DNA of 64,000 nt from Bacteroidota bacterium (GCA_027484685.1 JAIXSO010000011.1:1-64000), one strand, 5' to 3'. Positions 1-64,000 are shown, numbered from the stretch's first letter. Notes: generated by a model not told the origin, from the sequence alone. Program-made: numbers and translations.

Positions 1-72
1 GAATTACTAAAACAAATAATTATTGAGTGTAATGGAGACCCTAAAATATTTATGCAGAAATATCAAACTTAA
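1..72 (+). CDS. C-terminal end of an upstream gene (partial)
   Basis: The first 23 codons read open in frame 1 as ELLKQIIIECNGDPKIFMQK followed by YQT and a TAA at 70-72. The composition looks like a normal helical C-terminus, but the piece is too short to identify. A strong hairpin with a T tail lies 125 bases downstream and could end this transcript. Confidence 0.35.
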   Translation, partial: ELLKQIIIECNGDPKIFMQKYQT

Positions 73-158
73 TGTTTCGTACAACCGTGATTTGCAATCC
101 GAATCATATATTTAAAGGAATTATTTTTTTCGCATTACAAATGCTAGTAATAGTAAAC

Positions 159-175
159 GCGGTTTTCAAAACCGC
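159..175. repeat. short perfect hairpin
   Basis: GCGGTTTT (159-166) pairs with AAAACCGC (168-175). It is flanked by GCTAG-type inverted words at 143-147 and 189-193, so a longer imperfect fold is possible. No T run follows it. It lies just before the terminator at 198-234; the two look like one intergenic structured block. Confidence 0.55.
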
Positions 176-197
176 ATTAGCTAAAATTGCTAGCGTT

Positions 198-234
198 AGA
201 CGTGACAGGTTTTAAAAACCTGTCACGTCTTTTT
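198..234 (+). terminator. strong hairpin terminator
   Basis: AGACGTGACAGGTTTT (198-213) is perfectly complementary to 215-230 and is followed directly by TTTT. It has the layout of an intrinsic terminator for the gene ending at 72. Similar acctgtca palindromes are familiar between Bacteroidota genes, so it may also be one copy of a dispersed repeat. Confidence 0.65.
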
Positions 235-335
235 AGTATATAAACTGTTTGTTACTGAAATAATTTTTAACAATCTTCGTTTTGTAGTTAATACCGCTTT
301 GATGTATGATTAAGTTCAATTTATATTTGGCGGTA

Positions 336-416
336 TAATACCATCTAAGATTTACACAATACTCATTGTCTTCCTGCTAAAGCTGGATTGTATAATATGT
401 AAATCAAGATGATATA
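336..416. repeat. palindromic dispersed repeat, copy 1
   Basis: The left arm TAATACCATCTAAGATTTAC (336-355) is an imperfect inverted copy of the right arm around 399-416 (GTAAATCAAGATGATATA). A second copy with the same arms, in the opposite orientation, lies at 35685-35744. The interiors differ while the arms are kept. Apart from this element and the hairpins at 159-234, I see no gene in 73-454. Confidence 0.6.
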
Positions 417-454
417 ATTTATATTTTATTACCACCATATTAACAACCAAAACT

Positions 455-1852
455 ATGAGAATTACCAGCGCTTTATTGTTATTTTTAACGTTTGCCATTA
501 GTTGTTCAGAAAATGCTCCTAAACAAACTGAAGCATCAGAAAATGTATTTACTACTCAAAATTTACCTATACAAGTTTTTGAAATCAACAACCAAAACGA
601 CACCTTTATTACAGGTAAAAACGGAACTAAAATTAGCATCCCCAAAAATAGTTTTGTAGATAAAAACGGTAATGCTGTTACAGGTAAAATAAGCTTTGAA
701 CTAAAAGAAGCTTTAACATTAGCCGATATGGTTATGGGCAATTTAACCACTTTAAGCAATGGTAAAATATTACAAACCGGTGGTATGATTTACACCAATG
801 CTACTGCAAATGGAGAAAACCTATTGATAGCTACCAATAAAGCGTTGCAAATATCGATTCCAACCGACAATAAAAACGATAGCATGTTGATTTTTGAAGG
901 AGAAGTTAATCCTAAAAACCAAAGCATCAATTGGGTGAATCCAAAGGATATTATTGAAAAAAATAAACCAACCGTTGTTTCCAAAACCATAAGTCGCCCT
1001 ACTTTTGATGAACATAAAAACATGGAACTTCCATTATTAGAAGTACCTAAAAAACCAATTGAATACACTGATGATAATACTGAAAGGATATTGAGTATAA
1101 AATTTGAAACAAATACCATGTTTCCTGAACTGCAACAATATAAAAATGTAAAGTTTAAGGTAACTGAAAAAAGCGACTTTAACCTAGAGGATGCAAAAAA
1201 GACTTGGTACGATGTAAAACTTGAAAAAACCAATGAAGCAGGTATTTATAAAGTAACATTTGAAGGAGTTGATAAAGGTAAAGTTATTACAAGGAAATAC
1301 TTAGTTTCTCCTGCTTATCAAGGCAATGATTATAAAAAAGCATTGGCCTTATATGAACAAAAATTTGAACAATACGAAAAGAAAAAGAAAGAAATAGAGG
1401 AAAGAAAACAAATTTTATTTGATGCGGTAAAATATAGTAACAAACATGAAACAGACCCACAGTTAACTTATGTGTATAGCATTAAAAGTTTAGGTTGGTC
1501 AAATATTGATAGATATGCTTATTTACCTAAAAACAATTTAGAAATTACAGTTCAAATTGATAATAAAAATAATGACGAACATGTATATATTTCTTTAATT
1601 GTTTTAAAAGATAAATTTTTTATTCCCGGTTACGAAAAGAAAGATGGCACTTATGGTTTTTCGCATAACGATTCAGAACCAACCAATTTACCTGTTGGTG
1701 AAGAAGCCATTATTTTAGCTACTACTTATCGATACAATATTCCTTATTTTGCTTTTCAAAAAATTATTATTGCTCCAAAACAAAACATCAACTTAAGTTT
1801 GAAAGAAACCACCAAACTAAAGCTGGAAGCATACTTAAAAGAAAATATTTAA
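455..1852 (+). CDS. lipoprotein, paralogue of the 61641-63494 product
   Basis: The product is 465 residues. It has a lipoprotein signal peptide with the lipid-acceptor Cys at 17 (FAISC), so it should be membrane-anchored outside the cytoplasm. Residues about 40-165 are clearly homologous to the protein encoded at 61641-63494: both share FEIN, the KNGT/EDGT and PKNSF/PKGCF turns, LSNLTT/MGNLTT, GMIY.NATANG and IPT. The rest is weakly similar; residues about 295-325 are rich in E and K and may form a coiled coil. The function is unknown. The stop codon directly abuts the next start, so it is probably the first gene of the MoxR-vWA operon, although it could simply be cotranscribed. Confidence 0.85.
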   Translation: MRITSALLLFLTFAISCSENAPKQTEASENVFTTQNLPIQVFEINNQNDTFITGKNGTKISIPKNSFVDKNGNAVTGKISFELKEALTLADMVMGNLTTLSNGKILQTGGMIYTNATANGENLLIATNKALQISIPTDNKNDSMLIFEGEVNPKNQSINWVNPKDIIEKNKPTVVSKTISRPTFDEHKNMELPLLEVPKKPIEYTDDNTERILSIKFETNTMFPELQQYKNVKFKVTEKSDFNLEDAKKTWYDVKLEKTNEAGIYKVTFEGVDKGKVITRKYLVSPAYQGNDYKKALALYEQKFEQYEKKKKEIEERKQILFDAVKYSNKHETDPQLTYVYSIKSLGWSNIDRYAYLPKNNLEITVQIDNKNNDEHVYISLIVLKDKFFIPGYEKKDGTYGFSHNDSEPTNLPVGEEAIILATTYRYNIPYFAFQKIIIAPKQNINLSLKETTKLKLEAYLKENI

Positions 1853-2497
1853 ATGACCGAAAACTATTTTTATAAAGTAATACATAACTTAAGGCAATAC
1901 GAAGAAGTGATGCTTTATGCCAATGTGCTTACTTTTAACAAGGAAGAAGAAGAAAAAGTAATGGCTTTTTTAGCACAAGAGTATGAAGTAGAAAGCCTTA
2001 ACTATGCTATAAATGCGCCAAGCTTTAATGCAGAAGCGGCACTTTGGGCTGCTAAAACAGTTTATTTGGCTGCGCAATTAATTTTATACAGGCAAAACAA
2101 AGAACACGATTTAGCCAACATGTTTCCAAATTACCATTTGGAAATAGACAGTAGCGCCATTGTTTCAGTCGATTTATGCTTGCGTTTTTTACCCGATATG
2201 CTGCTGCAATTAAACATCATTGATAACGAAGATGTGTTGATTGAAATATTAGAAACCATATTGGTAAATTGGCCTTATTCAAGCATAAAACACACCATGA
2301 CCAACAAAGCGTTGAATTTTGATAAAATATTAACAAATAAATGCACTGAAATATTATTAATTAATCGCATTATTGAAAATAAAAGAATTGACTTAGCTTT
2401 ATTACCACAAATTAAACCTTTGGTATCGGGTAGCTTAGGTTTTTTTGCCAGTAAGTTTTGGAACGAATTTAACATAGAAAAAACTATTAATGAGTAA
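1853..2497 (+). CDS. helical protein of the MoxR-vWA operon, unknown function
   Basis: The product is 214 residues, with no signal peptide and no membrane segment. It looks all-helical and leucine-rich and I do not recognise a family. The start ATG follows the upstream TAA without a gap, and the 3' end overlaps the MoxR gene by 8 bases, so it is translationally coupled on both sides. That position suggests an accessory subunit of the downstream ATPase system. It is well placed to be one of the small variable components that accompany MoxR-vWA-bpX modules, but this is inference from position only. Confidence 0.8.
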   Translation: MTENYFYKVIHNLRQYEEVMLYANVLTFNKEEEEKVMAFLAQEYEVESLNYAINAPSFNAEAALWAAKTVYLAAQLILYRQNKEHDLANMFPNYHLEIDSSAIVSVDLCLRFLPDMLLQLNIIDNEDVLIEILETILVNWPYSSIKHTMTNKALNFDKILTNKCTEILLINRIIENKRIDLALLPQIKPLVSGSLGFFASKFWNEFNIEKTINE

Positions 2498-3620
2498 TAT
2501 AGAAAAACTAAACAACGTTCTACAGTTTGTAAAACAATCGTTTGTAGGAAAAGATGAAATTATTGATTTATTGGGAATAAGCTTAATAGCGCGCGAAAAT
2601 GCTTTTTTATTAGGACCTCCAGGAACCGCTAAAAGTGCCATTATCAGGTTACTTGCTAGCTGTATTGAAAATGGTAAAAACTTTGAATATTTGTTAACTC
2701 GCTTTACCGAACCAAACGAAATTTTTGGCCCTTTTGATATCAGGAAACTAAAGGAAGGCGAGTTAATTACCAATACCGAAGGCATGATGCCCGAAGCTTC
2801 TATGGTATTTTTAGATGAAATATTTAATGCCAACAGTGCCATTTTAAATAGTTTGCTGATGGCCTTAAATGAAAAAATATTCAGACGAGGCAAAGAAACT
2901 AAAAAACTTCCTGCATTGATGTTTGTGGGCGCTAGTAATGTTTTGCCCGAAGATGAAGCCTTAAATGCTTTATTGGATAGGTTTTTAATTAGGGTAAAAT
3001 GCGATTATGTAGAAACCGATTTGTTAGAACAAGTTTTATTAGCTGGTTGGAAATTGGAAAATAATATTGCTAATGAAATTCCAACCATAACTCCTGCCAA
3101 CATTATAGAACTGCAATTGCAAAGCAAACAAGTAAACCTTGCTCCTATTAGAAAACAATATGTTGATTTGGTACATAACCTACGCAATACAGGTATAAAA
3201 GTTTCGGATAGACGGGCAGTTAAGGTTCAAAACTTAATAGCAGCAAGTGCTTTAATGTGTAATAGAACTGAGGCCATTATAAGCGATTTATGGGTGCTTA
3301 AATACATTTGGGATACCGAAGAACAAATTGAAATTTTAGCAGGAATTATTGATTCGATAATAGAAAAAGAAAACGAGCCAAATGCTCATCCGCAGGCGCT
3401 TTACAACAAAACTCCCAATGCTGAAGAGTTAATTAAGGAAGTGCATTTACTTACCGAAAAATGGAATCAAGAAGGGCTTTCGTTTGAAGAAAAAAATATT
3501 GTAAAAGATAAACTACGTTATGTGCAAACACGCTGTAATTGGATAAAAAACCAAGAGCACAAAACACATATTCAAACCGAAATTGAAAAACTATGGCAAA
3601 CCATGTTACAAACCATGTAA
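2490..3620 (+). CDS. MoxR-family AAA+ ATPase
   Basis: The product is 376 residues. Walker A is GPPGTAKS with Lys48; Walker B is MVFLDE with Asp109-Glu110; the ASN following it marks sensor 1. The order and the ERF/TEP-type insert match the MoxR/RavA branch of AAA+ proteins, which work as chaperone-like ATPases with a vWA-domain partner. The partner here is encoded at 4338-6926. The protein is cytoplasmic. It overlaps the preceding gene by 8 bases. In MoxR-vWA-bpX ternary systems (described by the Aravind group as conflict systems) this is the motor subunit. RavA-ViaA is the alternative comparison, but the beta-propeller partners fit the ternary type better. Confidence 0.93.
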   Translation: MSNIEKLNNVLQFVKQSFVGKDEIIDLLGISLIARENAFLLGPPGTAKSAIIRLLASCIENGKNFEYLLTRFTEPNEIFGPFDIRKLKEGELITNTEGMMPEASMVFLDEIFNANSAILNSLLMALNEKIFRRGKETKKLPALMFVGASNVLPEDEALNALLDRFLIRVKCDYVETDLLEQVLLAGWKLENNIANEIPTITPANIIELQLQSKQVNLAPIRKQYVDLVHNLRNTGIKVSDRRAVKVQNLIAASALMCNRTEAIISDLWVLKYIWDTEEQIEILAGIIDSIIEKENEPNAHPQALYNKTPNAEELIKEVHLLTEKWNQEGLSFEEKNIVKDKLRYVQTRCNWIKNQEHKTHIQTEIEKLWQTMLQTM

Positions 3621-4333
3621 CCTATTATTTGCATATAAAAAGTCAGTTTAAAATTGATTTGGCCGGAATAAGGCATTGGAATAACCTAAAAGTAGGTTTT
3701 GAAAATGACGATATTTGGGTTAAAGATTTGGATTATGTGCAAATAAATTCGGTTGATGTAAAAAGTATTCCTTATAAAACTTTGTATTATGAAAATGATG
3801 GTAAATTGTTTTTAGTAAATAGTCAATTGCCTCATTGCAATGTACCAAGCTTGCTGTGGACACCCATAAACAGAGCATTTCCCATTACATTACCACCATT
3901 AAACCATAACTTATTCCAAATAAATAGTACTGCCAAAATTGAAATTATTCCAAGTAGTTTGGAGCAAGAAAGTGTAGGAATTTTAGTTGATTTATTGGTA
4001 TTAAAACAATACTTGTTAACGGCTCCTGCTATTCGGTTAAAAAACTTAAGTTGGTGTATAGTAAACCAACAAGCACTTATTTTAGGTAAACCATTTTTGC
4101 CTATTAATGGGCTATCGGTTTGGCAAACCAATAACCATTTATTGCCTAATGGCTATACATTTAATTTTAAACCTATAAGTTATGAACTAAACCGTGTTTT
4201 AAAAACTGATGCTAATTGCTATTTGCTATGGAATAGCAATGGCAACTATACCATTATTGAAAAAGAAAATTTGATGCCTTTATCAATAAGCTCGTTTAAG
4301 CAAACTGAAAATAATTTATTACAAAAAAATTAG
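3593..4333 (+). CDS. bpX-type protein of the MoxR-vWA ternary system (probably bpX0)
   Basis: The product is about 246 residues from the ATG at 3593, which overlaps the MoxR gene by 28 bases. A TTG at 3629, nine bases after the MoxR stop, would give a start MHIKSQFKIDLAG and may be the real one. The sequence is beta-rich, with repeated short strands and aromatic turns (NDDIWVKDLDY, YYENDGKLFL, SLLWTPINRAFP). It lacks catalytic motifs. Its place between MoxR and vWA genes matches the bpX0 component in these Bacteroidota operons. The exact bpX class is my recollection and is not proven here. Confidence 0.8.
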   Translation: MANHVTNHVTYYLHIKSQFKIDLAGIRHWNNLKVGFENDDIWVKDLDYVQINSVDVKSIPYKTLYYENDGKLFLVNSQLPHCNVPSLLWTPINRAFPITLPPLNHNLFQINSTAKIEIIPSSLEQESVGILVDLLVLKQYLLTAPAIRLKNLSWCIVNQQALILGKPFLPINGLSVWQTNNHLLPNGYTFNFKPISYELNRVLKTDANCYLLWNSNGNYTIIEKENLMPLSISSFKQTENNLLQKN

Positions 4334-4337
4334 TTAA

Positions 4338-6926
4338 ATGAGCGCAACTTATTTTAAAGATACCCCTGAATATTTTTGGCAATGGGAAGAAAATGGAAAC
4401 GTAATTAGTATTCCTAATGGCAGTACTATAGCCTACAGAGCTTATGTTAGCGATGTTTTAAATTATTTAACCTTACAAGGTTTACCACCGTTTGGTTCGC
4501 TGCTTTTGACTATAATAGCTACTAACGAAAATGGTTATGAAACTCTAAATACCGTAAATAGCATTATTACCAAAGCATTTAAAGAATCAAAGTTTGATGT
4601 TTTACAAAGCGGTATGTCGTTTTTAAGGCTACTTACTCAATTACCCAATGAGTATAAAAATGGTAATAAACGATTATTGCTTTTTCAAGCTATTTTTCAA
4701 GATTGCCATAATATTACTTCCACCAAAAAAGCTAAACATATTTACCATTTTATAGCCAAAACTGATTTTAGTTTTTCGAATGCTAAAAACGAAGAATTAG
4801 TGCATGTAGTAGCTAGAGACTTTAAAGTTTTTGAAGTTATTTACAAAAAACTAAATACTGTAGAGGCTATTTTAAAAGAAATGGCTTCTGTTACTGAACT
4901 GCCTCAAATAGTTGAATTAGAAAAGCCTGCCATTTCTGAAAACAATACTCAAAAAGATTATATTGATGAACTGATTGATAACCCAAAAACTTTTCATAGT
5001 GGTTCTTTAGTAAGGCGTATTTGGAGTGGGTTAAATATTCCTTTTCAAAGCGTGTTACCCAGCAAACAGCCTTTGGGCGGAATTTCAGATTTAACCAATA
5101 AAGGCGATTTTGATAAGTTACTTATTTCAGAATTTGCCAACGATGATTTGGTGTTTTTATCGCGCATTGCCAATAACGAAGCTTTGTATATTCAGCGCGA
5201 AATTCCACCTCAAAATAACCAAATGCAGCGCATTATTTTAATTGATGTGTCGCTTAAAAATTGGGGCACACCAAAAGTTATTGCATTTGCCACCATGCTT
5301 GCCATTGCAAAGCACCCAAAAAGCAATATTACATGCACAGCCTTTACCATCGGAAATTATTATAAACCTATCCATTTTGAAGATATAAATGGCGTAATTG
5401 AAGGCTTGCAAAACTTGGAAGGAAGCATTAATGCAGGCAAAGGACTTACAGCCTATTTAACCGAAAATAAACCAACTGCCGAAACTGAAATTTTTGTAAT
5501 AACTGAACCTACTACTTTAAAACAAGTAGAAATGTTAAAGGCTTTAAACGATTTTCAAAAAGAAATAACCTATATTATTCATCCTGATTCTGACGGAAAT
5601 ATTGATATTTATAAAAAACAACAAAGCAGTAAAAAACATATTCAGCATATACTTTTACCTTTAAATGATTTATGGAAAAAACAGCCTAAGCCAGTAAAAA
5701 CAGAAACGTCAAACGACTTTTACATGGAGCAAAATTTTCCATTATTGTTTGGAAAACCATCAAGAAACAATATTTATTTGAACATAGATGAAGCGTATTT
5801 TTTAGTTTCACCTGAAAAGATATTATTTAGGAAATGTAATGGTGTGGATAGTAAAAGTGGTTGGGATTTAATGGATGCAGATTTACCTTTTAAGCCTAGT
5901 CATACTGCCATTGGCGAACTAGAAAATGGGGAAATAGTCATATTTTTATTCAAACATAACACCAAAACATTTTTGATTTTAAATGTGAATACTGGTAATA
6001 AAGTTTCAAATAAAATAGATGACTGGAAACAGACTAATTATAATCGTTTTTTCTTTTTAAATAACTGTTTCTATTATTTAAATCATCATTATTTTTGGAG
6101 TATTGATGCAATTGATGGAAAAGTAGAACATGGTTTTAAAAATTTAATTGAAGAATTTAACAAATCTAATAACGAATATAAGTTAATAAACCCTGACCCC
6201 TATTCAAGTTTTAGTATTTTAAAAAATATACATAAAATACAAATAAACAAACGGAATAATTTGGTATTAAACAGCATTCATGAAATTTGTTTTTTGGAAG
6301 GTAGAGATACTATTTCTATAGATGAAAATAGTTCTAATCATTTTGAGGCAACAGCCGATAAATTGAGTGAAAATGTATTTTCGTTTTTTGAAGGAAGCAC
6401 CATAACTATTCATAAAGCAGGTTTACTTATTTTTAAAAGTAAAAATAAAACCATTCCAACTTTTTATATACCAACAATATTGTTGAATGAAATTGCGGTA
6501 GCTAGCGAAACTGAGTTTGCTGGACGCGATTATTATTATAAACAAGGAACAAAAATTACAGTAAGTGAATTTTATAAAAAATACTACACACCTTTTATTG
6601 AGCAAATATTGGGTAATACAGAACAAATCGAGGTAAGCCCTGAATATCCGGGAGGTGAGAAAGCCATGAATAAATTTATTAGCAGTGAGGTAAAATACCC
6701 GATGATGGCTTTTGAAATGAATGTTCAAGGACGCGTTTTTGTACGTTTTACAATTGATGCAACAGGTATGGTAACTAATGTGCATGTTCCTAATCCCATT
6801 CACCCACTTTTAGATGAAGAAGCTATGAGAGTAATAAAAGCCATGCCTAACTGGAAACCAGGAAAACAAGCGGGCAAACCTTGCCCAGTAGTTTACACAA
6901 TTCCCATTAACTTTAATATTAATTAG
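4338..6926 (+). CDS. vWA / beta-propeller (bpX) protein with a C-terminal TonB domain
   Basis: The product is 862 residues. Residues 1-220 are helical. Residues about 230-420 form a vWA domain whose MIDAS is degenerate: IDVSLKNWG replaces DxSxS and VITEPTT replaces the usual final TDG. Residues about 455-750 are a beta-propeller-like region with repeated strand-turn units (YLNIDEAYFLV, FFFLNNCFYYL). Residues about 765-862 are an unmistakable TonB C-terminal domain: YPGGEKAMNKF, VQGRVFVRFTID, HPLLDEEAMRVIKAMPNWKP, YTIPINF. I see no membrane anchor or signal peptide, so this domain would be cytosolic. The first three regions are what a MoxR partner in a ternary system should contain; the TonB piece is unexpected. 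It lies 4 bases after the bpX gene and 2 bases before the next. Confidence 0.9.
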   Translation: MSATYFKDTPEYFWQWEENGNVISIPNGSTIAYRAYVSDVLNYLTLQGLPPFGSLLLTIIATNENGYETLNTVNSIITKAFKESKFDVLQSGMSFLRLLTQLPNEYKNGNKRLLLFQAIFQDCHNITSTKKAKHIYHFIAKTDFSFSNAKNEELVHVVARDFKVFEVIYKKLNTVEAILKEMASVTELPQIVELEKPAISENNTQKDYIDELIDNPKTFHSGSLVRRIWSGLNIPFQSVLPSKQPLGGISDLTNKGDFDKLLISEFANDDLVFLSRIANNEALYIQREIPPQNNQMQRIILIDVSLKNWGTPKVIAFATMLAIAKHPKSNITCTAFTIGNYYKPIHFEDINGVIEGLQNLEGSINAGKGLTAYLTENKPTAETEIFVITEPTTLKQVEMLKALNDFQKEITYIIHPDSDGNIDIYKKQQSSKKHIQHILLPLNDLWKKQPKPVKTETSNDFYMEQNFPLLFGKPSRNNIYLNIDEAYFLVSPEKILFRKCNGVDSKSGWDLMDADLPFKPSHTAIGELENGEIVIFLFKHNTKTFLILNVNTGNKVSNKIDDWKQTNYNRFFFLNNCFYYLNHHYFWSIDAIDGKVEHGFKNLIEEFNKSNNEYKLINPDPYSSFSILKNIHKIQINKRNNLVLNSIHEICFLEGRDTISIDENSSNHFEATADKLSENVFSFFEGSTITIHKAGLLIFKSKNKTIPTFYIPTILLNEIAVASETEFAGRDYYYKQGTKITVSEFYKKYYTPFIEQILGNTEQIEVSPEYPGGEKAMNKFISSEVKYPMMAFEMNVQGRVFVRFTIDATGMVTNVHVPNPIHPLLDEEAMRVIKAMPNWKPGKQAGKPCPVVYTIPINFNIN

Positions 6927-6928
6927 GC

Positions 6929-8644
6929 ATGGAATTACAAATAAAATTATCGAATAAAAATAATTACCCAATTGGTGGATTTTTGGTAAAAAGTCCATTG
7001 GTAACTGATTGGTTAATGCAAATAGAATTATTGGATTTAAAACTAGAAGATATTCAAACCTTTGCCATTCCTGATAGAACACCAAACAGTGTGTGGGGTT
7101 GTTTTGTAATTTGTAACGATTTTGATTTAGACAAAATTGGTAAAAACCAACTTTGCCAAAAGGTAATTACTAACCTTTATATTCCAGAAAAAGCCATTTT
7201 ATTTCCTACTTTAAACATAGCCGAAATAGATGCTTTGTTTGAAAAAGGAAAACACATTATACATCCAGAATTTGGCTTGGTGGCACTTGGTGATAAAGTA
7301 AATTGGAAAGAATTAATAACTGTTCCAAACCAAGAAAAACTGCCTGTAATGAAGCCAAGTGCAAGTGTGTACGTTCCAAATGCTATTAAAAGTTTTCAGT
7401 TAAAACCAGTTTCTACCGAGGACATTTTAAGGCAAATGGAGGAAAAAATGTTTCCTAAAAAACAAAAAATGCCTGATGAAAAACTGAATTTATTAGAACA
7501 TTTAAAACTATTGGGTTTAAAAACATTGTTCAATTCAGTAAAAGATGGCGATGCTAAAACCACCGAAAAAAGCGGTTTATTAACTGGTATAGAAAATATT
7601 TTAGGAAAGTTATTACCAAACAGTAATAACCAAGTAATTGATAATTTACAACAAGATTTTGAAGAGCTAGAAAAACGCAACCAAGCTGCTATTGATAAAT
7701 TTTTAGAAATGCTTAAAAATAATCCTGATGAAGCCTTAAAATATGCCATTCCTTTAGATGAAAATGGTTCAAGCAGGGGCAATTTTGGCCAAGGTGAGTT
7801 TAACCTTTCCATGAGGTGGATGAGTTTATTATTTAATGATTCAGGAAATAACTCGTCAAATTATGGTGGTTCCATTGATTTGGGCGATAAATATTTTGAA
7901 TTACAAAGGCAATACAACCAAACTGCCGAAAAATTGATTGCTCAAAAAGAATATCAAAAAGCTGCATTTATTTATTTTAAATTACTTAAGAACAGTTATA
8001 AAGCAGCCGAAACACTTGAAAAAGGTGGATTTTACAGTGAAGCCGCGGCCATATTTTTAAAAAATAGTTTTAAAGAAGATGCGGCTAAATGTTACGAAAA
8101 AGGCAAGATGACCGATGAGGCTATCAAAATTTATAAAGAACTAAATAAAAATGAAAAAGTGGGTGATTTATATGCCAGTATTAACAATACAAAAGAGGCA
8201 AATATTTATTATAATTTGGTAGCAGATAATTACATAAGTAACAACCAATTTGTAAAAGCATCGGTTATTTATAAAAACAAAATGCACGATGCAAGCATAG
8301 GCCAGCAAACACTTTTAAAAGGTTGGCAAAGTAATTTAGATGCTAGTAATTGCCTAAATACTTACTTAAGTAATATTACTGACGTAAAACAAGTAGAACA
8401 AGAAATAAATAGGATTTTTAAAACCGAAATAACTAAGCAAAACAGAGAGCAATTTTTAACTGTTATTCAAACACATTTTGAAAAAGATTATCCATTTAAA
8501 GAGAATTTAAAAGAAATAGGTTACCAACTCATTGCCGAGCAAATTCCTTTTAACAAAAGCATAGTTGGCGAACTAAAAGTATTTAACCAAACCGACAAAG
8601 AACTGATGAAAGACACCATTAGGTTTAAAGTAAATAATAAGTAA
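6929..8644 (+). CDS. bpX-like N-terminus with TPR repeats, last gene of the ternary operon
   Basis: The product is 571 residues and cytoplasmic. Residues 1-140 contain short beta and helix elements (PDRTPNSVWGCFVI, YIPEKAILFPTLN, HPEFGLVAL), consistent with one of the bpX-associated families; bpX6 is my best guess. A charged middle part (150-270) precedes helical repeats from about 325 to 470, with TPR-like alternation (EYQKAAFIYFKLLKN, GFYSEAAAIFLKN, KMTDEAIKIYKEL). TPR arrays usually bind partner proteins, so this may be the target-recognition or scaffold subunit for the MoxR and vWA proteins. It is spaced 2 bases from the vWA gene. The individual domain names need a profile search. Confidence 0.85.
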   Translation: MELQIKLSNKNNYPIGGFLVKSPLVTDWLMQIELLDLKLEDIQTFAIPDRTPNSVWGCFVICNDFDLDKIGKNQLCQKVITNLYIPEKAILFPTLNIAEIDALFEKGKHIIHPEFGLVALGDKVNWKELITVPNQEKLPVMKPSASVYVPNAIKSFQLKPVSTEDILRQMEEKMFPKKQKMPDEKLNLLEHLKLLGLKTLFNSVKDGDAKTTEKSGLLTGIENILGKLLPNSNNQVIDNLQQDFEELEKRNQAAIDKFLEMLKNNPDEALKYAIPLDENGSSRGNFGQGEFNLSMRWMSLLFNDSGNNSSNYGGSIDLGDKYFELQRQYNQTAEKLIAQKEYQKAAFIYFKLLKNSYKAAETLEKGGFYSEAAAIFLKNSFKEDAAKCYEKGKMTDEAIKIYKELNKNEKVGDLYASINNTKEANIYYNLVADNYISNNQFVKASVIYKNKMHDASIGQQTLLKGWQSNLDASNCLNTYLSNITDVKQVEQEINRIFKTEITKQNREQFLTVIQTHFEKDYPFKENLKEIGYQLIAEQIPFNKSIVGELKVFNQTDKELMKDTIRFKVNNK

Positions 8645-8667
8645 GAGATGAATAACAATTAAAGATT

Positions 8668-9609
8668 TTGAAAGATAAATTTAAAACATTTTACTTAATA
8701 TCTGTGTGCTTAATTACCTTGTTTTCATGTAACAAGCGTGAAAGTAAATTTGTTGAACATAAACCAAATTATATTGATAGCATTCAAAATGCAAAACAAA
8801 TAAAAGAGCTTATTTTAAAAATTGATACCAATCTAAGTTATATGAATATAACCGATAGTTTAATTACTGGAGAGGGTTTGAGGACAATTGTAAAAGAAGT
8901 TTTCAAAATTAAAAAACCTTGGAGTAAAGCAGATTTTGATCAAAATGGGTTAACAGATATTTTAGTTATTTATAATAACGATATTTATAATTTTAGGGTA
9001 ATGTGCATATTAGATAAAGGCAATAATTATGAAGGTAAATTTATTTCCTACTCCGATTTTGACAATTACTTATTTCCTATTGTTCAAGAAAATAAAATTA
9101 AATGTTACATTTTAAATAATTACTTGAGAGCCATTATTCCAGAACAATTTAATTTAATTTATAAATTCAACGATTTTATAGAAGAAAATAAAAATCCTAC
9201 AAACTATAAAATTGAAAAAATTGAATTTACATTTCAGTCGGGCTGGGGTTTGGGCGAATACGATGATTTATACTTAACAATAGATTCAGATAGAAAGGCC
9301 AATTGGCTTTCTAAAAGATATAAAATCTCCAATAATAATAAAGTAAAAAAACAATTTAAAACAGTAATAACTAAAGATAAATACAATGAAATTATTGATT
9401 TGATTAATTATAGTGAGTTTGAAAAGGTAAATTCAGATAAATCAGCTTGTTATGATTGCAATGATGTAAGCCTCAAAATTACTTATAATAACGGCCAAAC
9501 AAAAGTAATTGATGACAATAATTTAGATGAAAAGTTTATCCTAAAAAAAATATATGATTTATTACTAGAATTGACAAAAAACCAAAAGTGGACAGAATAT
9601 AATAACTAA
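8668..9609 (+). CDS. lipoprotein, possible DUF6438-like domain
   Basis: The product is 313 residues from a TTG at 8668; no in-frame ATG lies nearby and this start gives a proper signal, LITLFSC, with Cys near 21. Residues about 85-110 carry DFDQNGLTDILVIYNND, a calcium-loop-like stretch seen in FG-GAP/VCBS-type exported proteins. The C-terminal half (IEFTFQSGWGLGEYDDLYL onward) resembles the Bacteroidota DUF6438 family; this is from memory. It probably sits in the outer or inner membrane. It follows the ternary operon by 23 bases and may be cotranscribed, but nothing ties its function to it. Confidence 0.8.
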   Translation: MKDKFKTFYLISVCLITLFSCNKRESKFVEHKPNYIDSIQNAKQIKELILKIDTNLSYMNITDSLITGEGLRTIVKEVFKIKKPWSKADFDQNGLTDILVIYNNDIYNFRVMCILDKGNNYEGKFISYSDFDNYLFPIVQENKIKCYILNNYLRAIIPEQFNLIYKFNDFIEENKNPTNYKIEKIEFTFQSGWGLGEYDDLYLTIDSDRKANWLSKRYKISNNNKVKKQFKTVITKDKYNEIIDLINYSEFEKVNSDKSACYDCNDVSLKITYNNGQTKVIDDNNLDEKFILKKIYDLLLELTKNQKWTEYNN

Positions 9610-9613
9610 ATTT

Positions 9614-10102
9614 ATGTCAGAAGTAGAAGCAAAAGAAATAGGAGTAAAAAGTGCTTTAAAAATTATACTAATAGGTTTATTGATAGCCTACTTAATTATG
9701 TCGTGGTTTTGCTCAAATGGAAACATATTAAATGGTATGCTTTGGTTTTCCGATATTAGTTTCAAATCAAACATAATAATTGGTGCATTAATTATGGTTG
9801 TAAGCGGTTACTTTATAGGTAAAAATAGCGGTAAAAAAATAATTATTGCTAACCAAAATGCTTATATTATAGGTGTTAAATCGGGTTTAAGCATTTTGTT
9901 AATTACAGCATTTTTTTCTGGTTTTAAAGGTTATTTTGAAGAAGGAATAGATAACTATGGCCACTTTACTCCCATTTATGATTACATAGTCAATCCATTT
10001 TTAAGTATTTCATTAGTTGGATTATTACCAACCATAATTTTAGGAGTAATATTTGGTTGGTTAATAAAAAAACAAAAAAATATCTTGAACAATAAAGGAT
10101 AA
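9614..10102 (+). CDS. small integral membrane protein
   Basis: The product is 162 residues with about four hydrophobic segments (residues 15-32, 50-68, 85-103 and 130-152). The protein looks internally duplicated: GVKSALKIILIG near the start and GVKSGLSILLIT in the middle are similar. No family is recognised. It starts 4 bases after the lipoprotein stop, so the two are probably cotranscribed. Confidence 0.75.
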   Translation: MSEVEAKEIGVKSALKIILIGLLIAYLIMSWFCSNGNILNGMLWFSDISFKSNIIIGALIMVVSGYFIGKNSGKKIIIANQNAYIIGVKSGLSILLITAFFSGFKGYFEEGIDNYGHFTPIYDYIVNPFLSISLVGLLPTIILGVIFGWLIKKQKNILNNKG

Positions 10103-10200
10103 TTATTTCAACTCAACAAACCATAAACTATGGTCTATCGTCCATCAACTAACAACTATCAACCATCAACTATCAACTATAAACCATAGTCTATTTTATT
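10103..10200. repeat. low-complexity accataaac/tatcaac intergenic repeat
   Basis: The stretch at 10118-10195 repeats short words such as ACTATGGTCTATCG, CATCAACTA and ACTATCAA with variation. Relatives occur at 16870-16912, 20208-20335 and 38822-38870. The outer words (accataaactatgg near 10121 and aaccatagt near 10183) are partly inverted. It has no coding potential and no constant spacer length. Confidence 0.6.
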
Positions 10201-10280
10201 ATTAAAAAAACTACTCCTTTTAAAAATAAACAAAACTAATTATCTGAAAATAAAGTCAGCAAAAGTGAATCAAAATTTGT

Positions 10281-10288
10281 TACTTTTG
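10281..10288 (+). promoter_or_regulatory. TAnnTTTG -7 box upstream of the MORN protein gene
   Basis: TACTTTTG matches the Bacteroidota -7 consensus exactly and lies 32 bases before the ATG at 10321. I cannot see a convincing TTG at the -33 position, so this is a candidate only. Confidence 0.35.
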
Positions 10289-10320
10289 AGAACAATTGCG
10301 CCTATTTTAAGTAAAAACCA

Positions 10321-13300
10321 ATGAACCTTTCTAATAAATTCTCTTTTTATAAATCACTTAAAAGTGTTATGAAAACAACTTTTTTTATGCTTTGGATTAG
10401 TCTGTTTAATCTTTTACTGCCAATGATAGCTTTTGGTCAAACAGATACCATTTATTACAACAATAAAAAAATACAGAAAGTTACCATTAAAAATAAGGAG
10501 GTAAAAACTGTTTGGGAATACTTTCATTCAGGTGCTAAAAAGGCCAAATATTTTTTGCTTCGAGATACATTAAATGGACTTTATACAAGTTGGAATGAGA
10601 AAGGAATTAAACGCTATGAAATAAATTACGAGTTAAATTTAATGGTTGGAGATATGAAAGAATACCTATCAAGCGGACTTCTTTTACATCATTATCATTA
10701 CAAAATTATTTTAGAAAATGGCACCCGACAATCGGTGCAAGATGGGGTTCAAAAGGAATACGCCAACAATGGATTATTAAGGTCGGAAATAGCTTTTAAA
10801 AATGGGAAGCAACATGGTTTAGAGGTTCAATATTATGAACAAAGTGGAATTAAACGACTTGAACATTACTTTATAAATGGATATACAATAGGTAATAGTA
10901 AAGAATGGTATGCTAACGGACAAATCATGTTTAAAGGCCAAAAAGACACCATAATGGTAAAATACCCAAACCGAAAAAAGCCAGAAATAAGTACCGTTAA
11001 TAGTGGATTTTGCGAAACTTGGTATGAAAATGGGGTGAAACAATCAGCTGGTAAATTTGTAAAAGGACAAGCCATTGGTGAGCATAAAAAATGGTTTGCT
11101 ACAGGTAAATTAGAACAAGTTCAAACCTTGCCAACTGTTAAAAAATATGGTTATTTGGAATCCTATTTTTCCAATGGTCAATTAAAAAATAAGTATCATT
11201 ATTTTTTAAAGTACGATCCGATTCAAAGGTATAACAAAACTTTTTTTGATGGGAAATATGAAACCTATGATGAAAATGGTAAGCCAGAACAATTGGGAAA
11301 TTATAAAGATGGAAAACAAGTTGGAAAATTTTACAGGTATTATGAAGGACAATTAAGCGAAGAATTTAATTATAAAAATGGTCATTTATTTGGCGAACAA
11401 TTTTCGTATTATAATAATGGTAAACCTTTGTTAATTGAAACCTATGAACCCTTTGTAGTTGAAGGCAGAGATACGACTTTAAAACACGGAATTGCAAAAC
11501 AATTTTATGAAGATGGTACACTCAGACAAACCATCAATTATAAGAAAGGTATAATGCATGGCAGCAATATTATTTATTTCCCAAATGGTAAAATAGAAAG
11601 AGAGCTATTTATGACTGGTAAAGACCAATATCAAGTTGTAAAAGAATATAACAAAGATGGAAGCATCAGTAAAAATTATGGCGTGTATGTAAATGCTAAA
11701 AATCCAAAACAAGAACCCATTTATTACCTATCGGATTTATATGATGAGAAAGGAAATTTAAGAAATCATTTTACCTATTATAATGGATTACCGCAGGGCA
11801 ACATGATTGACAAAAACGACCAAGGAAAGTTAATAGGTGAAGCCTACTTATTTGCACCAACAAAATTAGATTATTTATATCCTGGAAGTATTGAAAATGC
11901 TTGGAATGTTACCTATTACCCAACTGGTGAACTTTGCAAAGAATTTTATGGAACAAGGGGTTTTGATTTAAATATTGAGTGGTATATCAATGGCAATTTA
12001 AAGCGAATTCAACAATATAATGAATTAGATATTCAATGGTTATCGAATGGAGAATTAATGGATGCTTCTGTTTACAAAAACTATGGTAATTTAAAAGTTG
12101 ATACCATTTTGGATAAAGCATGGATAAACAATTTATATGTGCAATTTAATGCAAACTATAAACGCACCATTCAATTGGCTGAAAATCCTAATCAAGGTTA
12201 TGCAGCTAGTTATTATCATGCCAAACAAATTAAGTTTGAAACTTATATCAATAACGGAAAATTTGATAGCATTTTCAGAGGATATTATTTAGATGGATCA
12301 TTAATGGTGGAATGGCATTTAAAAAATGGATTACCACATGGCACTTACACGCTCATGAATCCCAATCAAACAATTAATACCAAACACGAATATGTGAATG
12401 GATTTAGCACAGGTGTTTGGGTTCAAAATGATAATTTTGGTGCGCCCCAAAATGAATATGGTATAGATAGCATTTTACCTAATGGAGATGTTTATAGTTG
12501 GGAAAAAGATTATCAATATGGAAAATTACAATCTTTTGTACATAAGCAAAATAAAGAGCCATATGGAATACAAACTTATTATTTTCAAAATGGAAATATT
12601 AGTTCGCAATTTTATATGAACAAAGGAAAGCAAGTGGGTGTTTCACTGAATTATTTCGAAAACGGAATAATGAACCAACGCACATATTATGATTCACTAG
12701 GAAAGCAAACTGGAGTATTTGAGCGCTACCATCAAAATGGAAAATTAAATGAAAAGTATGAATTTGAGCGTGGTAAAAAAACAGGAGCATACTACATGTG
12801 GCATTCAAATGGAAAGCTTTTTAAAACCGGATATTTTAAAAATGATATAGCCGATAGTATTTGGAATACTTACGATTCGAATGGTGTTTTTATAAATGCA
12901 TTTATTTACGAAAATGGAATAAAAAAAACTTATGGCATCAAACCAATTGTAACGCCTTGTGCATGTAGCGAACCACAATCAGATAAAAAGTATTTTGCGC
13001 AATCCTTGTCTTCATTAATGGAACGCAGAGCGCAATTTAAAACATGGGAATTTCCTTTTCATAAATCGGTTGACAAATACATTGATAAAATATTTTTTAC
13101 TCACTTGCAAGCAGACGCTGATAGAGATGGCAGCTTCTATTCCATGACTTTGGAATGTTTTCAGTCTTTAGAAATTGAATTTCCTGGTGTTTATGGAATG
13201 AAACTATTGTTGAATCCATGTTACCAAAAAGGCGATTTAACAAAAATGGAAATGTATGCAAATATTACTCAGGAAAATCCTAATGAAACAAGATTAACCA

Positions 13301-13914
13301 TTGTACCTAAAAGATTGGCGTTTGCCTTTGACCCAAAATTTTTGAGTATGCAAGGGTACGATACTATTGGGGCAAGAGGTTATTTTAAAGTTTCGGAATT
13401 AAAATATAGCATAGAAGGTATAGAATTAGAAAACATAGATTCTGTTTGTTTTTCAAAAGCACAAATAGGTAAAACTGACGTTTACCTCACTTTAAACGAG
13501 TTTATTCCTACTTTTGAAATACCAGATTATATGTATTTGTCATATTTAAAAGAAGTGTTTAAAATCGAAAAAGATGAATACAAAAAGCGATATGATAATA
13601 TAATGTACAAACCAACTATTGGTTTAAAAGAAGGAAATGGAATTTTACAATTTAAGATTGATCAACATCAAATCACCAGTAAAATTACTTATACCATTGT
13701 ATCAGGAAACATATTAATGACAACTGCAATGATTGAAAATATTAGTTTTGAAAATAATGCTGCTTGGATAAAAGATGATGAAGGAAATAATATTCAAATT
13801 TCAGAAAAAATCATTCAAACTTTATTTGCCGAAAAAGGATTTAATACAGGTAAAGTTGTGCTTGATCCAATTGCCAAATCAATGATGGTTCCACTTATTT
13901 ATCAAACCAAATAA
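10321..13914 (+). CDS. large exported MORN-variant (YwqK-like) repeat protein
   Basis: The product is up to 1197 residues. The ATG at 10369 (Met17) gives a standard signal peptide cut near AFGQT and is a likely alternative start. Residues about 30-870 hold more than fifteen MORN-variant units with the pattern YYxNGK/WYENGxxxxxGxxxxGxxxG (for example WYANGQIMFKG, YYNNGKPLLIE, WHSNGKLFKTG). The last 300 residues, beginning at CACSEPQSDKK, form a different unrecognised beta-rich domain. The protein should be periplasmic or at the cell surface. Families of this repeat are often labelled antitoxin YwqK, but that name is unsafe here. The stop overlaps the next start as TAATG, so the pair is coupled. 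Confidence 0.9.
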   Translation: MNLSNKFSFYKSLKSVMKTTFFMLWISLFNLLLPMIAFGQTDTIYYNNKKIQKVTIKNKEVKTVWEYFHSGAKKAKYFLLRDTLNGLYTSWNEKGIKRYEINYELNLMVGDMKEYLSSGLLLHHYHYKIILENGTRQSVQDGVQKEYANNGLLRSEIAFKNGKQHGLEVQYYEQSGIKRLEHYFINGYTIGNSKEWYANGQIMFKGQKDTIMVKYPNRKKPEISTVNSGFCETWYENGVKQSAGKFVKGQAIGEHKKWFATGKLEQVQTLPTVKKYGYLESYFSNGQLKNKYHYFLKYDPIQRYNKTFFDGKYETYDENGKPEQLGNYKDGKQVGKFYRYYEGQLSEEFNYKNGHLFGEQFSYYNNGKPLLIETYEPFVVEGRDTTLKHGIAKQFYEDGTLRQTINYKKGIMHGSNIIYFPNGKIERELFMTGKDQYQVVKEYNKDGSISKNYGVYVNAKNPKQEPIYYLSDLYDEKGNLRNHFTYYNGLPQGNMIDKNDQGKLIGEAYLFAPTKLDYLYPGSIENAWNVTYYPTGELCKEFYGTRGFDLNIEWYINGNLKRIQQYNELDIQWLSNGELMDASVYKNYGNLKVDTILDKAWINNLYVQFNANYKRTIQLAENPNQGYAASYYHAKQIKFETYINNGKFDSIFRGYYLDGSLMVEWHLKNGLPHGTYTLMNPNQTINTKHEYVNGFSTGVWVQNDNFGAPQNEYGIDSILPNGDVYSWEKDYQYGKLQSFVHKQNKEPYGIQTYYFQNGNISSQFYMNKGKQVGVSLNYFENGIMNQRTYYDSLGKQTGVFERYHQNGKLNEKYEFERGKKTGAYYMWHSNGKLFKTGYFKNDIADSIWNTYDSNGVFINAFIYENGIKKTYGIKPIVTPCACSEPQSDKKYFAQSLSSLMERRAQFKTWEFPFHKSVDKYIDKIFFTHLQADADRDGSFYSMTLECFQSLEIEFPGVYGMKLLLNPCYQKGDLTKMEMYANITQENPNETRLTIVPKRLAFAFDPKFLSMQGYDTIGARGYFKVSELKYSIEGIELENIDSVCFSKAQIGKTDVYLTLNEFIPTFEIPDYMYLSYLKEVFKIEKDEYKKRYDNIMYKPTIGLKEGNGILQFKIDQHQITSKITYTIVSGNILMTTAMIENISFENNAAWIKDDEGNNIQISEKIIQTLFAEKGFNTGKVVLDPIAKSMMVPLIYQTK

Positions 13915-15746
13915 TGAAACAAGTTATTCTATTTATAGGCTTGTATTGCTTTGCAATGAGTAATCTTTTAGCCGATGAACCATATACTTATTGTGACTTA
14001 AAAACCAATAAAAAATATTTGTTTATAGACAATCAAGAAGTACTTAAAAATAGTTGGCTGAATATTTTTGAAGATATTTATATCAATTATCCGGTATTGG
14101 TTACCGATTCTCAAGCTGCTCCTGTAAAAAAAATAAATTCATTGTTCCATTATTGGTGCATTGATTACATGAAAAGCGAACCATTTAAAGTAGAAATATT
14201 GGCTCATGCACAAAACAATTTTAAATCTTATTTACGTAATAGTACTGAAAATAGGTATCGGTATTCAAACTATGAATACAATAATATTTCGAAGTTTGTT
14301 CCTAAACTAAAAGATGTTGAATTTTCATTTCAGTATTTATTTGACGCCATGCTAGCTGTTCAAGTAAAATTCACTTATACATTGACAGGTGGAATCATAG
14401 ATAATGACACAAAATTTGGATTGGTAAAAATGTATTATATATCCTTAAAGAATGCACAAACAAGTAATATAACTGGTTTATTTGAACCTAGTAAAATCAA
14501 TACATTAGAGCAATTAATTCAAAATAAAACCAAAGCAATATTGGCCAAAAACCATTCATTTTTTAATGAACAAAAAGCCAAATTTGATGCGTTAGATATA
14601 TATGATGGAAATACGGAAATGGATGACGAAACTGATATTCAGCACACCACTAATCTTCAAATTTACAAAACCAAAGACATAAAACTGGCTGATTTAACCA
14701 TGAATTTGAATCCGTTTTTTGTAACATTCATGATTCCTTCTAATTCGCCTTTTACGCAACAAACCTATGGTTTTGGATTTGCAATTAGAATAAACATTTC
14801 TGAACTCAGATCCTATGTAAAAACTACAGGCTTGCTCAGCGGAATAATTAATTGGAAAATTGATCCTACCAAAAACTTGCATGATATAAATTTACATAAA
14901 TACAATTATAATCAAACAGAGTTGATTAATTGGCGCAATGATAATCCTTACCAAAAGTCGCCAGGAAAAGGTGTAAAAAGTGTTAAAACTTATATTCAAT
15001 ACCAACCTGACAGCAGTAAAAAGGTACTGAACAAGCAAACTTTTTATACCCAAATGGGGCAATTACAAAAGGAAGAATATTTTTCGAATGATAAGGTGAG
15101 TAGTTGGACTTACTATGAATATGATGTAAAAAATAGGTTGAGTAAGATAATTAATTATAGTTACAATGATATAAAAAGCAGTGATGAATTTAGTTATGAT
15201 GAAAACAATAATTTAACTGCTCAAAAAACTTTTGACCAAGAAAATAATATTACTGAAAAACGATACTTTTATATGGGCAATCAAGTTTATGAAATGCAGC
15301 TCTCCGACATCATCGACAACTCATCAAGTGACAATGAAGATGCTATCACAATCTACGAACTCAATGAAGAAGGACAAATAATCAATAGCCATAAAATTAG
15401 TCAAGCAGCTGAATACACTACGGTGTTTGATAAAGGAAAAATAATGGCCTCTTACAGTTTAAAAAGACCAAAGGATGCAAGATTGTTTACATACAACAAA
15501 AATGGGCAATTACATACAGTAGAATATGATAATAATAGGTATTTAAACCTTTATGAATACGATACAAATGGATATTTGATGCAAGAAAGTAATTACGATT
15601 CGCGAATGTTGAAAAGCAAACGAGTGATTATTAACAATGCGCAAGGATTACCTTTAACAATAAAAGAATTTACTGGCATGTATGGTTATTCCAACCACGA
15701 CAATGCTTACTATTATTCATTTGATTACGAATTTTGGAATAAATAA
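13914..15746 (+). CDS. exported protein with C-terminal RHS/YD-like repeats
   Basis: The product is 610 residues with a signal peptide (IGLYCFAMSNLLADE). Residues 30-350 show no known domain. From about 360 to 600 there are YD-like strand repeats: YYEYDVKNRLSKIINY, FSYDENNNLTAQKTF, FTYNKNGQLHTVEYD, LYEYDTNGYLMQESNY. These resemble RHS/YD repeats of exported and toxin-delivery proteins, although no RHS core or toxin tip is seen. It overlaps the MORN protein stop by one base, so the two repeat proteins are probably made in step and may share a surface location. Confidence 0.85.
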   Translation: MKQVILFIGLYCFAMSNLLADEPYTYCDLKTNKKYLFIDNQEVLKNSWLNIFEDIYINYPVLVTDSQAAPVKKINSLFHYWCIDYMKSEPFKVEILAHAQNNFKSYLRNSTENRYRYSNYEYNNISKFVPKLKDVEFSFQYLFDAMLAVQVKFTYTLTGGIIDNDTKFGLVKMYYISLKNAQTSNITGLFEPSKINTLEQLIQNKTKAILAKNHSFFNEQKAKFDALDIYDGNTEMDDETDIQHTTNLQIYKTKDIKLADLTMNLNPFFVTFMIPSNSPFTQQTYGFGFAIRINISELRSYVKTTGLLSGIINWKIDPTKNLHDINLHKYNYNQTELINWRNDNPYQKSPGKGVKSVKTYIQYQPDSSKKVLNKQTFYTQMGQLQKEEYFSNDKVSSWTYYEYDVKNRLSKIINYSYNDIKSSDEFSYDENNNLTAQKTFDQENNITEKRYFYMGNQVYEMQLSDIIDNSSSDNEDAITIYELNEEGQIINSHKISQAAEYTTVFDKGKIMASYSLKRPKDARLFTYNKNGQLHTVEYDNNRYLNLYEYDTNGYLMQESNYDSRMLKSKRVIINNAQGLPLTIKEFTGMYGYSNHDNAYYYSFDYEFWNK

Positions 15747-15773
15747 TTAGCTGCATTAATAAAATAGAATTTT

Positions 15774-16757
15774 ATGAAAAAATATGCCTCCGCTAGCTTA
15801 ATTTGGATTACACTTTTTCTTTGTTCATGCGGAATAAATAATGGTGATTTACTAAACATACCAACTCAGGTAATTTCAATTAAATCAGCACAGCATGAAA
15901 ATATTAAAGGAACAAAAATTTATGTTTTAAAGCCAAAAGGGTTTACTTATGATTTAACTTCCAACTCATTTGTTAAAACGCCAAATACTTATTTCAGAGC
16001 AGTTGAAAGCCCAACAGTTAGTTTTAATCATCAACGCACTCAGTTTTTAAGTGTAATTGAAGACCAAAAGAAACGTGGATATACCATAAACCAAATAACG
16101 GAATTTAAGCAAGGAGATTACAATGCATTGTTACTGTATGCCAATGACAATAAAAATGAACAACAGCATTTGATTTTACTGATTGGTAATGAAAACTACA
16201 GTTCAATGGTTTATTCTGAGTGTGCTATTACAAACTTAGCTGATAGGGATGAACTACTAACTATATTGTTATCTATTTGCATTGATAAATCAGAGGAAAA
16301 TGATTTATCAAAAATCCAAGATTTCATTATCGACTTGTCGCCAACCAATTTCAAAGTGAACTGTTTTCAATATGGTATGTTTTTATTTACTCCCAATGGA
16401 TTAGGAAACCCGAATGATGGTATTACAAATATGCTTCTTGTTAAAACGATAAGTCCATTAGTTAGTGATTCCTTAAAAGTAAATTTAGGTCAAAAGCTAA
16501 TTAATGATTACGTGAATGGCGGAGTTAAGGTCAATAATAAATTGGAGAACAAATATGCTAATAATGGATTAACTGGATTTGAAACTGCATTGACTGGAGA
16601 ATTTAAAGGCAAACCCATTTCAATTTACCAAATTGTTTTCGGAGACAACGAGCTAACTTACATATACTGCGGCATAGCATATGACAATATAAACAACTAT
16701 TTAACTAATTTCAAAACAATTGGAAGGTCAATTAAAAAGAAAAACTACCGCAAGTAA
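15774..16757 (+). CDS. lipoprotein of unknown function
   Basis: The product is 327 residues with a lipoprotein signal, LFLCSC, and the lipid Cys near 19. The mature part is a mixed alpha/beta protein without a family I recognise. It begins 27 bases after the YD-repeat gene and is probably the third gene of that operon. 16758-16902 is the convergent gap to the WD40 gene and contains an imperfect palindrome with TAATACCACTT and AAGTGCATTA near 16811-16838. Confidence 0.8.
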   Translation: MKKYASASLIWITLFLCSCGINNGDLLNIPTQVISIKSAQHENIKGTKIYVLKPKGFTYDLTSNSFVKTPNTYFRAVESPTVSFNHQRTQFLSVIEDQKKRGYTINQITEFKQGDYNALLLYANDNKNEQQHLILLIGNENYSSMVYSECAITNLADRDELLTILLSICIDKSEENDLSKIQDFIIDLSPTNFKVNCFQYGMFLFTPNGLGNPNDGITNMLLVKTISPLVSDSLKVNLGQKLINDYVNGGVKVNNKLENKYANNGLTGFETALTGEFKGKPISIYQIVFGDNELTYIYCGIAYDNINNYLTNFKTIGRSIKKKNYRK

Positions 16758-16902
16758 CGCCTAGATAAAAATTTAGTCTAATGTATTTTATGTTTAGTAT
16801 AATGCAATCTAATACCACTTATTGGCAAGTGCATTAACCTATTTGTAAATCGAAAAAGTATAAAGTATAGTATGTAGTTCATCTACCATGGTCTATTATC
16901 TA

Positions 16903-17820
16903 TCAACCTTCTATTTCCACCTGCCAATGCATAATTTGTTTATCATCGCTGCCGGTTAAAAGCTCTGAATCGTTAATCCAAATCAGTTTGTTAATGGAAG
17001 TAACATGCGCTTCATTCCTAGCTTTGTCCACTACTTTTAAAAGGTCGAAAGTGGCTGCATCCCAAATTTTTAAGGTTTTATCCATGCTTACTGTAGCAAA
17101 TAAATTTCCACTCGGATTAAACTGAATGGCATTGATATGTAAGTTATGAGCAGGTACATCTTTTATCAATTCATAATTGTTTTCAGCATTATAAAACTTT
17201 AAAAACACATCACGTCCTCCGCTTAGTAAATGTTTATTTTGGTAACAATAACTCAATGCAAAAACCGAGTTTATATGGTAATTTAAAGTTTGAATCAACT
17301 CAAAATTATCGGCATTGTAAATTCTGATAGAATGGTCAGAAAAACCTATGGCTATGTGGTTTAATACTGGATTTATGGCAATAGTTCTTGCACTTTTATT
17401 ACTTGCTTGAATGGTTTTTAAAAGTGTAAAATCTTCAGTATTAAATATATTTATTTTACCATCGCCACCAGTGGTAATAAAAGTATTGTTGTGTAATTTA
17501 ATATCGTAAATACCAAGTGTGTGTGCTTCAATATTTTTTATTTCTTTATTTACATTTAAATCAACCACATGCAAGTTACCTTGGGCTGAACCAATTAATA
17601 ATTGTTTTTTCTGCTTAAGCAATAACAAGCTATAAACAGGCCTTGGCACTTGACAAATCAATACACCATCAACCTTATTTTCAAAATCCCATTCTACTAC
17701 ATACCCCTCTCCTGCTCCCGAGTAAAAACAATTTTCGTTAAGCGATGGAGATAAGGAATAAATACAATCTTTATGTCCGCTATATTGGTGAAGTTTGGTA
17801 ATTTTTATTTTTTTTAGCAT
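16903..17820 (-). CDS. WD40 repeat protein
   Basis: The product is 305 residues, without signal peptide. Repeated WD40 units can be followed through the whole length: HKDCIYSLS, GEGYVVEWD, IEAHTLGIYDIKLH, ITTGGDGKINIFN, AIGFSDHSIRIYN, LLSGGRDVFLKFYN, ATVSMDKTLKIWD and LLTGSDDKQIMHWQ. Seven blades would close a propeller. It is probably a cytoplasmic protein-binding scaffold. It is divergent from the phosphopantetheinyl transferase gene across a 162-base AT-rich gap with inverted CAATTGCAAT words. Confidence 0.9.
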   Translation of the reverse strand: MLKKIKITKLHQYSGHKDCIYSLSPSLNENCFYSGAGEGYVVEWDFENKVDGVLICQVPRPVYSLLLLKQKKQLLIGSAQGNLHVVDLNVNKEIKNIEAHTLGIYDIKLHNNTFITTGGDGKINIFNTEDFTLLKTIQASNKSARTIAINPVLNHIAIGFSDHSIRIYNADNFELIQTLNYHINSVFALSYCYQNKHLLSGGRDVFLKFYNAENNYELIKDVPAHNLHINAIQFNPSGNLFATVSMDKTLKIWDAATFDLLKVVDKARNEAHVTSINKLIWINDSELLTGSDDKQIMHWQVEIEG

Positions 17821-17887
17821 GTAATTTTAAAACTGTTTTATACCGCTTATTAAAGGTAATTTTATTATTAATTATTTCGGCATTTTA

Positions 17888-17950
17888 CAATTGCAATATT
17901 ATATAATTGCTGTAAGATATTGTATAATTGCAATTGTTTCAATATTGCAA
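17888..17950. promoter_or_regulatory. inverted CAATTGCAAT words in a divergent promoter
   Basis: CAATTGCAAT (17888-17897) is repeated inverted as ATTGCAATTG (17927-17936), and a third related word AATATTGCAA lies at 17941-17950. The stretch separates the divergent WD40 and phosphopantetheinyl transferase genes and could be an operator. Low complexity could also explain it. Confidence 0.35.
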
Positions 17951-17982
17951 AGCAACAATAAAAAACTAAACACTACAGCATT

Positions 17983-18609
17983 TTGCCAATTATTTCTATA
18001 CAAAATATCAGCAGCGACATCATTTTAGGTATTTGGAAAATTACCGAAACCAAAGCCGACTTTATAAACATGCTTGGTAACCATTTAATTGACCCATCAA
18101 AACCTACCAATCCTGCCGAAAATGTGGGTTTACATTGGTATGCAAGCAGGGTTTTGTTGCAAAATTTATTTGATGCTCATAAAATAGAAATACATAAAAA
18201 TGAAGCCAATAAACCTACGCTTTTTATAAATGATGAAAAGTATTTTATAAGTATTTCGCACTCTTACGAATATGTAGGAATTATGTTTAGCCGCACCCAT
18301 GAAATAGGCTTGGATATTGAAAAAATTGATGAACGTATCAACCGTGTTTCTCGAAAATTTTTAAACGAAAATGAGCAATTATTTGCCGATAGTAAGCTTA
18401 GTAAAACCCTTATTTGGAGCGCTAAAGAAAGCGTTTATAAATGGTACGGAAAAAAAGAATTAGATTTTAAAGAACACATGCAAGCCAACCCTTTTATAGC
18501 TGAAGAAAAAGGTATTTTCAACTTTAAATTGAGCAAAAACGAATTTGAAAAAGAAATTGACATACATTACTATTTAATTGATAATTATGTTATTACATAT
18601 TGCTTTTAA
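17983..18609 (+). CDS. 4'-phosphopantetheinyl transferase superfamily protein
   Basis: The product is 208 residues from a TTG at 17983; no better ATG lies upstream. The family signature is complete: GLDIEKID with Asp111 and Glu113, and WSAKESVYK with Trp145, Lys148, Glu149 and Lys153. These bind Mg-CoA and the carrier protein. The protein moves phosphopantetheine from CoA to a Ser of an acyl or peptidyl carrier protein. Length and the ISISHS motif fit the Sfp/AcpT type rather than the short AcpS. Its carrier substrate cannot be read from the neighbours. Confidence 0.88.
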   Translation: MPIISIQNISSDIILGIWKITETKADFINMLGNHLIDPSKPTNPAENVGLHWYASRVLLQNLFDAHKIEIHKNEANKPTLFINDEKYFISISHSYEYVGIMFSRTHEIGLDIEKIDERINRVSRKFLNENEQLFADSKLSKTLIWSAKESVYKWYGKKELDFKEHMQANPFIAEEKGIFNFKLSKNEFEKEIDIHYYLIDNYVITYCF

Positions 18610-18793
18610 AGTTTGAAGTGTAAAGTTTGAAGTGTAAAGTATGAAGTATGAAAAACTTTCAAACCTTCAAACCTTCAAACCTTCCAACTTTCTAAACTTT
18701 CTAAACTTCCTAAACCCTCCAAACAGAACATAAACACATATTAACTTAAACACTTAAACACATACTAACTTAAACACTCCAAAACACTTAAAC
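18610..18793. repeat. low-complexity gtttgaag / cttcaaac tract
   Basis: The stretch starts with direct repeats of AAGTTTGAAGTGTA, continues with TTCAAACC repeats and ends with ACTTAAACAC repeats. The first and second blocks are complementary, so the 5' part can fold into a long hairpin. It separates the phosphopantetheinyl transferase gene from the epimerase gene. No gene is seen. Confidence 0.6.
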
Positions 18794-19198
18794 ATGTTAA
18801 ACAATATAGAACACATAGGCATAGCTGTAAAAAATGCAGAAGAAAGTATCAAATTATTCAATGCATTATTTAATACCACACCCTATAAAGAAGAAGCAGT
18901 GGTAAGCGAAAATGTAAAAACTGTTTTTTACAAAACGGGCGAAACCAAAGTAGAGCTTTTACAAGCTACTAGCGATGATAGTGCTATTGCAAAATTTATT
19001 GAGAAAAAAGGTGAAGGCATTCACCACATGGCATTTGCAGTAACCGATATTTATGCTGAAATAAATAGATTAAAGTCAGAAGGATTTGTATTTATAAACG
19101 AAACTCCAAAACAAGGAGCTGATAATAAGCTAATTGTATTTTTACACCCTAAAAGCAGCAATGGTGTATTAATAGAATTATGCCAAGAAATAATTTAA
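18794..19198 (+). CDS. mce: methylmalonyl-CoA epimerase
   Basis: The product is 134 residues, the usual size. It is a vicinal-oxygen-chelate fold protein with metal and catalytic positions His7, Glu54 (VELLQ), His77-His78 (GIHHMAF) and Glu129 (LIELC). The N-terminal IEHIGIAV and central EGIHHMA are diagnostic. It interconverts the (R) and (S) forms of methylmalonyl-CoA in propionate/succinyl-CoA metabolism. The mutase is not in this window. The gene stands alone after a low-complexity tract. Confidence 0.93.
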   Translation: MLNNIEHIGIAVKNAEESIKLFNALFNTTPYKEEAVVSENVKTVFYKTGETKVELLQATSDDSAIAKFIEKKGEGIHHMAFAVTDIYAEINRLKSEGFVFINETPKQGADNKLIVFLHPKSSNGVLIELCQEII

Positions 19199-19304
19199 TG
19201 ATTTGAAGAGTTATTGGTAAATTTTTTCTTGTCCTAGTTCAATGCACAGGTTTTAAATTGATAGCATCTTTGTACTGTAAAATCAATCAAAAAAATATTG
19301 AGTT

Positions 19305-20204
19305 ATGGAACGTAAAGATTTTATTAAAAAAGGTCTTTTTGGTACCAGCATGTTTGTAGCTTCGGCTGCAATAGGTAATGTAATTAAGAATGAAATTGAC
19401 GAGTTGCAAAATTTAGATGCTGTTCCAATTACTGAAAATATTTTAGGATTTAATCATTTACCAAATAACAATTCAAAAATTATGGAAAATATAATTTTGC
19501 ATAAAGCCGATACAAGAGGCAATGCTGACCACGGATGGCTAAAAAGTAAACATACTTTTAGTTTTGCTAATTATTACAACCCCGATAGAATGCACTTTGG
19601 TGTATTAAGGGTTTTAAACGATGATAGTGTGGAAGGTGGAATGGGTTTTGGAACTCATCCGCACGATAATATGGAAATTATCAGTATTCCACTAGAGGGC
19701 GATTTACAGCACAAAGACAGCATGAATAATGTGGCTGTAATAAAAAGTGGCGATATACAAGTAATGAGTGCCGGAACTGGTATTTACCACAGCGAGTACA
19801 ATAAAAACCAAGATAAGTTGGTTAAATTTTTACAAATTTGGGTGTTTCCAAACAAAAAAAATGTAACACCTCGCTACGATCAAATTACACTAAACTTAGC
19901 TGATAGGCATAATAATTTACAACAAATTCTTTCGCCAAATCAAGATGATGCAGGTGTTTGGATTCACCAAGATGCATGGTTTAGTTTAGGCAAATTTGAC
20001 AAAGATTTTTCTATAAAATACCAAACCAAACGCAAAGAAAATGGCGTGTATATATTTGTGCTTAAAGGCGATTTAACCATTAATAATACAACCGTTAATA
20101 CCAGAGACGGAATAGGAATAACCAACACTGAAAATATTGATATTAAAGCCATTACACAAGATGCTGAAATATTAGTAATGGATGTTCCAATGACAATGGC
20201 TTAG
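19305..20204 (+). CDS. pirin-family protein with an N-terminal export-like extension
   Basis: The product is 299 residues. The pirin core begins near residue 59 (MENIILHKADTRG) and shows the cupin metal motifs HPHDNMEI and SAGTGIYHSE. Pirins act as quercetinase-like or redox-sensing iron proteins. Before the core lies RKDFIKKG followed by a hydrophobic run (TSMFVASAAIG), which resembles a Tat-type signal with RK in place of RR. If real, this pirin is exported; otherwise translation may start at the internal Met. An ATG at 19305 with a normal gap upstream supports the long form. Confidence 0.88.
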   Translation: MERKDFIKKGLFGTSMFVASAAIGNVIKNEIDELQNLDAVPITENILGFNHLPNNNSKIMENIILHKADTRGNADHGWLKSKHTFSFANYYNPDRMHFGVLRVLNDDSVEGGMGFGTHPHDNMEIISIPLEGDLQHKDSMNNVAVIKSGDIQVMSAGTGIYHSEYNKNQDKLVKFLQIWVFPNKKNVTPRYDQITLNLADRHNNLQQILSPNQDDAGVWIHQDAWFSLGKFDKDFSIKYQTKRKENGVYIFVLKGDLTINNTTVNTRDGIGITNTENIDIKAITQDAEILVMDVPMTMA

Positions 20205-20207
20205 ATG

Positions 20208-20340
20208 TTAGACCATAGTCAATAGACCATAGATGATGGTTGGTAGACCATAGTCGATAGACCATAGATAATTGTTGATAGGCGAATAATAAAAAACTAT
20301 GGTCTATGGTCCATGGACTATAAACTAAAAAACAATCCAA
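20208..20340. repeat. low-complexity gaccatag intergenic repeat
   Basis: Variants of AGACCATAGTCAATAG and TATGGTCTATGG recur several times, in both orientations, so the left and right parts can pair. It belongs to the same word family as 10118-10195. It lies between the pirin and YceI genes and has no coding role. Confidence 0.6.
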
Positions 20341-20367
20341 CAATTTAACAATTTAAAAAATAAAATT

Positions 20368-20901
20368 ATGACAACAACAAAATGGGCATTAGACCCAACA
20401 CATTCAGAAATTGGATTTAAAGTAAAACATATGATGTTTACTAACGTATCAGGTAACTTTACTAGCTTTAATGTTACAGCCGAAACCAGTGATGATAATT
20501 TTGCAGGTGCAAAAATTGAATTTACTGCAGACACCGCATCAGTTAACACTAACAATGAACAAAGAGATGGTCATTTAAAAAGTGGTGATTTTTTTGATGC
20601 GGAAACTTTCCCAAAAATTACTTTTTCAGCAACAAGCTACACACAAGTTAGTGGCAGCGATTACGAATTAGTAGGAAATTTAACTATTAAAGATGTAACT
20701 AAATCGGTTACTTTAAACGTTGAAAACGGTGGTTTAATGAAAGATCCTTGGGGTAATTTAAAAGCTGGTTTTACTATTTCTGGTAAAATTAACAGAAACG
20801 ACTTTGGTTTAGTTTGGAATGCTGCATTAGAAACTGGCGGAGTTTTAGTAAGCGAAGAAGTTAAAATTAACTGCGAAATACAATTAGTTAAACAAGCATA
20901 A
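20368..20901 (+). CDS. YceI-family protein
   Basis: The product is 177 residues. It has the lipocalin-like YceI pattern: WALDPTHSEIGFKVKHMMF at the start, EQRDGHLKSGDFFDAETFPKITF in the middle, LTIKDVTKSVTL, and KINRNDFGLVW near the end. These proteins bind isoprenoid or other lipophilic ligands. There is no signal peptide, so this is a cytoplasmic form. It overlaps the nitroreductase start by one base (TAATG), which argues for joint production. Confidence 0.92.
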   Translation: MTTTKWALDPTHSEIGFKVKHMMFTNVSGNFTSFNVTAETSDDNFAGAKIEFTADTASVNTNNEQRDGHLKSGDFFDAETFPKITFSATSYTQVSGSDYELVGNLTIKDVTKSVTLNVENGGLMKDPWGNLKAGFTISGKINRNDFGLVWNAALETGGVLVSEEVKINCEIQLVKQA

Positions 20902-21473
20902 TGAGTTTATCAAATTCAGAAACGACTATTATTGGTGCCATCAAAAATAGATGGAGTGCTCGTAGTTTTTCGGAACAAGCCATTGCCAAAAATGATTTAT
21001 TAACCATTATTGAGGCTGGTACTTGGGCTTTTAGTGCCATGAATGAGCAACCTTGGCAAGTTATTGCAGCGCATAAAGGAACAGAAACATATAATAAAAT
21101 TTTGTCGACTTTGATGCCTGGCAATACACCTTGGGCTCAACATGCAGCAGCTTTTATTGTAACCATTGTACGAACTACATTAAGCAAAGATGGCATTACA
21201 GCTAATGGCACTGCTGAACACGACTTAGGAGCTTTTAATGCTACAATGGCAATTCAAGGTAGCGCTATGGGCATAATAACTCATCCAATGGGTGGTTTTG
21301 ATAAAAATAAAACCAAAGAAATTTTTAACTTATCCGAAACTCAAAAACCAATGGCTGTAATAGCATTGGGGTATTTAGATAGTGTAGACAAATTACCTGA
21401 ACCCTATAAAACTAGAGAGCTTTCGCCAAGAGTTAGAAAACCAATAAACGAAATAATTTTAGGTCATGAATAA
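20901..21473 (+). CDS. nitroreductase-family flavoprotein
   Basis: The product is 190 residues. RWSARSFSEQAI near the N-terminus and AGTWAFSAMNEQPWQV are the FMN-binding signatures of the nitroreductase fold; DLGAFNATMAIQGSAMG and KPMAVIALGYLD complete the family pattern. It is an FMN-dependent NAD(P)H oxidoreductase whose natural substrate is unknown. It is coupled to YceI upstream and overlaps the degenerate receiver gene downstream by 8 bases. Confidence 0.9.
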   Translation: MSLSNSETTIIGAIKNRWSARSFSEQAIAKNDLLTIIEAGTWAFSAMNEQPWQVIAAHKGTETYNKILSTLMPGNTPWAQHAAAFIVTIVRTTLSKDGITANGTAEHDLGAFNATMAIQGSAMGIITHPMGGFDKNKTKEIFNLSETQKPMAVIALGYLDSVDKLPEPYKTRELSPRVRKPINEIILGHE

Positions 21474-21783
21474 AATAAATATTTTAGTAATTGGCAGACA
21501 CCAGCAAATAACTAAAACCTTGTTAAACTTGGTAAATAAAATAGAGAATTGCGTGGGACTTTCGGCTTTAACCGATGATGATGCCATAAAAATATTTAAT
21601 GAAAACAAAATAGACTTAGTATTATTAAGCAGCGGAATACCCGAAGAGAGCGAACAACTAATTAGGAAAAATTTCACTGATGAAAATCCAAACATTAAGA
21701 TAATACAACATTATGGTGGTGGAAGTGGTTTACTAAATAATGAAATATTAGAAGCCATGAATAACCCAACTATAACTGTTTAA
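21466..21783 (+). CDS. degenerate receiver-like protein
   Basis: The product is 105 residues. The fold pattern (INILVIGRHQQITKTLL, KIDLVLLSSGIPEES, IKIIQHYGGGSGLL) resembles a response-regulator receiver, but the phospho-acceptor Asp is replaced by Ser in VLLSSG and the acidic pair after strand 1 is missing. It therefore cannot be phosphorylated in the usual way. It overlaps the nitroreductase gene by 8 bases and is followed by a terminator, so it ends the YceI-nitroreductase operon. Confidence 0.75.
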   Translation: MNKINILVIGRHQQITKTLLNLVNKIENCVGLSALTDDDAIKIFNENKIDLVLLSSGIPEESEQLIRKNFTDENPNIKIIQHYGGGSGLLNNEILEAMNNPTITV

Positions 21784-21800
21784 TAATTCCTCAATTTATA

Positions 21801-21830
21801 AAAAAAGCTGTCTTATAGACGGCTTTTTTT
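21801..21830 (+). terminator. intrinsic terminator of the YceI operon
   Basis: GCTGTCT (21807-21813) pairs with AGACGGC (21817-21823), with flanking A and T runs that extend the stem. The T run ends at 21830. It lies 18 bases after the last stop. Confidence 0.8.
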
Positions 21831-22497
21831 ACGAACTCAAGCTAGCATTAAATAATCCAAATCCACACAACCTTGCTTAATAGATTCATTAATCAAAAAA
21901 ATTATACTGTTTAATTTCATTAAAAATAATCCTAGTAATTCACTCAGATGAAGAAATTACAATTTTTCTAGTTTTTTACACAAAATTACTTCAAATAGAA
22001 TAGAATTTGCGCAAAAACTGACACTTTGCTGTTCAAATAAGCCTGACGAGTGGCATTTTTATGCAAATTAAATAAAAAACACAGCCACCTAAACCTGTTA
22101 ACAAACATGTTGATAACCTACAGATATTAAAAAGGTGCTTTATATAAAAATAACTCCAATCGTCATAGTTAGCAATCTACCTAACACATAGTAGGCAAAT
22201 ATTTTTTAGGGTTAAATTACTTTTGAGTTTAGGAAAAGTACCAGTAATGAATGCTAAAACAGTTTAAACAAATGTAAAACTCGCAAAATCAGCATTTTTG
22301 GTACTATTCAGGAAAAAATTGAGACTATTTTGGAACAAGTTTTACCAAAACGGGAAAAAATTAGACGAAAAAGCAACTATATAAAAACAGACTAAATAAC
22401 ATTACAGCAGTTTAAACTCATAAAAATGCCAAAATTCACCAATTAAGCAATAAAGGCACAGTTTTAACAGTATTTATTTTGATAAAATATTAAAATC
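21831..22497. other. long gene-free stretch before the adhesin locus
   Basis: No open frame with coding character is seen on either strand in these 667 bases. The only motif I can name is TACTTTTG at 22218-22225, a match to the Bacteroidota -7 box, 272 bases before the next start. If used, it would give a long 5' leader. Confidence 0.4.
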
Positions 22498-22947
22498 ATG
22501 AAGAACAAAAAACAAAAAAGTGTAATTAATGAGACAAAAGGTAAATTAAAAATTAGAACAATGTTATTTCTAGTTTTTTCTTTAACCATGAGTTTTAACT
22601 GGGTTAATGCTCAATCAAACACTAAAATTACTGATAATGATAAAATTAACAGTGATGCTTTTAAAGCAAAGGTTGGTACTGCTAGGTTAGTTGAATTCAA
22701 AAAACTAGAAAGTTTGATTATTCCAAAATCAACAGCTGCGGGTGTAGCTCCTGAGGGAGAACATTTTATTGGGCAATATGCAATGACAGAAACTGAGCTG
22801 GTTTTTTTACTAGGTGCACCAGATGTAAAAGTATCGAGTGTTATTTATCAATATAATTTAGGTAATGGAAACTCAAGCTGCAAACTTTACGTAGGTATTG
22901 ATGCCGAAGGATATGTTAGCTATTCGGTTTTAAAATCTTGCAATTAA
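22498..22947 (+). CDS. small exported protein preceding the giant adhesin
   Basis: The product is 149 residues with a long charged n-region and a signal core (TMLFLVFSLTMSFNWVNAQS). The mature part is about 110 residues. Its end, FLLGAPDVKVSSVIYQYNLG followed by LYVGIDAEGYVSYSV, resembles the outer-membrane SmpA/BamE-type lipoprotein fold in motif order, but this is a weak resemblance. It sits 29 bases before the adhesin gene and is probably transcribed with it, so it may assist folding or attachment of the adhesin. Confidence 0.75.
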   Translation: MKNKKQKSVINETKGKLKIRTMLFLVFSLTMSFNWVNAQSNTKITDNDKINSDAFKAKVGTARLVEFKKLESLIIPKSTAAGVAPEGEHFIGQYAMTETELVFLLGAPDVKVSSVIYQYNLGNGNSSCKLYVGIDAEGYVSYSVLKSCN

Positions 22948-22976
22948 TTTAACTACCACATTTAAAATCATATATT

Positions 22977-25900
22977 TTGAAAAATAAATTCAACAATTCG
23001 AAAAAAAGAACCCAAGTACAGTATTTATTTATTGTACTGTTATTGTTTATTGGCAGTGTAGCCAATGCACAATATTTGTTTCAAATAACTGGTTCAAGTA
23101 ATTTGGCTTCGGTAAATACTGGTAGTACGTTTGTGTACACCATTAATTATTCAACAGCGGGAAATACTACAAGTGGTCAAAATGTTGTGGCAACTATTAA
23201 TTTGCCTAGTAACGTTTCACCTAGTAGCACCTCTCCTTTTAGTAATTCAATAAGTTTCCCAACTTCGCAGGTTACAAACGCTACTTACAATAGTTCAAGT
23301 AACACAGTTACCATAACTTATATCAATCCATTACCTGCAGGTGCAGCTGGACAAATACAGTTATCGTTAAGGTATTCAAATGGAAATACACCAAATGGAT
23401 ATGCCCCTGATATTTTTACAAAAGTTACATTTTCTAATTCGTTAAGTGTAAGTCCTACATACAGCGATACAATAAATGTAAATGCCATAGCAGCCAATAA
23501 TTTCACAGTTTCAAAAGTTAGAAACTCAGGAGGAGCTATTAATGATTTAACAATTTACAGATTAAATATAAGCAACTCAGGAAGCAGCAGCGCAGCTTTA
23601 ACTTTAACCAACCCAACATTAGTTGATACTTTAGCAGCCGGTGTTGAATTTGTTGAAGCAACTTCTTTTAATGGATCAAACGCACCTATTTACAACCCTT
23701 CTAATAGAACAATTACTTGGACTTGGACAAGTGGTATGTTTAATACCAATTATTCAGGCACAGCTTATATAAGTGTAAAACATCCAAATTCATCATTTGC
23801 TTTAGGTAATACTGTTTGTAACAGAGCATATTTAACTGGTAATATTCCAACTTTGCCGTTAGGAAATAATACTTCATCTACCAAAAGTGGAAATGTATGT
23901 TTTGGATTAGCAGCACCAGCCGCTGCTGCCGTTTGTAGTGGAGGTGGAATTACTGCCGCTACTGCAAGCTGGTTAAACAAACATGTACTTTCAGGAACAA
24001 GTGGCAACTCATTTTCAAACGGTTGGTCTAATACAGGAAATACTCAATTAGACTCCGTAATTTTAACTTACACCATTGATAAGCGTGTAGATGTAAATAC
24101 CATTTCAATTGGTAAATTAGTAGATGGATTGGCAAGAACAAGCCGAGACACAGTTCAATTAAGATACAAAACTAACTTAAACAGTAATTACACTTTAAAA
24201 GGAACTTATATTGTAACTAACGATATGAGTGTACCTATTACTTTACCAGCCGGTGAGTATTTAACAGATGTAAATTTTGTTATTTATGGAGATTTACCAA
24301 TTGGTGGTAGCCAAAGTTTAACATATAGTGGAAATGTGAGAAGTACTGCTCAAGGTGCTAAAGATGGTTCAGCAATTATAGAAGGAACTACTTATAATCC
24401 TTCTAATCCAGGTGATGATGGAACTTTAATTACCAATAATTCAACGGGTAAATATTATTACAATGGTGTGGCTACTAATTACTCAAACTGTAATGGAGTT
24501 GCTGAAATTTTTATTCCAAAACCAGTATTTAATACACCTAACAAATCAATTACCAATTCAAGCTCAAGTTTAAGAGCGAGTGATACTATTAATTACAGAT
24601 TTAGTATTCAATTAGGTGGTAATGTAAATGCTCAAAATGTAGTAGTTTACGATACGTTAGATTCAAGATTAAACTTTGTAGCAGGTTCAGGTAGTGTGGT
24701 AATTAACAGTGTTACCATTAACCCAACGGTAAATGGCAATATTTTGATTTGGAACCTAGGAACTTTAAATGCTGGTGCAACATATACCATTAATTTTAAA
24801 GCAGAGATTAAACCAGGCACACCTGCTAACACCATTCCAAATAAAATTTATATTACAAGTAGTAATGCATTATTTCCAAATGGAGTAAACTCAAATACAA
24901 ACATAACTGTTGTTTCAAATATTGCCTTGGTAGCTTACAAAGGTCAAAACGGTTGTGATACTAGTTTTGTTTATTACCCAACTAACGCTACTACCCAAGA
25001 AGGTGGTTTAGTAAATTATAAAATAACAGTTAAAAACCAAGGAAATATTTCTGCAAAAGATTTAACATTAATTGATGTATTTCCATTTATTGGCGATACA
25101 AGAGGTTCTCAATGGTTTCCAAATTTGGTTGGACCAGTAACTTTAAGCGATCCTAATTCGACAGTTTATTATAACACAGTGAGCAATCCTTGTTATGCTG
25201 ATTTTGTGCCAGCGGTAAATATGCCAAGTTGTAATGCTCCAAATTGGACATTAACACCTCCAATGGATATTACAAGTGTAAAAGCAATCAAAATTGTAAG
25301 AAACGTAAATTTACCAGCTTTAGATAGTATAGTTTTTTCATGGCCAATGCGTGTACCAATTGGTACCCCATCAAACATTATTATGAACAATACCATTTAC
25401 TACCAAGTAAGTAGAGCTGATATGGCAGGAACTACGGGAAGATTATTGCCAGCAGCTCCAAATCAAGTTGGCATGGTAACTAGCTGTACTCCTGTTTTAG
25501 GTTCTATTGGTAACTATGTTTGGTTTGATGCCAATAAAAATGGTTTACAAGATGAACCAGCAGCTAATGGAATTAACGGTTTAAAAATTTATTTATACGG
25601 AACCGGACCTGACAGTGTAATGGGCGGTGGCGATGATGTTTTATTAGACTCAACTTTCTCAGCTAATGACTTCAATGGTAATCCAGGTTATTATAAATTT
25701 GTGGAGTTAAAATCAGGAAAATATTATGTAAACTTCCAAACTAATTACAGTGAATTTTTAGCAACACCAAATGTAAATCAAGCTTCGCAAATTAATGGAA
25801 ATAGCGATGCCGCTTTAGGAACAGGAAACAGCGGTTTAGTAACCATCAATACTAGCGCTTCGGGTGTTGATAAAGATAACAACACCATTGATGCTGGTTA

Positions 25901-28900
25901 CTATATCAAAGGTTCGTTAGGTAATTATGTTTGGTTTGATGATAATAAAAATGGTTCTCAAGATGAGCCTGCATCAAATGGAATTAACGGACAAAAAGTT
26001 TACTTATTAAAAAATACCAGCGGAAGCACTTACGTTGTAATTGACTCAACAATAACTGCCAATGACGTTTCTGGAAATCCTGGTTATTATAATTTTGTAA
26101 TAGATGTAGTTGGAACTTACAAAGTACAATTCCCTACAGGAATTAGCACAAAAGTTATCACTAATCAAAATGGTGCAGCAGGTGTTAATGGCAATAGCGA
26201 CCCTAACACCACAACTGGTTTAAGCAATGCCATTGTTATGAATTTAATTGGTGGTGGAATTAACCAACATAACCCAACCATTGATGCTGGTTATAGATGC
26301 GATGTTGCAACTCCAACCATTAGCGGAAACGGAACTGGAAACGGTGGAGGAAGATGCGAAAATGGCACCAATATTACTTTAACTAGTTCTCCTGCTTTTG
26401 CTTACCAATGGTTTAAAAACAATGTGGCTTTGGTTGGCGAAACTAACCAAACACTTGTTACCAATAATGTAACAGGAACTTACCATGTAGTAACTTACGA
26501 CAATGCTGGTTGTAACTCAAGTTTATCAAATACCATTAATGTGATAACTTATGCTAAACCAAATGCTAACTTCACTCCTACTGATACTTTAATGTGTTTA
26601 GGAACAAATACTTTTACATTTAATAACACAACTTCTATAAGTAGTGGAACTTTTAATAGCAGTTGGAATTTTGGTGATAACACCACTTCATCAGCAGTTA
26701 GCCCTACTAAAGTTTATAGTGCAGTAGGTAACTATACAATAAAATTAATTACTAGTACAAGTAATGGTTGTATTGATTCTATTACCAAAAATATTGTGGT
26801 AACAAATACGCTATCTAGTGGCGGAACAATTGGTTCAACTGAAGATTTTTGTGGTACATTTAATCCAAGTTTGATTACTAATATTACATCACCAACAGGT
26901 GGATTTGGAGCCTTAGAATACCAATGGTATTATAACTTAAACAACGAAACAACCAATACTGGTTCAAATGGATGGGTATTAATAGCTGGTGCAAATTCAG
27001 CTACCTACGATCCTGGTATTATTACACAAACTACATATTATATCCGCATGTCGAGAAGTGTTGGTTGTGGCGATTTTACCGGCAGTAATGTAATAGCTAA
27101 AATTGTTAGACCTTTCCCAGTAGCTAATTTTACTATCAATAATGCTGTTCAGTGTTTAGATCAAAATAGCTTTGAATTTACCGATTCAACAGTGACAAAT
27201 GCTGATAATACTATTAACAATACTTGGTCGTTTGGCGATTTAACATCGGCTAATGGAATAAATTCCGTTAAAAGTTATAGTGCAAATGGTACTTATTTGA
27301 TTAAATTAGTTACTACTAACTCTTATGGTTGTAAAGATTCTATTTCAAAATCGGTTTACGTTGGTAACCCTACTGCTGCATTTACTTATACTAATAAGTG
27401 TAATGGTGTTATTGAATTTGAAAACAATTCAATAAATGCTAATAACTATGAATGGATTTTTGAAAATGGTTATAGCTATTGTACCAATTCAATGAACAAT
27501 TTTAGCAGAACATTTGCTCCTGGTACACAAAGAGTAATTTTAATTGCTAAAAATGGTGGTTTATGTGCTGATACATTTAGTCAAAACATTACCATTTTAC
27601 CTAATCCAGTAGCAATATTTAGTGCATATGCAATTGGTTGTACTAAGACTGTTAAATTCAGTAACTTCTCAGTAGGAACAACTGAATACAAATGGGATTT
27701 TGGAGTAAATTCAACTTTGAGTGATACAAGTAACTTACAAAACCCAGTTTATACTTATGCCACAGACGGTACCTATCAAGTAAAATTAATAGCTAAAACC
27801 ATTGAAGGTTGTCAAGATTCGTTATCCACTACTGTAAATGTTAATTCTGTTGGAATTAACCCAACAGCTAATTTTACTATCAACAATTTATCAAGCACTT
27901 GTGTAAATAGATATTCATTTACCAATACATCTACCAATGCTGTTTCATACCAATGGCTATTTAGCGATGGTTCTACTGTAAATAGCACAAATGCAAGCAA
28001 AAGCTTTGGTGCTGCTGGTACTTATCAAGTTATGCTAGTAGCCAAATCAGCTAGCAATTGCTACGATACCATTGTAAAAACTGTAAATGTATTAACTAGT
28101 TCAACTGGCCCTATTGCTTCATTTAGCCCAAGTGCTACTCAATCATGTTTAGCTAATAATAGCTTTGAATTTAACAATAGTTCATACTTTGTAGGTAATG
28201 GTTGGATTCCTCAATACGAATGGGATTTTGGAAATGGAACTAGTAATAATGTAAACACATTTATTTATAACAAACATTTCGATTCTTCTGGCGTTTACAC
28301 TGTTCGTTTAATAGCAACAGGTTCAAACGGTTGTAAGGATACTGCTTACCAAACTATTGAAATATTACCTTCACCTAGAGCATTATTTACAGGATTTACA
28401 AACTGTGGAATGACCTTAGCTGTAAATAATACTTCGAGCAATGCAGTTGCATATATTTGGGACTTTGGCGATAATAGTAACTCTCGCACCTCTGCCTTAA
28501 CCTTTAACCATACTTATAATAACCAAAATTGGTATAATGTAAGTTTAATAGCTATTGGTTCAAATGGCTGTAAAGATTATGCGTCTAAAACAATCATTGC
28601 TTCAGTCGGCCAATTACCAGTTGCTTTATTTGGATACGATACAGTAGCTTGTTCTGGCGCTATTCGCTTTAAAAACTTAACCACTGGCGCATCAGAATTT
28701 AATTGGAATTTTGGCGATGGTTCACCAATTGCTTATGTTTCAAATCCTGTAAAAGTTTATAATGCAGCAGGAACTTACACTGTAACTTTAACGGCTTCAA
28801 ATGGCGATAATTGTTTAACTACTTACACCATGCAAGTTAACGCGCCAGCTGGACAAAACATTGCTTTACCAAAAGCAGGATTTACTCACAGCATTGGTAC

Positions 28901-30233
28901 TTGTAATAATGCCATAACTGGTAATGATACATCAGCCAATTCAATTATACGTAAATGGTACTTTGATGGTAATTTAGTAAGCATTTTACCTTGGGTAAAT
29001 ATTGCTAATCCAGCCGCAGGTTATCACGAATTAAAATTAGTTGTATCAAACGGAACATGTGTTGACTCAATTAGCAAACACATTTTAATTCAAACACCAC
29101 CGGCAGGTATGTTTAATTATACCGCAAGTACTTGTTCTAGAACTGTTTTATTTACTACCAATACTGTAAATGGAAACTCATTCAAATGGAAATTTAACGA
29201 TGCTTTAGCTTCGGTTGATACAGCAGTTGGAAACATAGTTTCGCATACATTTACCAATAATGGAGATTATATTGTTACCCTTGAGGCTACTAATTTAACA
29301 GGTTGTTCAACCACTTTTGTTGACACCATTACGGTAAATGCTAGCAATAATCCATTAAATGCATCGTTCTATTTTAATAACACCAATTGTAATTGTATTT
29401 GTTCAAACAAAATTAAGTTTATAAACACAAGCACAGGAAATGCAAATAGCTACTTATGGAACTTTGGTGATGGAAACACTTCAACTCAAGCTAATCCAAA
29501 TAAAGGTTATGCAAGTACAGGTTTCTTTACAGCAACTTTAACTGTATCAAACAATGCTGGTTGCTTTAGTACAGCATCGGCACAAGTTTATGTACCTGCT
29601 ACTTCTAAAGGTTCTAGTGCTTCGTTTACCACCGATAATCCTATTCAGTGTTTAACTGGAAATAGTTTTAACTTTAATAATACATCATCATTCTTAGGCG
29701 CTGGTTATAACGTTAAATATTATTGGAATTTTGGCGATGGAACTACTGATTCAATTAATACATTTATATTTAACAAACGCTATAATGCTATTGGAAACTA
29801 TACAGTTCAATTAGTAGCAGTTGGTAACGATAATTGCAGAGATACTATGACTATGTTGGTTCAAGTTAAAAATTCAGGATGTTTAAACCTTGCTACTCCG
29901 GTAAGTGTTTTCAATCCTCAAAACTTTACAGCTGTAAGCACCGATGTAGCCACAACAAGTGTTAACAAAGTTTCAGATGCGACAAATAGTTTTAACTTAT
30001 ATCCAAACCCTAATACTGGCAGCTTTACCATTGCTTGCAAAACAATTAGCAATAAAATGCAAGTGGAGGTAATTGATATAATTGGACGTACTGTTAATAC
30101 TAATGTAAACTTCAATTTAAATAACAATACCATTGACATTAATTGTCACCAAATTACAACTGGTAATTACTTTGTGATAATTAAACACGAAAATGGAGAA
30201 CGTTCAAGAATTAAATTTAATATTACAGAATAA
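22977..30233 (+). CDS. giant T9SS-secreted adhesin with DUF11, SdrB-like, Ig-like and PKD domains
   Basis: The product is 2418 residues from a TTG at 22977. The signal peptide ends near SVANAQ. DUF11-like beta domains cover residues about 34-160, 520-640 and 650-835. Two SdrB-like domains begin near 844 and 981 (LGNYVWFDDNKNGSQDEP). An Ig-like domain starts near 1112. From about 1197 to 2300 I count twelve PKD-like units (YxWxFGDG and YxxxGxYxVxL patterns), with one Ig-like unit between the first two. Residues about 2338-2418 are a type A T9SS sorting domain (NLYPNPNTGSF and ITTGNYFVII). It should be secreted and attached to the cell surface through LPS, as known for this class, and probably serves adhesion or gliding. 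It ends before a strong terminator. Confidence 0.95.
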   Translation: MKNKFNNSKKRTQVQYLFIVLLLFIGSVANAQYLFQITGSSNLASVNTGSTFVYTINYSTAGNTTSGQNVVATINLPSNVSPSSTSPFSNSISFPTSQVTNATYNSSSNTVTITYINPLPAGAAGQIQLSLRYSNGNTPNGYAPDIFTKVTFSNSLSVSPTYSDTINVNAIAANNFTVSKVRNSGGAINDLTIYRLNISNSGSSSAALTLTNPTLVDTLAAGVEFVEATSFNGSNAPIYNPSNRTITWTWTSGMFNTNYSGTAYISVKHPNSSFALGNTVCNRAYLTGNIPTLPLGNNTSSTKSGNVCFGLAAPAAAAVCSGGGITAATASWLNKHVLSGTSGNSFSNGWSNTGNTQLDSVILTYTIDKRVDVNTISIGKLVDGLARTSRDTVQLRYKTNLNSNYTLKGTYIVTNDMSVPITLPAGEYLTDVNFVIYGDLPIGGSQSLTYSGNVRSTAQGAKDGSAIIEGTTYNPSNPGDDGTLITNNSTGKYYYNGVATNYSNCNGVAEIFIPKPVFNTPNKSITNSSSSLRASDTINYRFSIQLGGNVNAQNVVVYDTLDSRLNFVAGSGSVVINSVTINPTVNGNILIWNLGTLNAGATYTINFKAEIKPGTPANTIPNKIYITSSNALFPNGVNSNTNITVVSNIALVAYKGQNGCDTSFVYYPTNATTQEGGLVNYKITVKNQGNISAKDLTLIDVFPFIGDTRGSQWFPNLVGPVTLSDPNSTVYYNTVSNPCYADFVPAVNMPSCNAPNWTLTPPMDITSVKAIKIVRNVNLPALDSIVFSWPMRVPIGTPSNIIMNNTIYYQVSRADMAGTTGRLLPAAPNQVGMVTSCTPVLGSIGNYVWFDANKNGLQDEPAANGINGLKIYLYGTGPDSVMGGGDDVLLDSTFSANDFNGNPGYYKFVELKSGKYYVNFQTNYSEFLATPNVNQASQINGNSDAALGTGNSGLVTINTSASGVDKDNNTIDAGYYIKGSLGNYVWFDDNKNGSQDEPASNGINGQKVYLLKNTSGSTYVVIDSTITANDVSGNPGYYNFVIDVVGTYKVQFPTGISTKVITNQNGAAGVNGNSDPNTTTGLSNAIVMNLIGGGINQHNPTIDAGYRCDVATPTISGNGTGNGGGRCENGTNITLTSSPAFAYQWFKNNVALVGETNQTLVTNNVTGTYHVVTYDNAGCNSSLSNTINVITYAKPNANFTPTDTLMCLGTNTFTFNNTTSISSGTFNSSWNFGDNTTSSAVSPTKVYSAVGNYTIKLITSTSNGCIDSITKNIVVTNTLSSGGTIGSTEDFCGTFNPSLITNITSPTGGFGALEYQWYYNLNNETTNTGSNGWVLIAGANSATYDPGIITQTTYYIRMSRSVGCGDFTGSNVIAKIVRPFPVANFTINNAVQCLDQNSFEFTDSTVTNADNTINNTWSFGDLTSANGINSVKSYSANGTYLIKLVTTNSYGCKDSISKSVYVGNPTAAFTYTNKCNGVIEFENNSINANNYEWIFENGYSYCTNSMNNFSRTFAPGTQRVILIAKNGGLCADTFSQNITILPNPVAIFSAYAIGCTKTVKFSNFSVGTTEYKWDFGVNSTLSDTSNLQNPVYTYATDGTYQVKLIAKTIEGCQDSLSTTVNVNSVGINPTANFTINNLSSTCVNRYSFTNTSTNAVSYQWLFSDGSTVNSTNASKSFGAAGTYQVMLVAKSASNCYDTIVKTVNVLTSSTGPIASFSPSATQSCLANNSFEFNNSSYFVGNGWIPQYEWDFGNGTSNNVNTFIYNKHFDSSGVYTVRLIATGSNGCKDTAYQTIEILPSPRALFTGFTNCGMTLAVNNTSSNAVAYIWDFGDNSNSRTSALTFNHTYNNQNWYNVSLIAIGSNGCKDYASKTIIASVGQLPVALFGYDTVACSGAIRFKNLTTGASEFNWNFGDGSPIAYVSNPVKVYNAAGTYTVTLTASNGDNCLTTYTMQVNAPAGQNIALPKAGFTHSIGTCNNAITGNDTSANSIIRKWYFDGNLVSILPWVNIANPAAGYHELKLVVSNGTCVDSISKHILIQTPPAGMFNYTASTCSRTVLFTTNTVNGNSFKWKFNDALASVDTAVGNIVSHTFTNNGDYIVTLEATNLTGCSTTFVDTITVNASNNPLNASFYFNNTNCNCICSNKIKFINTSTGNANSYLWNFGDGNTSTQANPNKGYASTGFFTATLTVSNNAGCFSTASAQVYVPATSKGSSASFTTDNPIQCLTGNSFNFNNTSSFLGAGYNVKYYWNFGDGTTDSINTFIFNKRYNAIGNYTVQLVAVGNDNCRDTMTMLVQVKNSGCLNLATPVSVFNPQNFTAVSTDVATTSVNKVSDATNSFNLYPNPNTGSFTIACKTISNKMQVEVIDIIGRTVNTNVNFNLNNNTIDINCHQITTGNYFVIIKHENGERSRIKFNITE

Positions 30234-30267
30234 CTACCTTATTTTGAACAAAATAGGCCAATAAATT

Positions 30268-30300
30268 AAAGGCTGTTTCGTAATGAAACAGCCTTTTTTG
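30268..30300 (+). terminator. strong intrinsic terminator of the adhesin gene
   Basis: AAAGGCTGTTTC (30268-30279) and GAAACAGCCTTT (30285-30296) form a perfect 12-bp stem with loop GTAAT, followed by a T run. Confidence 0.9.
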
Positions 30301-30329
30301 TTTTTATTAAATAAAGTTTTATATAATTG
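30297..30329 (+). promoter_or_regulatory. promoter candidate of the PAS/GAF kinase gene
   Basis: TTTG at 30297-30300 and TATAATTG at 30322-30329 match -33 TTTG and -7 TAnnTTTG (one mismatch) with a 21-base spacer. The -7 box ends 21 bases before the ATG at 30351. The -33 box sits in the terminator T run. Confidence 0.45.
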
Positions 30330-30350
30330 TGTATTAATAAAACACTAAAA

Positions 30351-33300
30351 ATGACAACTATAGGTGCAAATGATTCTTTAAATGATAAAATAAAACTATT
30401 AGAATTAGAATTACAAAACACCAAATTTATAAACCAAAATATCAGTTATTTTAACAATTTAACTATTCTAATTGATAATCTTCAAGATCTGATATATACA
30501 GTAGATTTAGACTTTAACCTTACTGCATTTAATAAATCTTTTGAAAATACTGCGTTAAAATTTGAAAACGTTGAACTTAAATTAGGCATAAATATTTTTG
30601 ATCAAATTGCATCAATTAGAAACGATGAAACATATACTTATGGACAACGGGCTATAAAAGGTGAATTTATTACTTTTCAAAAAACAGTTTTATTTCAAAA
30701 CAACCCAATATATTTCGAAACCAGCCTAAAACCTTTATATAATAACGATGGTGAACAAATAGGTGTGTTGGTTCATGCTAAAAATATAACTGATGTAAAA
30801 ATTGCAGAAAAAGAACTACTCAGTTCTAACCGAGAGCTTAATTTATTAAGTTTAATTGATGAAGAAATTTTAAAAACAAAAAACGAAATTGATTTAATAA
30901 AATTTTCGTGCGAAATATTGGCTTCTATTGGCAATTACCAACTAGCTTGGATTGGCTACGCTCCTATTTTAAATACTAACAACAAACAGTTGGTAGAACC
31001 TGTAGCCAAATCGGGTTCAAAGCAAAATTACTTAAACGAAATAAAAATAGATTTAATAGATAGCAAATTAAATAAAGGTCCAGTTGGTGCTACCATGTTA
31101 AGTGGTAAAAAGAATATTTTTAATACTATAAAAGACAACGAAAGCTTTGAACCTTGGTTAAACACAGCTCAAAAATATGGATTAGAATCTGTAGCATCAT
31201 TTCCACTAAATATTGACAACCAAACAATAGCATCTATCAATTTATATTCCTCAACTCAAAACATATTTACACCTAGAGAAATACAGCTAATTGAAAGAAT
31301 AACCAATAATTTAGCTTTTGCAATAAAATCGATAAGAAATGAAAAAGAAAAATTGGCAGCTGAAGAGGCCTTGATAAAAAGTAACGAACGTTTTAAATAT
31401 GTAACTAAAGCCACGTTTGATGCAATTTGGGACTGGGATATAATAAACAATACCCATTATTGGGGAGATGGTTTTGAAAAGCTTTTTGGTTATACATCAA
31501 CCATTTATAACGTTGAAAATTTTAAATGGGAAAACAATATACATCCTAATGATAGAGAGCGAGTTGTAAACAGTTTATTGAACTGTATAAAAGACGAAGA
31601 AAAGGTTAATTGGATTGAAAGTTATCAGTTTAAAAAAGCCAATAACGATTATGCGCATGTGCTTGATAAAGCCATTATTTTAAAAGATGAATATGGCAAA
31701 CCAACAAGAATGATTGGTGCTATGCAAGATATTACCAATCAAATAAATGAAGAGCAACGCTTACGTTTATATGCTTCGGTAATTACTAATACAAACGATG
31801 GTATATTAATTTGTAAAAACGATGTTAATAATAATTTATCAACTGAAATAATTTATGCCAACGAGGCTTTTTGCAAAATGACAGGCTACAGCAGTGATGA
31901 ATTAATTAGTAAATCGCCAAATCTGCTTCATGGCCCCAAAACCAATAAAGAAACCTTAGAATTTATAAATACAAATACACAAAATTGTAAGCAATTTGAA
32001 GTTGAAATAATAAACTATAGAAAAGATGGAACCGAGTTCTGGATTGATTTTTCATCGGTTCCAGTTTCGAACGAAAATGGCGAATTTACCCATTGGATTT
32101 CAATTCAAAGAGATATAACGGCCAGAAAAGTAGCCGAGGTGGAGAAAGAAATTTTTTATACCATTATAAAAATAATGAACGAAAATGATTTGTTAAATAC
32201 TTCACTTCAATCTATTTTAGAAATTATTTGTAAACATTTAGGCTTTAGTTATGCTGAAGCTTGGTCTATAAACTTTGATAAAACAAGAATGCTGTATAGA
32301 ACCAATTGGCAAATAAATGAACAAGTTGGTTTAATGCAACAATATGAAAATTTAAACGAAGCCATATCAGGCAGCGGAATAGCTGGAATTACATGGAAAC
32401 AAAAACAAAATGTAATTTGGAACGACTTACAAAACTCTCCGTTAAACAGGAAACAAAATGCATTACAAGCAGGCTTAAAAAGTGCCATTGGTTTACCCAT
32501 TTATTTTAATGGCGAAATAATTACCATCATAGCACTTTTTAGTGAAAATGAATTAACAAATGAGCAAACTAACTCTAGTTTACTAAATACCATTAGCCAT
32601 CAACTTGGAACTTACATTCAAAAAAATAAAACCGAAGATGAGTTAAACAGATTTTTTAACCTTTCGCCTGATTTACTCTGCATAGTTGGATACGATGGTT
32701 ATTTTAAAAAATTTAATAGTGCAGTTTGTAAACTTTTAGGTTATTCGGCAACTGAAATTTTATCAAGACCACTGATTGATTTTGTATTTGAAGATGATAA
32801 AGAAACGACTCTTAACACTCGTAAAAAAATTCATAATGAAAACAGAGAGGTAAATTTTGAAAATAGGTATGTAACTAAAAATGGAGAAATAAAATGGTTA
32901 GCTTGGACTTCTATTCCAATTCAAAATGAAGGTTTGGTATTTGGTGTTGCCAAAGATATTACCGATCGTAAATTAATGGAGGAAGAACGTAAAGAACTTA
33001 TTCAAGAACTTACACGTAGCAATAAGGAATTAAAACAGTTTTCGTATATCACTTCGCACAATATGCGCTCCCCGTTAACTAACCTAATAGCCATTTCTGA
33101 ACTTATTGATACATCACTAATTAATGACCAAGGAACGGTTGAATTAATTGATGGTTTTAAGGCATCAACTGCTCATTTAAATGAAACACTGAACGACCTC
33201 ATTAAAATTCTGATTATAAAAGAAAATACCAATCAAGAATTAGAAGAAATACACTTTAATAGCACTTTTGAAAATGTGGTTAATTCTATTGCATCTATTA

Positions 33301-33692
33301 TCAATCAAACCAATGCTAAAATAAGTTACAACTTTAACTCTGTGCCAAAAGTTATGTTTAACAAAAGTTATTTAGAAAGTATTTTGTTAAACTTAACCAC
33401 CAACGCCATAAAATATGCTCACCCAAACAGAAACCCTGAAATTACTGTAAATACAGAGTTGAAAAACAACGCTGTTGTTTTAACTTTTGAAGACAATGGA
33501 ATAGGTTTTAACGAAGAAAAAGTAAAAGGTAAAATTTTTGGATTATATCAAAAGTTTCATAACCATCCTGATAGTAAAGGTATTGGCTTATATTTGGTTC
33601 AATCGCAAATTACAGCTTTGGGCGGAACCATAGATGTAAATAGCAAAGAAAACGTTGGTACCAAATTTATTATTACATTTGCTCAAAAGTAA
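30351..33692 (+). CDS. hybrid PAS/GAF sensor histidine kinase
   Basis: The product is 1113 residues from the ATG at 30351. An upstream in-frame TTG at 30327 is more likely part of the promoter. There is no membrane segment, so it is a soluble cytoplasmic sensor. The order is PAS (about 30-145), GAF (165-320), PAS (345-465), PAS (475-590, ending ISIQRDITARK), GAF (600-750), PAS (760-880, ending VAKDITDRK), a dimerisation helix with phospho-acceptor His in TSHNMRSPL near 902, and an ATPase domain with NLTTNAIKYA, DNGIGF and GIGLYLVQS. Four PAS and two GAF units suggest several ligands or redox cues. Its partner is the receiver gene 2 bases downstream. Confidence 0.93.
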   Translation: MTTIGANDSLNDKIKLLELELQNTKFINQNISYFNNLTILIDNLQDLIYTVDLDFNLTAFNKSFENTALKFENVELKLGINIFDQIASIRNDETYTYGQRAIKGEFITFQKTVLFQNNPIYFETSLKPLYNNDGEQIGVLVHAKNITDVKIAEKELLSSNRELNLLSLIDEEILKTKNEIDLIKFSCEILASIGNYQLAWIGYAPILNTNNKQLVEPVAKSGSKQNYLNEIKIDLIDSKLNKGPVGATMLSGKKNIFNTIKDNESFEPWLNTAQKYGLESVASFPLNIDNQTIASINLYSSTQNIFTPREIQLIERITNNLAFAIKSIRNEKEKLAAEEALIKSNERFKYVTKATFDAIWDWDIINNTHYWGDGFEKLFGYTSTIYNVENFKWENNIHPNDRERVVNSLLNCIKDEEKVNWIESYQFKKANNDYAHVLDKAIILKDEYGKPTRMIGAMQDITNQINEEQRLRLYASVITNTNDGILICKNDVNNNLSTEIIYANEAFCKMTGYSSDELISKSPNLLHGPKTNKETLEFINTNTQNCKQFEVEIINYRKDGTEFWIDFSSVPVSNENGEFTHWISIQRDITARKVAEVEKEIFYTIIKIMNENDLLNTSLQSILEIICKHLGFSYAEAWSINFDKTRMLYRTNWQINEQVGLMQQYENLNEAISGSGIAGITWKQKQNVIWNDLQNSPLNRKQNALQAGLKSAIGLPIYFNGEIITIIALFSENELTNEQTNSSLLNTISHQLGTYIQKNKTEDELNRFFNLSPDLLCIVGYDGYFKKFNSAVCKLLGYSATEILSRPLIDFVFEDDKETTLNTRKKIHNENREVNFENRYVTKNGEIKWLAWTSIPIQNEGLVFGVAKDITDRKLMEEERKELIQELTRSNKELKQFSYITSHNMRSPLTNLIAISELIDTSLINDQGTVELIDGFKASTAHLNETLNDLIKILIIKENTNQELEEIHFNSTFENVVNSIASIINQTNAKISYNFNSVPKVMFNKSYLESILLNLTTNAIKYAHPNRNPEITVNTELKNNAVVLTFEDNGIGFNEEKVKGKIFGLYQKFHNHPDSKGIGLYLVQSQITALGGTIDVNSKENVGTKFIITFAQK

Positions 33693-33694
33693 CC

Positions 33695-34126
33695 ATGATA
33701 AAAACTGTTTTTTGCATAGATGATGACCCGATAACATTAATGCTATGCGAAAAAGTATTTAATAAAACTGCATTTTGTAATAAAACTATAAAAGCCTTGA
33801 ATGGTGAATTGGCTTTAGATTACTTAAAAGAATTAGCCTTTAACAATTCACAAAACAAAATCATACCCAATTTAATTTTACTCGATTTAAATATGCCCGT
33901 AGTTAATGGGTGGGAGTTTTTAGAAGCATTTGAAAATGAATACATCAAACATTTTACTCATTTAAAAGTAATAGTACTGTCATCAAGCTTGAATCCAGAT
34001 GATAAAGAAATTATAAAGAAGCACCCTGTTATTATTGATTTTATAACTAAACCATTAACTATTGAGAGTGTTGAATACCTAAAAAAACATAGCGAATTAC
34101 GCCATTTTTTTACTGATGGAATATAA
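33695..34126 (+). CDS. single-domain response regulator
   Basis: The product is 143 residues, a receiver domain with no output domain. The acidic triad is IDDD at 8-11, the phospho-acceptor is Asp64 (LILLDLNMP), the switch Ser is in VLSSS near 96 and the conserved Lys is Lys119 (TKPL). It starts 2 bases after the histidine kinase, which is almost certainly its phosphodonor. CheY-like, it would act through protein contacts or a phosphorelay. It overlaps the next gene by 11 bases. Confidence 0.93.
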   Translation: MIKTVFCIDDDPITLMLCEKVFNKTAFCNKTIKALNGELALDYLKELAFNNSQNKIIPNLILLDLNMPVVNGWEFLEAFENEYIKHFTHLKVIVLSSSLNPDDKEIIKKHPVIIDFITKPLTIESVEYLKKHSELRHFFTDGI

Positions 34127-34337
34127 TCACAAAGAAATTTTATTAAGTCTGGTAAGAACTAAAATGCCTTATGGAAAATATAAGGATGTTTTGCTTTGCA
34201 ATATCCCTGTTTATTATTTAGAATGGCTTAAGCGAGAAGGTTTTCCAAAAGGAAAATTAGGCGTTCAGTTAGAAACCATGTACGAAATTAAAATTAATGG
34301 TTTAGATAATTTACTAACTCCTTTAAAAAATTTATAA
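34116..34337 (+). CDS. DUF3820-family protein
   Basis: The product is 73 residues. MPYGKYKDVLLCNIPVYYLEWL is the DUF3820 signature. The biochemical role is unknown. It overlaps the receiver gene by 11 bases, so it is translationally coupled to the two-component pair. Confidence 0.88.
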   Translation: MEYNHKEILLSLVRTKMPYGKYKDVLLCNIPVYYLEWLKREGFPKGKLGVQLETMYEIKINGLDNLLTPLKNL

Positions 34338-34346
34338 TATAAAAAT

Positions 34347-34919
34347 ATGGTTATCAACCATTCACATTTTATTATTCATAAACCATTTGGCTACATGAGT
34401 CAATTTGTAGAAAACGTAAAAAAGAAAAAATTTTTAGGTGAATTGTATCCTTTTCCTGAAGGAACTATGGCTATTGGCAGACTTGATGAAGATAGCGAAG
34501 GACTACTTTTGCTTACCACCGATGGAAAAGTAAGCGAACAAGTAAGAAGTAAGCATATTGAAAAAGAGTATTACGCACAAGTAGATGGGTTAATTACTCA
34601 AGAAGCCATTGAAAAAATGGAAAAAGGAATAGAAATAGGTAATAGAAGCGAAAAATATATCACCCTGCCTTGTAAAGTTTTTAAATTAACTGAACCACCT
34701 AATTTTGCCCCGAGAGTAAAAAAAATAAGAGATGAAAGGCATGGCCCAACTTGCTGGATTTCAATTACAATTACAGAAGGTAAATTTAGACAAGTTAGAA
34801 AAATGACTGCTGCAGCTGGTTTCCCTACCTTAAGACTTTTTAGGGTAAGAATTGGCAAAATAAATTTAGGCAATTTACCGCCTTGTGGAGTTATTAAAGT
34901 AGATGAATTATTGTTTTAA
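34347..34919 (+). CDS. rluE: RluE-like rRNA pseudouridine synthase
   Basis: The product is 190 residues, without an S4 domain. The catalytic Asp47 lies in GRLDEDSEGLLLLT, and the C-terminal EGKFRQVRKM and GFPTLRLFRVRIG are the RsuA/RluE subfamily signatures. The short length and lack of S4 fit RluE, which modifies U2457 of 23S rRNA in E. coli. The target here is inferred. It lies 9 bases after DUF3820. Confidence 0.88.
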   Translation: MVINHSHFIIHKPFGYMSQFVENVKKKKFLGELYPFPEGTMAIGRLDEDSEGLLLLTTDGKVSEQVRSKHIEKEYYAQVDGLITQEAIEKMEKGIEIGNRSEKYITLPCKVFKLTEPPNFAPRVKKIRDERHGPTCWISITITEGKFRQVRKMTAAAGFPTLRLFRVRIGKINLGNLPPCGVIKVDELLF

Positions 34920-35006
34920 ACCTAAATTGTCAATTAATAGTTAACTATTTACCAAAATTAATTGGCTAAAATTAGTTTTATTTGCGCCACCAAAATTCAA
35001 CACAAC

Positions 35007-35663
35007 ATGAAGTTTTTTATTGATACAGCTAATCTTGCTCAAATTAAAGAAGCAAACGATTTAGGAATTTTAGATGGCGTTACTACCAATCCATCGTTAA
35101 TGGCAAAAGAAGGCATTAAAGGCGATGCTGCCGTTATGCAACATTACAAAGACATTTGCGCATTAGTAGATGGCGATGTAAGTGCAGAAGTAATAGCTAC
35201 CGACTACGAAGGAATGATAAAAGAAGGTGAAGCTTTAGCAGCTTTACATAAAAACATTGTAGTTAAAATTCCGATGATAAAAGACGGTATCAAAGCCATT
35301 AAGTATTTTAGTGGTAAAGGAATAAAAACCAATTGCACATTAGTATTTAGCGCAGGTCAAGCTATTTTGGCTGCTAAAGCAGGCGCTACTTATATTTCTC
35401 CATTTGTGGGTAGATTAGACGATATTAGTTTTGATGGAATGGAGCTAATTGCTCAAATTTCTCATATATTTTCGGTTCAAGGATATGAAACTGAAATTTT
35501 AGCTGCATCTATCCGTAACCCAATGCATATTGTAAAATCGGCCGAAATGGGTGCTGATATTATTACAAGTCCATTGGCTAGTATTTTAGCATTGCTAAAA
35601 CATCCTTTAACTGATAGTGGATTGGCTCAATTTTTAGCCGACCATCAAAAATTAAACGCATAA
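35007..35663 (+). CDS. tal: transaldolase (short MipB/TalC type)
   Basis: The product is 218 residues from the ATG at 35007 ([13 protein letters not shown]), which is the usual family start; an in-frame TTG at 34962 would add 15 residues that do not fit. The Schiff-base Lys is Lys87 in [39 protein letters not shown] and [12 protein letters not shown] complete the family pattern. It transfers dihydroxyacetone units in the pentose phosphate pathway, or acts as fructose-6-phosphate aldolase. Phe/Tyr choice in the active site would decide between them. Confidence 0.93.
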
Positions 35664-35671
35664 TTTTGATT

Positions 35672-35810
35672 GCCCTAAATCATGTAATACCATTTTGATT
35701 TACGACCTAGCTAATGGTGTTGGCGTAAATCTTAGATGGTATTATGCCGTCACAAAAAAAATCAACTATCTAATTTGTGAATGCGGTCTAAAAAGATTTA
35801 GGGCTTTTTT
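35672..35810 (+). terminator. terminator-like arms separated by a palindromic insert
   Basis: GCCCTAAATC (35672-35681) and GATTTAGGGC (35795-35804) are perfect inverted repeats, and the right arm runs into a T tract. The arms are 113 bases apart and enclose the palindromic element at 35685-35744. The simplest reading is a terminator whose loop has been expanded. Confidence 0.5.
35685..35744. repeat. palindromic dispersed repeat, copy 2
   Basis: TAATACCATTTTGATTTACG (35685-35704) is an imperfect inverted repeat of 35724-35744 (CGTAAATCTTAGATGGTATTA). The arms are the same as those at 336-416, and the one-base asymmetry between TTGATTTAC and TAAGATTTAC arms is conserved but in reversed orientation. 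Confidence 0.65.
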
Positions 35811-35851
35811 TATATTTGAATTTTATAAAATAAAACCTCTAACAATATAAT

Positions 35852-36382
35852 ATGATGGTAAGAAGACCTTTTAATTTACAAAAATGGATAGACGAGAACA
35901 GACATTTATTAAAACCACCTGTTGCCAATAAAAATTTATATCCAGAAGGAACCGATTTTATTGTAATGATAGTTGGTGGGCCAAATGCGCGTAAAGATTA
36001 CCATTACAACGAATCGGAAGAATGGTTTTACCAATTAGAAGGCGAAATTACTGTTAGAATTCAAGAAGAAGGTAAAGCCGTTGATATTAAATTAGGACCT
36101 GGAGATATGTTTTTATGTCCGCCAAATACGCCTCATTCACCTATTCGTTCCGAAGGTTCAATTGGTTTAGTAATTGAACGCGTTAGAAAAGGCAAAGGTT
36201 TAGTTGATGGATTAATGTGGTTTTGCGATAAATGCAATCATAAATTACACGAATATCGTTTTGAATTAAGCGATATTGAAAACGATTTTTTACCTCGATT
36301 TAAAGAATACTATGCCTCAGAAGAATTGCGTACTTGCAAAAACTGTGGACATGTAATGGAAACCGATCCTCGTTTTGTATAA
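35852..36382 (+). CDS. nbaC: 3-hydroxyanthranilate 3,4-dioxygenase
   Basis: The product is 176 residues. The cupin iron ligands are His51, Glu57 and His95; substrate residues Arg47, Arg99 and Glu110 are present. A second rubredoxin-like iron site is complete with Cys125, Cys128, Cys162 and Cys165. This matches the bacterial enzyme, which opens the ring of 3-hydroxyanthranilate to give the quinolinate/NAD precursor or the catabolic intermediate. No other kynurenine gene lies in the window. Its TAA overlaps the MerR start. Confidence 0.95.
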   Translation: MMVRRPFNLQKWIDENRHLLKPPVANKNLYPEGTDFIVMIVGGPNARKDYHYNESEEWFYQLEGEITVRIQEEGKAVDIKLGPGDMFLCPPNTPHSPIRSEGSIGLVIERVRKGKGLVDGLMWFCDKCNHKLHEYRFELSDIENDFLPRFKEYYASEELRTCKNCGHVMETDPRFV

Positions 36383-36708
36383 TGCCAAGCGAAGAACTAG
36401 ATAAGTTATATATTAATATTGGTGAACTTGCAAAAAAGTTCAATGTATCAGTTTCATTAATAAGGTATTGGGAAAAAGAATTTAAACAATTAAAACCCGA
36501 AAAAACCATTAAAGGAACGCGCAAATACAGCAAAAAAAACATTGAAACTTTTAACCTGATACATCGTTTAATAAAAATAGAAGGTTACACCATTGAAGGA
36601 GCTAAGGAAAAGCTAAGTGCCAAACCGCAAATTCAATCGAACCAAGAAGCCATTGAAAAATTAACTGAATTAAAAGAATTCTTAACCAAGTTGAAAGAGT
36701 TGATTTGA
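36382..36708 (+). CDS. MerR-family transcriptional regulator
   Basis: The product is 108 residues from the ATG at 36382, which overlaps the dioxygenase stop (TAATG). An upstream ATG at 36334 would read through the dioxygenase C-terminus and is not favoured. The helix-turn-helix is INIGELAKKFNVSVSLIRYWEKEF, followed by RKYSKKNIETFNLIHRLI. The C-terminal tail is short, so no metal or drug domain is present. It may control the dioxygenase gene, but coupling alone does not prove that. Confidence 0.9.
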   Translation: MPSEELDKLYINIGELAKKFNVSVSLIRYWEKEFKQLKPEKTIKGTRKYSKKNIETFNLIHRLIKIEGYTIEGAKEKLSAKPQIQSNQEAIEKLTELKEFLTKLKELI

Positions 36709-36762
36709 TTGATAGTTTGCAATTTTAGTAAATACAAGAAGTGAGTCGCTAATAAAAAAGTT

Positions 36763-36933
36763 ATGAGAAAAGCAATATTAATGAATGGCAATGAGCCTAA
36801 TGATATAGAATTAAAAAAGTTGATGCATGATGTAGTTATTGAGGTAAAACGTAAAACAATAATCTCAAAAAAAAATTTAACTGAACAAATCAATGCATTG
36901 CTTGTAAAAGCAATTAATACAAATGGAAGGTAG
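36763..36933 (+). CDS. small antitoxin-like protein before the zeta-like gene
   Basis: The product is 56 residues, MRKAILMNGNEPNDIELKKL then a helical, Lys-rich end. The frame stays open to a TAG at 36931 and overlaps the next ATG (36923) by 11 bases, the usual layout of a toxin-antitoxin pair. No database family is recognised. The coding evidence is the codon composition and the tight overlap. Confidence 0.6.
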   Translation: MRKAILMNGNEPNDIELKKLMHDVVIEVKRKTIISKKNLTEQINALLVKAINTNGR

Positions 36934-37537
36934 TAATAAAAAACCTACTTTAATTATTATTGCTGGTCCTAATGGTTCAGGAAAAACTTCAATTACTTCC
37001 CAAATTCTTGAACATGAATGGGTTGAAAACTGTGTTTATATAAACCCTGATAATATTGCAAATGAAATTTTTGGAGATTGGAACTCAAAAGATGCTGTTT
37101 TGAGTGCAGCTAAATACAGTGAAAATTTGCGCGAAAATTGTTTAACTAATAATGAGAGCTTAATTTTTGAAACAGTTTTATCCTCACCCGATAAGATAGA
37201 TTTTATCAATCGTGCAAAAGAAAAAGGATATTTTGTACGACTTTTTTTTGTAGGAACTGAAAATCCAAAAATTAACGCAAGCAGAATTGCACAAAGAGTA
37301 ATGGAAGGAGGACACGATGTACCAATTCCAAAAATTATTTCGAGATATGGAAAATCAATAGTAAATTGTTTAATAGTTAGTCAAATTGTTGATAGAGCAT
37401 ACATTTACGACAATTCAATAGATTATAAAGACCCTAAGTTGTTATTTAAAATAGTAAATGGTAAAGTTGCAAAAGAATATCAAACAATTAACGAATGGGC
37501 TCAAATAATAAGGCAAAACCTTACCAAAACAATATAA
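36923..37537 (+). CDS. zeta-toxin-like P-loop kinase
   Basis: The product is 204 residues. Walker A is AGPNGSGKTS near residue 15-24. INPDNIANEIFG, FETVLSSPDKIDFI and ARIAQRVMEGGHDVP (as ASRIAQRVMEGGHDVP) are the zeta/PezT-like motifs of the type that phosphorylates UDP-GlcNAc or other small molecules. The upstream 56-residue protein is the candidate antidote. The length is near the family minimum. Isolated zeta-like genes also exist as housekeeping kinases, so toxicity is inferred. Confidence 0.85.
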   Translation: MEGSNKKPTLIIIAGPNGSGKTSITSQILEHEWVENCVYINPDNIANEIFGDWNSKDAVLSAAKYSENLRENCLTNNESLIFETVLSSPDKIDFINRAKEKGYFVRLFFVGTENPKINASRIAQRVMEGGHDVPIPKIISRYGKSIVNCLIVSQIVDRAYIYDNSIDYKDPKLLFKIVNGKVAKEYQTINEWAQIIRQNLTKTI

Positions 37538-37626
37538 TGCTTCGATAAGCACTGCAACCAACAATCATAATTCAACATTCAATCCCGATTAATCGAGACA
37601 ACAATCATAATTCAAAATTCAAAAAA
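37538..37626. other. short hairpin and low-complexity gap before ribBA
   Basis: TGCTTCGATAAGCA (37538-37551) forms a perfect 5-bp stem right after the zeta-like stop. AACAATCATAATTCAA occurs twice (about 37560 and 37602), separated by a palindromic CGATTAATCG. No gene is seen. Confidence 0.4.
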
Positions 37627-38823
37627 ATGTTTAACACCATAGAAGAAGCCATTGAGGATATAAAAAACGGTAAAATTATTATTGTAGTAGATGATGAAGA
37701 CCGCGAAAACGAAGGAGATTTTTTAACTGCGGCTCGTAATGTAACTCCCGAAGTAATTAACTTTATGGCCAAAGAAGGACGTGGATTAATTTGCGCTCCT
37801 TTAATTGATAGCCGTTGTAAAGAATTAGGGTTGGAACTAATGGTTACCGATAATACCACTTTACACGAAACTCCCTTTACTGTATCGGTTGATTTATTAG
37901 GAAAAGGTTGCACTACAGGAATTTCGGCTCAAGATAGAGCTAAAACAGTGCAAGCTTTAATTGACCCCGCTACTAAACCCGAAGAGTTAGGAAAACCAGG
38001 ACATATTTTTCCGCTTAAAGCCAGACCTGAAGGGGTATTGCGCAGAGCAGGACATACAGAAGCCGCTATCGATTTTGCTCGCCTTGCGGGCTTTGAACCA
38101 GCAGGATGTATTGTAGAAATTTTAAGCGAAGACGGAACCATGGCTCGTTTGCCTGAGTTAACCCAAATTGCTAAAAAGTTCGATATGAAATTGGTTACCA
38201 TCAAAGATTTAATATCGTACAGATTAGAAAAAGAAAGTTTAATAAAACGCATTATTTCGGTAGATATGCCTACTGATTATGGTGATTTTATTCTTACTGC
38301 TTTTAAACAAATAGATACCGACCAAGAACATTTGGTATTACAAAAAGGAACTTGGGAACCTAACGAACCTGTTTTGGTGCGTGTGCATTCAAGTTGTGTA
38401 ACGGGAGATATTTTCCATAGCCTTCGTTGCGATTGTGGCGAACAACTGGCCAAAAGCATGGAAATGATTGAAAAAGAAGGCAAAGGTGCTATTATTTATA
38501 TCAACCAAGAAGGCAGAGGAATTGGACTAGTAAATAAACTAAAGGCTTATAAATTACAAGAACAAGGCCTTGATACAGTGGAAGCTAACTTAAAATTAGG
38601 CTTTAAAATGGACGAGCGCGACTATGGCGTTGGCGCGCAAATGATACGCGAAATTGGTATTACCAAAATGCGCTTAATGACCAATAACCCAACCAAACGT
38701 GCCGGTTTAATTGGTTACGGACTAGAAATAGTTGAAAATATTCCAATTGTGGTAGAACCAAACCCACATAACAAAAAATACTTTGACACCAAACGCGATA
38801 AAATGGGTCATGAGTTTAAGTAG
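37627..38823 (+). CDS. ribBA: bifunctional 3,4-DHBP synthase / GTP cyclohydrolase II
   Basis: The product is 398 residues. Residues 1-200 are the RibB half, with [11 protein letters not shown] and the [11 protein letters not shown] motif. Residues 205-398 are the RibA half with zinc Cys257, Cys268 and Cys270 ([15 protein letters not shown]) and NQEGRGIGL. Together they make the two precursors of riboflavin. The fused order is normal in Bacteroidota. No other rib gene lies nearby, and I see no FMN riboswitch in the short upstream gap. Confidence 0.97.
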
Positions 38824-38924
38824 TTGTTGGTTGATAGTTGTTAGTTGTCAATTGATAGTTTATAGAAAGTCTGGTATTTATATCTTTTTCTAAAATGGAT
38901 TTTAAACTAAATAATGTAAACAAA
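38824..38924. repeat. low-complexity tagttg intergenic tract
   Basis: Variants of TTGGTTGATAGTTGTTAG and TCAATTGATAG follow the ribBA stop from 38822 to about 38870. They belong to the same word family as 10118-10195 and 20208-20335. The left edge of the accessory island lies just after it. Confidence 0.5.
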
Positions 38925-39318
38925 ATGGACAAAAATTTAACTTTCATTACCAAATTGATAAGGATAGATTACCGTAGAAAAATGAATTGATAATATACTT
39001 GAAGTATCTTGGAAATTCTTAATTTGAGGTAATCAACTTAATCTAAAATGGCTTAAAGGGGGAAATTAAAGAATACTAGAGTATGAAGATATTTTGCATT
39101 ATCAAAAAATAAGGGTTACATTAACTGAGACAGATAGATTGATAAAGGGAATTTATAAAATAGCGTTTAAGTAAGAGCTTGAACAAGCCAAAATTAACAA
39201 TATAGCGGACAGAAAAAAGAGTAAATTAAAAAGCACTTATATTAAATGCAAAAGCTAAAAAAATGAATATATAAAGGAGATTGAAAATAAACAAATTACA
39301 AGGGTTTTAATATCTTAA
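38925..39318 (+). pseudogene. decayed gene remnant(s)
   Basis: Coding-like peptide can be read across several frames with internal stops. The clearest part is 39070-39318: RILEYEDILHYQKIRVTLTE continues to KGIYKIAFK, TAA at 39172, then ELEQAKINNIADRKKSKLKS, another TAA at 39256, and KNEYIKEIENKQITRV to TAA at 39316. Before this, an earlier frame reads KNELIIYLKYLGNS and FEVINLI with stops between. I do not recognise the family. It marks the left flank of the accessory island. Confidence 0.45.
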
Positions 39319-39342
39319 ATAAGTTAACTGAAATTTATAAAC

Positions 39343-40227
39343 ATGGAAGAAATGGACGGTAGTTATTTATATGAATCAAATCTTTACAAGAAACTTGATA
39401 ATTTAAAGGGATTACATTTTAAAAATGTATTATGTTTTTGGAGTGACTTATTAGGATTTGGAAATGACTTTTACAAAAATCAATGGAATCTTGACCATGA
39501 ATTGAAAAATAAGATTTTTAAAAGATTAAGAAATGCGCACAAAGAATTCTTAATTAATACTATCCCACTTATTGAGACCTCAATGGTACTAAATGACGGA
39601 CTTGTAAAGGTTTGCAATGTTGATAGCAGAAGCGCTAATCATCCAGACATTATTGGACTTTACATTAGGGGATGTATAAATACTCATATTAGAATTAATA
39701 AAATAGAAAAAGATTCAAATTTACCTGGGTGTAGAAGTATTCTAACATTTGGTGAGTCAATTGACTATATTTTAGATAATGTAACAATTGATGATTATGT
39801 AGCAAATTACACAAAAAAAAATCCAAATGGATTAAGCGAAATTGCAAAAACAAATAATGATATAGTAGTTTATAATCCTTCTCCTTTCCAAATGAATACT
39901 GCCTTTTCTAAATCATTTATTTTGGATTCATTAGGATCTCAATATGGTATAAAAGGAAATAATCTATATATTGAACAATCTGTAATAGACTTTATGAAAA
40001 ATCTCGCGAATAAATACAAATTTGAATTTGAGGAAACTTATGAAGGCAATTTATACTGTGTAAGGGTATTAAAAGAAAAGGATAATCCTTCATTTGGATT
40101 TGAAATTGACGAAACAATTGACATAGAATATAAAGGATGGGAAACAAAAGTACATCGAATCATTAATTTTAATCCACATGATGAAAAAATATCTGAATTT
40201 AAGTTTGAATTAAAAAATATTAGTTAA
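39343..40227 (+). CDS. unknown protein, resembling a divergent class III nucleotide cyclase
   Basis: The product is 294 residues, soluble. Residues about 25-135 have the motif order of class III cyclase catalytic domains: NVLCFWSDLLGFGNDF in the position of the first metal-binding Asp strand, then ETSMVLNDGLVKV in the position of the GDG hairpin, then an IRGCINTHIRI strand and PGCRSILTFGE. Several usual residues are absent or shifted, so this is a fold hypothesis and not an assignment. The C-terminal 130 residues have no match I know. The gene lies between decayed remnants and before a NACHT gene, a context typical of defence islands. Pycsar systems use similarly divergent cyclases. Confidence 0.7.
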   Translation: MEEMDGSYLYESNLYKKLDNLKGLHFKNVLCFWSDLLGFGNDFYKNQWNLDHELKNKIFKRLRNAHKEFLINTIPLIETSMVLNDGLVKVCNVDSRSANHPDIIGLYIRGCINTHIRINKIEKDSNLPGCRSILTFGESIDYILDNVTIDDYVANYTKKNPNGLSEIAKTNNDIVVYNPSPFQMNTAFSKSFILDSLGSQYGIKGNNLYIEQSVIDFMKNLANKYKFEFEETYEGNLYCVRVLKEKDNPSFGFEIDETIDIEYKGWETKVHRIINFNPHDEKISEFKFELKNIS

Positions 40228-40231
40228 AATT

Positions 40232-40862
40232 ATGGGCTATTACAATATTGAAGAACAAAAGGTGTTTATTAAAAAATAGATTGATAGGCAGTTGTGGAAT
40301 CAGGTAGTAAAAGATAAAAGTACATCATATAAAATTTCAAGTAGAATTAAAGATTCTCCTATAAATATTGAAGTTGATAGATTAATTTATAAATTTATAA
40401 AAGCATAATATAAAAATGATCCTGATAATTTTATTGATAATTGGGTAAAAATTGATTTTAATAAATAAGAAGCTAAAGAAAATATTTGGGAAATACAATG
40501 TCACTATTGTTTAATAAGCCAAATTATTTTTTAGAAAATGTAAAATATGTTTCAGAGTAAGATGGTCAATTTTATACTAATAAGGAAATTCACAAACCAT
40601 TCTATATTTGTATTGAATCTGAAATATCAAAATGGTGGGAAAAACTAATTTTAAAGAATAAGACAATAAAAACCTCATGTTATATAGATATTAAAAAAAT
40701 CAGTTAGGTTTCTGGAACACTCAACCAGTTGTTTATATTGAGGATTTTACCTTGTTTTGTAATGATAATTTTTTTATATCTTTATTTCCACCAAATATAG
40801 ATTTAGAATTATTGAATTTGTTGATATTTAAAAAATTTGAAATAAATATAGATGAATTGTAA
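40232..40862 (+). pseudogene. decayed gene with in-frame TAA/TAG stops and two frameshifts
   Basis: It starts with ATG 4 bases after the previous stop. Frame reading gives MGYYNIEEQKVFIKK, TAG (40277), IDRQLWNQVVKDKSTSYKI onward, TAA (40406), YKNDPDNFIDNWVKIDFNK, TAA (40466), EAKENIWEIQC. The reading then shifts to MSLLFNKPNYFLENVKYVSE, TAA (40558), DGQFYTNKEIHKPFYICIES and WWEKLIL. A second shift in a seven-A run near 40692-40699 leads to LGFWNTQPVVYIEDFTLFCN and a final TAA at 40860. Codon and hydropathy patterns are protein-like all along. The family is unknown. Confidence 0.65.
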
Positions 40863-40942
40863 TTATTCAATTTTTAATTTTAAAAAAGTGGAATTAGAAT
40901 TCCTAGAAACAATTAAATAAAAAATTATATTAGACTTGTCAA

Positions 40943-42934
40943 ATGGAATTAGAAACTAAAGATATTATTGCAGCAGCAAATCCATTTATTACAGGAGTTG
41001 TAAATACAATACTTGCACCTAAATTAAAAATAATCTTAGATAAACTAAATAAGAAAGGTTCTAATTTAAGATTACCAACTGAAAAACATTTTGAAGAATA
41101 TCTTACTAGAACATATGTTAAATTATCAGTTGTCAATACATTGGTATTTAGTAATTCACAAAAATTATTAGATGATATATATGTTCCCTTAACTATAAAA
41201 AGCACAAATCATCAAAAGTATTCACATAAAATAAATGGATATCCGAAAGCTATATCTGACACTTTTAATAACATATTAATTACCGATACAGCAGGAATGG
41301 GGAAATCAACCATTATGAAAAAGATTTTCCTAGATATTATTAATAAACAGAGTGGTATACCTTTATTTATAGAGTTGAGAAGATTAACTAAGAAACATAA
41401 ATTAATTCACGAAATTCAAGAACAATTAAATTCAATAAATAAAAAATTTGACCAAGATTTACTATTTTCATTGCTAGCTGAAGGCGATTTTATAATCATT
41501 TTAGATGGTTACGATGAAATCGGATTTGAACATTTAGAATTTGTTACATATGATATTCAAGAATTCATAAGCAAAGCTTCTAGTAATAGATATTTTATTA
41601 CATCAAGACCAGAAAAAGCAATTACTAGCTTTGGAAACTTTCAAGAGTTCACAATTGAGCCACTAAAAAAAAATGAAGCCTTTTCAATTTTAAAAAAATA
41701 TGATAACAAAGGAGTTTTATCTACACTTTTAATAAAAAAACTTAAAGAAACTGGATTAGAAAACATAAATGAATTTCTAACTAACCCATTATTAGTTTCA
41801 TTACTTTATTCCTCGTTTGACCATAAACAAACAATTCCATTCAAAAAATATTTATTTTATAGACAAGTTTTTGAGGCAAATTTTGAAAATCATGATTTAA
41901 CTAAAGGTGATTCATACATTCATAATAAATTCAGTAATTTAGAAATTGATGATTTCCATAGAGTTTTAAGGCATATCGGTTATAATTGTTTAAAATTACA
42001 AAAAATCGAATTTTTAAAAGATGAAATTTTAAAACTTATACGAGAAAGTAAATTGTTTTGCTTAGGATTAGAATTTAATGAGTCAGATTTTTTATCAGAT
42101 TTACTAAAAACCGTACCACTATTTATACAAGATGGGAACTATATTAAATGGGCACATAAATCTATACAAGAGTATTTTGCTGCTCAATTTATATATCAAG
42201 ATTCTGACGGGAATAGAGAAAACATATTGAAAAAATTATACTTTAGTAATAATATCGATAAACTCCAAAATGTAATAGATTTATACTATGACATGGATTT
42301 TAAAAATTTCAATAATGTAATAATTCTTAATTTATTAAATGAGTATAATGATTATCAAAAAAGTACATTTAAGAATTATAAAACAGGAATCACAGAGCAA
42401 GACATAATTCTCAGAAAAGAGTTAACTTTTTTATCATTAAACTTTATGTTCAAAGATATTGGCGATAGCAATCGTTTTAGTTCAGATAGGTTTTCTGATA
42501 TTGTCATGGGTATGATAGATGAAATAAAAAGAAGAAAAAATCTCGATTCTATTGAATCGGTAGGAATAACAATAACATCTGAAACACCGCGTGATTATAT
42601 TATTTTGAATATTGAATTTCCTAAGAAAACAATTTTTAGAATTCTACACTCAAAAAAGAATCCGCTGGTTTCACTAATTGATTCAGAAAGTCGTAATAAA
42701 GAAATCAAACTTGATCTTGATTTAATGAATGAACACGAATTACATGAAATTACAGATTCACCCTCAGATAAAGTTAATTCTTCAGAAAATTTTAAAATGC
42801 TAAATAGAGTTTTTGAAATTTGTACTCAACCACCATATAAAATAAATCATAATGAAGCATTAAAACAATTGAAATCAATTAATAAAAATATAAAATTGGA
42901 AGCAAATTCAGACTTCTTTTTGGATGGTTTATAA
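40943..42934 (+). CDS. NACHT-domain NTPase
   Basis: The product is 663 residues. The N-terminal 100 residues are helical. Walker A is TAGMGKST near 116-123, Walker B is FIIILDGYDEI at 183-193, and sensor 1 is RYFITSRP at 216-223. The winged-helix end shows WAHKSIQEYFAAQFI near 405. These are the marks of NACHT STAND NTPases. No leucine-rich, WD40 or TPR repeats follow; the last 200 residues are an unclassified charged region. Bacterial NACHT proteins include anti-phage sensors, and the surrounding remnant genes support a defence role. The effector activity is not visible, so a short N-terminal module or a partner protein may provide it. Confidence 0.88.
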   Translation: MELETKDIIAAANPFITGVVNTILAPKLKIILDKLNKKGSNLRLPTEKHFEEYLTRTYVKLSVVNTLVFSNSQKLLDDIYVPLTIKSTNHQKYSHKINGYPKAISDTFNNILITDTAGMGKSTIMKKIFLDIINKQSGIPLFIELRRLTKKHKLIHEIQEQLNSINKKFDQDLLFSLLAEGDFIIILDGYDEIGFEHLEFVTYDIQEFISKASSNRYFITSRPEKAITSFGNFQEFTIEPLKKNEAFSILKKYDNKGVLSTLLIKKLKETGLENINEFLTNPLLVSLLYSSFDHKQTIPFKKYLFYRQVFEANFENHDLTKGDSYIHNKFSNLEIDDFHRVLRHIGYNCLKLQKIEFLKDEILKLIRESKLFCLGLEFNESDFLSDLLKTVPLFIQDGNYIKWAHKSIQEYFAAQFIYQDSDGNRENILKKLYFSNNIDKLQNVIDLYYDMDFKNFNNVIILNLLNEYNDYQKSTFKNYKTGITEQDIILRKELTFLSLNFMFKDIGDSNRFSSDRFSDIVMGMIDEIKRRKNLDSIESVGITITSETPRDYIILNIEFPKKTIFRILHSKKNPLVSLIDSESRNKEIKLDLDLMNEHELHEITDSPSDKVNSSENFKMLNRVFEICTQPPYKINHNEALKQLKSINKNIKLEANSDFFLDGL

Positions 42935-43192
42935 AGAAATTTATTTACCTAAAATTTAAAATTTTATTTTCAACTGTTTATAGGTAATCATCAAAAATCA
43001 TTTGTCTAACATAATTTACCATATTCGCTTTTATTGGTTGGTAGCTTTCAATATGTGAATAGTGCAATTAAATAGTTTATGAGTTTTTTAGGCTTTTTTG
43101 CTTTTTAATTTTGCAATTCTTGCATTTTATTTCATTCTTTATATTTCCAAAAATCAGGCTATATTTACCCACTGAAATAGTACTAAATAAGC
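42935..43192. other. gene-free gap at the right edge of the island
   Basis: No gene is seen. TACCTA near 42951 and TAGGTA near 42981 are inverted, and an AAAATTTAAAATTTT palindrome lies between them. AT content is very high. Confidence 0.35.
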
Positions 43193-43936
43193 ATGAGGTT
43201 TTTTCAACATTTTGGTGAGTATTTGCTGTTTTTAAAAGCAGTTTTTACCAAACCCGAAAAAGGGAAAATATTTGTTAAACAAATATTTATCGAAAGTAAT
43301 AATATAGGTGTTGGCTCTTTTGCCATCATTTCGTTAATCAGCACATTTATTGGTGCAGTATCTACTATTCAAATTGGTTACCAATTGGTTAGTGGTATTT
43401 TACCTGATTATTTAATTGGCAGAATTGTGCGCGATAGTAATATTTTGGAATTTGCACCAACTGTTACAGCCTTGGTTTTGGCAGGAAAAGTGGGCAGTAA
43501 TATTGCTTCCGAAATTGGTACCATGAAGGTAACTGAACAAGTAGATGCTTTAGAAATTATGGGTATTAACGCTGCCAATTATACCTCATTGGCCAAAATT
43601 GTTTCGGGTGTAATTACCATTCCCATGCTGGTTTTATATGCCATGATGTTGAGTTTAATAGGTGGTGCTATTTCGGGTTGGGCATCAGGAATTATTAGTG
43701 TTGAAAGTTTTGTTAAAGGTTTACGTACCGATTTTATGGGTTATAACGTGGTTTTTGCCATGACTAAAGCTTATACCTTTTCGTTTCTAATTACTTCGGT
43801 ATCTGCTTTTCAAGGTTTTAGAACCGAGGGTGGCGCTTTAGAAGTAGGTGAAAGCAGCACCAAAGCAGTGGTTTATAGCTGTATGAGCATCATATTTTTC
43901 GATTATATTATTTCACAATTAATGTTATTTAAGTAA
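43193..43936 (+). CDS. mlaE: MlaE-family lipid-transport permease
   Basis: The product is 247 residues with five to six hydrophobic segments. ALVLAGKVGSNIASEIGTMKVTEQVDALE is the conserved loop of MlaE/YrbE permeases (given here in part). The protein is the inner-membrane channel of an ABC system that moves phospholipids between membranes. The ATPase gene follows with 1 base between. An MlaD substrate-binding gene does not follow. Confidence 0.93.
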   Translation: MRFFQHFGEYLLFLKAVFTKPEKGKIFVKQIFIESNNIGVGSFAIISLISTFIGAVSTIQIGYQLVSGILPDYLIGRIVRDSNILEFAPTVTALVLAGKVGSNIASEIGTMKVTEQVDALEIMGINAANYTSLAKIVSGVITIPMLVLYAMMLSLIGGAISGWASGIISVESFVKGLRTDFMGYNVVFAMTKAYTFSFLITSVSAFQGFRTEGGALEVGESSTKAVVYSCMSIIFFDYIISQLMLFK

Positions 43937-43937
43937 A

Positions 43938-44666
43938 ATGATAGTAATTGAAAACGTAAACAAAACTTTTGGAACCAAACATGTTTTAAAAGATATTTCG
44001 GCCAATTTATACAAAGGCAAATGTAATTTTATAATTGGTGCAAGTGGTGGCGGAAAATCGGTATTAATGAAATGTATGGTAGGATTGGTAACTCCCGAAA
44101 CTGGCAGCATTACCTTTGATGGACGCGATTTTTTAAAACTAAACTACAAAGAAAAAATTAATGTTAGGAAAGACATTGGTATGTTGTTTCAAAATACTGC
44201 CCTTTTCGACTCATTAAATGTGGAAGAAAACGTAGCTTTTCCATTGCGTATGTTCACTGATTTTACTGAAGAACAAATACTAGATAGAGTTAATTTTTGC
44301 TTAGGAAGAGTAAACTTAGTTAATTTAAACAAATTGTTTCCGTCTAATATTTCGGGTGGTCAAAAAAAACGTGTTGGTATAGCTAGGGCAATTGCCTTAA
44401 ATCCTAAGTATTTATTTTGCGATGAACCTAACTCGGGCCTTGACCCTTTAACCAGCCGTGTAATTGATGAATTGATTAAAGACATTACCAAAGAATACAA
44501 TATTACCACAGTTATAAATACCCACGATATGAAAAGTTTATTTGTGATGGGCGAAAATATTGTATTTATTCACCAAGGTGCTAAATGGTGGGAAGGTGAA
44601 AAAGAAGGTATTAGAAGTAGCGGAAATAAAGAGCTTTTGGCTTTTATGGAAGCCAGTGAATTTTAA
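43938..44666 (+). CDS. mlaF: MlaF-family ABC transporter ATPase
   Basis: The product is 242 residues. Walker A is GASGGGKS with Lys40, the signature is NISGGQKKRVGIARAI, Walker B is YLFCDEPNSGLDP and the switch His is in VINTHDMKS. It powers MlaE encoded just upstream. The pair is intact, but MlaB and MlaD partners must be elsewhere. Confidence 0.94.
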   Translation: MIVIENVNKTFGTKHVLKDISANLYKGKCNFIIGASGGGKSVLMKCMVGLVTPETGSITFDGRDFLKLNYKEKINVRKDIGMLFQNTALFDSLNVEENVAFPLRMFTDFTEEQILDRVNFCLGRVNLVNLNKLFPSNISGGQKKRVGIARAIALNPKYLFCDEPNSGLDPLTSRVIDELIKDITKEYNITTVINTHDMKSLFVMGENIVFIHQGAKWWEGEKEGIRSSGNKELLAFMEASEF

Positions 44667-44687
44667 AAAATTATCAATAGACATAGT

Positions 44688-46730
44688 TTGATCAAGCGAG
44701 AGAAAATTCTACCTAAATGCGCTATTGCGTTAGCTTTTGTTTTAGTTAATCTAATATTAGCTAACTCAGTTTATGCCATTAATGATGATGATGATATTGA
44801 GTTATCAAAATTGTTAGGTCAAGTTGAGTATTATGAATCAATTGGAAATAGAGATAAAGCCAATGAAATAAATACTAAATTAATCGAATTGGCTAAGGAA
44901 AAAAACAATCTTGATTATCAAATTACCGCTTTGAATAAAAAAGCACATTATTACGTTGATAATAATAAATTTTTAACTGGATTTGATGCCATTGAACAAT
45001 CAATTGCGTTGGCGCATAAATTAAAAGTAGATTCCATTTTAGAATATTTATACATTTATAAAAGTAAGGTTTTGCTTAAAATTGATAATGTTGATGGTGC
45101 AATAAATTATTTAATAAAAGCTAAAAAAATTATTGATAAACAAAATGATGACAATGCATTGGCATTTTACTATAATTCATTAGGTAATTTATATTATAAT
45201 CAAAAAGAATATGATAAAGCTATTACTACTTATATAGCAGCTGGAAAAAGTTATTACAGTATAAATAATAATTATTATTACAGAGGTTCAATTGATAATA
45301 TAGGAATATGTTATCGAAATTTAGGCAATTACGATTCTGCACAATTTTATTTTAAAGAAGCAATTTCAATTGCTCAAAAATACCAATCAAAAAATGGAGA
45401 AGTAAACTCATTACTAAATTTATCGAAAAACTACTTTTATAAAAAACAGTTTAAAGAAGCCATTGAAATAGGTAATAGTGTTAATAGTGAAATTCTAAAA
45501 AATAATTTATCAAATACTTTTTTATTTGAAAATATTATAGGCTTAGCTAATATTTATTTAGCTAAAAATGATTTGCCAAAATTTGATTCAACTTTAGCAG
45601 AACTTAAAAGGGTAATGAATTCAATTCCTACTTCTTTAAATGAAAGATTATTATATTTTGAATTGTTAAAAAACAAATATAAAAATAGCACTAAAAGAGA
45701 GGAATATATAAAAGCTTTTGAAAACTATAATTTAATTAAAGATTCGATTGATAATTTTAAGCTATTAAAATTAGAAAACGGTATAAATGACAAATTTGAA
45801 ATAGCAAATAAAATTGAGAATTACAGCGAGTTATTACAAGATTTAAAGGTAAAAGAAATGGAAAATAAATGGATAATCATGTTCAGTTTAGTATTTTTTA
45901 TTGTTCTAATTATTTTGGTTTATTTATTTTATAAAGCCAAAACGAATATTAAACAATTAAAGAAACTACAAGAGGAAATAAACAAGCAAAATAAAGAGTT
46001 ATCAATATTTAACAAACAGAAAGACTATATATTAGCTACTGTGGCGCACGATTTACGCGGACCAGTTGGTAACATAAAAACCATTACTGGTGTAATCAGT
46101 ATGGATGAGGAGCTAAATGAAGAAAATCAAAACTTGGTAAAACTAATTAACCAAAGTGCTGATTTATCGCTAAACATTATAAATGATTTGGCCGATGCCA
46201 TTAACGTAGATAGAAAAACCGAACTTTTAAAACAAGATAAAATTGTGTTATCAGAGGTAATTGGAACAGCAATTACCATGCAAAAAGACTCGCTTGAAAA
46301 GAAAAAAATTAAAGTAAAAACTGAATACTTTGATGCCTTAGAAATAAAAGGAGATAAGAGTTTAATTATTAGGGTTTTGTACAATATTATATCAAATGCT
46401 GTAAAATTCAGTAATTTAAATTCAGAAATAACTGTTGAAACATCGCTTTACGATGAAAACAATGTTTTAGTTAAAGTGATGGACCAAGGAATTGGTATTG
46501 ATGCTGATAAATTATTTACTATTTTTGAACCTTTTACAAGTGAATCAAGAAGAGGTACTGCGGGCGAAAAGTCAATAGGTTTAGGGCTTTCTATTTGTAA
46601 AAAAATTGTAGAACTGCATCATGGTAAAATTTGGGTGGAAAGTAAACCAAATGATGGTTCTGAATTTTTTATCATTTTACCAGTAAACTATTTAAATAAA
46701 ATTCTTAAAAACATTCCATTCGATTTATAA
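44688..46730 (+). CDS. TPR-containing transmembrane histidine kinase
   Basis: The product is 680 residues from a TTG at 44688, which gives a signal peptide (IALAFVLVNLILANSVYA). Residues about 35-370 are periplasmic TPR repeats (AIEQSIALAHKL, YNSLGNLYYNQKEYDKAI, NIGICYRNLGNYDSA). A membrane helix at about 395-415 is followed by a coiled coil, the phospho-acceptor His454 (VAHDLRGPV) and an ATPase domain with NIISNAVKF, DQGIGID and GLGLSICKKI. This is a standard Bacteroidota architecture. No response regulator is adjacent. It lies 21 bases after mlaF. Confidence 0.92.
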   Translation: MIKREKILPKCAIALAFVLVNLILANSVYAINDDDDIELSKLLGQVEYYESIGNRDKANEINTKLIELAKEKNNLDYQITALNKKAHYYVDNNKFLTGFDAIEQSIALAHKLKVDSILEYLYIYKSKVLLKIDNVDGAINYLIKAKKIIDKQNDDNALAFYYNSLGNLYYNQKEYDKAITTYIAAGKSYYSINNNYYYRGSIDNIGICYRNLGNYDSAQFYFKEAISIAQKYQSKNGEVNSLLNLSKNYFYKKQFKEAIEIGNSVNSEILKNNLSNTFLFENIIGLANIYLAKNDLPKFDSTLAELKRVMNSIPTSLNERLLYFELLKNKYKNSTKREEYIKAFENYNLIKDSIDNFKLLKLENGINDKFEIANKIENYSELLQDLKVKEMENKWIIMFSLVFFIVLIILVYLFYKAKTNIKQLKKLQEEINKQNKELSIFNKQKDYILATVAHDLRGPVGNIKTITGVISMDEELNEENQNLVKLINQSADLSLNIINDLADAINVDRKTELLKQDKIVLSEVIGTAITMQKDSLEKKKIKVKTEYFDALEIKGDKSLIIRVLYNIISNAVKFSNLNSEITVETSLYDENNVLVKVMDQGIGIDADKLFTIFEPFTSESRRGTAGEKSIGLGLSICKKIVELHHGKIWVESKPNDGSEFFIILPVNYLNKILKNIPFDL

Positions 46731-46783
46731 GAATAGTTATTTATTTGTTGAAATAAATTTCAAATTTCATATTCAATTATTTT

Positions 46784-46791
46784 TAGTTTTG
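46784..46791 (+). promoter_or_regulatory. TAnnTTTG box immediately before the aminotransferase start
   Basis: TAGTTTTG ends 4 bases before the ATG at 46796. If it is a -7 box, the transcript would be leaderless or nearly so. I do not see a clear -33 TTG at the proper distance, so this may be chance. Confidence 0.25.
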
Positions 46792-46795
46792 ATAC

Positions 46796-48055
46796 ATGCA
46801 AAATGTATCGAATAAAGCCGCTAATTTAATAGGTTCTGAAATTATTAAATTGGGTAATGAAATTAACCAAAAAATAAAAGAAGGACAGCAAATTTATAAC
46901 CTTACTATTGGTGATTTTAACCCAAAGGTTTTTAATATTCCAAGTGTTTTAAAAGAATATATTATTGCTGCTTATCTAAACGATGAGACCAACTACCCTC
47001 CTGCTGATGGAATTTTTGAACTAAAAAAAGCCATTCAACGATTTATTTCAAAATTTGAACACATAGATTTTACTGACGATGAAATAATGGTAGCAGGAGG
47101 CGGACGCCCATTAATTTATGCCATTTATCAAACCATTATAGATAAAAATGATAAAGTGGTTTACCCTGTTCCTAGCTGGAACAATAACCATTATTGCCAT
47201 TTAACCGAAGCACAAAAAGTAGAAATTGAAACCAAAGCAGAAAATGGTTTTATGCCCACTCCTGAAGAAATTGCACCACATTTAAATGATGCTGTTTTAT
47301 TGGCATTATGCTCACCTTTAAACCCTACAGGAACAACTTTTAAGGAAGATCAATTAGCTCAAATTTGTGATTTAGTATTAGCTGAAAATAAAAAACGCGA
47401 AGGCATCAAAAAACCTTTATACGTGCTTTACGACCAAATTTATTGGATGCTTAGAACCAATGGAATTGAGCATTATAACCCCATTACACTAAGACCAGAA
47501 ATGAAAAAATATACCATTTTTGTGGATGGTATTAGTAAAAGTTTAGCAGCTACTGGCGTTAGGGTTGGCTGGAGTTTAGGACCGGCAGAAGTTATTGGTA
47601 AAATGAAGTCCATTTTAGGGCATGTAGGAGCTTGGGCACCAAAAGCCGAACAAGTAGCTACTGCTCAATTTTTAACTAATGAAAACGCATTGCAATTGTT
47701 TTTAGCCGAGTTAAAACAAAAAATTGATTTACGTTTCAATGGGCTATTTAACGGCTTTAACACTCTAAAAGAAAAAGGATATCCAGTTCAAATTATAGCT
47801 CCTGAAGGTGCCATTTATTTGACAGCTCAATTTGCCTTAATGGGAAAAATATTGCCTAACGGAAATGTGATTGAAACTACCGAGGATATTACATCATTCT
47901 TATTAAATAATGCGCAACTAGCTGTGGTTCCATTTACTGCATTTGGCTGCCCTAGTGGAACTGATTGGTACCGTATTTCTGTTGGAACTTTAAAAGAAAA
48001 CGATATACCTGAATTATTAACTAAACTTGAAAGTGCTTTGAAACTTTTAAAATAG
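46796..48055 (+). CDS. class I/II PLP-dependent aminotransferase
   Basis: The product is 419 residues. The PLP Lys is Lys248 (DGISKSLAATGVRVGW). SPLNPTGT with Asn176 and YDQIYW with Asp213 are the aspartate-aminotransferase-fold residues. The family includes aspartate and aromatic aminotransferases, and the substrate is not fixed by motif alone. It converges with the PagL-like gene with 3 bases between their stops. Confidence 0.9.
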   Translation: MQNVSNKAANLIGSEIIKLGNEINQKIKEGQQIYNLTIGDFNPKVFNIPSVLKEYIIAAYLNDETNYPPADGIFELKKAIQRFISKFEHIDFTDDEIMVAGGGRPLIYAIYQTIIDKNDKVVYPVPSWNNNHYCHLTEAQKVEIETKAENGFMPTPEEIAPHLNDAVLLALCSPLNPTGTTFKEDQLAQICDLVLAENKKREGIKKPLYVLYDQIYWMLRTNGIEHYNPITLRPEMKKYTIFVDGISKSLAATGVRVGWSLGPAEVIGKMKSILGHVGAWAPKAEQVATAQFLTNENALQLFLAELKQKIDLRFNGLFNGFNTLKEKGYPVQIIAPEGAIYLTAQFALMGKILPNGNVIETTEDITSFLLNNAQLAVVPFTAFGCPSGTDWYRISVGTLKENDIPELLTKLESALKLLK

Positions 48056-48058
48056 AAA

Positions 48059-49192
48059 TTATTTACTTTTTCTTTTAAATTGATAACCTATGGCAAACTC
48101 CATAAAATCGGACTCTAACGATTTATATTTATTTACACTGCCTTTAAAATAACAGCCAAAATAAAAGTTTTGGTATGTTTTATAAGTTAAGCCAAAGCGT
48201 AAATATAAATTCTGTTTTACTACACTTAAATCGTAAATATAATGGTAAAACTCAAGTGGAAGTGCAAATTTACCTATTGACAATTCGTTGCAAAAACCCA
48301 AAGCAGCAAGCCACTTATCACTTTCTTTAACTTGACTTGCAAGTAATTTTGGATTACCGATTAATGCATGAGTGGCATCATAAAATAAATCGAGCCCCAC
48401 TCCTAGCGAATATATTTTATTTAATGGTTTTAAATAAGCTTGGTGTAAAGTAAAAACAGGAAACTGTTTTCTAGAAGCAAAAGTACCTTGCTCGCGGTAA
48501 GCACCAGCCATATAAATGGTATAGAATGGTTTGGTATTTTGCGTTTTTATATCATAAGGAATTCTTTTGGAGTAAGGTAATTCATGTAAAAAATAATTAA
48601 AACCACCTTTTAAATAATAAATATTAAAGCCTCCATTTGGCATCATAAAACTTCCATTTGACACGTGGAAATAACCAGCCTCGGCATTAAATTCCAAGTT
48701 TTTGTATACCTGTTGATTGAATACAACTCCTACCTCTATTGCAAAATTTAAAGGCATACTTATAGCTCTATTATCAAAATTGGTTAAGCGCTTAAAAGCT
48801 TTTGAAGCATAAGCACCTCCAAGTGCTATTTTTCCACTAATTTCTGAATTTTTAAAAGTAAATAATCTTAATTGAATAGATGGCAAAACCGCAAAAGTAA
48901 ATCCAAATGTATCAGGATTATTTAAAAAAACAGTTTGAAAATTTAGTCCAACTCGAGGCATTCCAAGTGTTTGATGCCAAAACTTTTGACCATTAACTTG
49001 TTTATGAATTCCAATTTCGAACCCTCTTACAAATCCATCTAAACTTTCATTAGTAACACTAATTCTATTTGGAGCAAAACTATAACCACCTATTAAACTC
49101 GAATTGATTGATGTATTTTTAAAATTTATTTGTGATTTGGAAATAAAAATTGTACCTAAAAATAATAAACTAAATGCAAATATTTTCTTCAT
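48059..49192 (-). CDS. PagL-like outer-membrane beta-barrel (acyloxyacyl hydrolase family)
   Basis: The product is 377 residues from the ATG at 49192, which gives a signal peptide (IFAFSLLFLGTIFISKSQ); a longer frame to 49312 has no signal-like start. GYFHVSNGSFMMPNGGFN carries the HxSN triad element of lipid A 3-O-deacylases. The rest has alternating beta-strand character. It may remodel lipid A in the outer membrane. The Bacteroidota members are diverse and not all are proven deacylases. Confidence 0.8.
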   Translation of the reverse strand: MKKIFAFSLLFLGTIFISKSQINFKNTSINSSLIGGYSFAPNRISVTNESLDGFVRGFEIGIHKQVNGQKFWHQTLGMPRVGLNFQTVFLNNPDTFGFTFAVLPSIQLRLFTFKNSEISGKIALGGAYASKAFKRLTNFDNRAISMPLNFAIEVGVVFNQQVYKNLEFNAEAGYFHVSNGSFMMPNGGFNIYYLKGGFNYFLHELPYSKRIPYDIKTQNTKPFYTIYMAGAYREQGTFASRKQFPVFTLHQAYLKPLNKIYSLGVGLDLFYDATHALIGNPKLLASQVKESDKWLAALGFCNELSIGKFALPLEFYHYIYDLSVVKQNLYLRFGLTYKTYQNFYFGCYFKGSVNKYKSLESDFMEFAIGYQFKRKSK

Positions 49193-49480
49193 CAATCTTT
49201 TAAAAACGGTGCAATATAATTTCAATTTACCAAAAATAATGAATATTTTTAGCACATAAAAAGTCTGCCTTTTAAATCTATTAAAACAAAATAAGATGTA
49301 GCCAAATTTCAACCTATTTAATCTGCCATTTAATTTATTTAAGCAGCTAACAAATCACTATAAGCTGAATAGCTTAGGTTACAAAATTAACAATACTGAT
49401 AATCTTAAGTTTATAAATTAAATTATTAAGTAACAAAAGTTTAATTCGCAATAAAACATTTTATATCCTATGTTCGCCCT

Positions 49481-49738
49481 ATGAACATAATCGATGAAAT
49501 TATAGCTAGCTATAGATATATTTTGGCTGCTATTCTTCTATTTTTATTTATTCAATATGTAAGAGTTTTTATTGCTAAATTTACTACAGCCAATAAATGC
49601 CCACATTGTCAAGCAACTGATTCTGAAAGAATACCAAGAAGTATTTTTACAAAAGTGCTACTATTTCACAAAACTGTAAAAAAATTCAAGTGCTTAAAAT
49701 GCTGGAAAACTTACTATGTTGTTTCAAGCAAAGCATGA
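49481..49738 (+). CDS. small membrane-anchored zinc-ribbon protein
   Basis: The product is 85 residues. A hydrophobic helix at about 12-32 precedes CPHCQATDSERIPRS and KFKCLKCWKTYYV, two CxxC pairs that should bind zinc. The function is unknown. It converges with ftsK with 10 bases between the two stops. 49193-49480 is otherwise gene-free. Confidence 0.75.
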   Translation: MNIIDEIIASYRYILAAILLFLFIQYVRVFIAKFTTANKCPHCQATDSERIPRSIFTKVLLFHKTVKKFKCLKCWKTYYVVSSKA

Positions 49739-49748
49739 TAAAATAACG

Positions 49749-52304
49749 CTACAGGTGTTTCAATCTTTCCTCTAATTCAACTATATCTACAATTAAAACC
49801 TCTCTGGCTTTACTGCCTTTAAACGGCCCCACAATTCCAGCTTTTTCTAATTGATCAATTAATCTTCCCGCACGGTTATAGCCTAAGTTAAGTTTACGTT
49901 GTAATAATGAAGTTGAACCTTGTTGACTTGATACAATTAAGTGAGCTGCTTCATTAAACAGTTCATCTTTATCTTTACTATCAAACATTTCACCACCACC
50001 AAAATCTTCACCTTCTACGCTATATAATGGCAATAAATAAGGTTCATTTCCATTTTGGCTACCAATAAAACCAGCAATTCTTTCTACCTCTGGTGTATCA
50101 ACAAATGCACATTGAATACGCACTAAATCGTTTCCATTACTAAATAACATATCACCTTTACCAATTAATTGATCTGCCCCATTGGCATCTAAAATAGTTC
50201 TAGAATCAATTTTTTGAGAAACCCTAAATGCTAACCTTGCAGGGAAATTGGCTTTAATGGTACCTGTTATAATATTTACCGATGGGCGTTGAGTAGCAAG
50301 AATTAAATGAATACCGATAGCTCGTGCTAATTGAGCTAAACGAGCAATTGGTAACTCTACTTCTTTACCTGCCGTCATCATTAAATCAGCTAACTCATCA
50401 ATAACTACCACGATATAAGGTAAAAAACGATGCACCAACTTATCAGTTGGAACCAAACGTCTGCTTAAAAACTTAGCATTGTATTCTTTTAAGTTTCTTA
50501 CTTGCGCATCTTTTAATAAATCGTAACGCTCGTCCATTTCCTTACATAATGAATTTAGCGTATTTACCACCAATTTAGTATCAGTAATAATAGCATCTGC
50601 ATCACCAGGAATTTTAGCTAAGAAATGGCGTTCTATGGTTTTGTAAATATTTAACTCCACCTTTTTAGGATCTACCAATACAAACTTAATTTGAGATGGA
50701 TGTTTTTTATACAATAACGAAACCAAAATGGCATTTAAACCAACCGACTTACCCTGACCCGTAGCACCTGCCATTAATAAATGCGGCATTTTAGCTAAAT
50801 CGGCTACAAACACTTCGTTAGAAATGGTTTTTCCAAAAGCTATTGGTAAATCCATATCAGAATTTATAAACTTAGCCGATGAAATTAAACTGCGCATAGG
50901 CACCATAGCAGGATTAGAATTTGGCACCTCTATACCAATAGTTCCTTTACCTGGAATTGGTGCAATAATCCTAATACCCAAAGCAGCTAAACTCAAGGCA
51001 ATATCGTCTTCTAAATTTTTAATTTTAGCAATTCTAACTCCATCTTGAGGAATAATTTCGTATAAAGTAACGGTTGGCCCAACAGTAGCCGATATTTTTT
51101 TAATTCCAATACTGTAATTTTTAAGTGTTTCCTCAATCATTCGAGTCTTTTCACTTAACTCATTGGTATCCATTTTCGATTTATTTTCGCCATAATCGGT
51201 TAATAAATCAATGGTTGGAAACTTGTATCCACTGTATTCTAAAGTTGGATCATAAGCTTCATCTATACCAAAATGTTTTTTATGAGCAGGCAAAACTTCC
51301 TCCTCTTCTTCCGGTAAATCTTTTACTTCTAAAATTAATCCACTATCGGTTTTTAAAGGTTGTTCAGTAATAGGCTCTGCTTGTTTTGCTATAACTGGAG
51401 GTTCAACAAATGTTGGGATTTCGGGAGCTTGTTCATCTGTTGGAAATTCTTCAATAACAGTATTTTTCAAATTCTCAATTGGACGTTCAACTAATATAAA
51501 ATCTTCTTCATTTAAAGGCGGTAAATCCAAATCATCGGCCATGGTGATGGCTCCATCTGCTATATTGGTCTTAACTATTTCTTCCTCATTTTCTGATTGA
51601 TTTGTGGCCAAACCATTTTCGAAAATATGCTCTGATTTTAGCCTAACTCCAGGGTGGTAAAACTCTATATTGAAAATTGCTACTGCAAAAACTAAAATAT
51701 AAGCCATTAAGAATAAAGTTGTTCCAATATTTCCTATTAAATTCTGTAAATAAATTATTCCAAAATGGCCAAATACACCACCTAAAATTTGATATGATTG
51801 ATTAAAAATAAAACCTAATACCAACGAAAGCCAAATAACAGCAAAAAATGAATACCTTAACGTTTTAAAAATAGGGATTGGCTGAAGTTTAGTAAGCAAA
51901 TAAATTCCAATGGCAATAAATATTAAGCAAAAAGCAAATGAAGCAATTCCAAAACCTTTGTAAAAAAACACAAATCCAAGCCATGCACCAAAAATACCCA
52001 AAGCATTTTGTGCTGATTGTTCATCGGCTAATTGAAAAAAACCAAAAGTCATACTTTTAATCAAACTTTGGTCAGCTTGCCAAGTTAATAAAAACGAAAA
52101 ACCTGCAATTAGCAAAAACAGCGAAAATAAAATCATGGTTATACCCAACGATTTTAAAAAACGTTCATCGTTTAAAAACGAAAATAACTTTAAACTCCCT
52201 TTACCATTGGGCTTTTTAGTTGGTTTTTCTTTTTGCTCATCAGGCTCAGTAAAATCGTTTACATCACCAAATAATATCTTATTTTCTTTTATTTTTTTTG
52301 CCAT
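49749..52304 (-). CDS. ftsK: DNA translocase FtsK
   Basis: The product is 851 residues. About five membrane helices lie in residues 35-215, followed by an acidic linker to about 370. The motor domain has Walker A GATGQGKSVGLN near 510 and Walker B VVVIDELADL. The C-terminal gamma winged helix (LLQRKLNLGYNRAGRLIDQLE) should recognise KOPS-like sites. It pumps chromosome ends at the septum and activates XerCD. The gene stands alone on the minus strand. Confidence 0.96.
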   Translation of the reverse strand: MAKKIKENKILFGDVNDFTEPDEQKEKPTKKPNGKGSLKLFSFLNDERFLKSLGITMILFSLFLLIAGFSFLLTWQADQSLIKSMTFGFFQLADEQSAQNALGIFGAWLGFVFFYKGFGIASFAFCLIFIAIGIYLLTKLQPIPIFKTLRYSFFAVIWLSLVLGFIFNQSYQILGGVFGHFGIIYLQNLIGNIGTTLFLMAYILVFAVAIFNIEFYHPGVRLKSEHIFENGLATNQSENEEEIVKTNIADGAITMADDLDLPPLNEEDFILVERPIENLKNTVIEEFPTDEQAPEIPTFVEPPVIAKQAEPITEQPLKTDSGLILEVKDLPEEEEEVLPAHKKHFGIDEAYDPTLEYSGYKFPTIDLLTDYGENKSKMDTNELSEKTRMIEETLKNYSIGIKKISATVGPTVTLYEIIPQDGVRIAKIKNLEDDIALSLAALGIRIIAPIPGKGTIGIEVPNSNPAMVPMRSLISSAKFINSDMDLPIAFGKTISNEVFVADLAKMPHLLMAGATGQGKSVGLNAILVSLLYKKHPSQIKFVLVDPKKVELNIYKTIERHFLAKIPGDADAIITDTKLVVNTLNSLCKEMDERYDLLKDAQVRNLKEYNAKFLSRRLVPTDKLVHRFLPYIVVVIDELADLMMTAGKEVELPIARLAQLARAIGIHLILATQRPSVNIITGTIKANFPARLAFRVSQKIDSRTILDANGADQLIGKGDMLFSNGNDLVRIQCAFVDTPEVERIAGFIGSQNGNEPYLLPLYSVEGEDFGGGEMFDSKDKDELFNEAAHLIVSSQQGSTSLLQRKLNLGYNRAGRLIDQLEKAGIVGPFKGSKAREVLIVDIVELEERLKHL

Positions 52305-52447
52305 TTTAACTTAACGAAAATAAGATTATACACTTTAATATTTAAAGGTTTTTTCTAAACAAAAGCTATTTGTTTGTATAATAATTGTATCAATTTTTTT
52401 ATCTGTTTATTACTCAAAGTATTTCTTTTTTTTAAAATGTATATAAC

Positions 52448-52482
52448 AAAAAAGGCCACTTTGTAAAAAGCAGCCTTTTATA
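52448..52482 (-). terminator. terminator of the acyl-ACP desaturase gene
   Basis: AAAAGGC and GCCTTTT arms, with an inner CTTT/AAAG pair, lie just beyond the stop at 52503 on the minus strand. A/T runs on both sides make it potentially bidirectional. Confidence 0.6.
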
Positions 52483-52502
52483 AAAATTTGATAATAAATG
52501 TA

Positions 52503-53483
52503 TTAAGCCAATATCCAATTGAATTTATATTCAGTATCAGGTATTTTAATTCTATCAGCTATTTTAGCCATTCTATCAGGGAGAGCCATTACAAAATCGC
52601 GGGCTTTTTCGCCATTTTCTTTCAATCCTGATAAACCTTCAATTTTCCATTCATCTATTAATGAGCGCATAATGTCAATATAATCATGCGATGTATAAAC
52701 ACCCAAACGTTGAGCAGCATCACTAAAGTTAGAGAAAATGCCAACTTGCTCGCCTAACTGACGCAAACATTGCGAAGGCATTAATATTTTTTTACGCATC
52801 ATGGCTTCAAAAGCCATCATCATTTCGTTGGTATCTATTTCAAATATTTTACTAACAAAGGTCTTATATGCTTTTGCATGTCTAGCTTCATCGGCTGCTA
52901 CTAAACCACATAATTTTGATAAAATATTATTTCCTTCTTGCTTAGCCATACTAGCTACCCTGCGATGCGAAATATTAGTTGCCAATTCTTGAAAACTGGT
53001 ATAAACAAAGTTTTTGTAAGGGTCGTTTGCAGCACCATTGTCAAAACCATCTGCTATTAAATATTGAGTAGAAGCCTCAAATTGACGCATATCGATTCTA
53101 CCACATAAGTATAAATAACGATTCAATGCATCGCCATGACGATTTTCTTCAGCACTCCAGCTGCGCAACCATTTCATCCAACCATTATTTTCATATTGGT
53201 CAATTCCTTGTATGCCTGCTAACCATGTTTCGTAAGTTGGCAAAGCTTCTTCTGTAATGGTATCAGCTACCAAAACAGCTAAAAAATCGTATGACAAATT
53301 TTGAGCTTGATCTTGAATGGTTTTCAAGTCGGCTACAAAAGTTTTATCTGATGTTAATGGAAGTAATTCAGATGCTTGCCAATTGGTTTCGATAGGTTTT
53401 AAATATTCATTATTTATTTCCTCTACGTTTTTACCAATATGAAGCATTACTTCAGACCTACTTGCACTTAGTTGTTGTATCAT
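52503..53483 (-). CDS. acyl-ACP desaturase (stearoyl-ACP type)
   Basis: The product is 326 residues, soluble. The di-iron ligands are Glu78 or Glu79 (TEEALPTYE), Glu113 and His116 (EENRHG), Glu166 (SFQEL) and Glu199 and His202 (DEARH). It inserts a double bond, usually delta-9, into acyl-ACP with ferredoxin as electron donor. The length fits the soluble plant-type family found in some Bacteroidota. Confidence 0.93.
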   Translation of the reverse strand: MIQQLSASRSEVMLHIGKNVEEINNEYLKPIETNWQASELLPLTSDKTFVADLKTIQDQAQNLSYDFLAVLVADTITEEALPTYETWLAGIQGIDQYENNGWMKWLRSWSAEENRHGDALNRYLYLCGRIDMRQFEASTQYLIADGFDNGAANDPYKNFVYTSFQELATNISHRRVASMAKQEGNNILSKLCGLVAADEARHAKAYKTFVSKIFEIDTNEMMMAFEAMMRKKILMPSQCLRQLGEQVGIFSNFSDAAQRLGVYTSHDYIDIMRSLIDEWKIEGLSGLKENGEKARDFVMALPDRMAKIADRIKIPDTEYKFNWILA

Positions 53484-53682
53484 TTAAAAAATTAATAAGT
53501 ATGCAAGTTTAGCCTATTTTATTGTTTTATCAAAGCTAAGTTAATTGATAATAATTTGATGTTTTTTATTTTTTTCAAGTTTAAAAAGCTTTTTAAACAT
53601 GAATTGCAACCTATTATAAAAAAGCAATTGTTTTTACCATCTCAATTCTGATATTCGAACGCTTCTAACTTTATATAATTAA

Positions 53683-54753
53683 TTGAAAAAATTCCTTTTA
53701 ATCACAATAACAAATTTAGCGCTTATAGCGCAAGCGCAACACATGAAAGTTACTAGTTTTACTACCAATAGCCAACTTAAAACCATTATTGATTCTACAA
53801 AATGGAAAGGCAATCCTTTAGATGAAAAAGGGCTTTTTATGAATCATGAATTTCCATTTTATCCCAAATTTAGTGAGCTTTGGCAATGGCAGCGCGAAAC
53901 CAATCCGCAAAAAGAATATAAGAAAAAAGATACTTTTCAATTGGCTTTATTGCAAAACGATACGGCCTTTTTACACACTAAAAATGATGTAATAGTTTGG
54001 CTTGGACATGCTACTTTTTTTATTAGAATAAATGGTATTAGTATGATAACCGACCCAGTGTTTGGAAGCCCAGGAACATTTTTAAAACGTAAAGTGGCTA
54101 TGCCTTTTGACCCAGCTATTATTAAAGGACTTGATTATATTTTACTAAGCCATGACCATAGAGACCATTTGGATGAAAAAAGTATTCAATTAATTCATAA
54201 AAATAATCCAAACGCACCTATTTTAACCGGGCTAAAAATGGAAGAATGGCTTAATAAAATGCTTAATAAACCCAAATACCAAACAGCAGGTTGGTATCAA
54301 CAATATGATACTGACAATACGCAAATAAAAATTTATTTTATGCCTGCTCGTCATTGGAGCAGACGAGGTTTAACTGATACCAACAAACATTTGTGGGGTT
54401 CGTTTGTAATTGAAGCAAATGGCAAACGCATTTTCTTTAGTGGCGATACAGGTTATGGAAGTCATTTGAAAGAAATTGGGGAAATATTTGGCAAAATTGA
54501 TGTTTGCATAATTGGTGTGGGTGCATTTAAACCTGAATGGTTTATGGGTGCTAACCATATTTCGCCAACAGATGCCATAAAAGCTGTAAACGAAATGGGC
54601 GCTCAAATGCTTATTCCCATGCATTTTGGAACTTTCGATTTAAGCGATGAACCAATAGGCCAACCTCAACAAATACTAGAAACTGAAAACAAAAATGGTA
54701 ATTTAAAAGCTAAGTTAAATGTATTAACGGTTGGTAAAGCATTTGGATATTAA
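53683..54753 (+). CDS. exported MBL-fold hydrolase (NAPE-PLD/UlaG-like)
   Basis: The product is 356 residues from a TTG at 53683 that supplies a signal peptide (FLLITITNLALIAQAQ). Metal ligands are His157, His159, Asp161 and His162 (SHDHRDH), the His of MPARHW, the Asp of FSGDTGYG and the His of IPMHFGTF. WLGHATFFIRINGISMITDP is diagnostic of the NAPE-phospholipase-D-like branch of metallo-beta-lactamase fold enzymes. The substrate is likely a phosphodiester lipid, by family analogy only. Confidence 0.9.
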   Translation: MKKFLLITITNLALIAQAQHMKVTSFTTNSQLKTIIDSTKWKGNPLDEKGLFMNHEFPFYPKFSELWQWQRETNPQKEYKKKDTFQLALLQNDTAFLHTKNDVIVWLGHATFFIRINGISMITDPVFGSPGTFLKRKVAMPFDPAIIKGLDYILLSHDHRDHLDEKSIQLIHKNNPNAPILTGLKMEEWLNKMLNKPKYQTAGWYQQYDTDNTQIKIYFMPARHWSRRGLTDTNKHLWGSFVIEANGKRIFFSGDTGYGSHLKEIGEIFGKIDVCIIGVGAFKPEWFMGANHISPTDAIKAVNEMGAQMLIPMHFGTFDLSDEPIGQPQQILETENKNGNLKAKLNVLTVGKAFGY

Positions 54754-54889
54754 AAGCTAGTTATCAATCCTTATTGGGCAATTAGTCAGGTAAAAACTAT
54801 ACATTTTTCTATTCAGTTAACCTTAACTGTGGCTAACATTTTTTAAAACAACTCATTTTAAAATCTATTTTCGTGAAAAATATTAAATA

Positions 54890-56197
54890 ATGGCATCATT
54901 TAAAGTAAAAGGCGGTAAGCAACTAAAAGGCGAATTAATTCCACAAGGAGCCAAAAACGAAGCATTGCAAATTATCAGCGCAGTGCTCATTACATCGGAA
55001 AAAGTAATCATTGAAAATATTCCAAATATTAGAGATGTAATGAAATTGATTGAACTATTGGCCGATATGGGTGTAGTAGTTGAGCAATTAAATACAGATA
55101 CTTATTCTTTTACAGCCAATAATGTTAACTTGGAGTACTTATTAAGCGATGAGTTTAAAAAGAAAGGTGCTAGTTTAAGAGGTTCGGTTATGATTATTGG
55201 ACCACTTTTAGGCCGATTTGGAAAAGCGTTCATTCCAGAACCAGGTGGTGATAAAATTGGAAGACGTCATTTAGATACACACTTTAGAGGCTTTGAAGCT
55301 TTAGGTGCACGATTTGATTATAACCACGATGAAAAGTTTTATAGCATTGATGCCAAAGACTTAAAAGGCGATTACATGGTGCTTGATGAAGCATCGGTTA
55401 CTGGAACAGCTAATATTTTAATGGCAGCAGTTTTGGCTAAGGGTAAAACGGTAATTTATAATGCCGCTTGTGAGCCTTATTTGCAACAGCTTTGTAAAAT
55501 GCTAAATAGCATGGGTGCTAAAATTACCGGTGTGGGCTCTAATTTATTAACCATTGAAGGTGTTGATAGCCTTGGAGGATGCACACACCGTATGTTGCCC
55601 GATATGATTGAAATAGGAAGTTTTATTGGATTAGCAGCAGCTACTAATTCAGAAATAACCATTAAAAACTGTTCTATTCCTTCGTTAGGAAATATTCCAA
55701 AAATATTTGGCAGAATGGGAATTCAAATGGAGTTTAGAGGCGATGATATTTTTATTCCAAAACAAGATTCGTACAAAATTGAAAGTTTAATAAATGGTTC
55801 TATGTTAACGATTAGAGATGGTATTTGGCCGGCCTTTACCCCTGATTTAATTTCAATTGCTTTGGTTACTGCTACGCAAGCTAAAGGCTCAGTTTTAATT
55901 CATCAGTGGATGTTTGAAAGCCGCTTATTCTTTGTAGATAATTTAATAGATATGGGCGCTAAAATCATTTTATGCGACCCTCATAGAGCAGTAGTTATTG
56001 GTAGTAACCGTGAGCAAAAATTACGTGGTATTACCATGAGTAGCCCCGATATTAGAGCTGGTGTGGCCATGTTAATTGCAGCTTTAGCAGCAGAAGGAAC
56101 TTCCACCATCAATAATATTGTTCAAATAGATAGAGGTTATCAATTTATTGATAATCGTTTAAATACCATTGGCGCAGATATTACCCGCATTGATTAA
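54890..56197 (+). CDS. murA: UDP-N-acetylglucosamine 1-carboxyvinyltransferase
   Basis: The product is 435 residues. Lys22-Asn23 (GAKNEAL) and the two-domain EPT fold are normal. The residue equivalent to catalytic Cys115 is Asp121 (PEPGGDKIGRR), the natural variant associated with fosfomycin resistance in other bacteria. It catalyses the first committed step of peptidoglycan synthesis. The 3' end overlaps the start of the TlpA-like gene. Confidence 0.96.
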   Translation: MASFKVKGGKQLKGELIPQGAKNEALQIISAVLITSEKVIIENIPNIRDVMKLIELLADMGVVVEQLNTDTYSFTANNVNLEYLLSDEFKKKGASLRGSVMIIGPLLGRFGKAFIPEPGGDKIGRRHLDTHFRGFEALGARFDYNHDEKFYSIDAKDLKGDYMVLDEASVTGTANILMAAVLAKGKTVIYNAACEPYLQQLCKMLNSMGAKITGVGSNLLTIEGVDSLGGCTHRMLPDMIEIGSFIGLAAATNSEITIKNCSIPSLGNIPKIFGRMGIQMEFRGDDIFIPKQDSYKIESLINGSMLTIRDGIWPAFTPDLISIALVTATQAKGSVLIHQWMFESRLFFVDNLIDMGAKIILCDPHRAVVIGSNREQKLRGITMSSPDIRAGVAMLIAALAAEGTSTINNIVQIDRGYQFIDNRLNTIGADITRID

Positions 56198-56720
56198 TCG
56201 TGGCATAAAATATGGCTTTACTTTGAGCTTGGCTTTACTATTTTGTAGTTTTTTAGTTGATAATAAGGAACTGAAAATTAGAAGCCAAGCTCCTGATTTT
56301 TCGGCCAAGTTATACAATAACAAAGATTTTAAATTAAGCAGTTTAAAAGGCAGCTACACTTTGGTGCAATTTTGGGCTAGTTGGGATATACCATCACTTA
56401 AAAGTAATGTAAAATTGGTAAAAACTTATAATGAATTTAAGGATTATAAATTTATAAATGGTAAAAAGTTTAATGTGGTTGAAATTAGCATTGACCAAAA
56501 ACCGGAAACCTATAAAATAGCCATAGCCCGCGAAAATGTTCCTTGGAATTATTTAATATGCGATTTTAAAGGTTGGGATAGTCCATTGATTGATAGCTTT
56601 AAAATAGAAAACATTCCTGCTAATTTTTTACTTGACCCCAGTGGAATAATTATAGCCAAAAATATTTTTAACGATGATATAGAAAACGAATTGAATAAAT
56701 ATACTAAACAAAAAAAGTAA
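56190..56720 (+). CDS. TlpA/AhpC-like thioredoxin-fold protein lacking the active cysteines
   Basis: The product is 176 residues from the TTG at 56190; another TTG at 56169 would add seven residues inside murA. A single hydrophobic segment (FTLSLALLFCSFLV) anchors it. The fold is that of TlpA/alkyl-hydroperoxide-reductase proteins (APDFSAKLYNNKDFKLSSLKG, VQFWASWDIPS, ENIPANFLLDPSGIIIAKN). WASWDIPS stands where WCxxC is expected, so it cannot be a thiol-redox enzyme. It overlaps murA by 8 bases. Confidence 0.8.
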   Translation: MINRGIKYGFTLSLALLFCSFLVDNKELKIRSQAPDFSAKLYNNKDFKLSSLKGSYTLVQFWASWDIPSLKSNVKLVKTYNEFKDYKFINGKKFNVVEISIDQKPETYKIAIARENVPWNYLICDFKGWDSPLIDSFKIENIPANFLLDPSGIIIAKNIFNDDIENELNKYTKQKK

Positions 56721-56740
56721 CCAAATGGGTTACTTTTTTT
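56711..56740. terminator. bidirectional terminator between convergent genes
   Basis: AAAAAAGTAACC (56711-56722) pairs with GGTTACTTTTTT (56728-56739), loop AAATG. The left arm includes the stop of the TlpA-like gene. Confidence 0.8.
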
Positions 56741-56753
56741 GTTTTATAATTTT

Positions 56754-56933
56754 TTATTTAAACAAACCTTTTGCAGCTAAATACGGCACTATAAGCCAAA
56801 GTAAACCTTTAGCCAAAAAGAACATAAATCCCCAAAAACCTAATTTTTTAACATAACCTAACCACTTCCAACGTTTACCGTGAGGAACTGGGCATTCAAT
56901 AGGTTTTGATTCTGTTTTAGTTATTACTTCCAC
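56754..56933 (-). CDS. small membrane protein, about 59 residues
   Basis: A GTG start at 56933 gives MEVITKTESKPIECPVPHGK, then a basic and aromatic stretch and hydrophobic segments (LGFWGFMFFLAKGLLWLIV) to a TAA at 56754. An in-frame stop just upstream excludes longer forms. Composition and length look real. Similar tiny Trp-rich membrane proteins are common in Bacteroidota, but I know no function. Confidence 0.6.
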   Translation of the reverse strand: MEVITKTESKPIECPVPHGKRWKWLGYVKKLGFWGFMFFLAKGLLWLIVPYLAAKGLFK

Positions 56934-57047
56934 ACTGCAAGTTTAGTAATTGATTTTTAAATATCTAAGTTGATTTTTGTTTGAAAACAATTTTATTATT
57001 TATAAATAATAAAATTGTTTTCTTTTGTAAATTGTATTTTAACTATT

Positions 57048-57157
57048 CACTTAAATTAAGTTGGGAGAATTAACAGAGAACAAACTATAAGATTTTATCA
57101 TATATATTCAACTAGATTTGGGCAGATATAGATGATAAAGTCAACATATATAAAAGT
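57048..57157 (+). repeat. 110-bp direct repeat, copy A
   Basis: It is nearly identical to 59027-59138: CACTTAAATTAAGTTGGGAG through AACAGAGAACAAA to CAACTAGATTTGGGCAGATAT and GATGATAAAGTCA. It ends 14 bases before the ATG at 57172. One missing base relative to copy B breaks the peptide frame seen there. TAGATTTG (57113-57120) matches a -7 box. Confidence 0.8.
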
Positions 57158-57171
57158 TAGCGGTAATTATA

Positions 57172-58098
57172 ATGAGACTTCTCCTAATCATATTAGCACT
57201 TTCATTCTGCAGACCAATGGTGTTTGCAACTGGACAAACTCCTGATTATATAATTTATCAACAGGACACGCTTCCCCTTTTTGCGAATCCTTTGGAACAG
57301 TATTTTTCCTTAGTTGGCAACAGGGATATTCCGGACTTTAATGGCGGTTGTGGTTCGACTGCATGTTGGAGAGGTTACAAAGCAATTTGGGAACTAAAAA
57401 ATGACAGTTTGTTTCTACGACAAATTACGTCTTGCCATTCGGATTGTGGAAAGCCGCATGACGGTAATTTATTCAAAATGTTTGGAACACAAAGTGTATT
57501 TGCAAGTTGGTATTCTGGACAAGTAACAATCCCAAGAGGTAAATACTTTGAAAGCTATAACATGGGTTATGCAAGTCTTTATGACTATGAGGAACATTTA
57601 GAGTTTTCAAGCGGTCTTGTTAAAAGCAAATCGGTCATTTCTAATTTAGAGAGGATTGAGAGCATAAAACTAGATCGAATCTTAAGGGAAAACGTTCAAA
57701 ATCTAAAAGACACTATTCTGTTCTATCTGGGTCGAGCAGTAAACTGGAAAAAAATTGAAAATTCAAATGACAATATTTGGTGTGATGATGACTACCTACT
57801 TTATTATGACAGCACGGGTGAGCTTCGGCAGGTCAAAATAATGAATGGTTTATCGGATACACTTAATGCTAAAGACAAAGCACTCTATAGTAAATTGGAC
57901 CAAATCTGTTCTACAAAATTTCTGAAATCACTTTCGCGCCTATCGTTAGGTTACATTAAGCCTCACAGAAATTTCACGGTACGAGTTCAACTGTTTTACG
58001 ATGACAAATTAGAAATATGGGAATGTGAGTTATATTATCGTAGACCGACAGAGAAAGAGTTGCGTGATTGGGTGAAGGAACAAATGACACCGAAATAA
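57172..58098 (+). CDS. exported protein of unknown function
   Basis: The product is 308 residues with a signal peptide (LLIILALSFCRPMVFAT). The region CGSTACWRGYKAIWELKND and SCHSDCGKPHDG is Cys- and Trp-rich and resembles Bacteroidota exported proteins of unknown function that share a WRGYxAxWE motif. Codon use is visibly less AT-rich than in the core genes, which points to recent acquisition. It begins 14 bases after repeat copy A. Confidence 0.8.
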   Translation: MRLLLIILALSFCRPMVFATGQTPDYIIYQQDTLPLFANPLEQYFSLVGNRDIPDFNGGCGSTACWRGYKAIWELKNDSLFLRQITSCHSDCGKPHDGNLFKMFGTQSVFASWYSGQVTIPRGKYFESYNMGYASLYDYEEHLEFSSGLVKSKSVISNLERIESIKLDRILRENVQNLKDTILFYLGRAVNWKKIENSNDNIWCDDDYLLYYDSTGELRQVKIMNGLSDTLNAKDKALYSKLDQICSTKFLKSLSRLSLGYIKPHRNFTVRVQLFYDDKLEIWECELYYRRPTEKELRDWVKEQMTPK

Positions 58099-58261
58099 CT
58101 ACCTAGCTAGTGCAAGAGCAAATTCAAAAACGCTGGTGCACGCATTAGGCGTGTTCAAACCAACAAAAGAATAGATGCCGAATTATAAAGTATAATTTTT
58201 TGAAGTAAATTTATTTTGGTTATATTTTAAAATCCATTGTTATGTTTTATTGTAGCCACAC

Positions 58262-58290
58262 GCTTCCGCTAAAGCAGAACTTGCGGAAGC
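58262..58290. repeat. hairpin before the ParD/ParE pair
   Basis: GCTTCCGC (58262-58269) and GCGGAAGC (58283-58290) are perfect arms with a 13-base loop. It is GC-rich against an AT-rich background. No T run follows. It lies 102 bases before the parD start. Confidence 0.6.
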
Positions 58291-58392
58291 CTAGAGGTAA
58301 TTTTCCGACCAATCACATAGACTTAGAAAAATTCAAAATCAAAAATTTGTTCACTTACCCATTTTTGGTAACTTCGTAAAAAGTTTAATTAA

Positions 58393-58641
58393 ATGAAAAA
58401 TACATCAATATCACTAGGAGATTATTTTGACCAGTTTGTGAGCAGCCAAGTATCAGGTGGGCGTTATAAAAATGTAAGTGAAGTTATTCGTGCAGGACTA
58501 CGACTTTTAGAGGATGAAGAAAGTAAAGCAATTGCTTTAAGAAAAGCCATTGAAAAAGGTTTAGAAAGCCCAAGAGTAGAAAATTTTAACTTTGACGAAA
58601 ATTTAATTCAGCTAAAATCTGAAAAAAGAAAAAATGGCTAA
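58393..58641 (+). CDS. parD: ParD-like antitoxin
   Basis: The product is 82 residues. ISLGDYFDQFVSSQVSGGRY and NVSEVIRAGLRLLEDEE are the ribbon-helix-helix features of ParD/CopG antitoxins. The C-terminal part should bind and block ParE. It overlaps the ParE start codon by 8 bases, as usual for the pair. Confidence 0.92.
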   Translation: MKNTSISLGDYFDQFVSSQVSGGRYKNVSEVIRAGLRLLEDEESKAIALRKAIEKGLESPRVENFNFDENLIQLKSEKRKNG

Positions 58642-58933
58642 AGTTATATTAAGACAATAAGCCATTTACGACTTGAATAATATTTGGGAATATACTTTTG
58701 AAAAATGGTCTGAAACGCAAGCAGACAAATATTATGCAATGCTGAAACTTTCTTGTTTGGAAATTGGAAAAAATCCTGAAATAGGAAAAGAATATAATGA
58801 AATAAGTAAAAATTTACTTGGATTACATTCAGGAAGACATATCATATTCTATCAAATTATTGATAAATTCGAAATTGAAGTTATCAGAATTCTGCATGAA
58901 AGAATGGATTTGAAAACTAGATTAAATGAATAA
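58634..58933 (+). pseudogene. parE: ParE-like toxin with an early stop codon
   Basis: The natural start is the ATG at 58634, overlapping parD. It reads MAKVILRQ then TAA (58658-58660), and continues in the same frame as AIYDLNNIWEYTFEKWSETQ and a complete ParE body to 58933. A single-base change from GAA, AAA or CAA explains the stop. Initiation at the TTG at 58673 would give 86 residues that lack the first beta strand. Confidence 0.8.
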
Positions 58934-59026
58934 AAAAACTACTCATAACATTTAGCAATCCTACACTTGGTAGAATTTAGTGAGGTGCTAAAAGTATTTT
59001 GTCTGTGGTTGGTTTCCTTACCAATC

Positions 59027-59138
59027 CACTTAAATTAAGTTGGGAGGAATTAACAGAGAACAAATTATCAGATTTTATCATTTATATTCAACTAGATTTG
59101 GGCAGATATGGATGATAAAGTCATACATATATACAAGT
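59027..59138 (+). repeat. 110-bp direct repeat, copy B
   Basis: Homologous to 57048-57157. In this copy the sequence reads as an open peptide ending GFLTNPLKLSWEELTEN, then KLSDFIIYIQLDLGRYG and TGA, suggesting a gene 3' end. The copy ends 39 bases before the ATG at 59178. The same left part recurs at 61573-61600. Confidence 0.8.
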
Positions 59139-59177
59139 ATAGTTCATTTTAGAGAGCATTTTCAATTATAGGAAAAA

Positions 59178-60032
59178 ATGGAAAAATTTTGGAAAACTGT
59201 AAACTTATTAATCCTTTTGACTTTAATTTCAACATTAGTCTACGGGACATTTATCGCAAACATTTTCCTAGATTATAAACTTATCGACTATATTGGTTAT
59301 GTTGTTTTGCTAACTGCAATCATAGTTCAAATCATCTTAACAATTATTTATAGAAAAAAGGGAATCAAAAGTCATATTTATTTAAGTACTATATTTTTTA
59401 TAATGACTATTCATATATACCTAAAGTCAACTTTGGGGAGATGCACAGAATACTCAAAAAAAAGAAACTACTTTTATCAACCATGTTATTGTGTTTATAA
59501 CCCCTGCTCACTTTCTAAAGAAATTTTGAGTGATATAAATAGGTTAGACAGTTTAACAAAAGTGCCAGAAATTAGAAAGCGAATTCTTGAATGGAATAAG
59601 GCAAATTACGATGAGCCATCACTTCTATATCCCAGATTTGAAACTTATCGTTATAAACTGAGTTCCACTAACTATTCGGTAGTTGTTCGAATAGAAAAAC
59701 GCGAAAATAAATACTTTGCCATTAAAAAAGTATATAATGGAACGACAGGCGATCCAAACTTACATCCAATAATTTCTAATTTTCAATTGTCAAAACAAAC
59801 ATGGGATTCAATTACCAACGGTCTACATGAATTAAATTTTTGGATTTATCCAACAACCGATAGTATTCGTTATATACATGGATATTCATGTTCTATTGAA
59901 GGATATAATCCTATTAAAAATGAATGCACATCGAAAAATTATCATTGTATCGAACGAGAATGTCCTAAAGATTCCAATATTATCAAAATGTGTGACTTCT
60001 TCAAACGAATAAATGGAAAAAACGATCTATAA
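59178..60032 (+). CDS. membrane protein of unknown function
   Basis: The product is 284 residues with three hydrophobic segments in residues 9-90 and a soluble C-terminal part of about 190 residues. CTEYSKKRNYFYQPCYCVYNPC is Cys-rich and just outside the third segment. No family is recognised. It follows repeat copy B and is followed at once by the attC-like structure at 60031-60160. Confidence 0.75.
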   Translation: MEKFWKTVNLLILLTLISTLVYGTFIANIFLDYKLIDYIGYVVLLTAIIVQIILTIIYRKKGIKSHIYLSTIFFIMTIHIYLKSTLGRCTEYSKKRNYFYQPCYCVYNPCSLSKEILSDINRLDSLTKVPEIRKRILEWNKANYDEPSLLYPRFETYRYKLSSTNYSVVVRIEKRENKYFAIKKVYNGTTGDPNLHPIISNFQLSKQTWDSITNGLHELNFWIYPTTDSIRYIHGYSCSIEGYNPIKNECTSKNYHCIERECPKDSNIIKMCDFFKRINGKNDL

Positions 60033-60160
60033 CAGGCGCTTGGTCGCAATAAGGGCATTAGAATAAAAAGGAAAAGAAACGGCAGAAAAGTTTATTTTTG
60101 AAGTAAACTGCACGTGGCAAAATTGGTGGTAACCATTCCCTTACCTCGCCAAGCGCCAAA
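60031..60160. repeat. attC-like two-box inverted structure
   Basis: GGCGCTTGG (60035-60043) is inverted at 60149-60157. Inside, AAGGG (60051-60055) is inverted at 60138-60142 with similar spacing (7 and 6 bases) from the outer boxes. AGTTTA and TAAACT near 60087-60110 pair at the tip. It starts with the stop codon of the preceding gene and lies just before the next gene. The arrangement resembles an integron attC site, though the terminal GTTRRRY core is not present. Confidence 0.5.
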
Positions 60161-60193
60161 ACCTTACCAATAACCTCAAAAAACTTTACAATT

Positions 60194-60949
60194 ATGACAG
60201 AATCAGAAATTTCGGAATCAGGTAATCCAATTTATCGTTACGATAACGTAAAACCAAAAGAATTTACACCCGCCTTTGGAGAATTTGAAAGTATTGAGGC
60301 CATTTCAAATCATATTGAAAGGAATATTGGAAAAATTGAAACTGTGTTTCATGAAATAGTTTCTGATTTAGTTCATATAGACGTTCATTGGGTAAAGCCA
60401 ACAGTTGATTTTCCTTTTCATAGTCTTGTCACATCAGGAATGAGTGATAAACCTATGAATGTGCCTATAGGTTTAGAAGAACATCGGTATGCTGAATTAT
60501 GTATTCTTTTGCCAAGTGATTGGAAAATTGAAGGAAATAACTTTCAATCAATGGAAGAAGCTTTTAAGGATGAAAATAATTATTGGCCAGTACGATGGCT
60601 AAAAACTATTGCTCGTTTCCCACATGAATATGATACTTGGGTTGGATACGGTCATACAATACCAAACGGAGAACAAGCTGACCCATTCTCTGAAAATACA
60701 AAACTTGGTTGTATGCTTTTATTGCCAAGTTTAACAATTGGTCCTCAATTTTATAATTTGAAAATTAATAACGAAAAAACCATTAATTTTTATTGCTTAT
60801 ATCCGCTCTATAAAGAAGAAATGGATTATAAATTAAAAAAAGGAACTGACCACTTATTAGACAAATTTGAAAAATTCCATGTTTCAGACATTGTGAATAT
60901 ATCAAGAAAAAATACTTGTGTGAAGAAAGGACTATTGGGCTTGTGGTGA
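60194..60949 (+). CDS. suppressor-of-fused (SUFU) domain protein
   Basis: The product is 251 residues, soluble. IDVHWVKPTVDFPFHSLVTSGMSDKPM is the SUFU core (given in part here: TVDFPFHSLVTSGMS), followed by HRYAELCILLPSDWKI and WPVRWLKTIARFPHEYDTW. In bacteria this fold often serves as immunity protein of polymorphic toxin systems. No toxin is adjacent, so that role is inferred from family behaviour. It lies after the attC-like structure. Confidence 0.88.
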   Translation: MTESEISESGNPIYRYDNVKPKEFTPAFGEFESIEAISNHIERNIGKIETVFHEIVSDLVHIDVHWVKPTVDFPFHSLVTSGMSDKPMNVPIGLEEHRYAELCILLPSDWKIEGNNFQSMEEAFKDENNYWPVRWLKTIARFPHEYDTWVGYGHTIPNGEQADPFSENTKLGCMLLLPSLTIGPQFYNLKINNEKTINFYCLYPLYKEEMDYKLKKGTDHLLDKFEKFHVSDIVNISRKNTCVKKGLLGLW

Positions 60950-61062
60950 TTTGGATAATGGAAAAAAAGCCACTACCAAAAAATAGTAAGCAAAAGTGCG
61001 GCTTTAGAACTAAGCTGAACATTTTTATCAATTACTTTTTTGAATAAAAAAATAAATAACTT

Positions 61063-61545
61063 ATGAATAAATACATAACATTACCTGAACCATGCAGTGC
61101 CAAATGGTCGAAAATGGGTAAAGTAGAAGGTGGTAGATTTTGTGATACCTGTACTAAAAAAGTTCACGATTTTACAGGTTGGAATGAACAAGCAATTATT
61201 GAAACAATTGAAATGAGTGAAGAGCAAATTTGTGGTAGGTTTGATGCTAAAACTTTACATATAGAACCTATACGAGTACCAACTTATTTCAATCAATTTA
61301 AGTTAACAGCAATGATAGCGAGTGCAATCATTTTCATAATTACTAGTTGCAAATCAAAATTTGGTTCTTCAACCTATGGAGGAACCCCGGTATTGTATAA
61401 GAAATGTATAGCAGATTCAATTTACATATGTACTCACAAGGATTTAATTACTTTAGACTTTAAGCATAAACCTAATGTAAATGAAGCTCGTTATAAAGAT
61501 AGAAAGCCTTGTATTGATTCCTTAATTATTATTGAAAAAGAATAA
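61063..61545 (+). CDS. small protein with an N-terminal Cys-rich domain and a membrane anchor
   Basis: The product is 160 residues. CSAKWSKMGKVEGGRFCDTC and KKVHDFTGWNEQAIIETI and QICGRF form a Cys pattern found at the N-termini of several Bacteroidota membrane proteins, with likely metal binding by four Cys. A hydrophobic helix (LTAMIASAIIFIITS) near 84-98 ends in CKSK. The remainder is short. The function is unknown. Confidence 0.75.
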   Translation: MNKYITLPEPCSAKWSKMGKVEGGRFCDTCTKKVHDFTGWNEQAIIETIEMSEEQICGRFDAKTLHIEPIRVPTYFNQFKLTAMIASAIIFIITSCKSKFGSSTYGGTPVLYKKCIADSIYICTHKDLITLDFKHKPNVNEARYKDRKPCIDSLIIIEKE

Positions 61546-61572
61546 TTGAGAAGTTGCCCGTGGGTTTTCCTC

Positions 61573-61600
61573 ACCAATCTACTTAAATTAAGTTGGTGGA
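61573..61600 (+). repeat. partial third copy of the 110-bp repeat
   Basis: Matches only the left part of copies A and B: ACCAATCTACTTAAATTAAG and TTGGTGGAAT. The bases before it (GTTTTCCTC) also match copy B. It lies 41 bases before the ATG at 61641. Confidence 0.65.
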
Positions 61601-61640
61601 ATATAAACCAAGGACTAATAATAAGCTAACAAACTATTTT

Positions 61641-63494
61641 ATGAAAAATAAAACAATCCTATTGCTATTTATTTTGATTACATCTACACTTTTTTTTAGG
61701 TGTAACAATTCGGTTGTAACGCCTACTATTAAATTGCACCCTAACGATCCATTTAAAAACTCCATTGTGGAAAGCCAAATATTTGAAATAAATGGAAATG
61801 ATGACAATGTGGTTGAAGGGGAAGATGGAACCATTTTGGTTTGCCCAAAAGGTTGTTTTTTAAACAGCAATGGAGATGTGGTTGAAACTGCTATAAAAAT
61901 AGAATTGGCAGAGGCATTGAGTACCCAAAATATGTTGCTGTCTAATTTAACAACTACTTCAAATGGAAGTGAGTTAGAAACTGACGGAATGATTTATTTT
62001 AATGCCACTGCTAATGGGAAACAACTTGTTGTAAATAAAAATATTCCTGTACATATTGAAATACCAACCAATCAAAAAAAATTGGATATGATGGTTTATA
62101 AAGGTATTAGAGATGAAAAAGGTAATATGAATTGGACTGAACCTAAGGAACTACAAAAATATTTGATTACCGTTGATTTAAATGAATTAGATTTTACACC
62201 TGAAGGATTTAGAAACCAAGTAAAAAAAGGGATGCCTTTTAAAAGCTACAAAGAAGCAACTCCACAATTAATTGACAGTTTGTATTATAATTTCCAATAC
62301 ATTTATAGAACTGTTTCCACAGCATATGCCAATAAAATAAAAGCATTTACTGAAGCTAGGGATAAGGGAATACCAAATGAACCTTATTATTATAATGAAA
62401 AGGAAGTAGAAAAATCAATTGCAAATGAAAACACTCAACAAACTGAACAGTTAAAAGATACTACATCGAAGAGTAGTGGTATTGATCCTTTAATAATTAA
62501 AGTTATAAAATCTGAAAAGTATGAAAATACACTTATTGCTACCAAAGATTTTGAAGCAAGGTTAAAGGTTATTTTTAAAACCTGTAATAATAATGTACTT
62601 GAATTATACATAAATAATTTAGACAAAAACCTTTACGAAATAGATAAAATGGCAGCAGCATTATTGGCTAATACAAATTACAAGGAAGCTTTTATTGATT
62701 TTGCAAGCCAAAAATTAACAAAAGTAAAGGATGCTGATAAATATGCTGCCATGCTGAAAAATTACTATAAAAAACAATTAGGAAAGGTAAAATCAGAATT
62801 ACAAAACACTACTGACCAATGGAAGAAAGAACAACTAAAAAGTGAAAAAGCAGCCCAAAAAACAGTTGATAATTATAAAAAACTACTTTGGAAACGAGAG
62901 AAATACCGAATGGAAACTTATGGTTTTGACTACACTGAAACAGGTTGGATTAACATAGATAGAGGCACTTTGACTAAAGAATGGAGTTCGGCACCATTAA
63001 TGGTGAATGTAACCAATGGCAAACAACTTGATAGAACTTACACTTACATTATTTATACATCTATAAAAAGTTTGTATCGATTAAATACCGAAAACAACGA
63101 ACAGTTTTATGTGGGAAATAATGAGCAAAAAGAAATGTTAATGCCAAAAAATAAAACGGCTATATTAATAGCAATTGGCTATAAAAATGATATACCATGG
63201 CTTGCTGTTAAACAGTTTGAAACAACATCAGAAATAATTTTATCATTAACATTAGTTCCTTCAAGTGCCAATAAAGTTAAAGAGGCAATAAGTGGTTTTG
63301 AACAGTATTCGAAAGAAAATGAAATTGCACAAGACTTAGCCTTTATGGATAAATTTTATAAAGAAGAAAAGAAGAAAAAAGAGTTAGAAGATATTTATGG
63401 ATTTTTGGATAAACTTAATGAATTTGTAAATCCTTGTAGAAATGAATTCATCGATCTTCCTTTAGCTACAGTTCCTAGTGATCCTGCAAAATAA
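61641..63494 (+). CDS. exported (probable lipo-) protein, paralogue of the 455-1852 product
   Basis: The product is 617 residues from the ATG at 61641. A signal peptide (LLLFILITSTLFF) ends in RCNNS; Arg before the Cys is unusual for a lipobox, so anchoring is uncertain. Residues about 45-175 match the lipoprotein at 455-1852 (FEINGNDDNVVEGEDGT, PKGCFLNSNGDVV, LSNLTTTSNG, GMIYFNATANG). A long E/K/Q-rich helical region at 200-430 may form a coiled coil. The C-terminal part (YTYIIYTSIKSLYRL, AILIAIGYKNDIPWLAV) also parallels the first copy. Confidence 0.85.
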   Translation: MKNKTILLLFILITSTLFFRCNNSVVTPTIKLHPNDPFKNSIVESQIFEINGNDDNVVEGEDGTILVCPKGCFLNSNGDVVETAIKIELAEALSTQNMLLSNLTTTSNGSELETDGMIYFNATANGKQLVVNKNIPVHIEIPTNQKKLDMMVYKGIRDEKGNMNWTEPKELQKYLITVDLNELDFTPEGFRNQVKKGMPFKSYKEATPQLIDSLYYNFQYIYRTVSTAYANKIKAFTEARDKGIPNEPYYYNEKEVEKSIANENTQQTEQLKDTTSKSSGIDPLIIKVIKSEKYENTLIATKDFEARLKVIFKTCNNNVLELYINNLDKNLYEIDKMAAALLANTNYKEAFIDFASQKLTKVKDADKYAAMLKNYYKKQLGKVKSELQNTTDQWKKEQLKSEKAAQKTVDNYKKLLWKREKYRMETYGFDYTETGWINIDRGTLTKEWSSAPLMVNVTNGKQLDRTYTYIIYTSIKSLYRLNTENNEQFYVGNNEQKEMLMPKNKTAILIAIGYKNDIPWLAVKQFETTSEIILSLTLVPSSANKVKEAISGFEQYSKENEIAQDLAFMDKFYKEEKKKKELEDIYGFLDKLNEFVNPCRNEFIDLPLATVPSDPAK

Positions 63495-63906
63495 TCTTCA
63501 TATATTTCAAATAACAATTCGAGATTATTTTTAATTTATTGCCTACATATCTTGTTTTTTGATAACCTCATTGCTAATTAAAACAGCTAAAACAAAATAT
63601 TACATGAACCAACTTAATTGTTATGTGCAATTTACCTCTAACCTTAATATTCAAAAATACCGCTTTATCCATGGTTTCCTGATAGCTGCTTGCAAAACGA
63701 TTTTTTTTATTCTAACATAAAAATAAACTTATCAAATCTATTAACTTAATTAGCCCTATTAACCATTTCCAATCTTTCAATTTAAAATAACAAGCATGAG
63801 AAATTTGTAATCTTTAATAATAGTTTTGTAATTACATTGAGTTGATAATGAAAGAGTTTTGTAGCAGATAATTTAACTAAAATTATTCACTAAAAAACTA
63901 AAAATT
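63495..63906. promoter_or_regulatory. gene-free 412-bp gap with one -7 box candidate
   Basis: No gene is seen. TAGTTTTG at 63821-63828 matches the TAnnTTTG box, 78 bases before the final ATG. TTTG at 63804-63807 is too close (13 bases) to be a normal -33 element. The rest is AT-rich without evident structure. Confidence 0.35.
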
Positions 63907-64000
63907 ATGAAATCAACTAAAATGATGCTAGTAGCATTAATTATTGCTACCACAATGATAACCATTCTTCCATCGTGTAAAAAAGGAGATGATGATCCTA
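63907..64000 (+). CDS. start of a lipoprotein gene (cut by the window end)
   Basis: The frame reads MKSTKMMLVALIIATTMITI then LPSCKKGDDDP and leaves the window. The lipobox LPSC and the acidic residues just after the Cys resemble the Bacteroidota surface-export signal. Nothing can be said on function. Confidence 0.75.
   Translation, partial: MKSTKMMLVALIIATTMITILPSCKKGDDDP

Follow-up and report, generated by a model that had tools for sequence, protein, structure and literature searches.

MoxR–vWA–beta-propeller ternary systems were described by Kaur, Burroughs, Iyer and Aravind (2020), and their components are represented in Pfam as bpMoxR and bpX0–bpX4. The P-loop of their MoxR ATPase takes the hallmark form GXXXTAKS (PMC7159879), and vWA proteins bearing a ribosomal L12 C-terminal domain were already noted in several Bacteroidetes (Kaur et al. 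2020). The label of conflict system attached to them is a proposal from comparative genomics (Kaur et al. 2020); they have been described as enigmatic, having no apparent effector or function, and our literature search turned up no experiment on a bpX system. Two other described systems share the central pair. RavA–ViaA of Escherichia coli couples the closest solved MoxR ATPase to a vWA protein, but lacks a propeller, bpX proteins and a TonB_C/L12 module. NorQ–NorD also joins a MoxR ring to a vWA partner and is the template for the twisting action proposed below (PMC13036017), although its task is to insert metal into nitric oxide reductase. From a different direction, tRNA arrays have been described together with RNase H and Pol III epsilon-like exonuclease genes (Altae-Tran et al. 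2023, PMC10910872).

The window, by which we mean the whole 64,000-nucleotide stretch of Bacteroidota DNA that was analysed (GCA_027484685.1, JAIXSO010000011.1:1-64000), holds at 1853-8644 what is almost certainly a complete five-gene ternary system, patchily distributed and deleted in sister genomes (Table 1). The initial annotation had described six tightly packed genes, overlapping or less than 5 bases apart, at 455-8644. All six open reading frames are present on the plus strand, with junctions of, in order, 0 bp, an 8-bp overlap, a 28-bp overlap, a 4-bp gap and a 2-bp gap. Its placing of the MoxR, vWA and propeller parts in the ternary class agrees with the Pfam matches of the last five proteins (E values from 1e-19 to 1e-102), and the helical unknown that it took for a coupled partner is the defined core domain bpX4. 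Given these matches and the retention of the five-gene order across Bacteroidota, the packing is not due to chance. A search with the Bacteroidota promoter pattern gave a single site, at 298-329, which is not above chance. As in the published systems, there are five core proteins in the described gene order, with the P-loop variant, a fused vWA-propeller protein and a TPR third component; the window differs in that its vWA protein ends in TonB_C instead of an L12/ClpS-like domain and its third component has no membrane span.

Table 1. Genes and domains of the operon region, in window coordinates.
Feature	Position	Strand	Length, matches and remarks
Flanking lipoprotein, outside the system	455..1852	+	465 aa; lipobox
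bpX4, all-alpha core component	1853..2497	+	214 aa; PF19920, E 2.8e-66, full length
bpMoxR AAA+ ATPase, RavA-like	2490..3620	+	376 aa; PF20030, E 7.5e-102
bpX2	3593..4333	+	246 aa; PF19918, E 6.3e-70
vWA co-chaperone (bpX0, degenerate vWA, propeller, bpX1, TonB_C)	4338..6926	+	862 aa; PF19915, PF19917, PF03544
TonB C-terminal domain fused to vWA protein	6627..6923	+	PF03544, E 1.2e-17; TIGR01352, E 4.1e-12
bpX3 + TPR protein, soluble unsplit form	6929..8644	+	571 aa; PF19919, E 8.1e-42

When 84,980 species genomes were searched with an alignment of MoxR, 80 loci with flanks were obtained, which together with 10 further loci and the window make up a set of 91. MoxR and bpX4 were each recognised in 90 of them, the vWA core and bpX2 in 88, and bpX3 and TPR in 83, and the five-gene order is kept in about 85-90 across Bacteroidota; these counts are slightly too low, because the rule for picking ORFs divided a few core genes or passed over them (bpX2 in L077 and MoxR in L092 are examples), and such errors and short contigs account for part of the missing genes. 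MoxR and bpX2 share exactly the same 28-bp overlap in 51 of 87 loci, a pattern suggestive of translational coupling. Among genomes, the system is sparse: bpX2 occurs in 10 of 395 sampled across the phylum and bpX1 in 2 of 64 from the window's own family. The MoxR tree joins the window to Glaciecola, a gammaproteobacterium (100/85), which implies that the system crossed between phyla, from Bacteroidota to Glaciecola.

The system has also been lost within the genus. In G397 (L065), the lipoprotein gene is followed by the 15 bases that open bpX4, ATGACCGAAAACTAT; through a CTAT microhomology, this remnant is fused directly to the equivalent of window position 16893, leaving the scar of a 15-kb deletion. 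G400 (L067) still has some 100 bp of bpX4, decayed and interrupted by stops. Together, these remnants indicate an ancestral lipoprotein–bpX4 junction in part of the genus and at least two losses of the operon. The lipoprotein gene of G397 is itself frameshifted in a poly-A run.

The first gene of the packed series does not belong to the system. No Pfam family matches the lipoprotein, which belongs to a paralogous family: its own genome has several weaker copies, and relatives have many. It adjoins the system only in the window, being absent beside the other 90 copies, and in G403 (L066), of the same genus, its orthologue is intact and the operon is absent. More generally, a same-strand gene lies within 60 bp upstream of bpX4 in only 15 of 86 loci, and among these 86 only the window has a lipobox in the upstream gene. 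The initial annotation had called for a synteny survey of its first two genes and had suggested that these could link the motor to the envelope. The survey separates the two: bpX4 stays with MoxR, whereas the lipoprotein is mostly found elsewhere, and we reject it as an operon partner.

The motor is a RavA-like MoxR ATPase. It carries Walker A GPPGTAKS and Walker B FLDE; the P-loop fits the ternary-system hallmark (PMC7159879) and is invariant in 11 aligned homologues. RavA is both the closest solved relative (E 5e-53) and the best NCBIfam match (1.4e-53), the latter at 182.7 bits against a cut-off of 681, so that bpMoxR is a relative of RavA and not RavA itself. Further, the C-terminal region of RavA is unmatched by bpMoxR, the alignment stopping at residue ~301-305. 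No NorQ chain appears among the bpMoxR sequence matches to solved structures at 1e-5. Profiles of bpX2 and bpX4 gave no match to PDB sequences. The AF2 model of bpX2 is confident (pLDDT 90) and shows an alpha/beta protein with two similar-looking halves, weakly ferredoxin/PII-like, but without a convincing solved relative (VIA Z no higher than 5.2). The third component, by Pfam, consists of bpX3 and TPR; in the class as described, it has a variable N terminus, TPR and propeller parts, and a membrane-spanning segment. In Chryseobacterium (Weeksellaceae) and some Flavobacterium, it is split and membrane-anchored, with 19-residue hydropathy of 2.6-3.4, versus a maximum of 0.94 in the window. Because many bona fide homologues also lack a span, this is a variable trait that does not define the component.

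The kinship of bpMoxR with RavA raises the possibility that the system is a housekeeping maturation chaperone of the RavA–ViaA or NorQ–NorD type, serving metal or respiratory enzyme assembly or acting at the inner membrane. RavA–ViaA do work at the inner membrane (PMC9489729), which would sit well with the anchored bpX3/TPR of Weeksellaceae. However, respiratory and metal-enzyme genes are not consistently linked to the operon, its sporadic presence is not tied to a metabolism, and the core proteins of the window have neither membrane segment nor signal peptide by hydropathy. We consider such a role improbable.

The vWA protein has the composite anatomy of its class: a helical bpX0 N terminus (3.9e-34), a divergent vWA domain, a propeller of about four blades and bpX1 (2.1e-19). 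An AF2 model built with 84 homologues has a mean pLDDT of 86 and a pTM of 0.50, and at this pTM the domain arrangement is uncertain. By VIA-align of the model, residues 295-440 match vWA/I-domains (Z up to 8.9), and the blades fall at residues ~467-613. The vWA metal site (MIDAS) is degenerate or partial: D303 is invariant, position 305 is S or T, and E384 is kept in 82 of 84. Just before the vWA domain, mostly in low-confidence parts of the model, residues 224-291 hold 11 of the 19 invariant residues of the protein, which makes this segment the natural candidate for engagement by the ATPase.

The initial annotation did not see the domain at the other end of this protein. Residues 784-861 form a complete TonB_C domain (PF03544 model positions 2-79 of 79), and the top VIA-align match of the whole model is TonB bound to FoxA (6i97_D, Z 10.2, rmsd 2.0 Å over 88 residues). 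When Pfam was used to scan the C-terminal domains of 57 vWA homologues, 44 had the L12 C-terminal domain and two had TonB_C, namely the window and G429, from the same family. The slot thus looks exchangeable. The nearest MoxR relatives of the window carry L12 (L080) or neither domain (L082), and G429 is far away in the MoxR tree, its vWA protein being 24% identical; separate gains of TonB_C within one family are therefore likelier than a single one. This rests on the MoxR tree; that of the TonB_C domain itself, built from few columns and with G429 on a long branch, does not separate one capture from two. The TonB_C variant and the exchangeable slot go beyond the published description of the family.

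TonB_C normally binds outer-membrane transporters. Together with the zero-gap junction between the lipoprotein stop and the bpX4 start, and the ancestry of that junction in part of the genus, this could be taken to indicate a six-gene, envelope-coupled motor in which lipoprotein and TonB_C tie the ATPase to the outer membrane. Such a motor is extremely unlikely, given the synteny of the lipoprotein described above and the character of the vWA–TonB_C protein: by hydropathy it has no signal peptide or membrane helix, nor does any other core protein have a membrane segment, so that TonB_C should be cytoplasmic. Lacking the N-terminal membrane helix, it is a TonB_C module and not a TonB energy transducer. 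We know of no partner for a cytoplasmic TonB_C.

What the machine may act on is suggested by its neighbours in relatives. In Flavobacterium and Weeksellaceae, the operon lies beside tRNA arrays and genes for RNA ligases, an exonuclease, Band-7 proteins or Endonuclease V. By ARAGORN, at least two tRNAs are present in 30 of 40 Flavobacterium/Weeksellaceae loci versus 1 of 42 other loci. In Weeksellaceae, 14 of 18 loci have three or more tRNAs, 16 at most, almost always immediately downstream of the operon, and in many an RNaseH-like gene (PF04308) follows the array; among Flavobacterium-type loci, 16 of 22 have at least two. Rfam supports the array members as tRNAs, and the arrays of Flavobacterium and Chryseobacterium have proline tRNAs that are 80-100% identical to each other. 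An identity as phage tRNAs was rejected, the similarity found being that of tRNAs in general. Just upstream of the Flavobacterium operon lies a cassette of an RLIG1-like RNA ligase, a Band-7 protein, a calcineurin-like phosphoesterase and an RNase_T/Rv2179c-like exonuclease. In a second Flavobacterium clade, the operon has Endonuclease V as its neighbour, at times together with a T4 Rnl2-type ligase, and Endonuclease V also adjoins bpX genes in a member of Chitinophagales (L084) and in Glaciecola (L082).

Flavobacterium was also sampled by the RNA ligase alone, which is present in 21 of 299 genomes; the bpX core adjoins the ligase on the same strand in 11 of 20 newly fetched regions. Three full RNA cassettes lack the bpX core (L226-L228), apparently at the same site. 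The link is limited to one clade of the MoxR tree, and because many Flavobacterium cassettes share one chromosomal site, they are not all independent events. The main text of Kaur et al. (2020) does not mention a linkage of the system to RNA ligase, exonuclease or tRNA genes. The arrays of Altae-Tran et al. resemble those beside bpX in Weeksellaceae and Flavobacterium in combining tRNAs with RNaseH-like and exonuclease genes, but the main text of that paper (PMC10910872) does not link them to the bpX/MoxR–vWA–propeller operon. The 64-kb window itself is free of tRNAs and of other Rfam RNAs, and its operon has no RNA-repair gene next to it; an RNA function is thus drawn from its relatives, and the client of the window copy may differ.

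These observations must be set against the proposal of Kaur et al. that the system is an NTP-dependent conflict system for abortive or containment defence against phage, in which bpX3 or the swappable domain would be effector or decoy. In addition to their own argument, the patchy distribution in the family, the losses by deletion, the transfer to Glaciecola and, at a few loci, reverse transcriptase and mad8-like neighbours are all consistent with it. Against it, PADLOC gave no match specific to the operon core, no nuclease or toxin domain is present, and bpMoxR is absent from IMG/VR and found in only two plasmid records, on which grounds we also reject a mobile-element origin. Nor is there a consistent defence-island context: PADLOC showed no steady association for the operon or for 141 nearest neighbours, and those at other loci include scattered defence-type genes only. 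We judge a conflict system rather unlikely. It is compatible with a response to RNA damage, however, since repair of RNA can answer such an attack.

We favor the view that the operon encodes a RavA-like, ATP-driven machine for tRNA or translation damage, with L12-CTD or TonB_C recruiting the client, and give this explanation as a whole a probability of roughly 0.4. The bpMoxR ring would engage the vWA protein through its conserved pre-vWA segment and use ATP to twist or pull the propeller/bpX1 part, as proposed for NorQ on NorD (PMC13036017), with bpX2, bpX4 and bpX3-TPR as a scaffold. Remodelling of this RavA/NorQ-like kind is probable. The exchangeable small domain at the bpX1 end would recruit or sense the client, and the machine would serve when cells respond to damage in tRNAs or translation, such as that left by RNA-cleaving toxins or phage-triggered nucleases. 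A client of damaged tRNA or stalled translation is consistent with a recruitment domain resembling the L12 stalk. Based on the tRNA arrays and RNA-mending neighbours of relatives, an RNA or translation role for the bpX family is tentative, and for the TonB_C variant of the window it is doubtful. In this lineage, TonB_C may have redirected the same machine to another client.

A bolder form of this damage-response model can be imagined, although we think it quite improbable. The operon could be the ATP-driven core of an unrecognised response to tRNA and translation damage, packaged in many Flavobacteriales with arrays of spare tRNAs, RNA ligases, an exonuclease and a Band-7 scaffold. Its vWA subunit would carry an interchangeable bait: an L12 stalk mimic for translation-targeting factors or toxins or, in the window lineage, a cytoplasmic TonB_C that could capture incoming TonB-box-bearing bacteriocins or other clients.

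The tRNA and RNA-mending neighbourhood in relatives suggests, apparently for the first time, what the bpX machine may do, and it supplies ternary systems with a concrete hypothesis, tRNA and RNA repair, that can be tested. The linked form occurs in many culturable Flavobacterium and Chryseobacterium, which would allow the test to be made in genetically tractable laboratory strains, and the exchangeable L12-CTD/TonB_C recruitment slot offers a client that could be pulled down.

The bpX operon, the five-gene MoxR–vWA–beta-propeller core, has been lost in relatives within the genus. One of them (G397) carries a clean deletion of a 15-kb stretch (window 1868–16892) that contains the operon; the deletion has CTAT microhomology at the join and leaves the start of bpX4 in place. 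The gene for the MORN-variant protein and the two genes that follow it, which in the window separate the operon from the conserved right flank, are all missing at this site. In a second relative (G400), the counterpart of the same stretch has decayed. The surroundings of the palindrome recur in both genomes, even where the flanking genes differ, and the palindrome may be a dispersed repeat.

Features in the window and beside bpX operons of other genomes
Feature	Locus	Position
Strong terminator-like palindrome	Window	198–230
MORN-variant repeat protein, 1197 aa	Window	10321–13914
tRNA array beside bpX operon	L148	17803–20135
tRNA array beside bpX operon	L110	3275–3882
tRNA array beside bpX operon	L138	17355–18258
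SWIM-like protein adjoining bpX	L070	2810–4453
WGR-DUF6493 protein adjoining bpX	L073	12569–15655

Flavobacterium bpX neighbors seen repeatedly are a 548-aa SWIM-like protein (11 loci) and a WGR-DUF6493 protein (six loci). Arrays of 5–16 tRNA genes of mixed specificity also adjoin bpX operons; they are conserved between Flavobacterium and Chryseobacterium, and some of their tRNAs have irregular anticodon loops or lack T8. A recurrent Flavobacterium cassette (regions L223–L237), comprising an RLIG1-like RNA ligase, a 261-aa unknown, a Band-7 protein, a phosphoesterase, and an RNase_T exonuclease, is placed after a tRNA array, with the bpX operon present at some copies and missing at others.

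The complete chromosome of the gammaproteobacterium Glaciecola amylolytica also encodes a bpX system; its MoxR shares 83% identity with that of the window, and the system was probably acquired by transfer from Bacteroidota.
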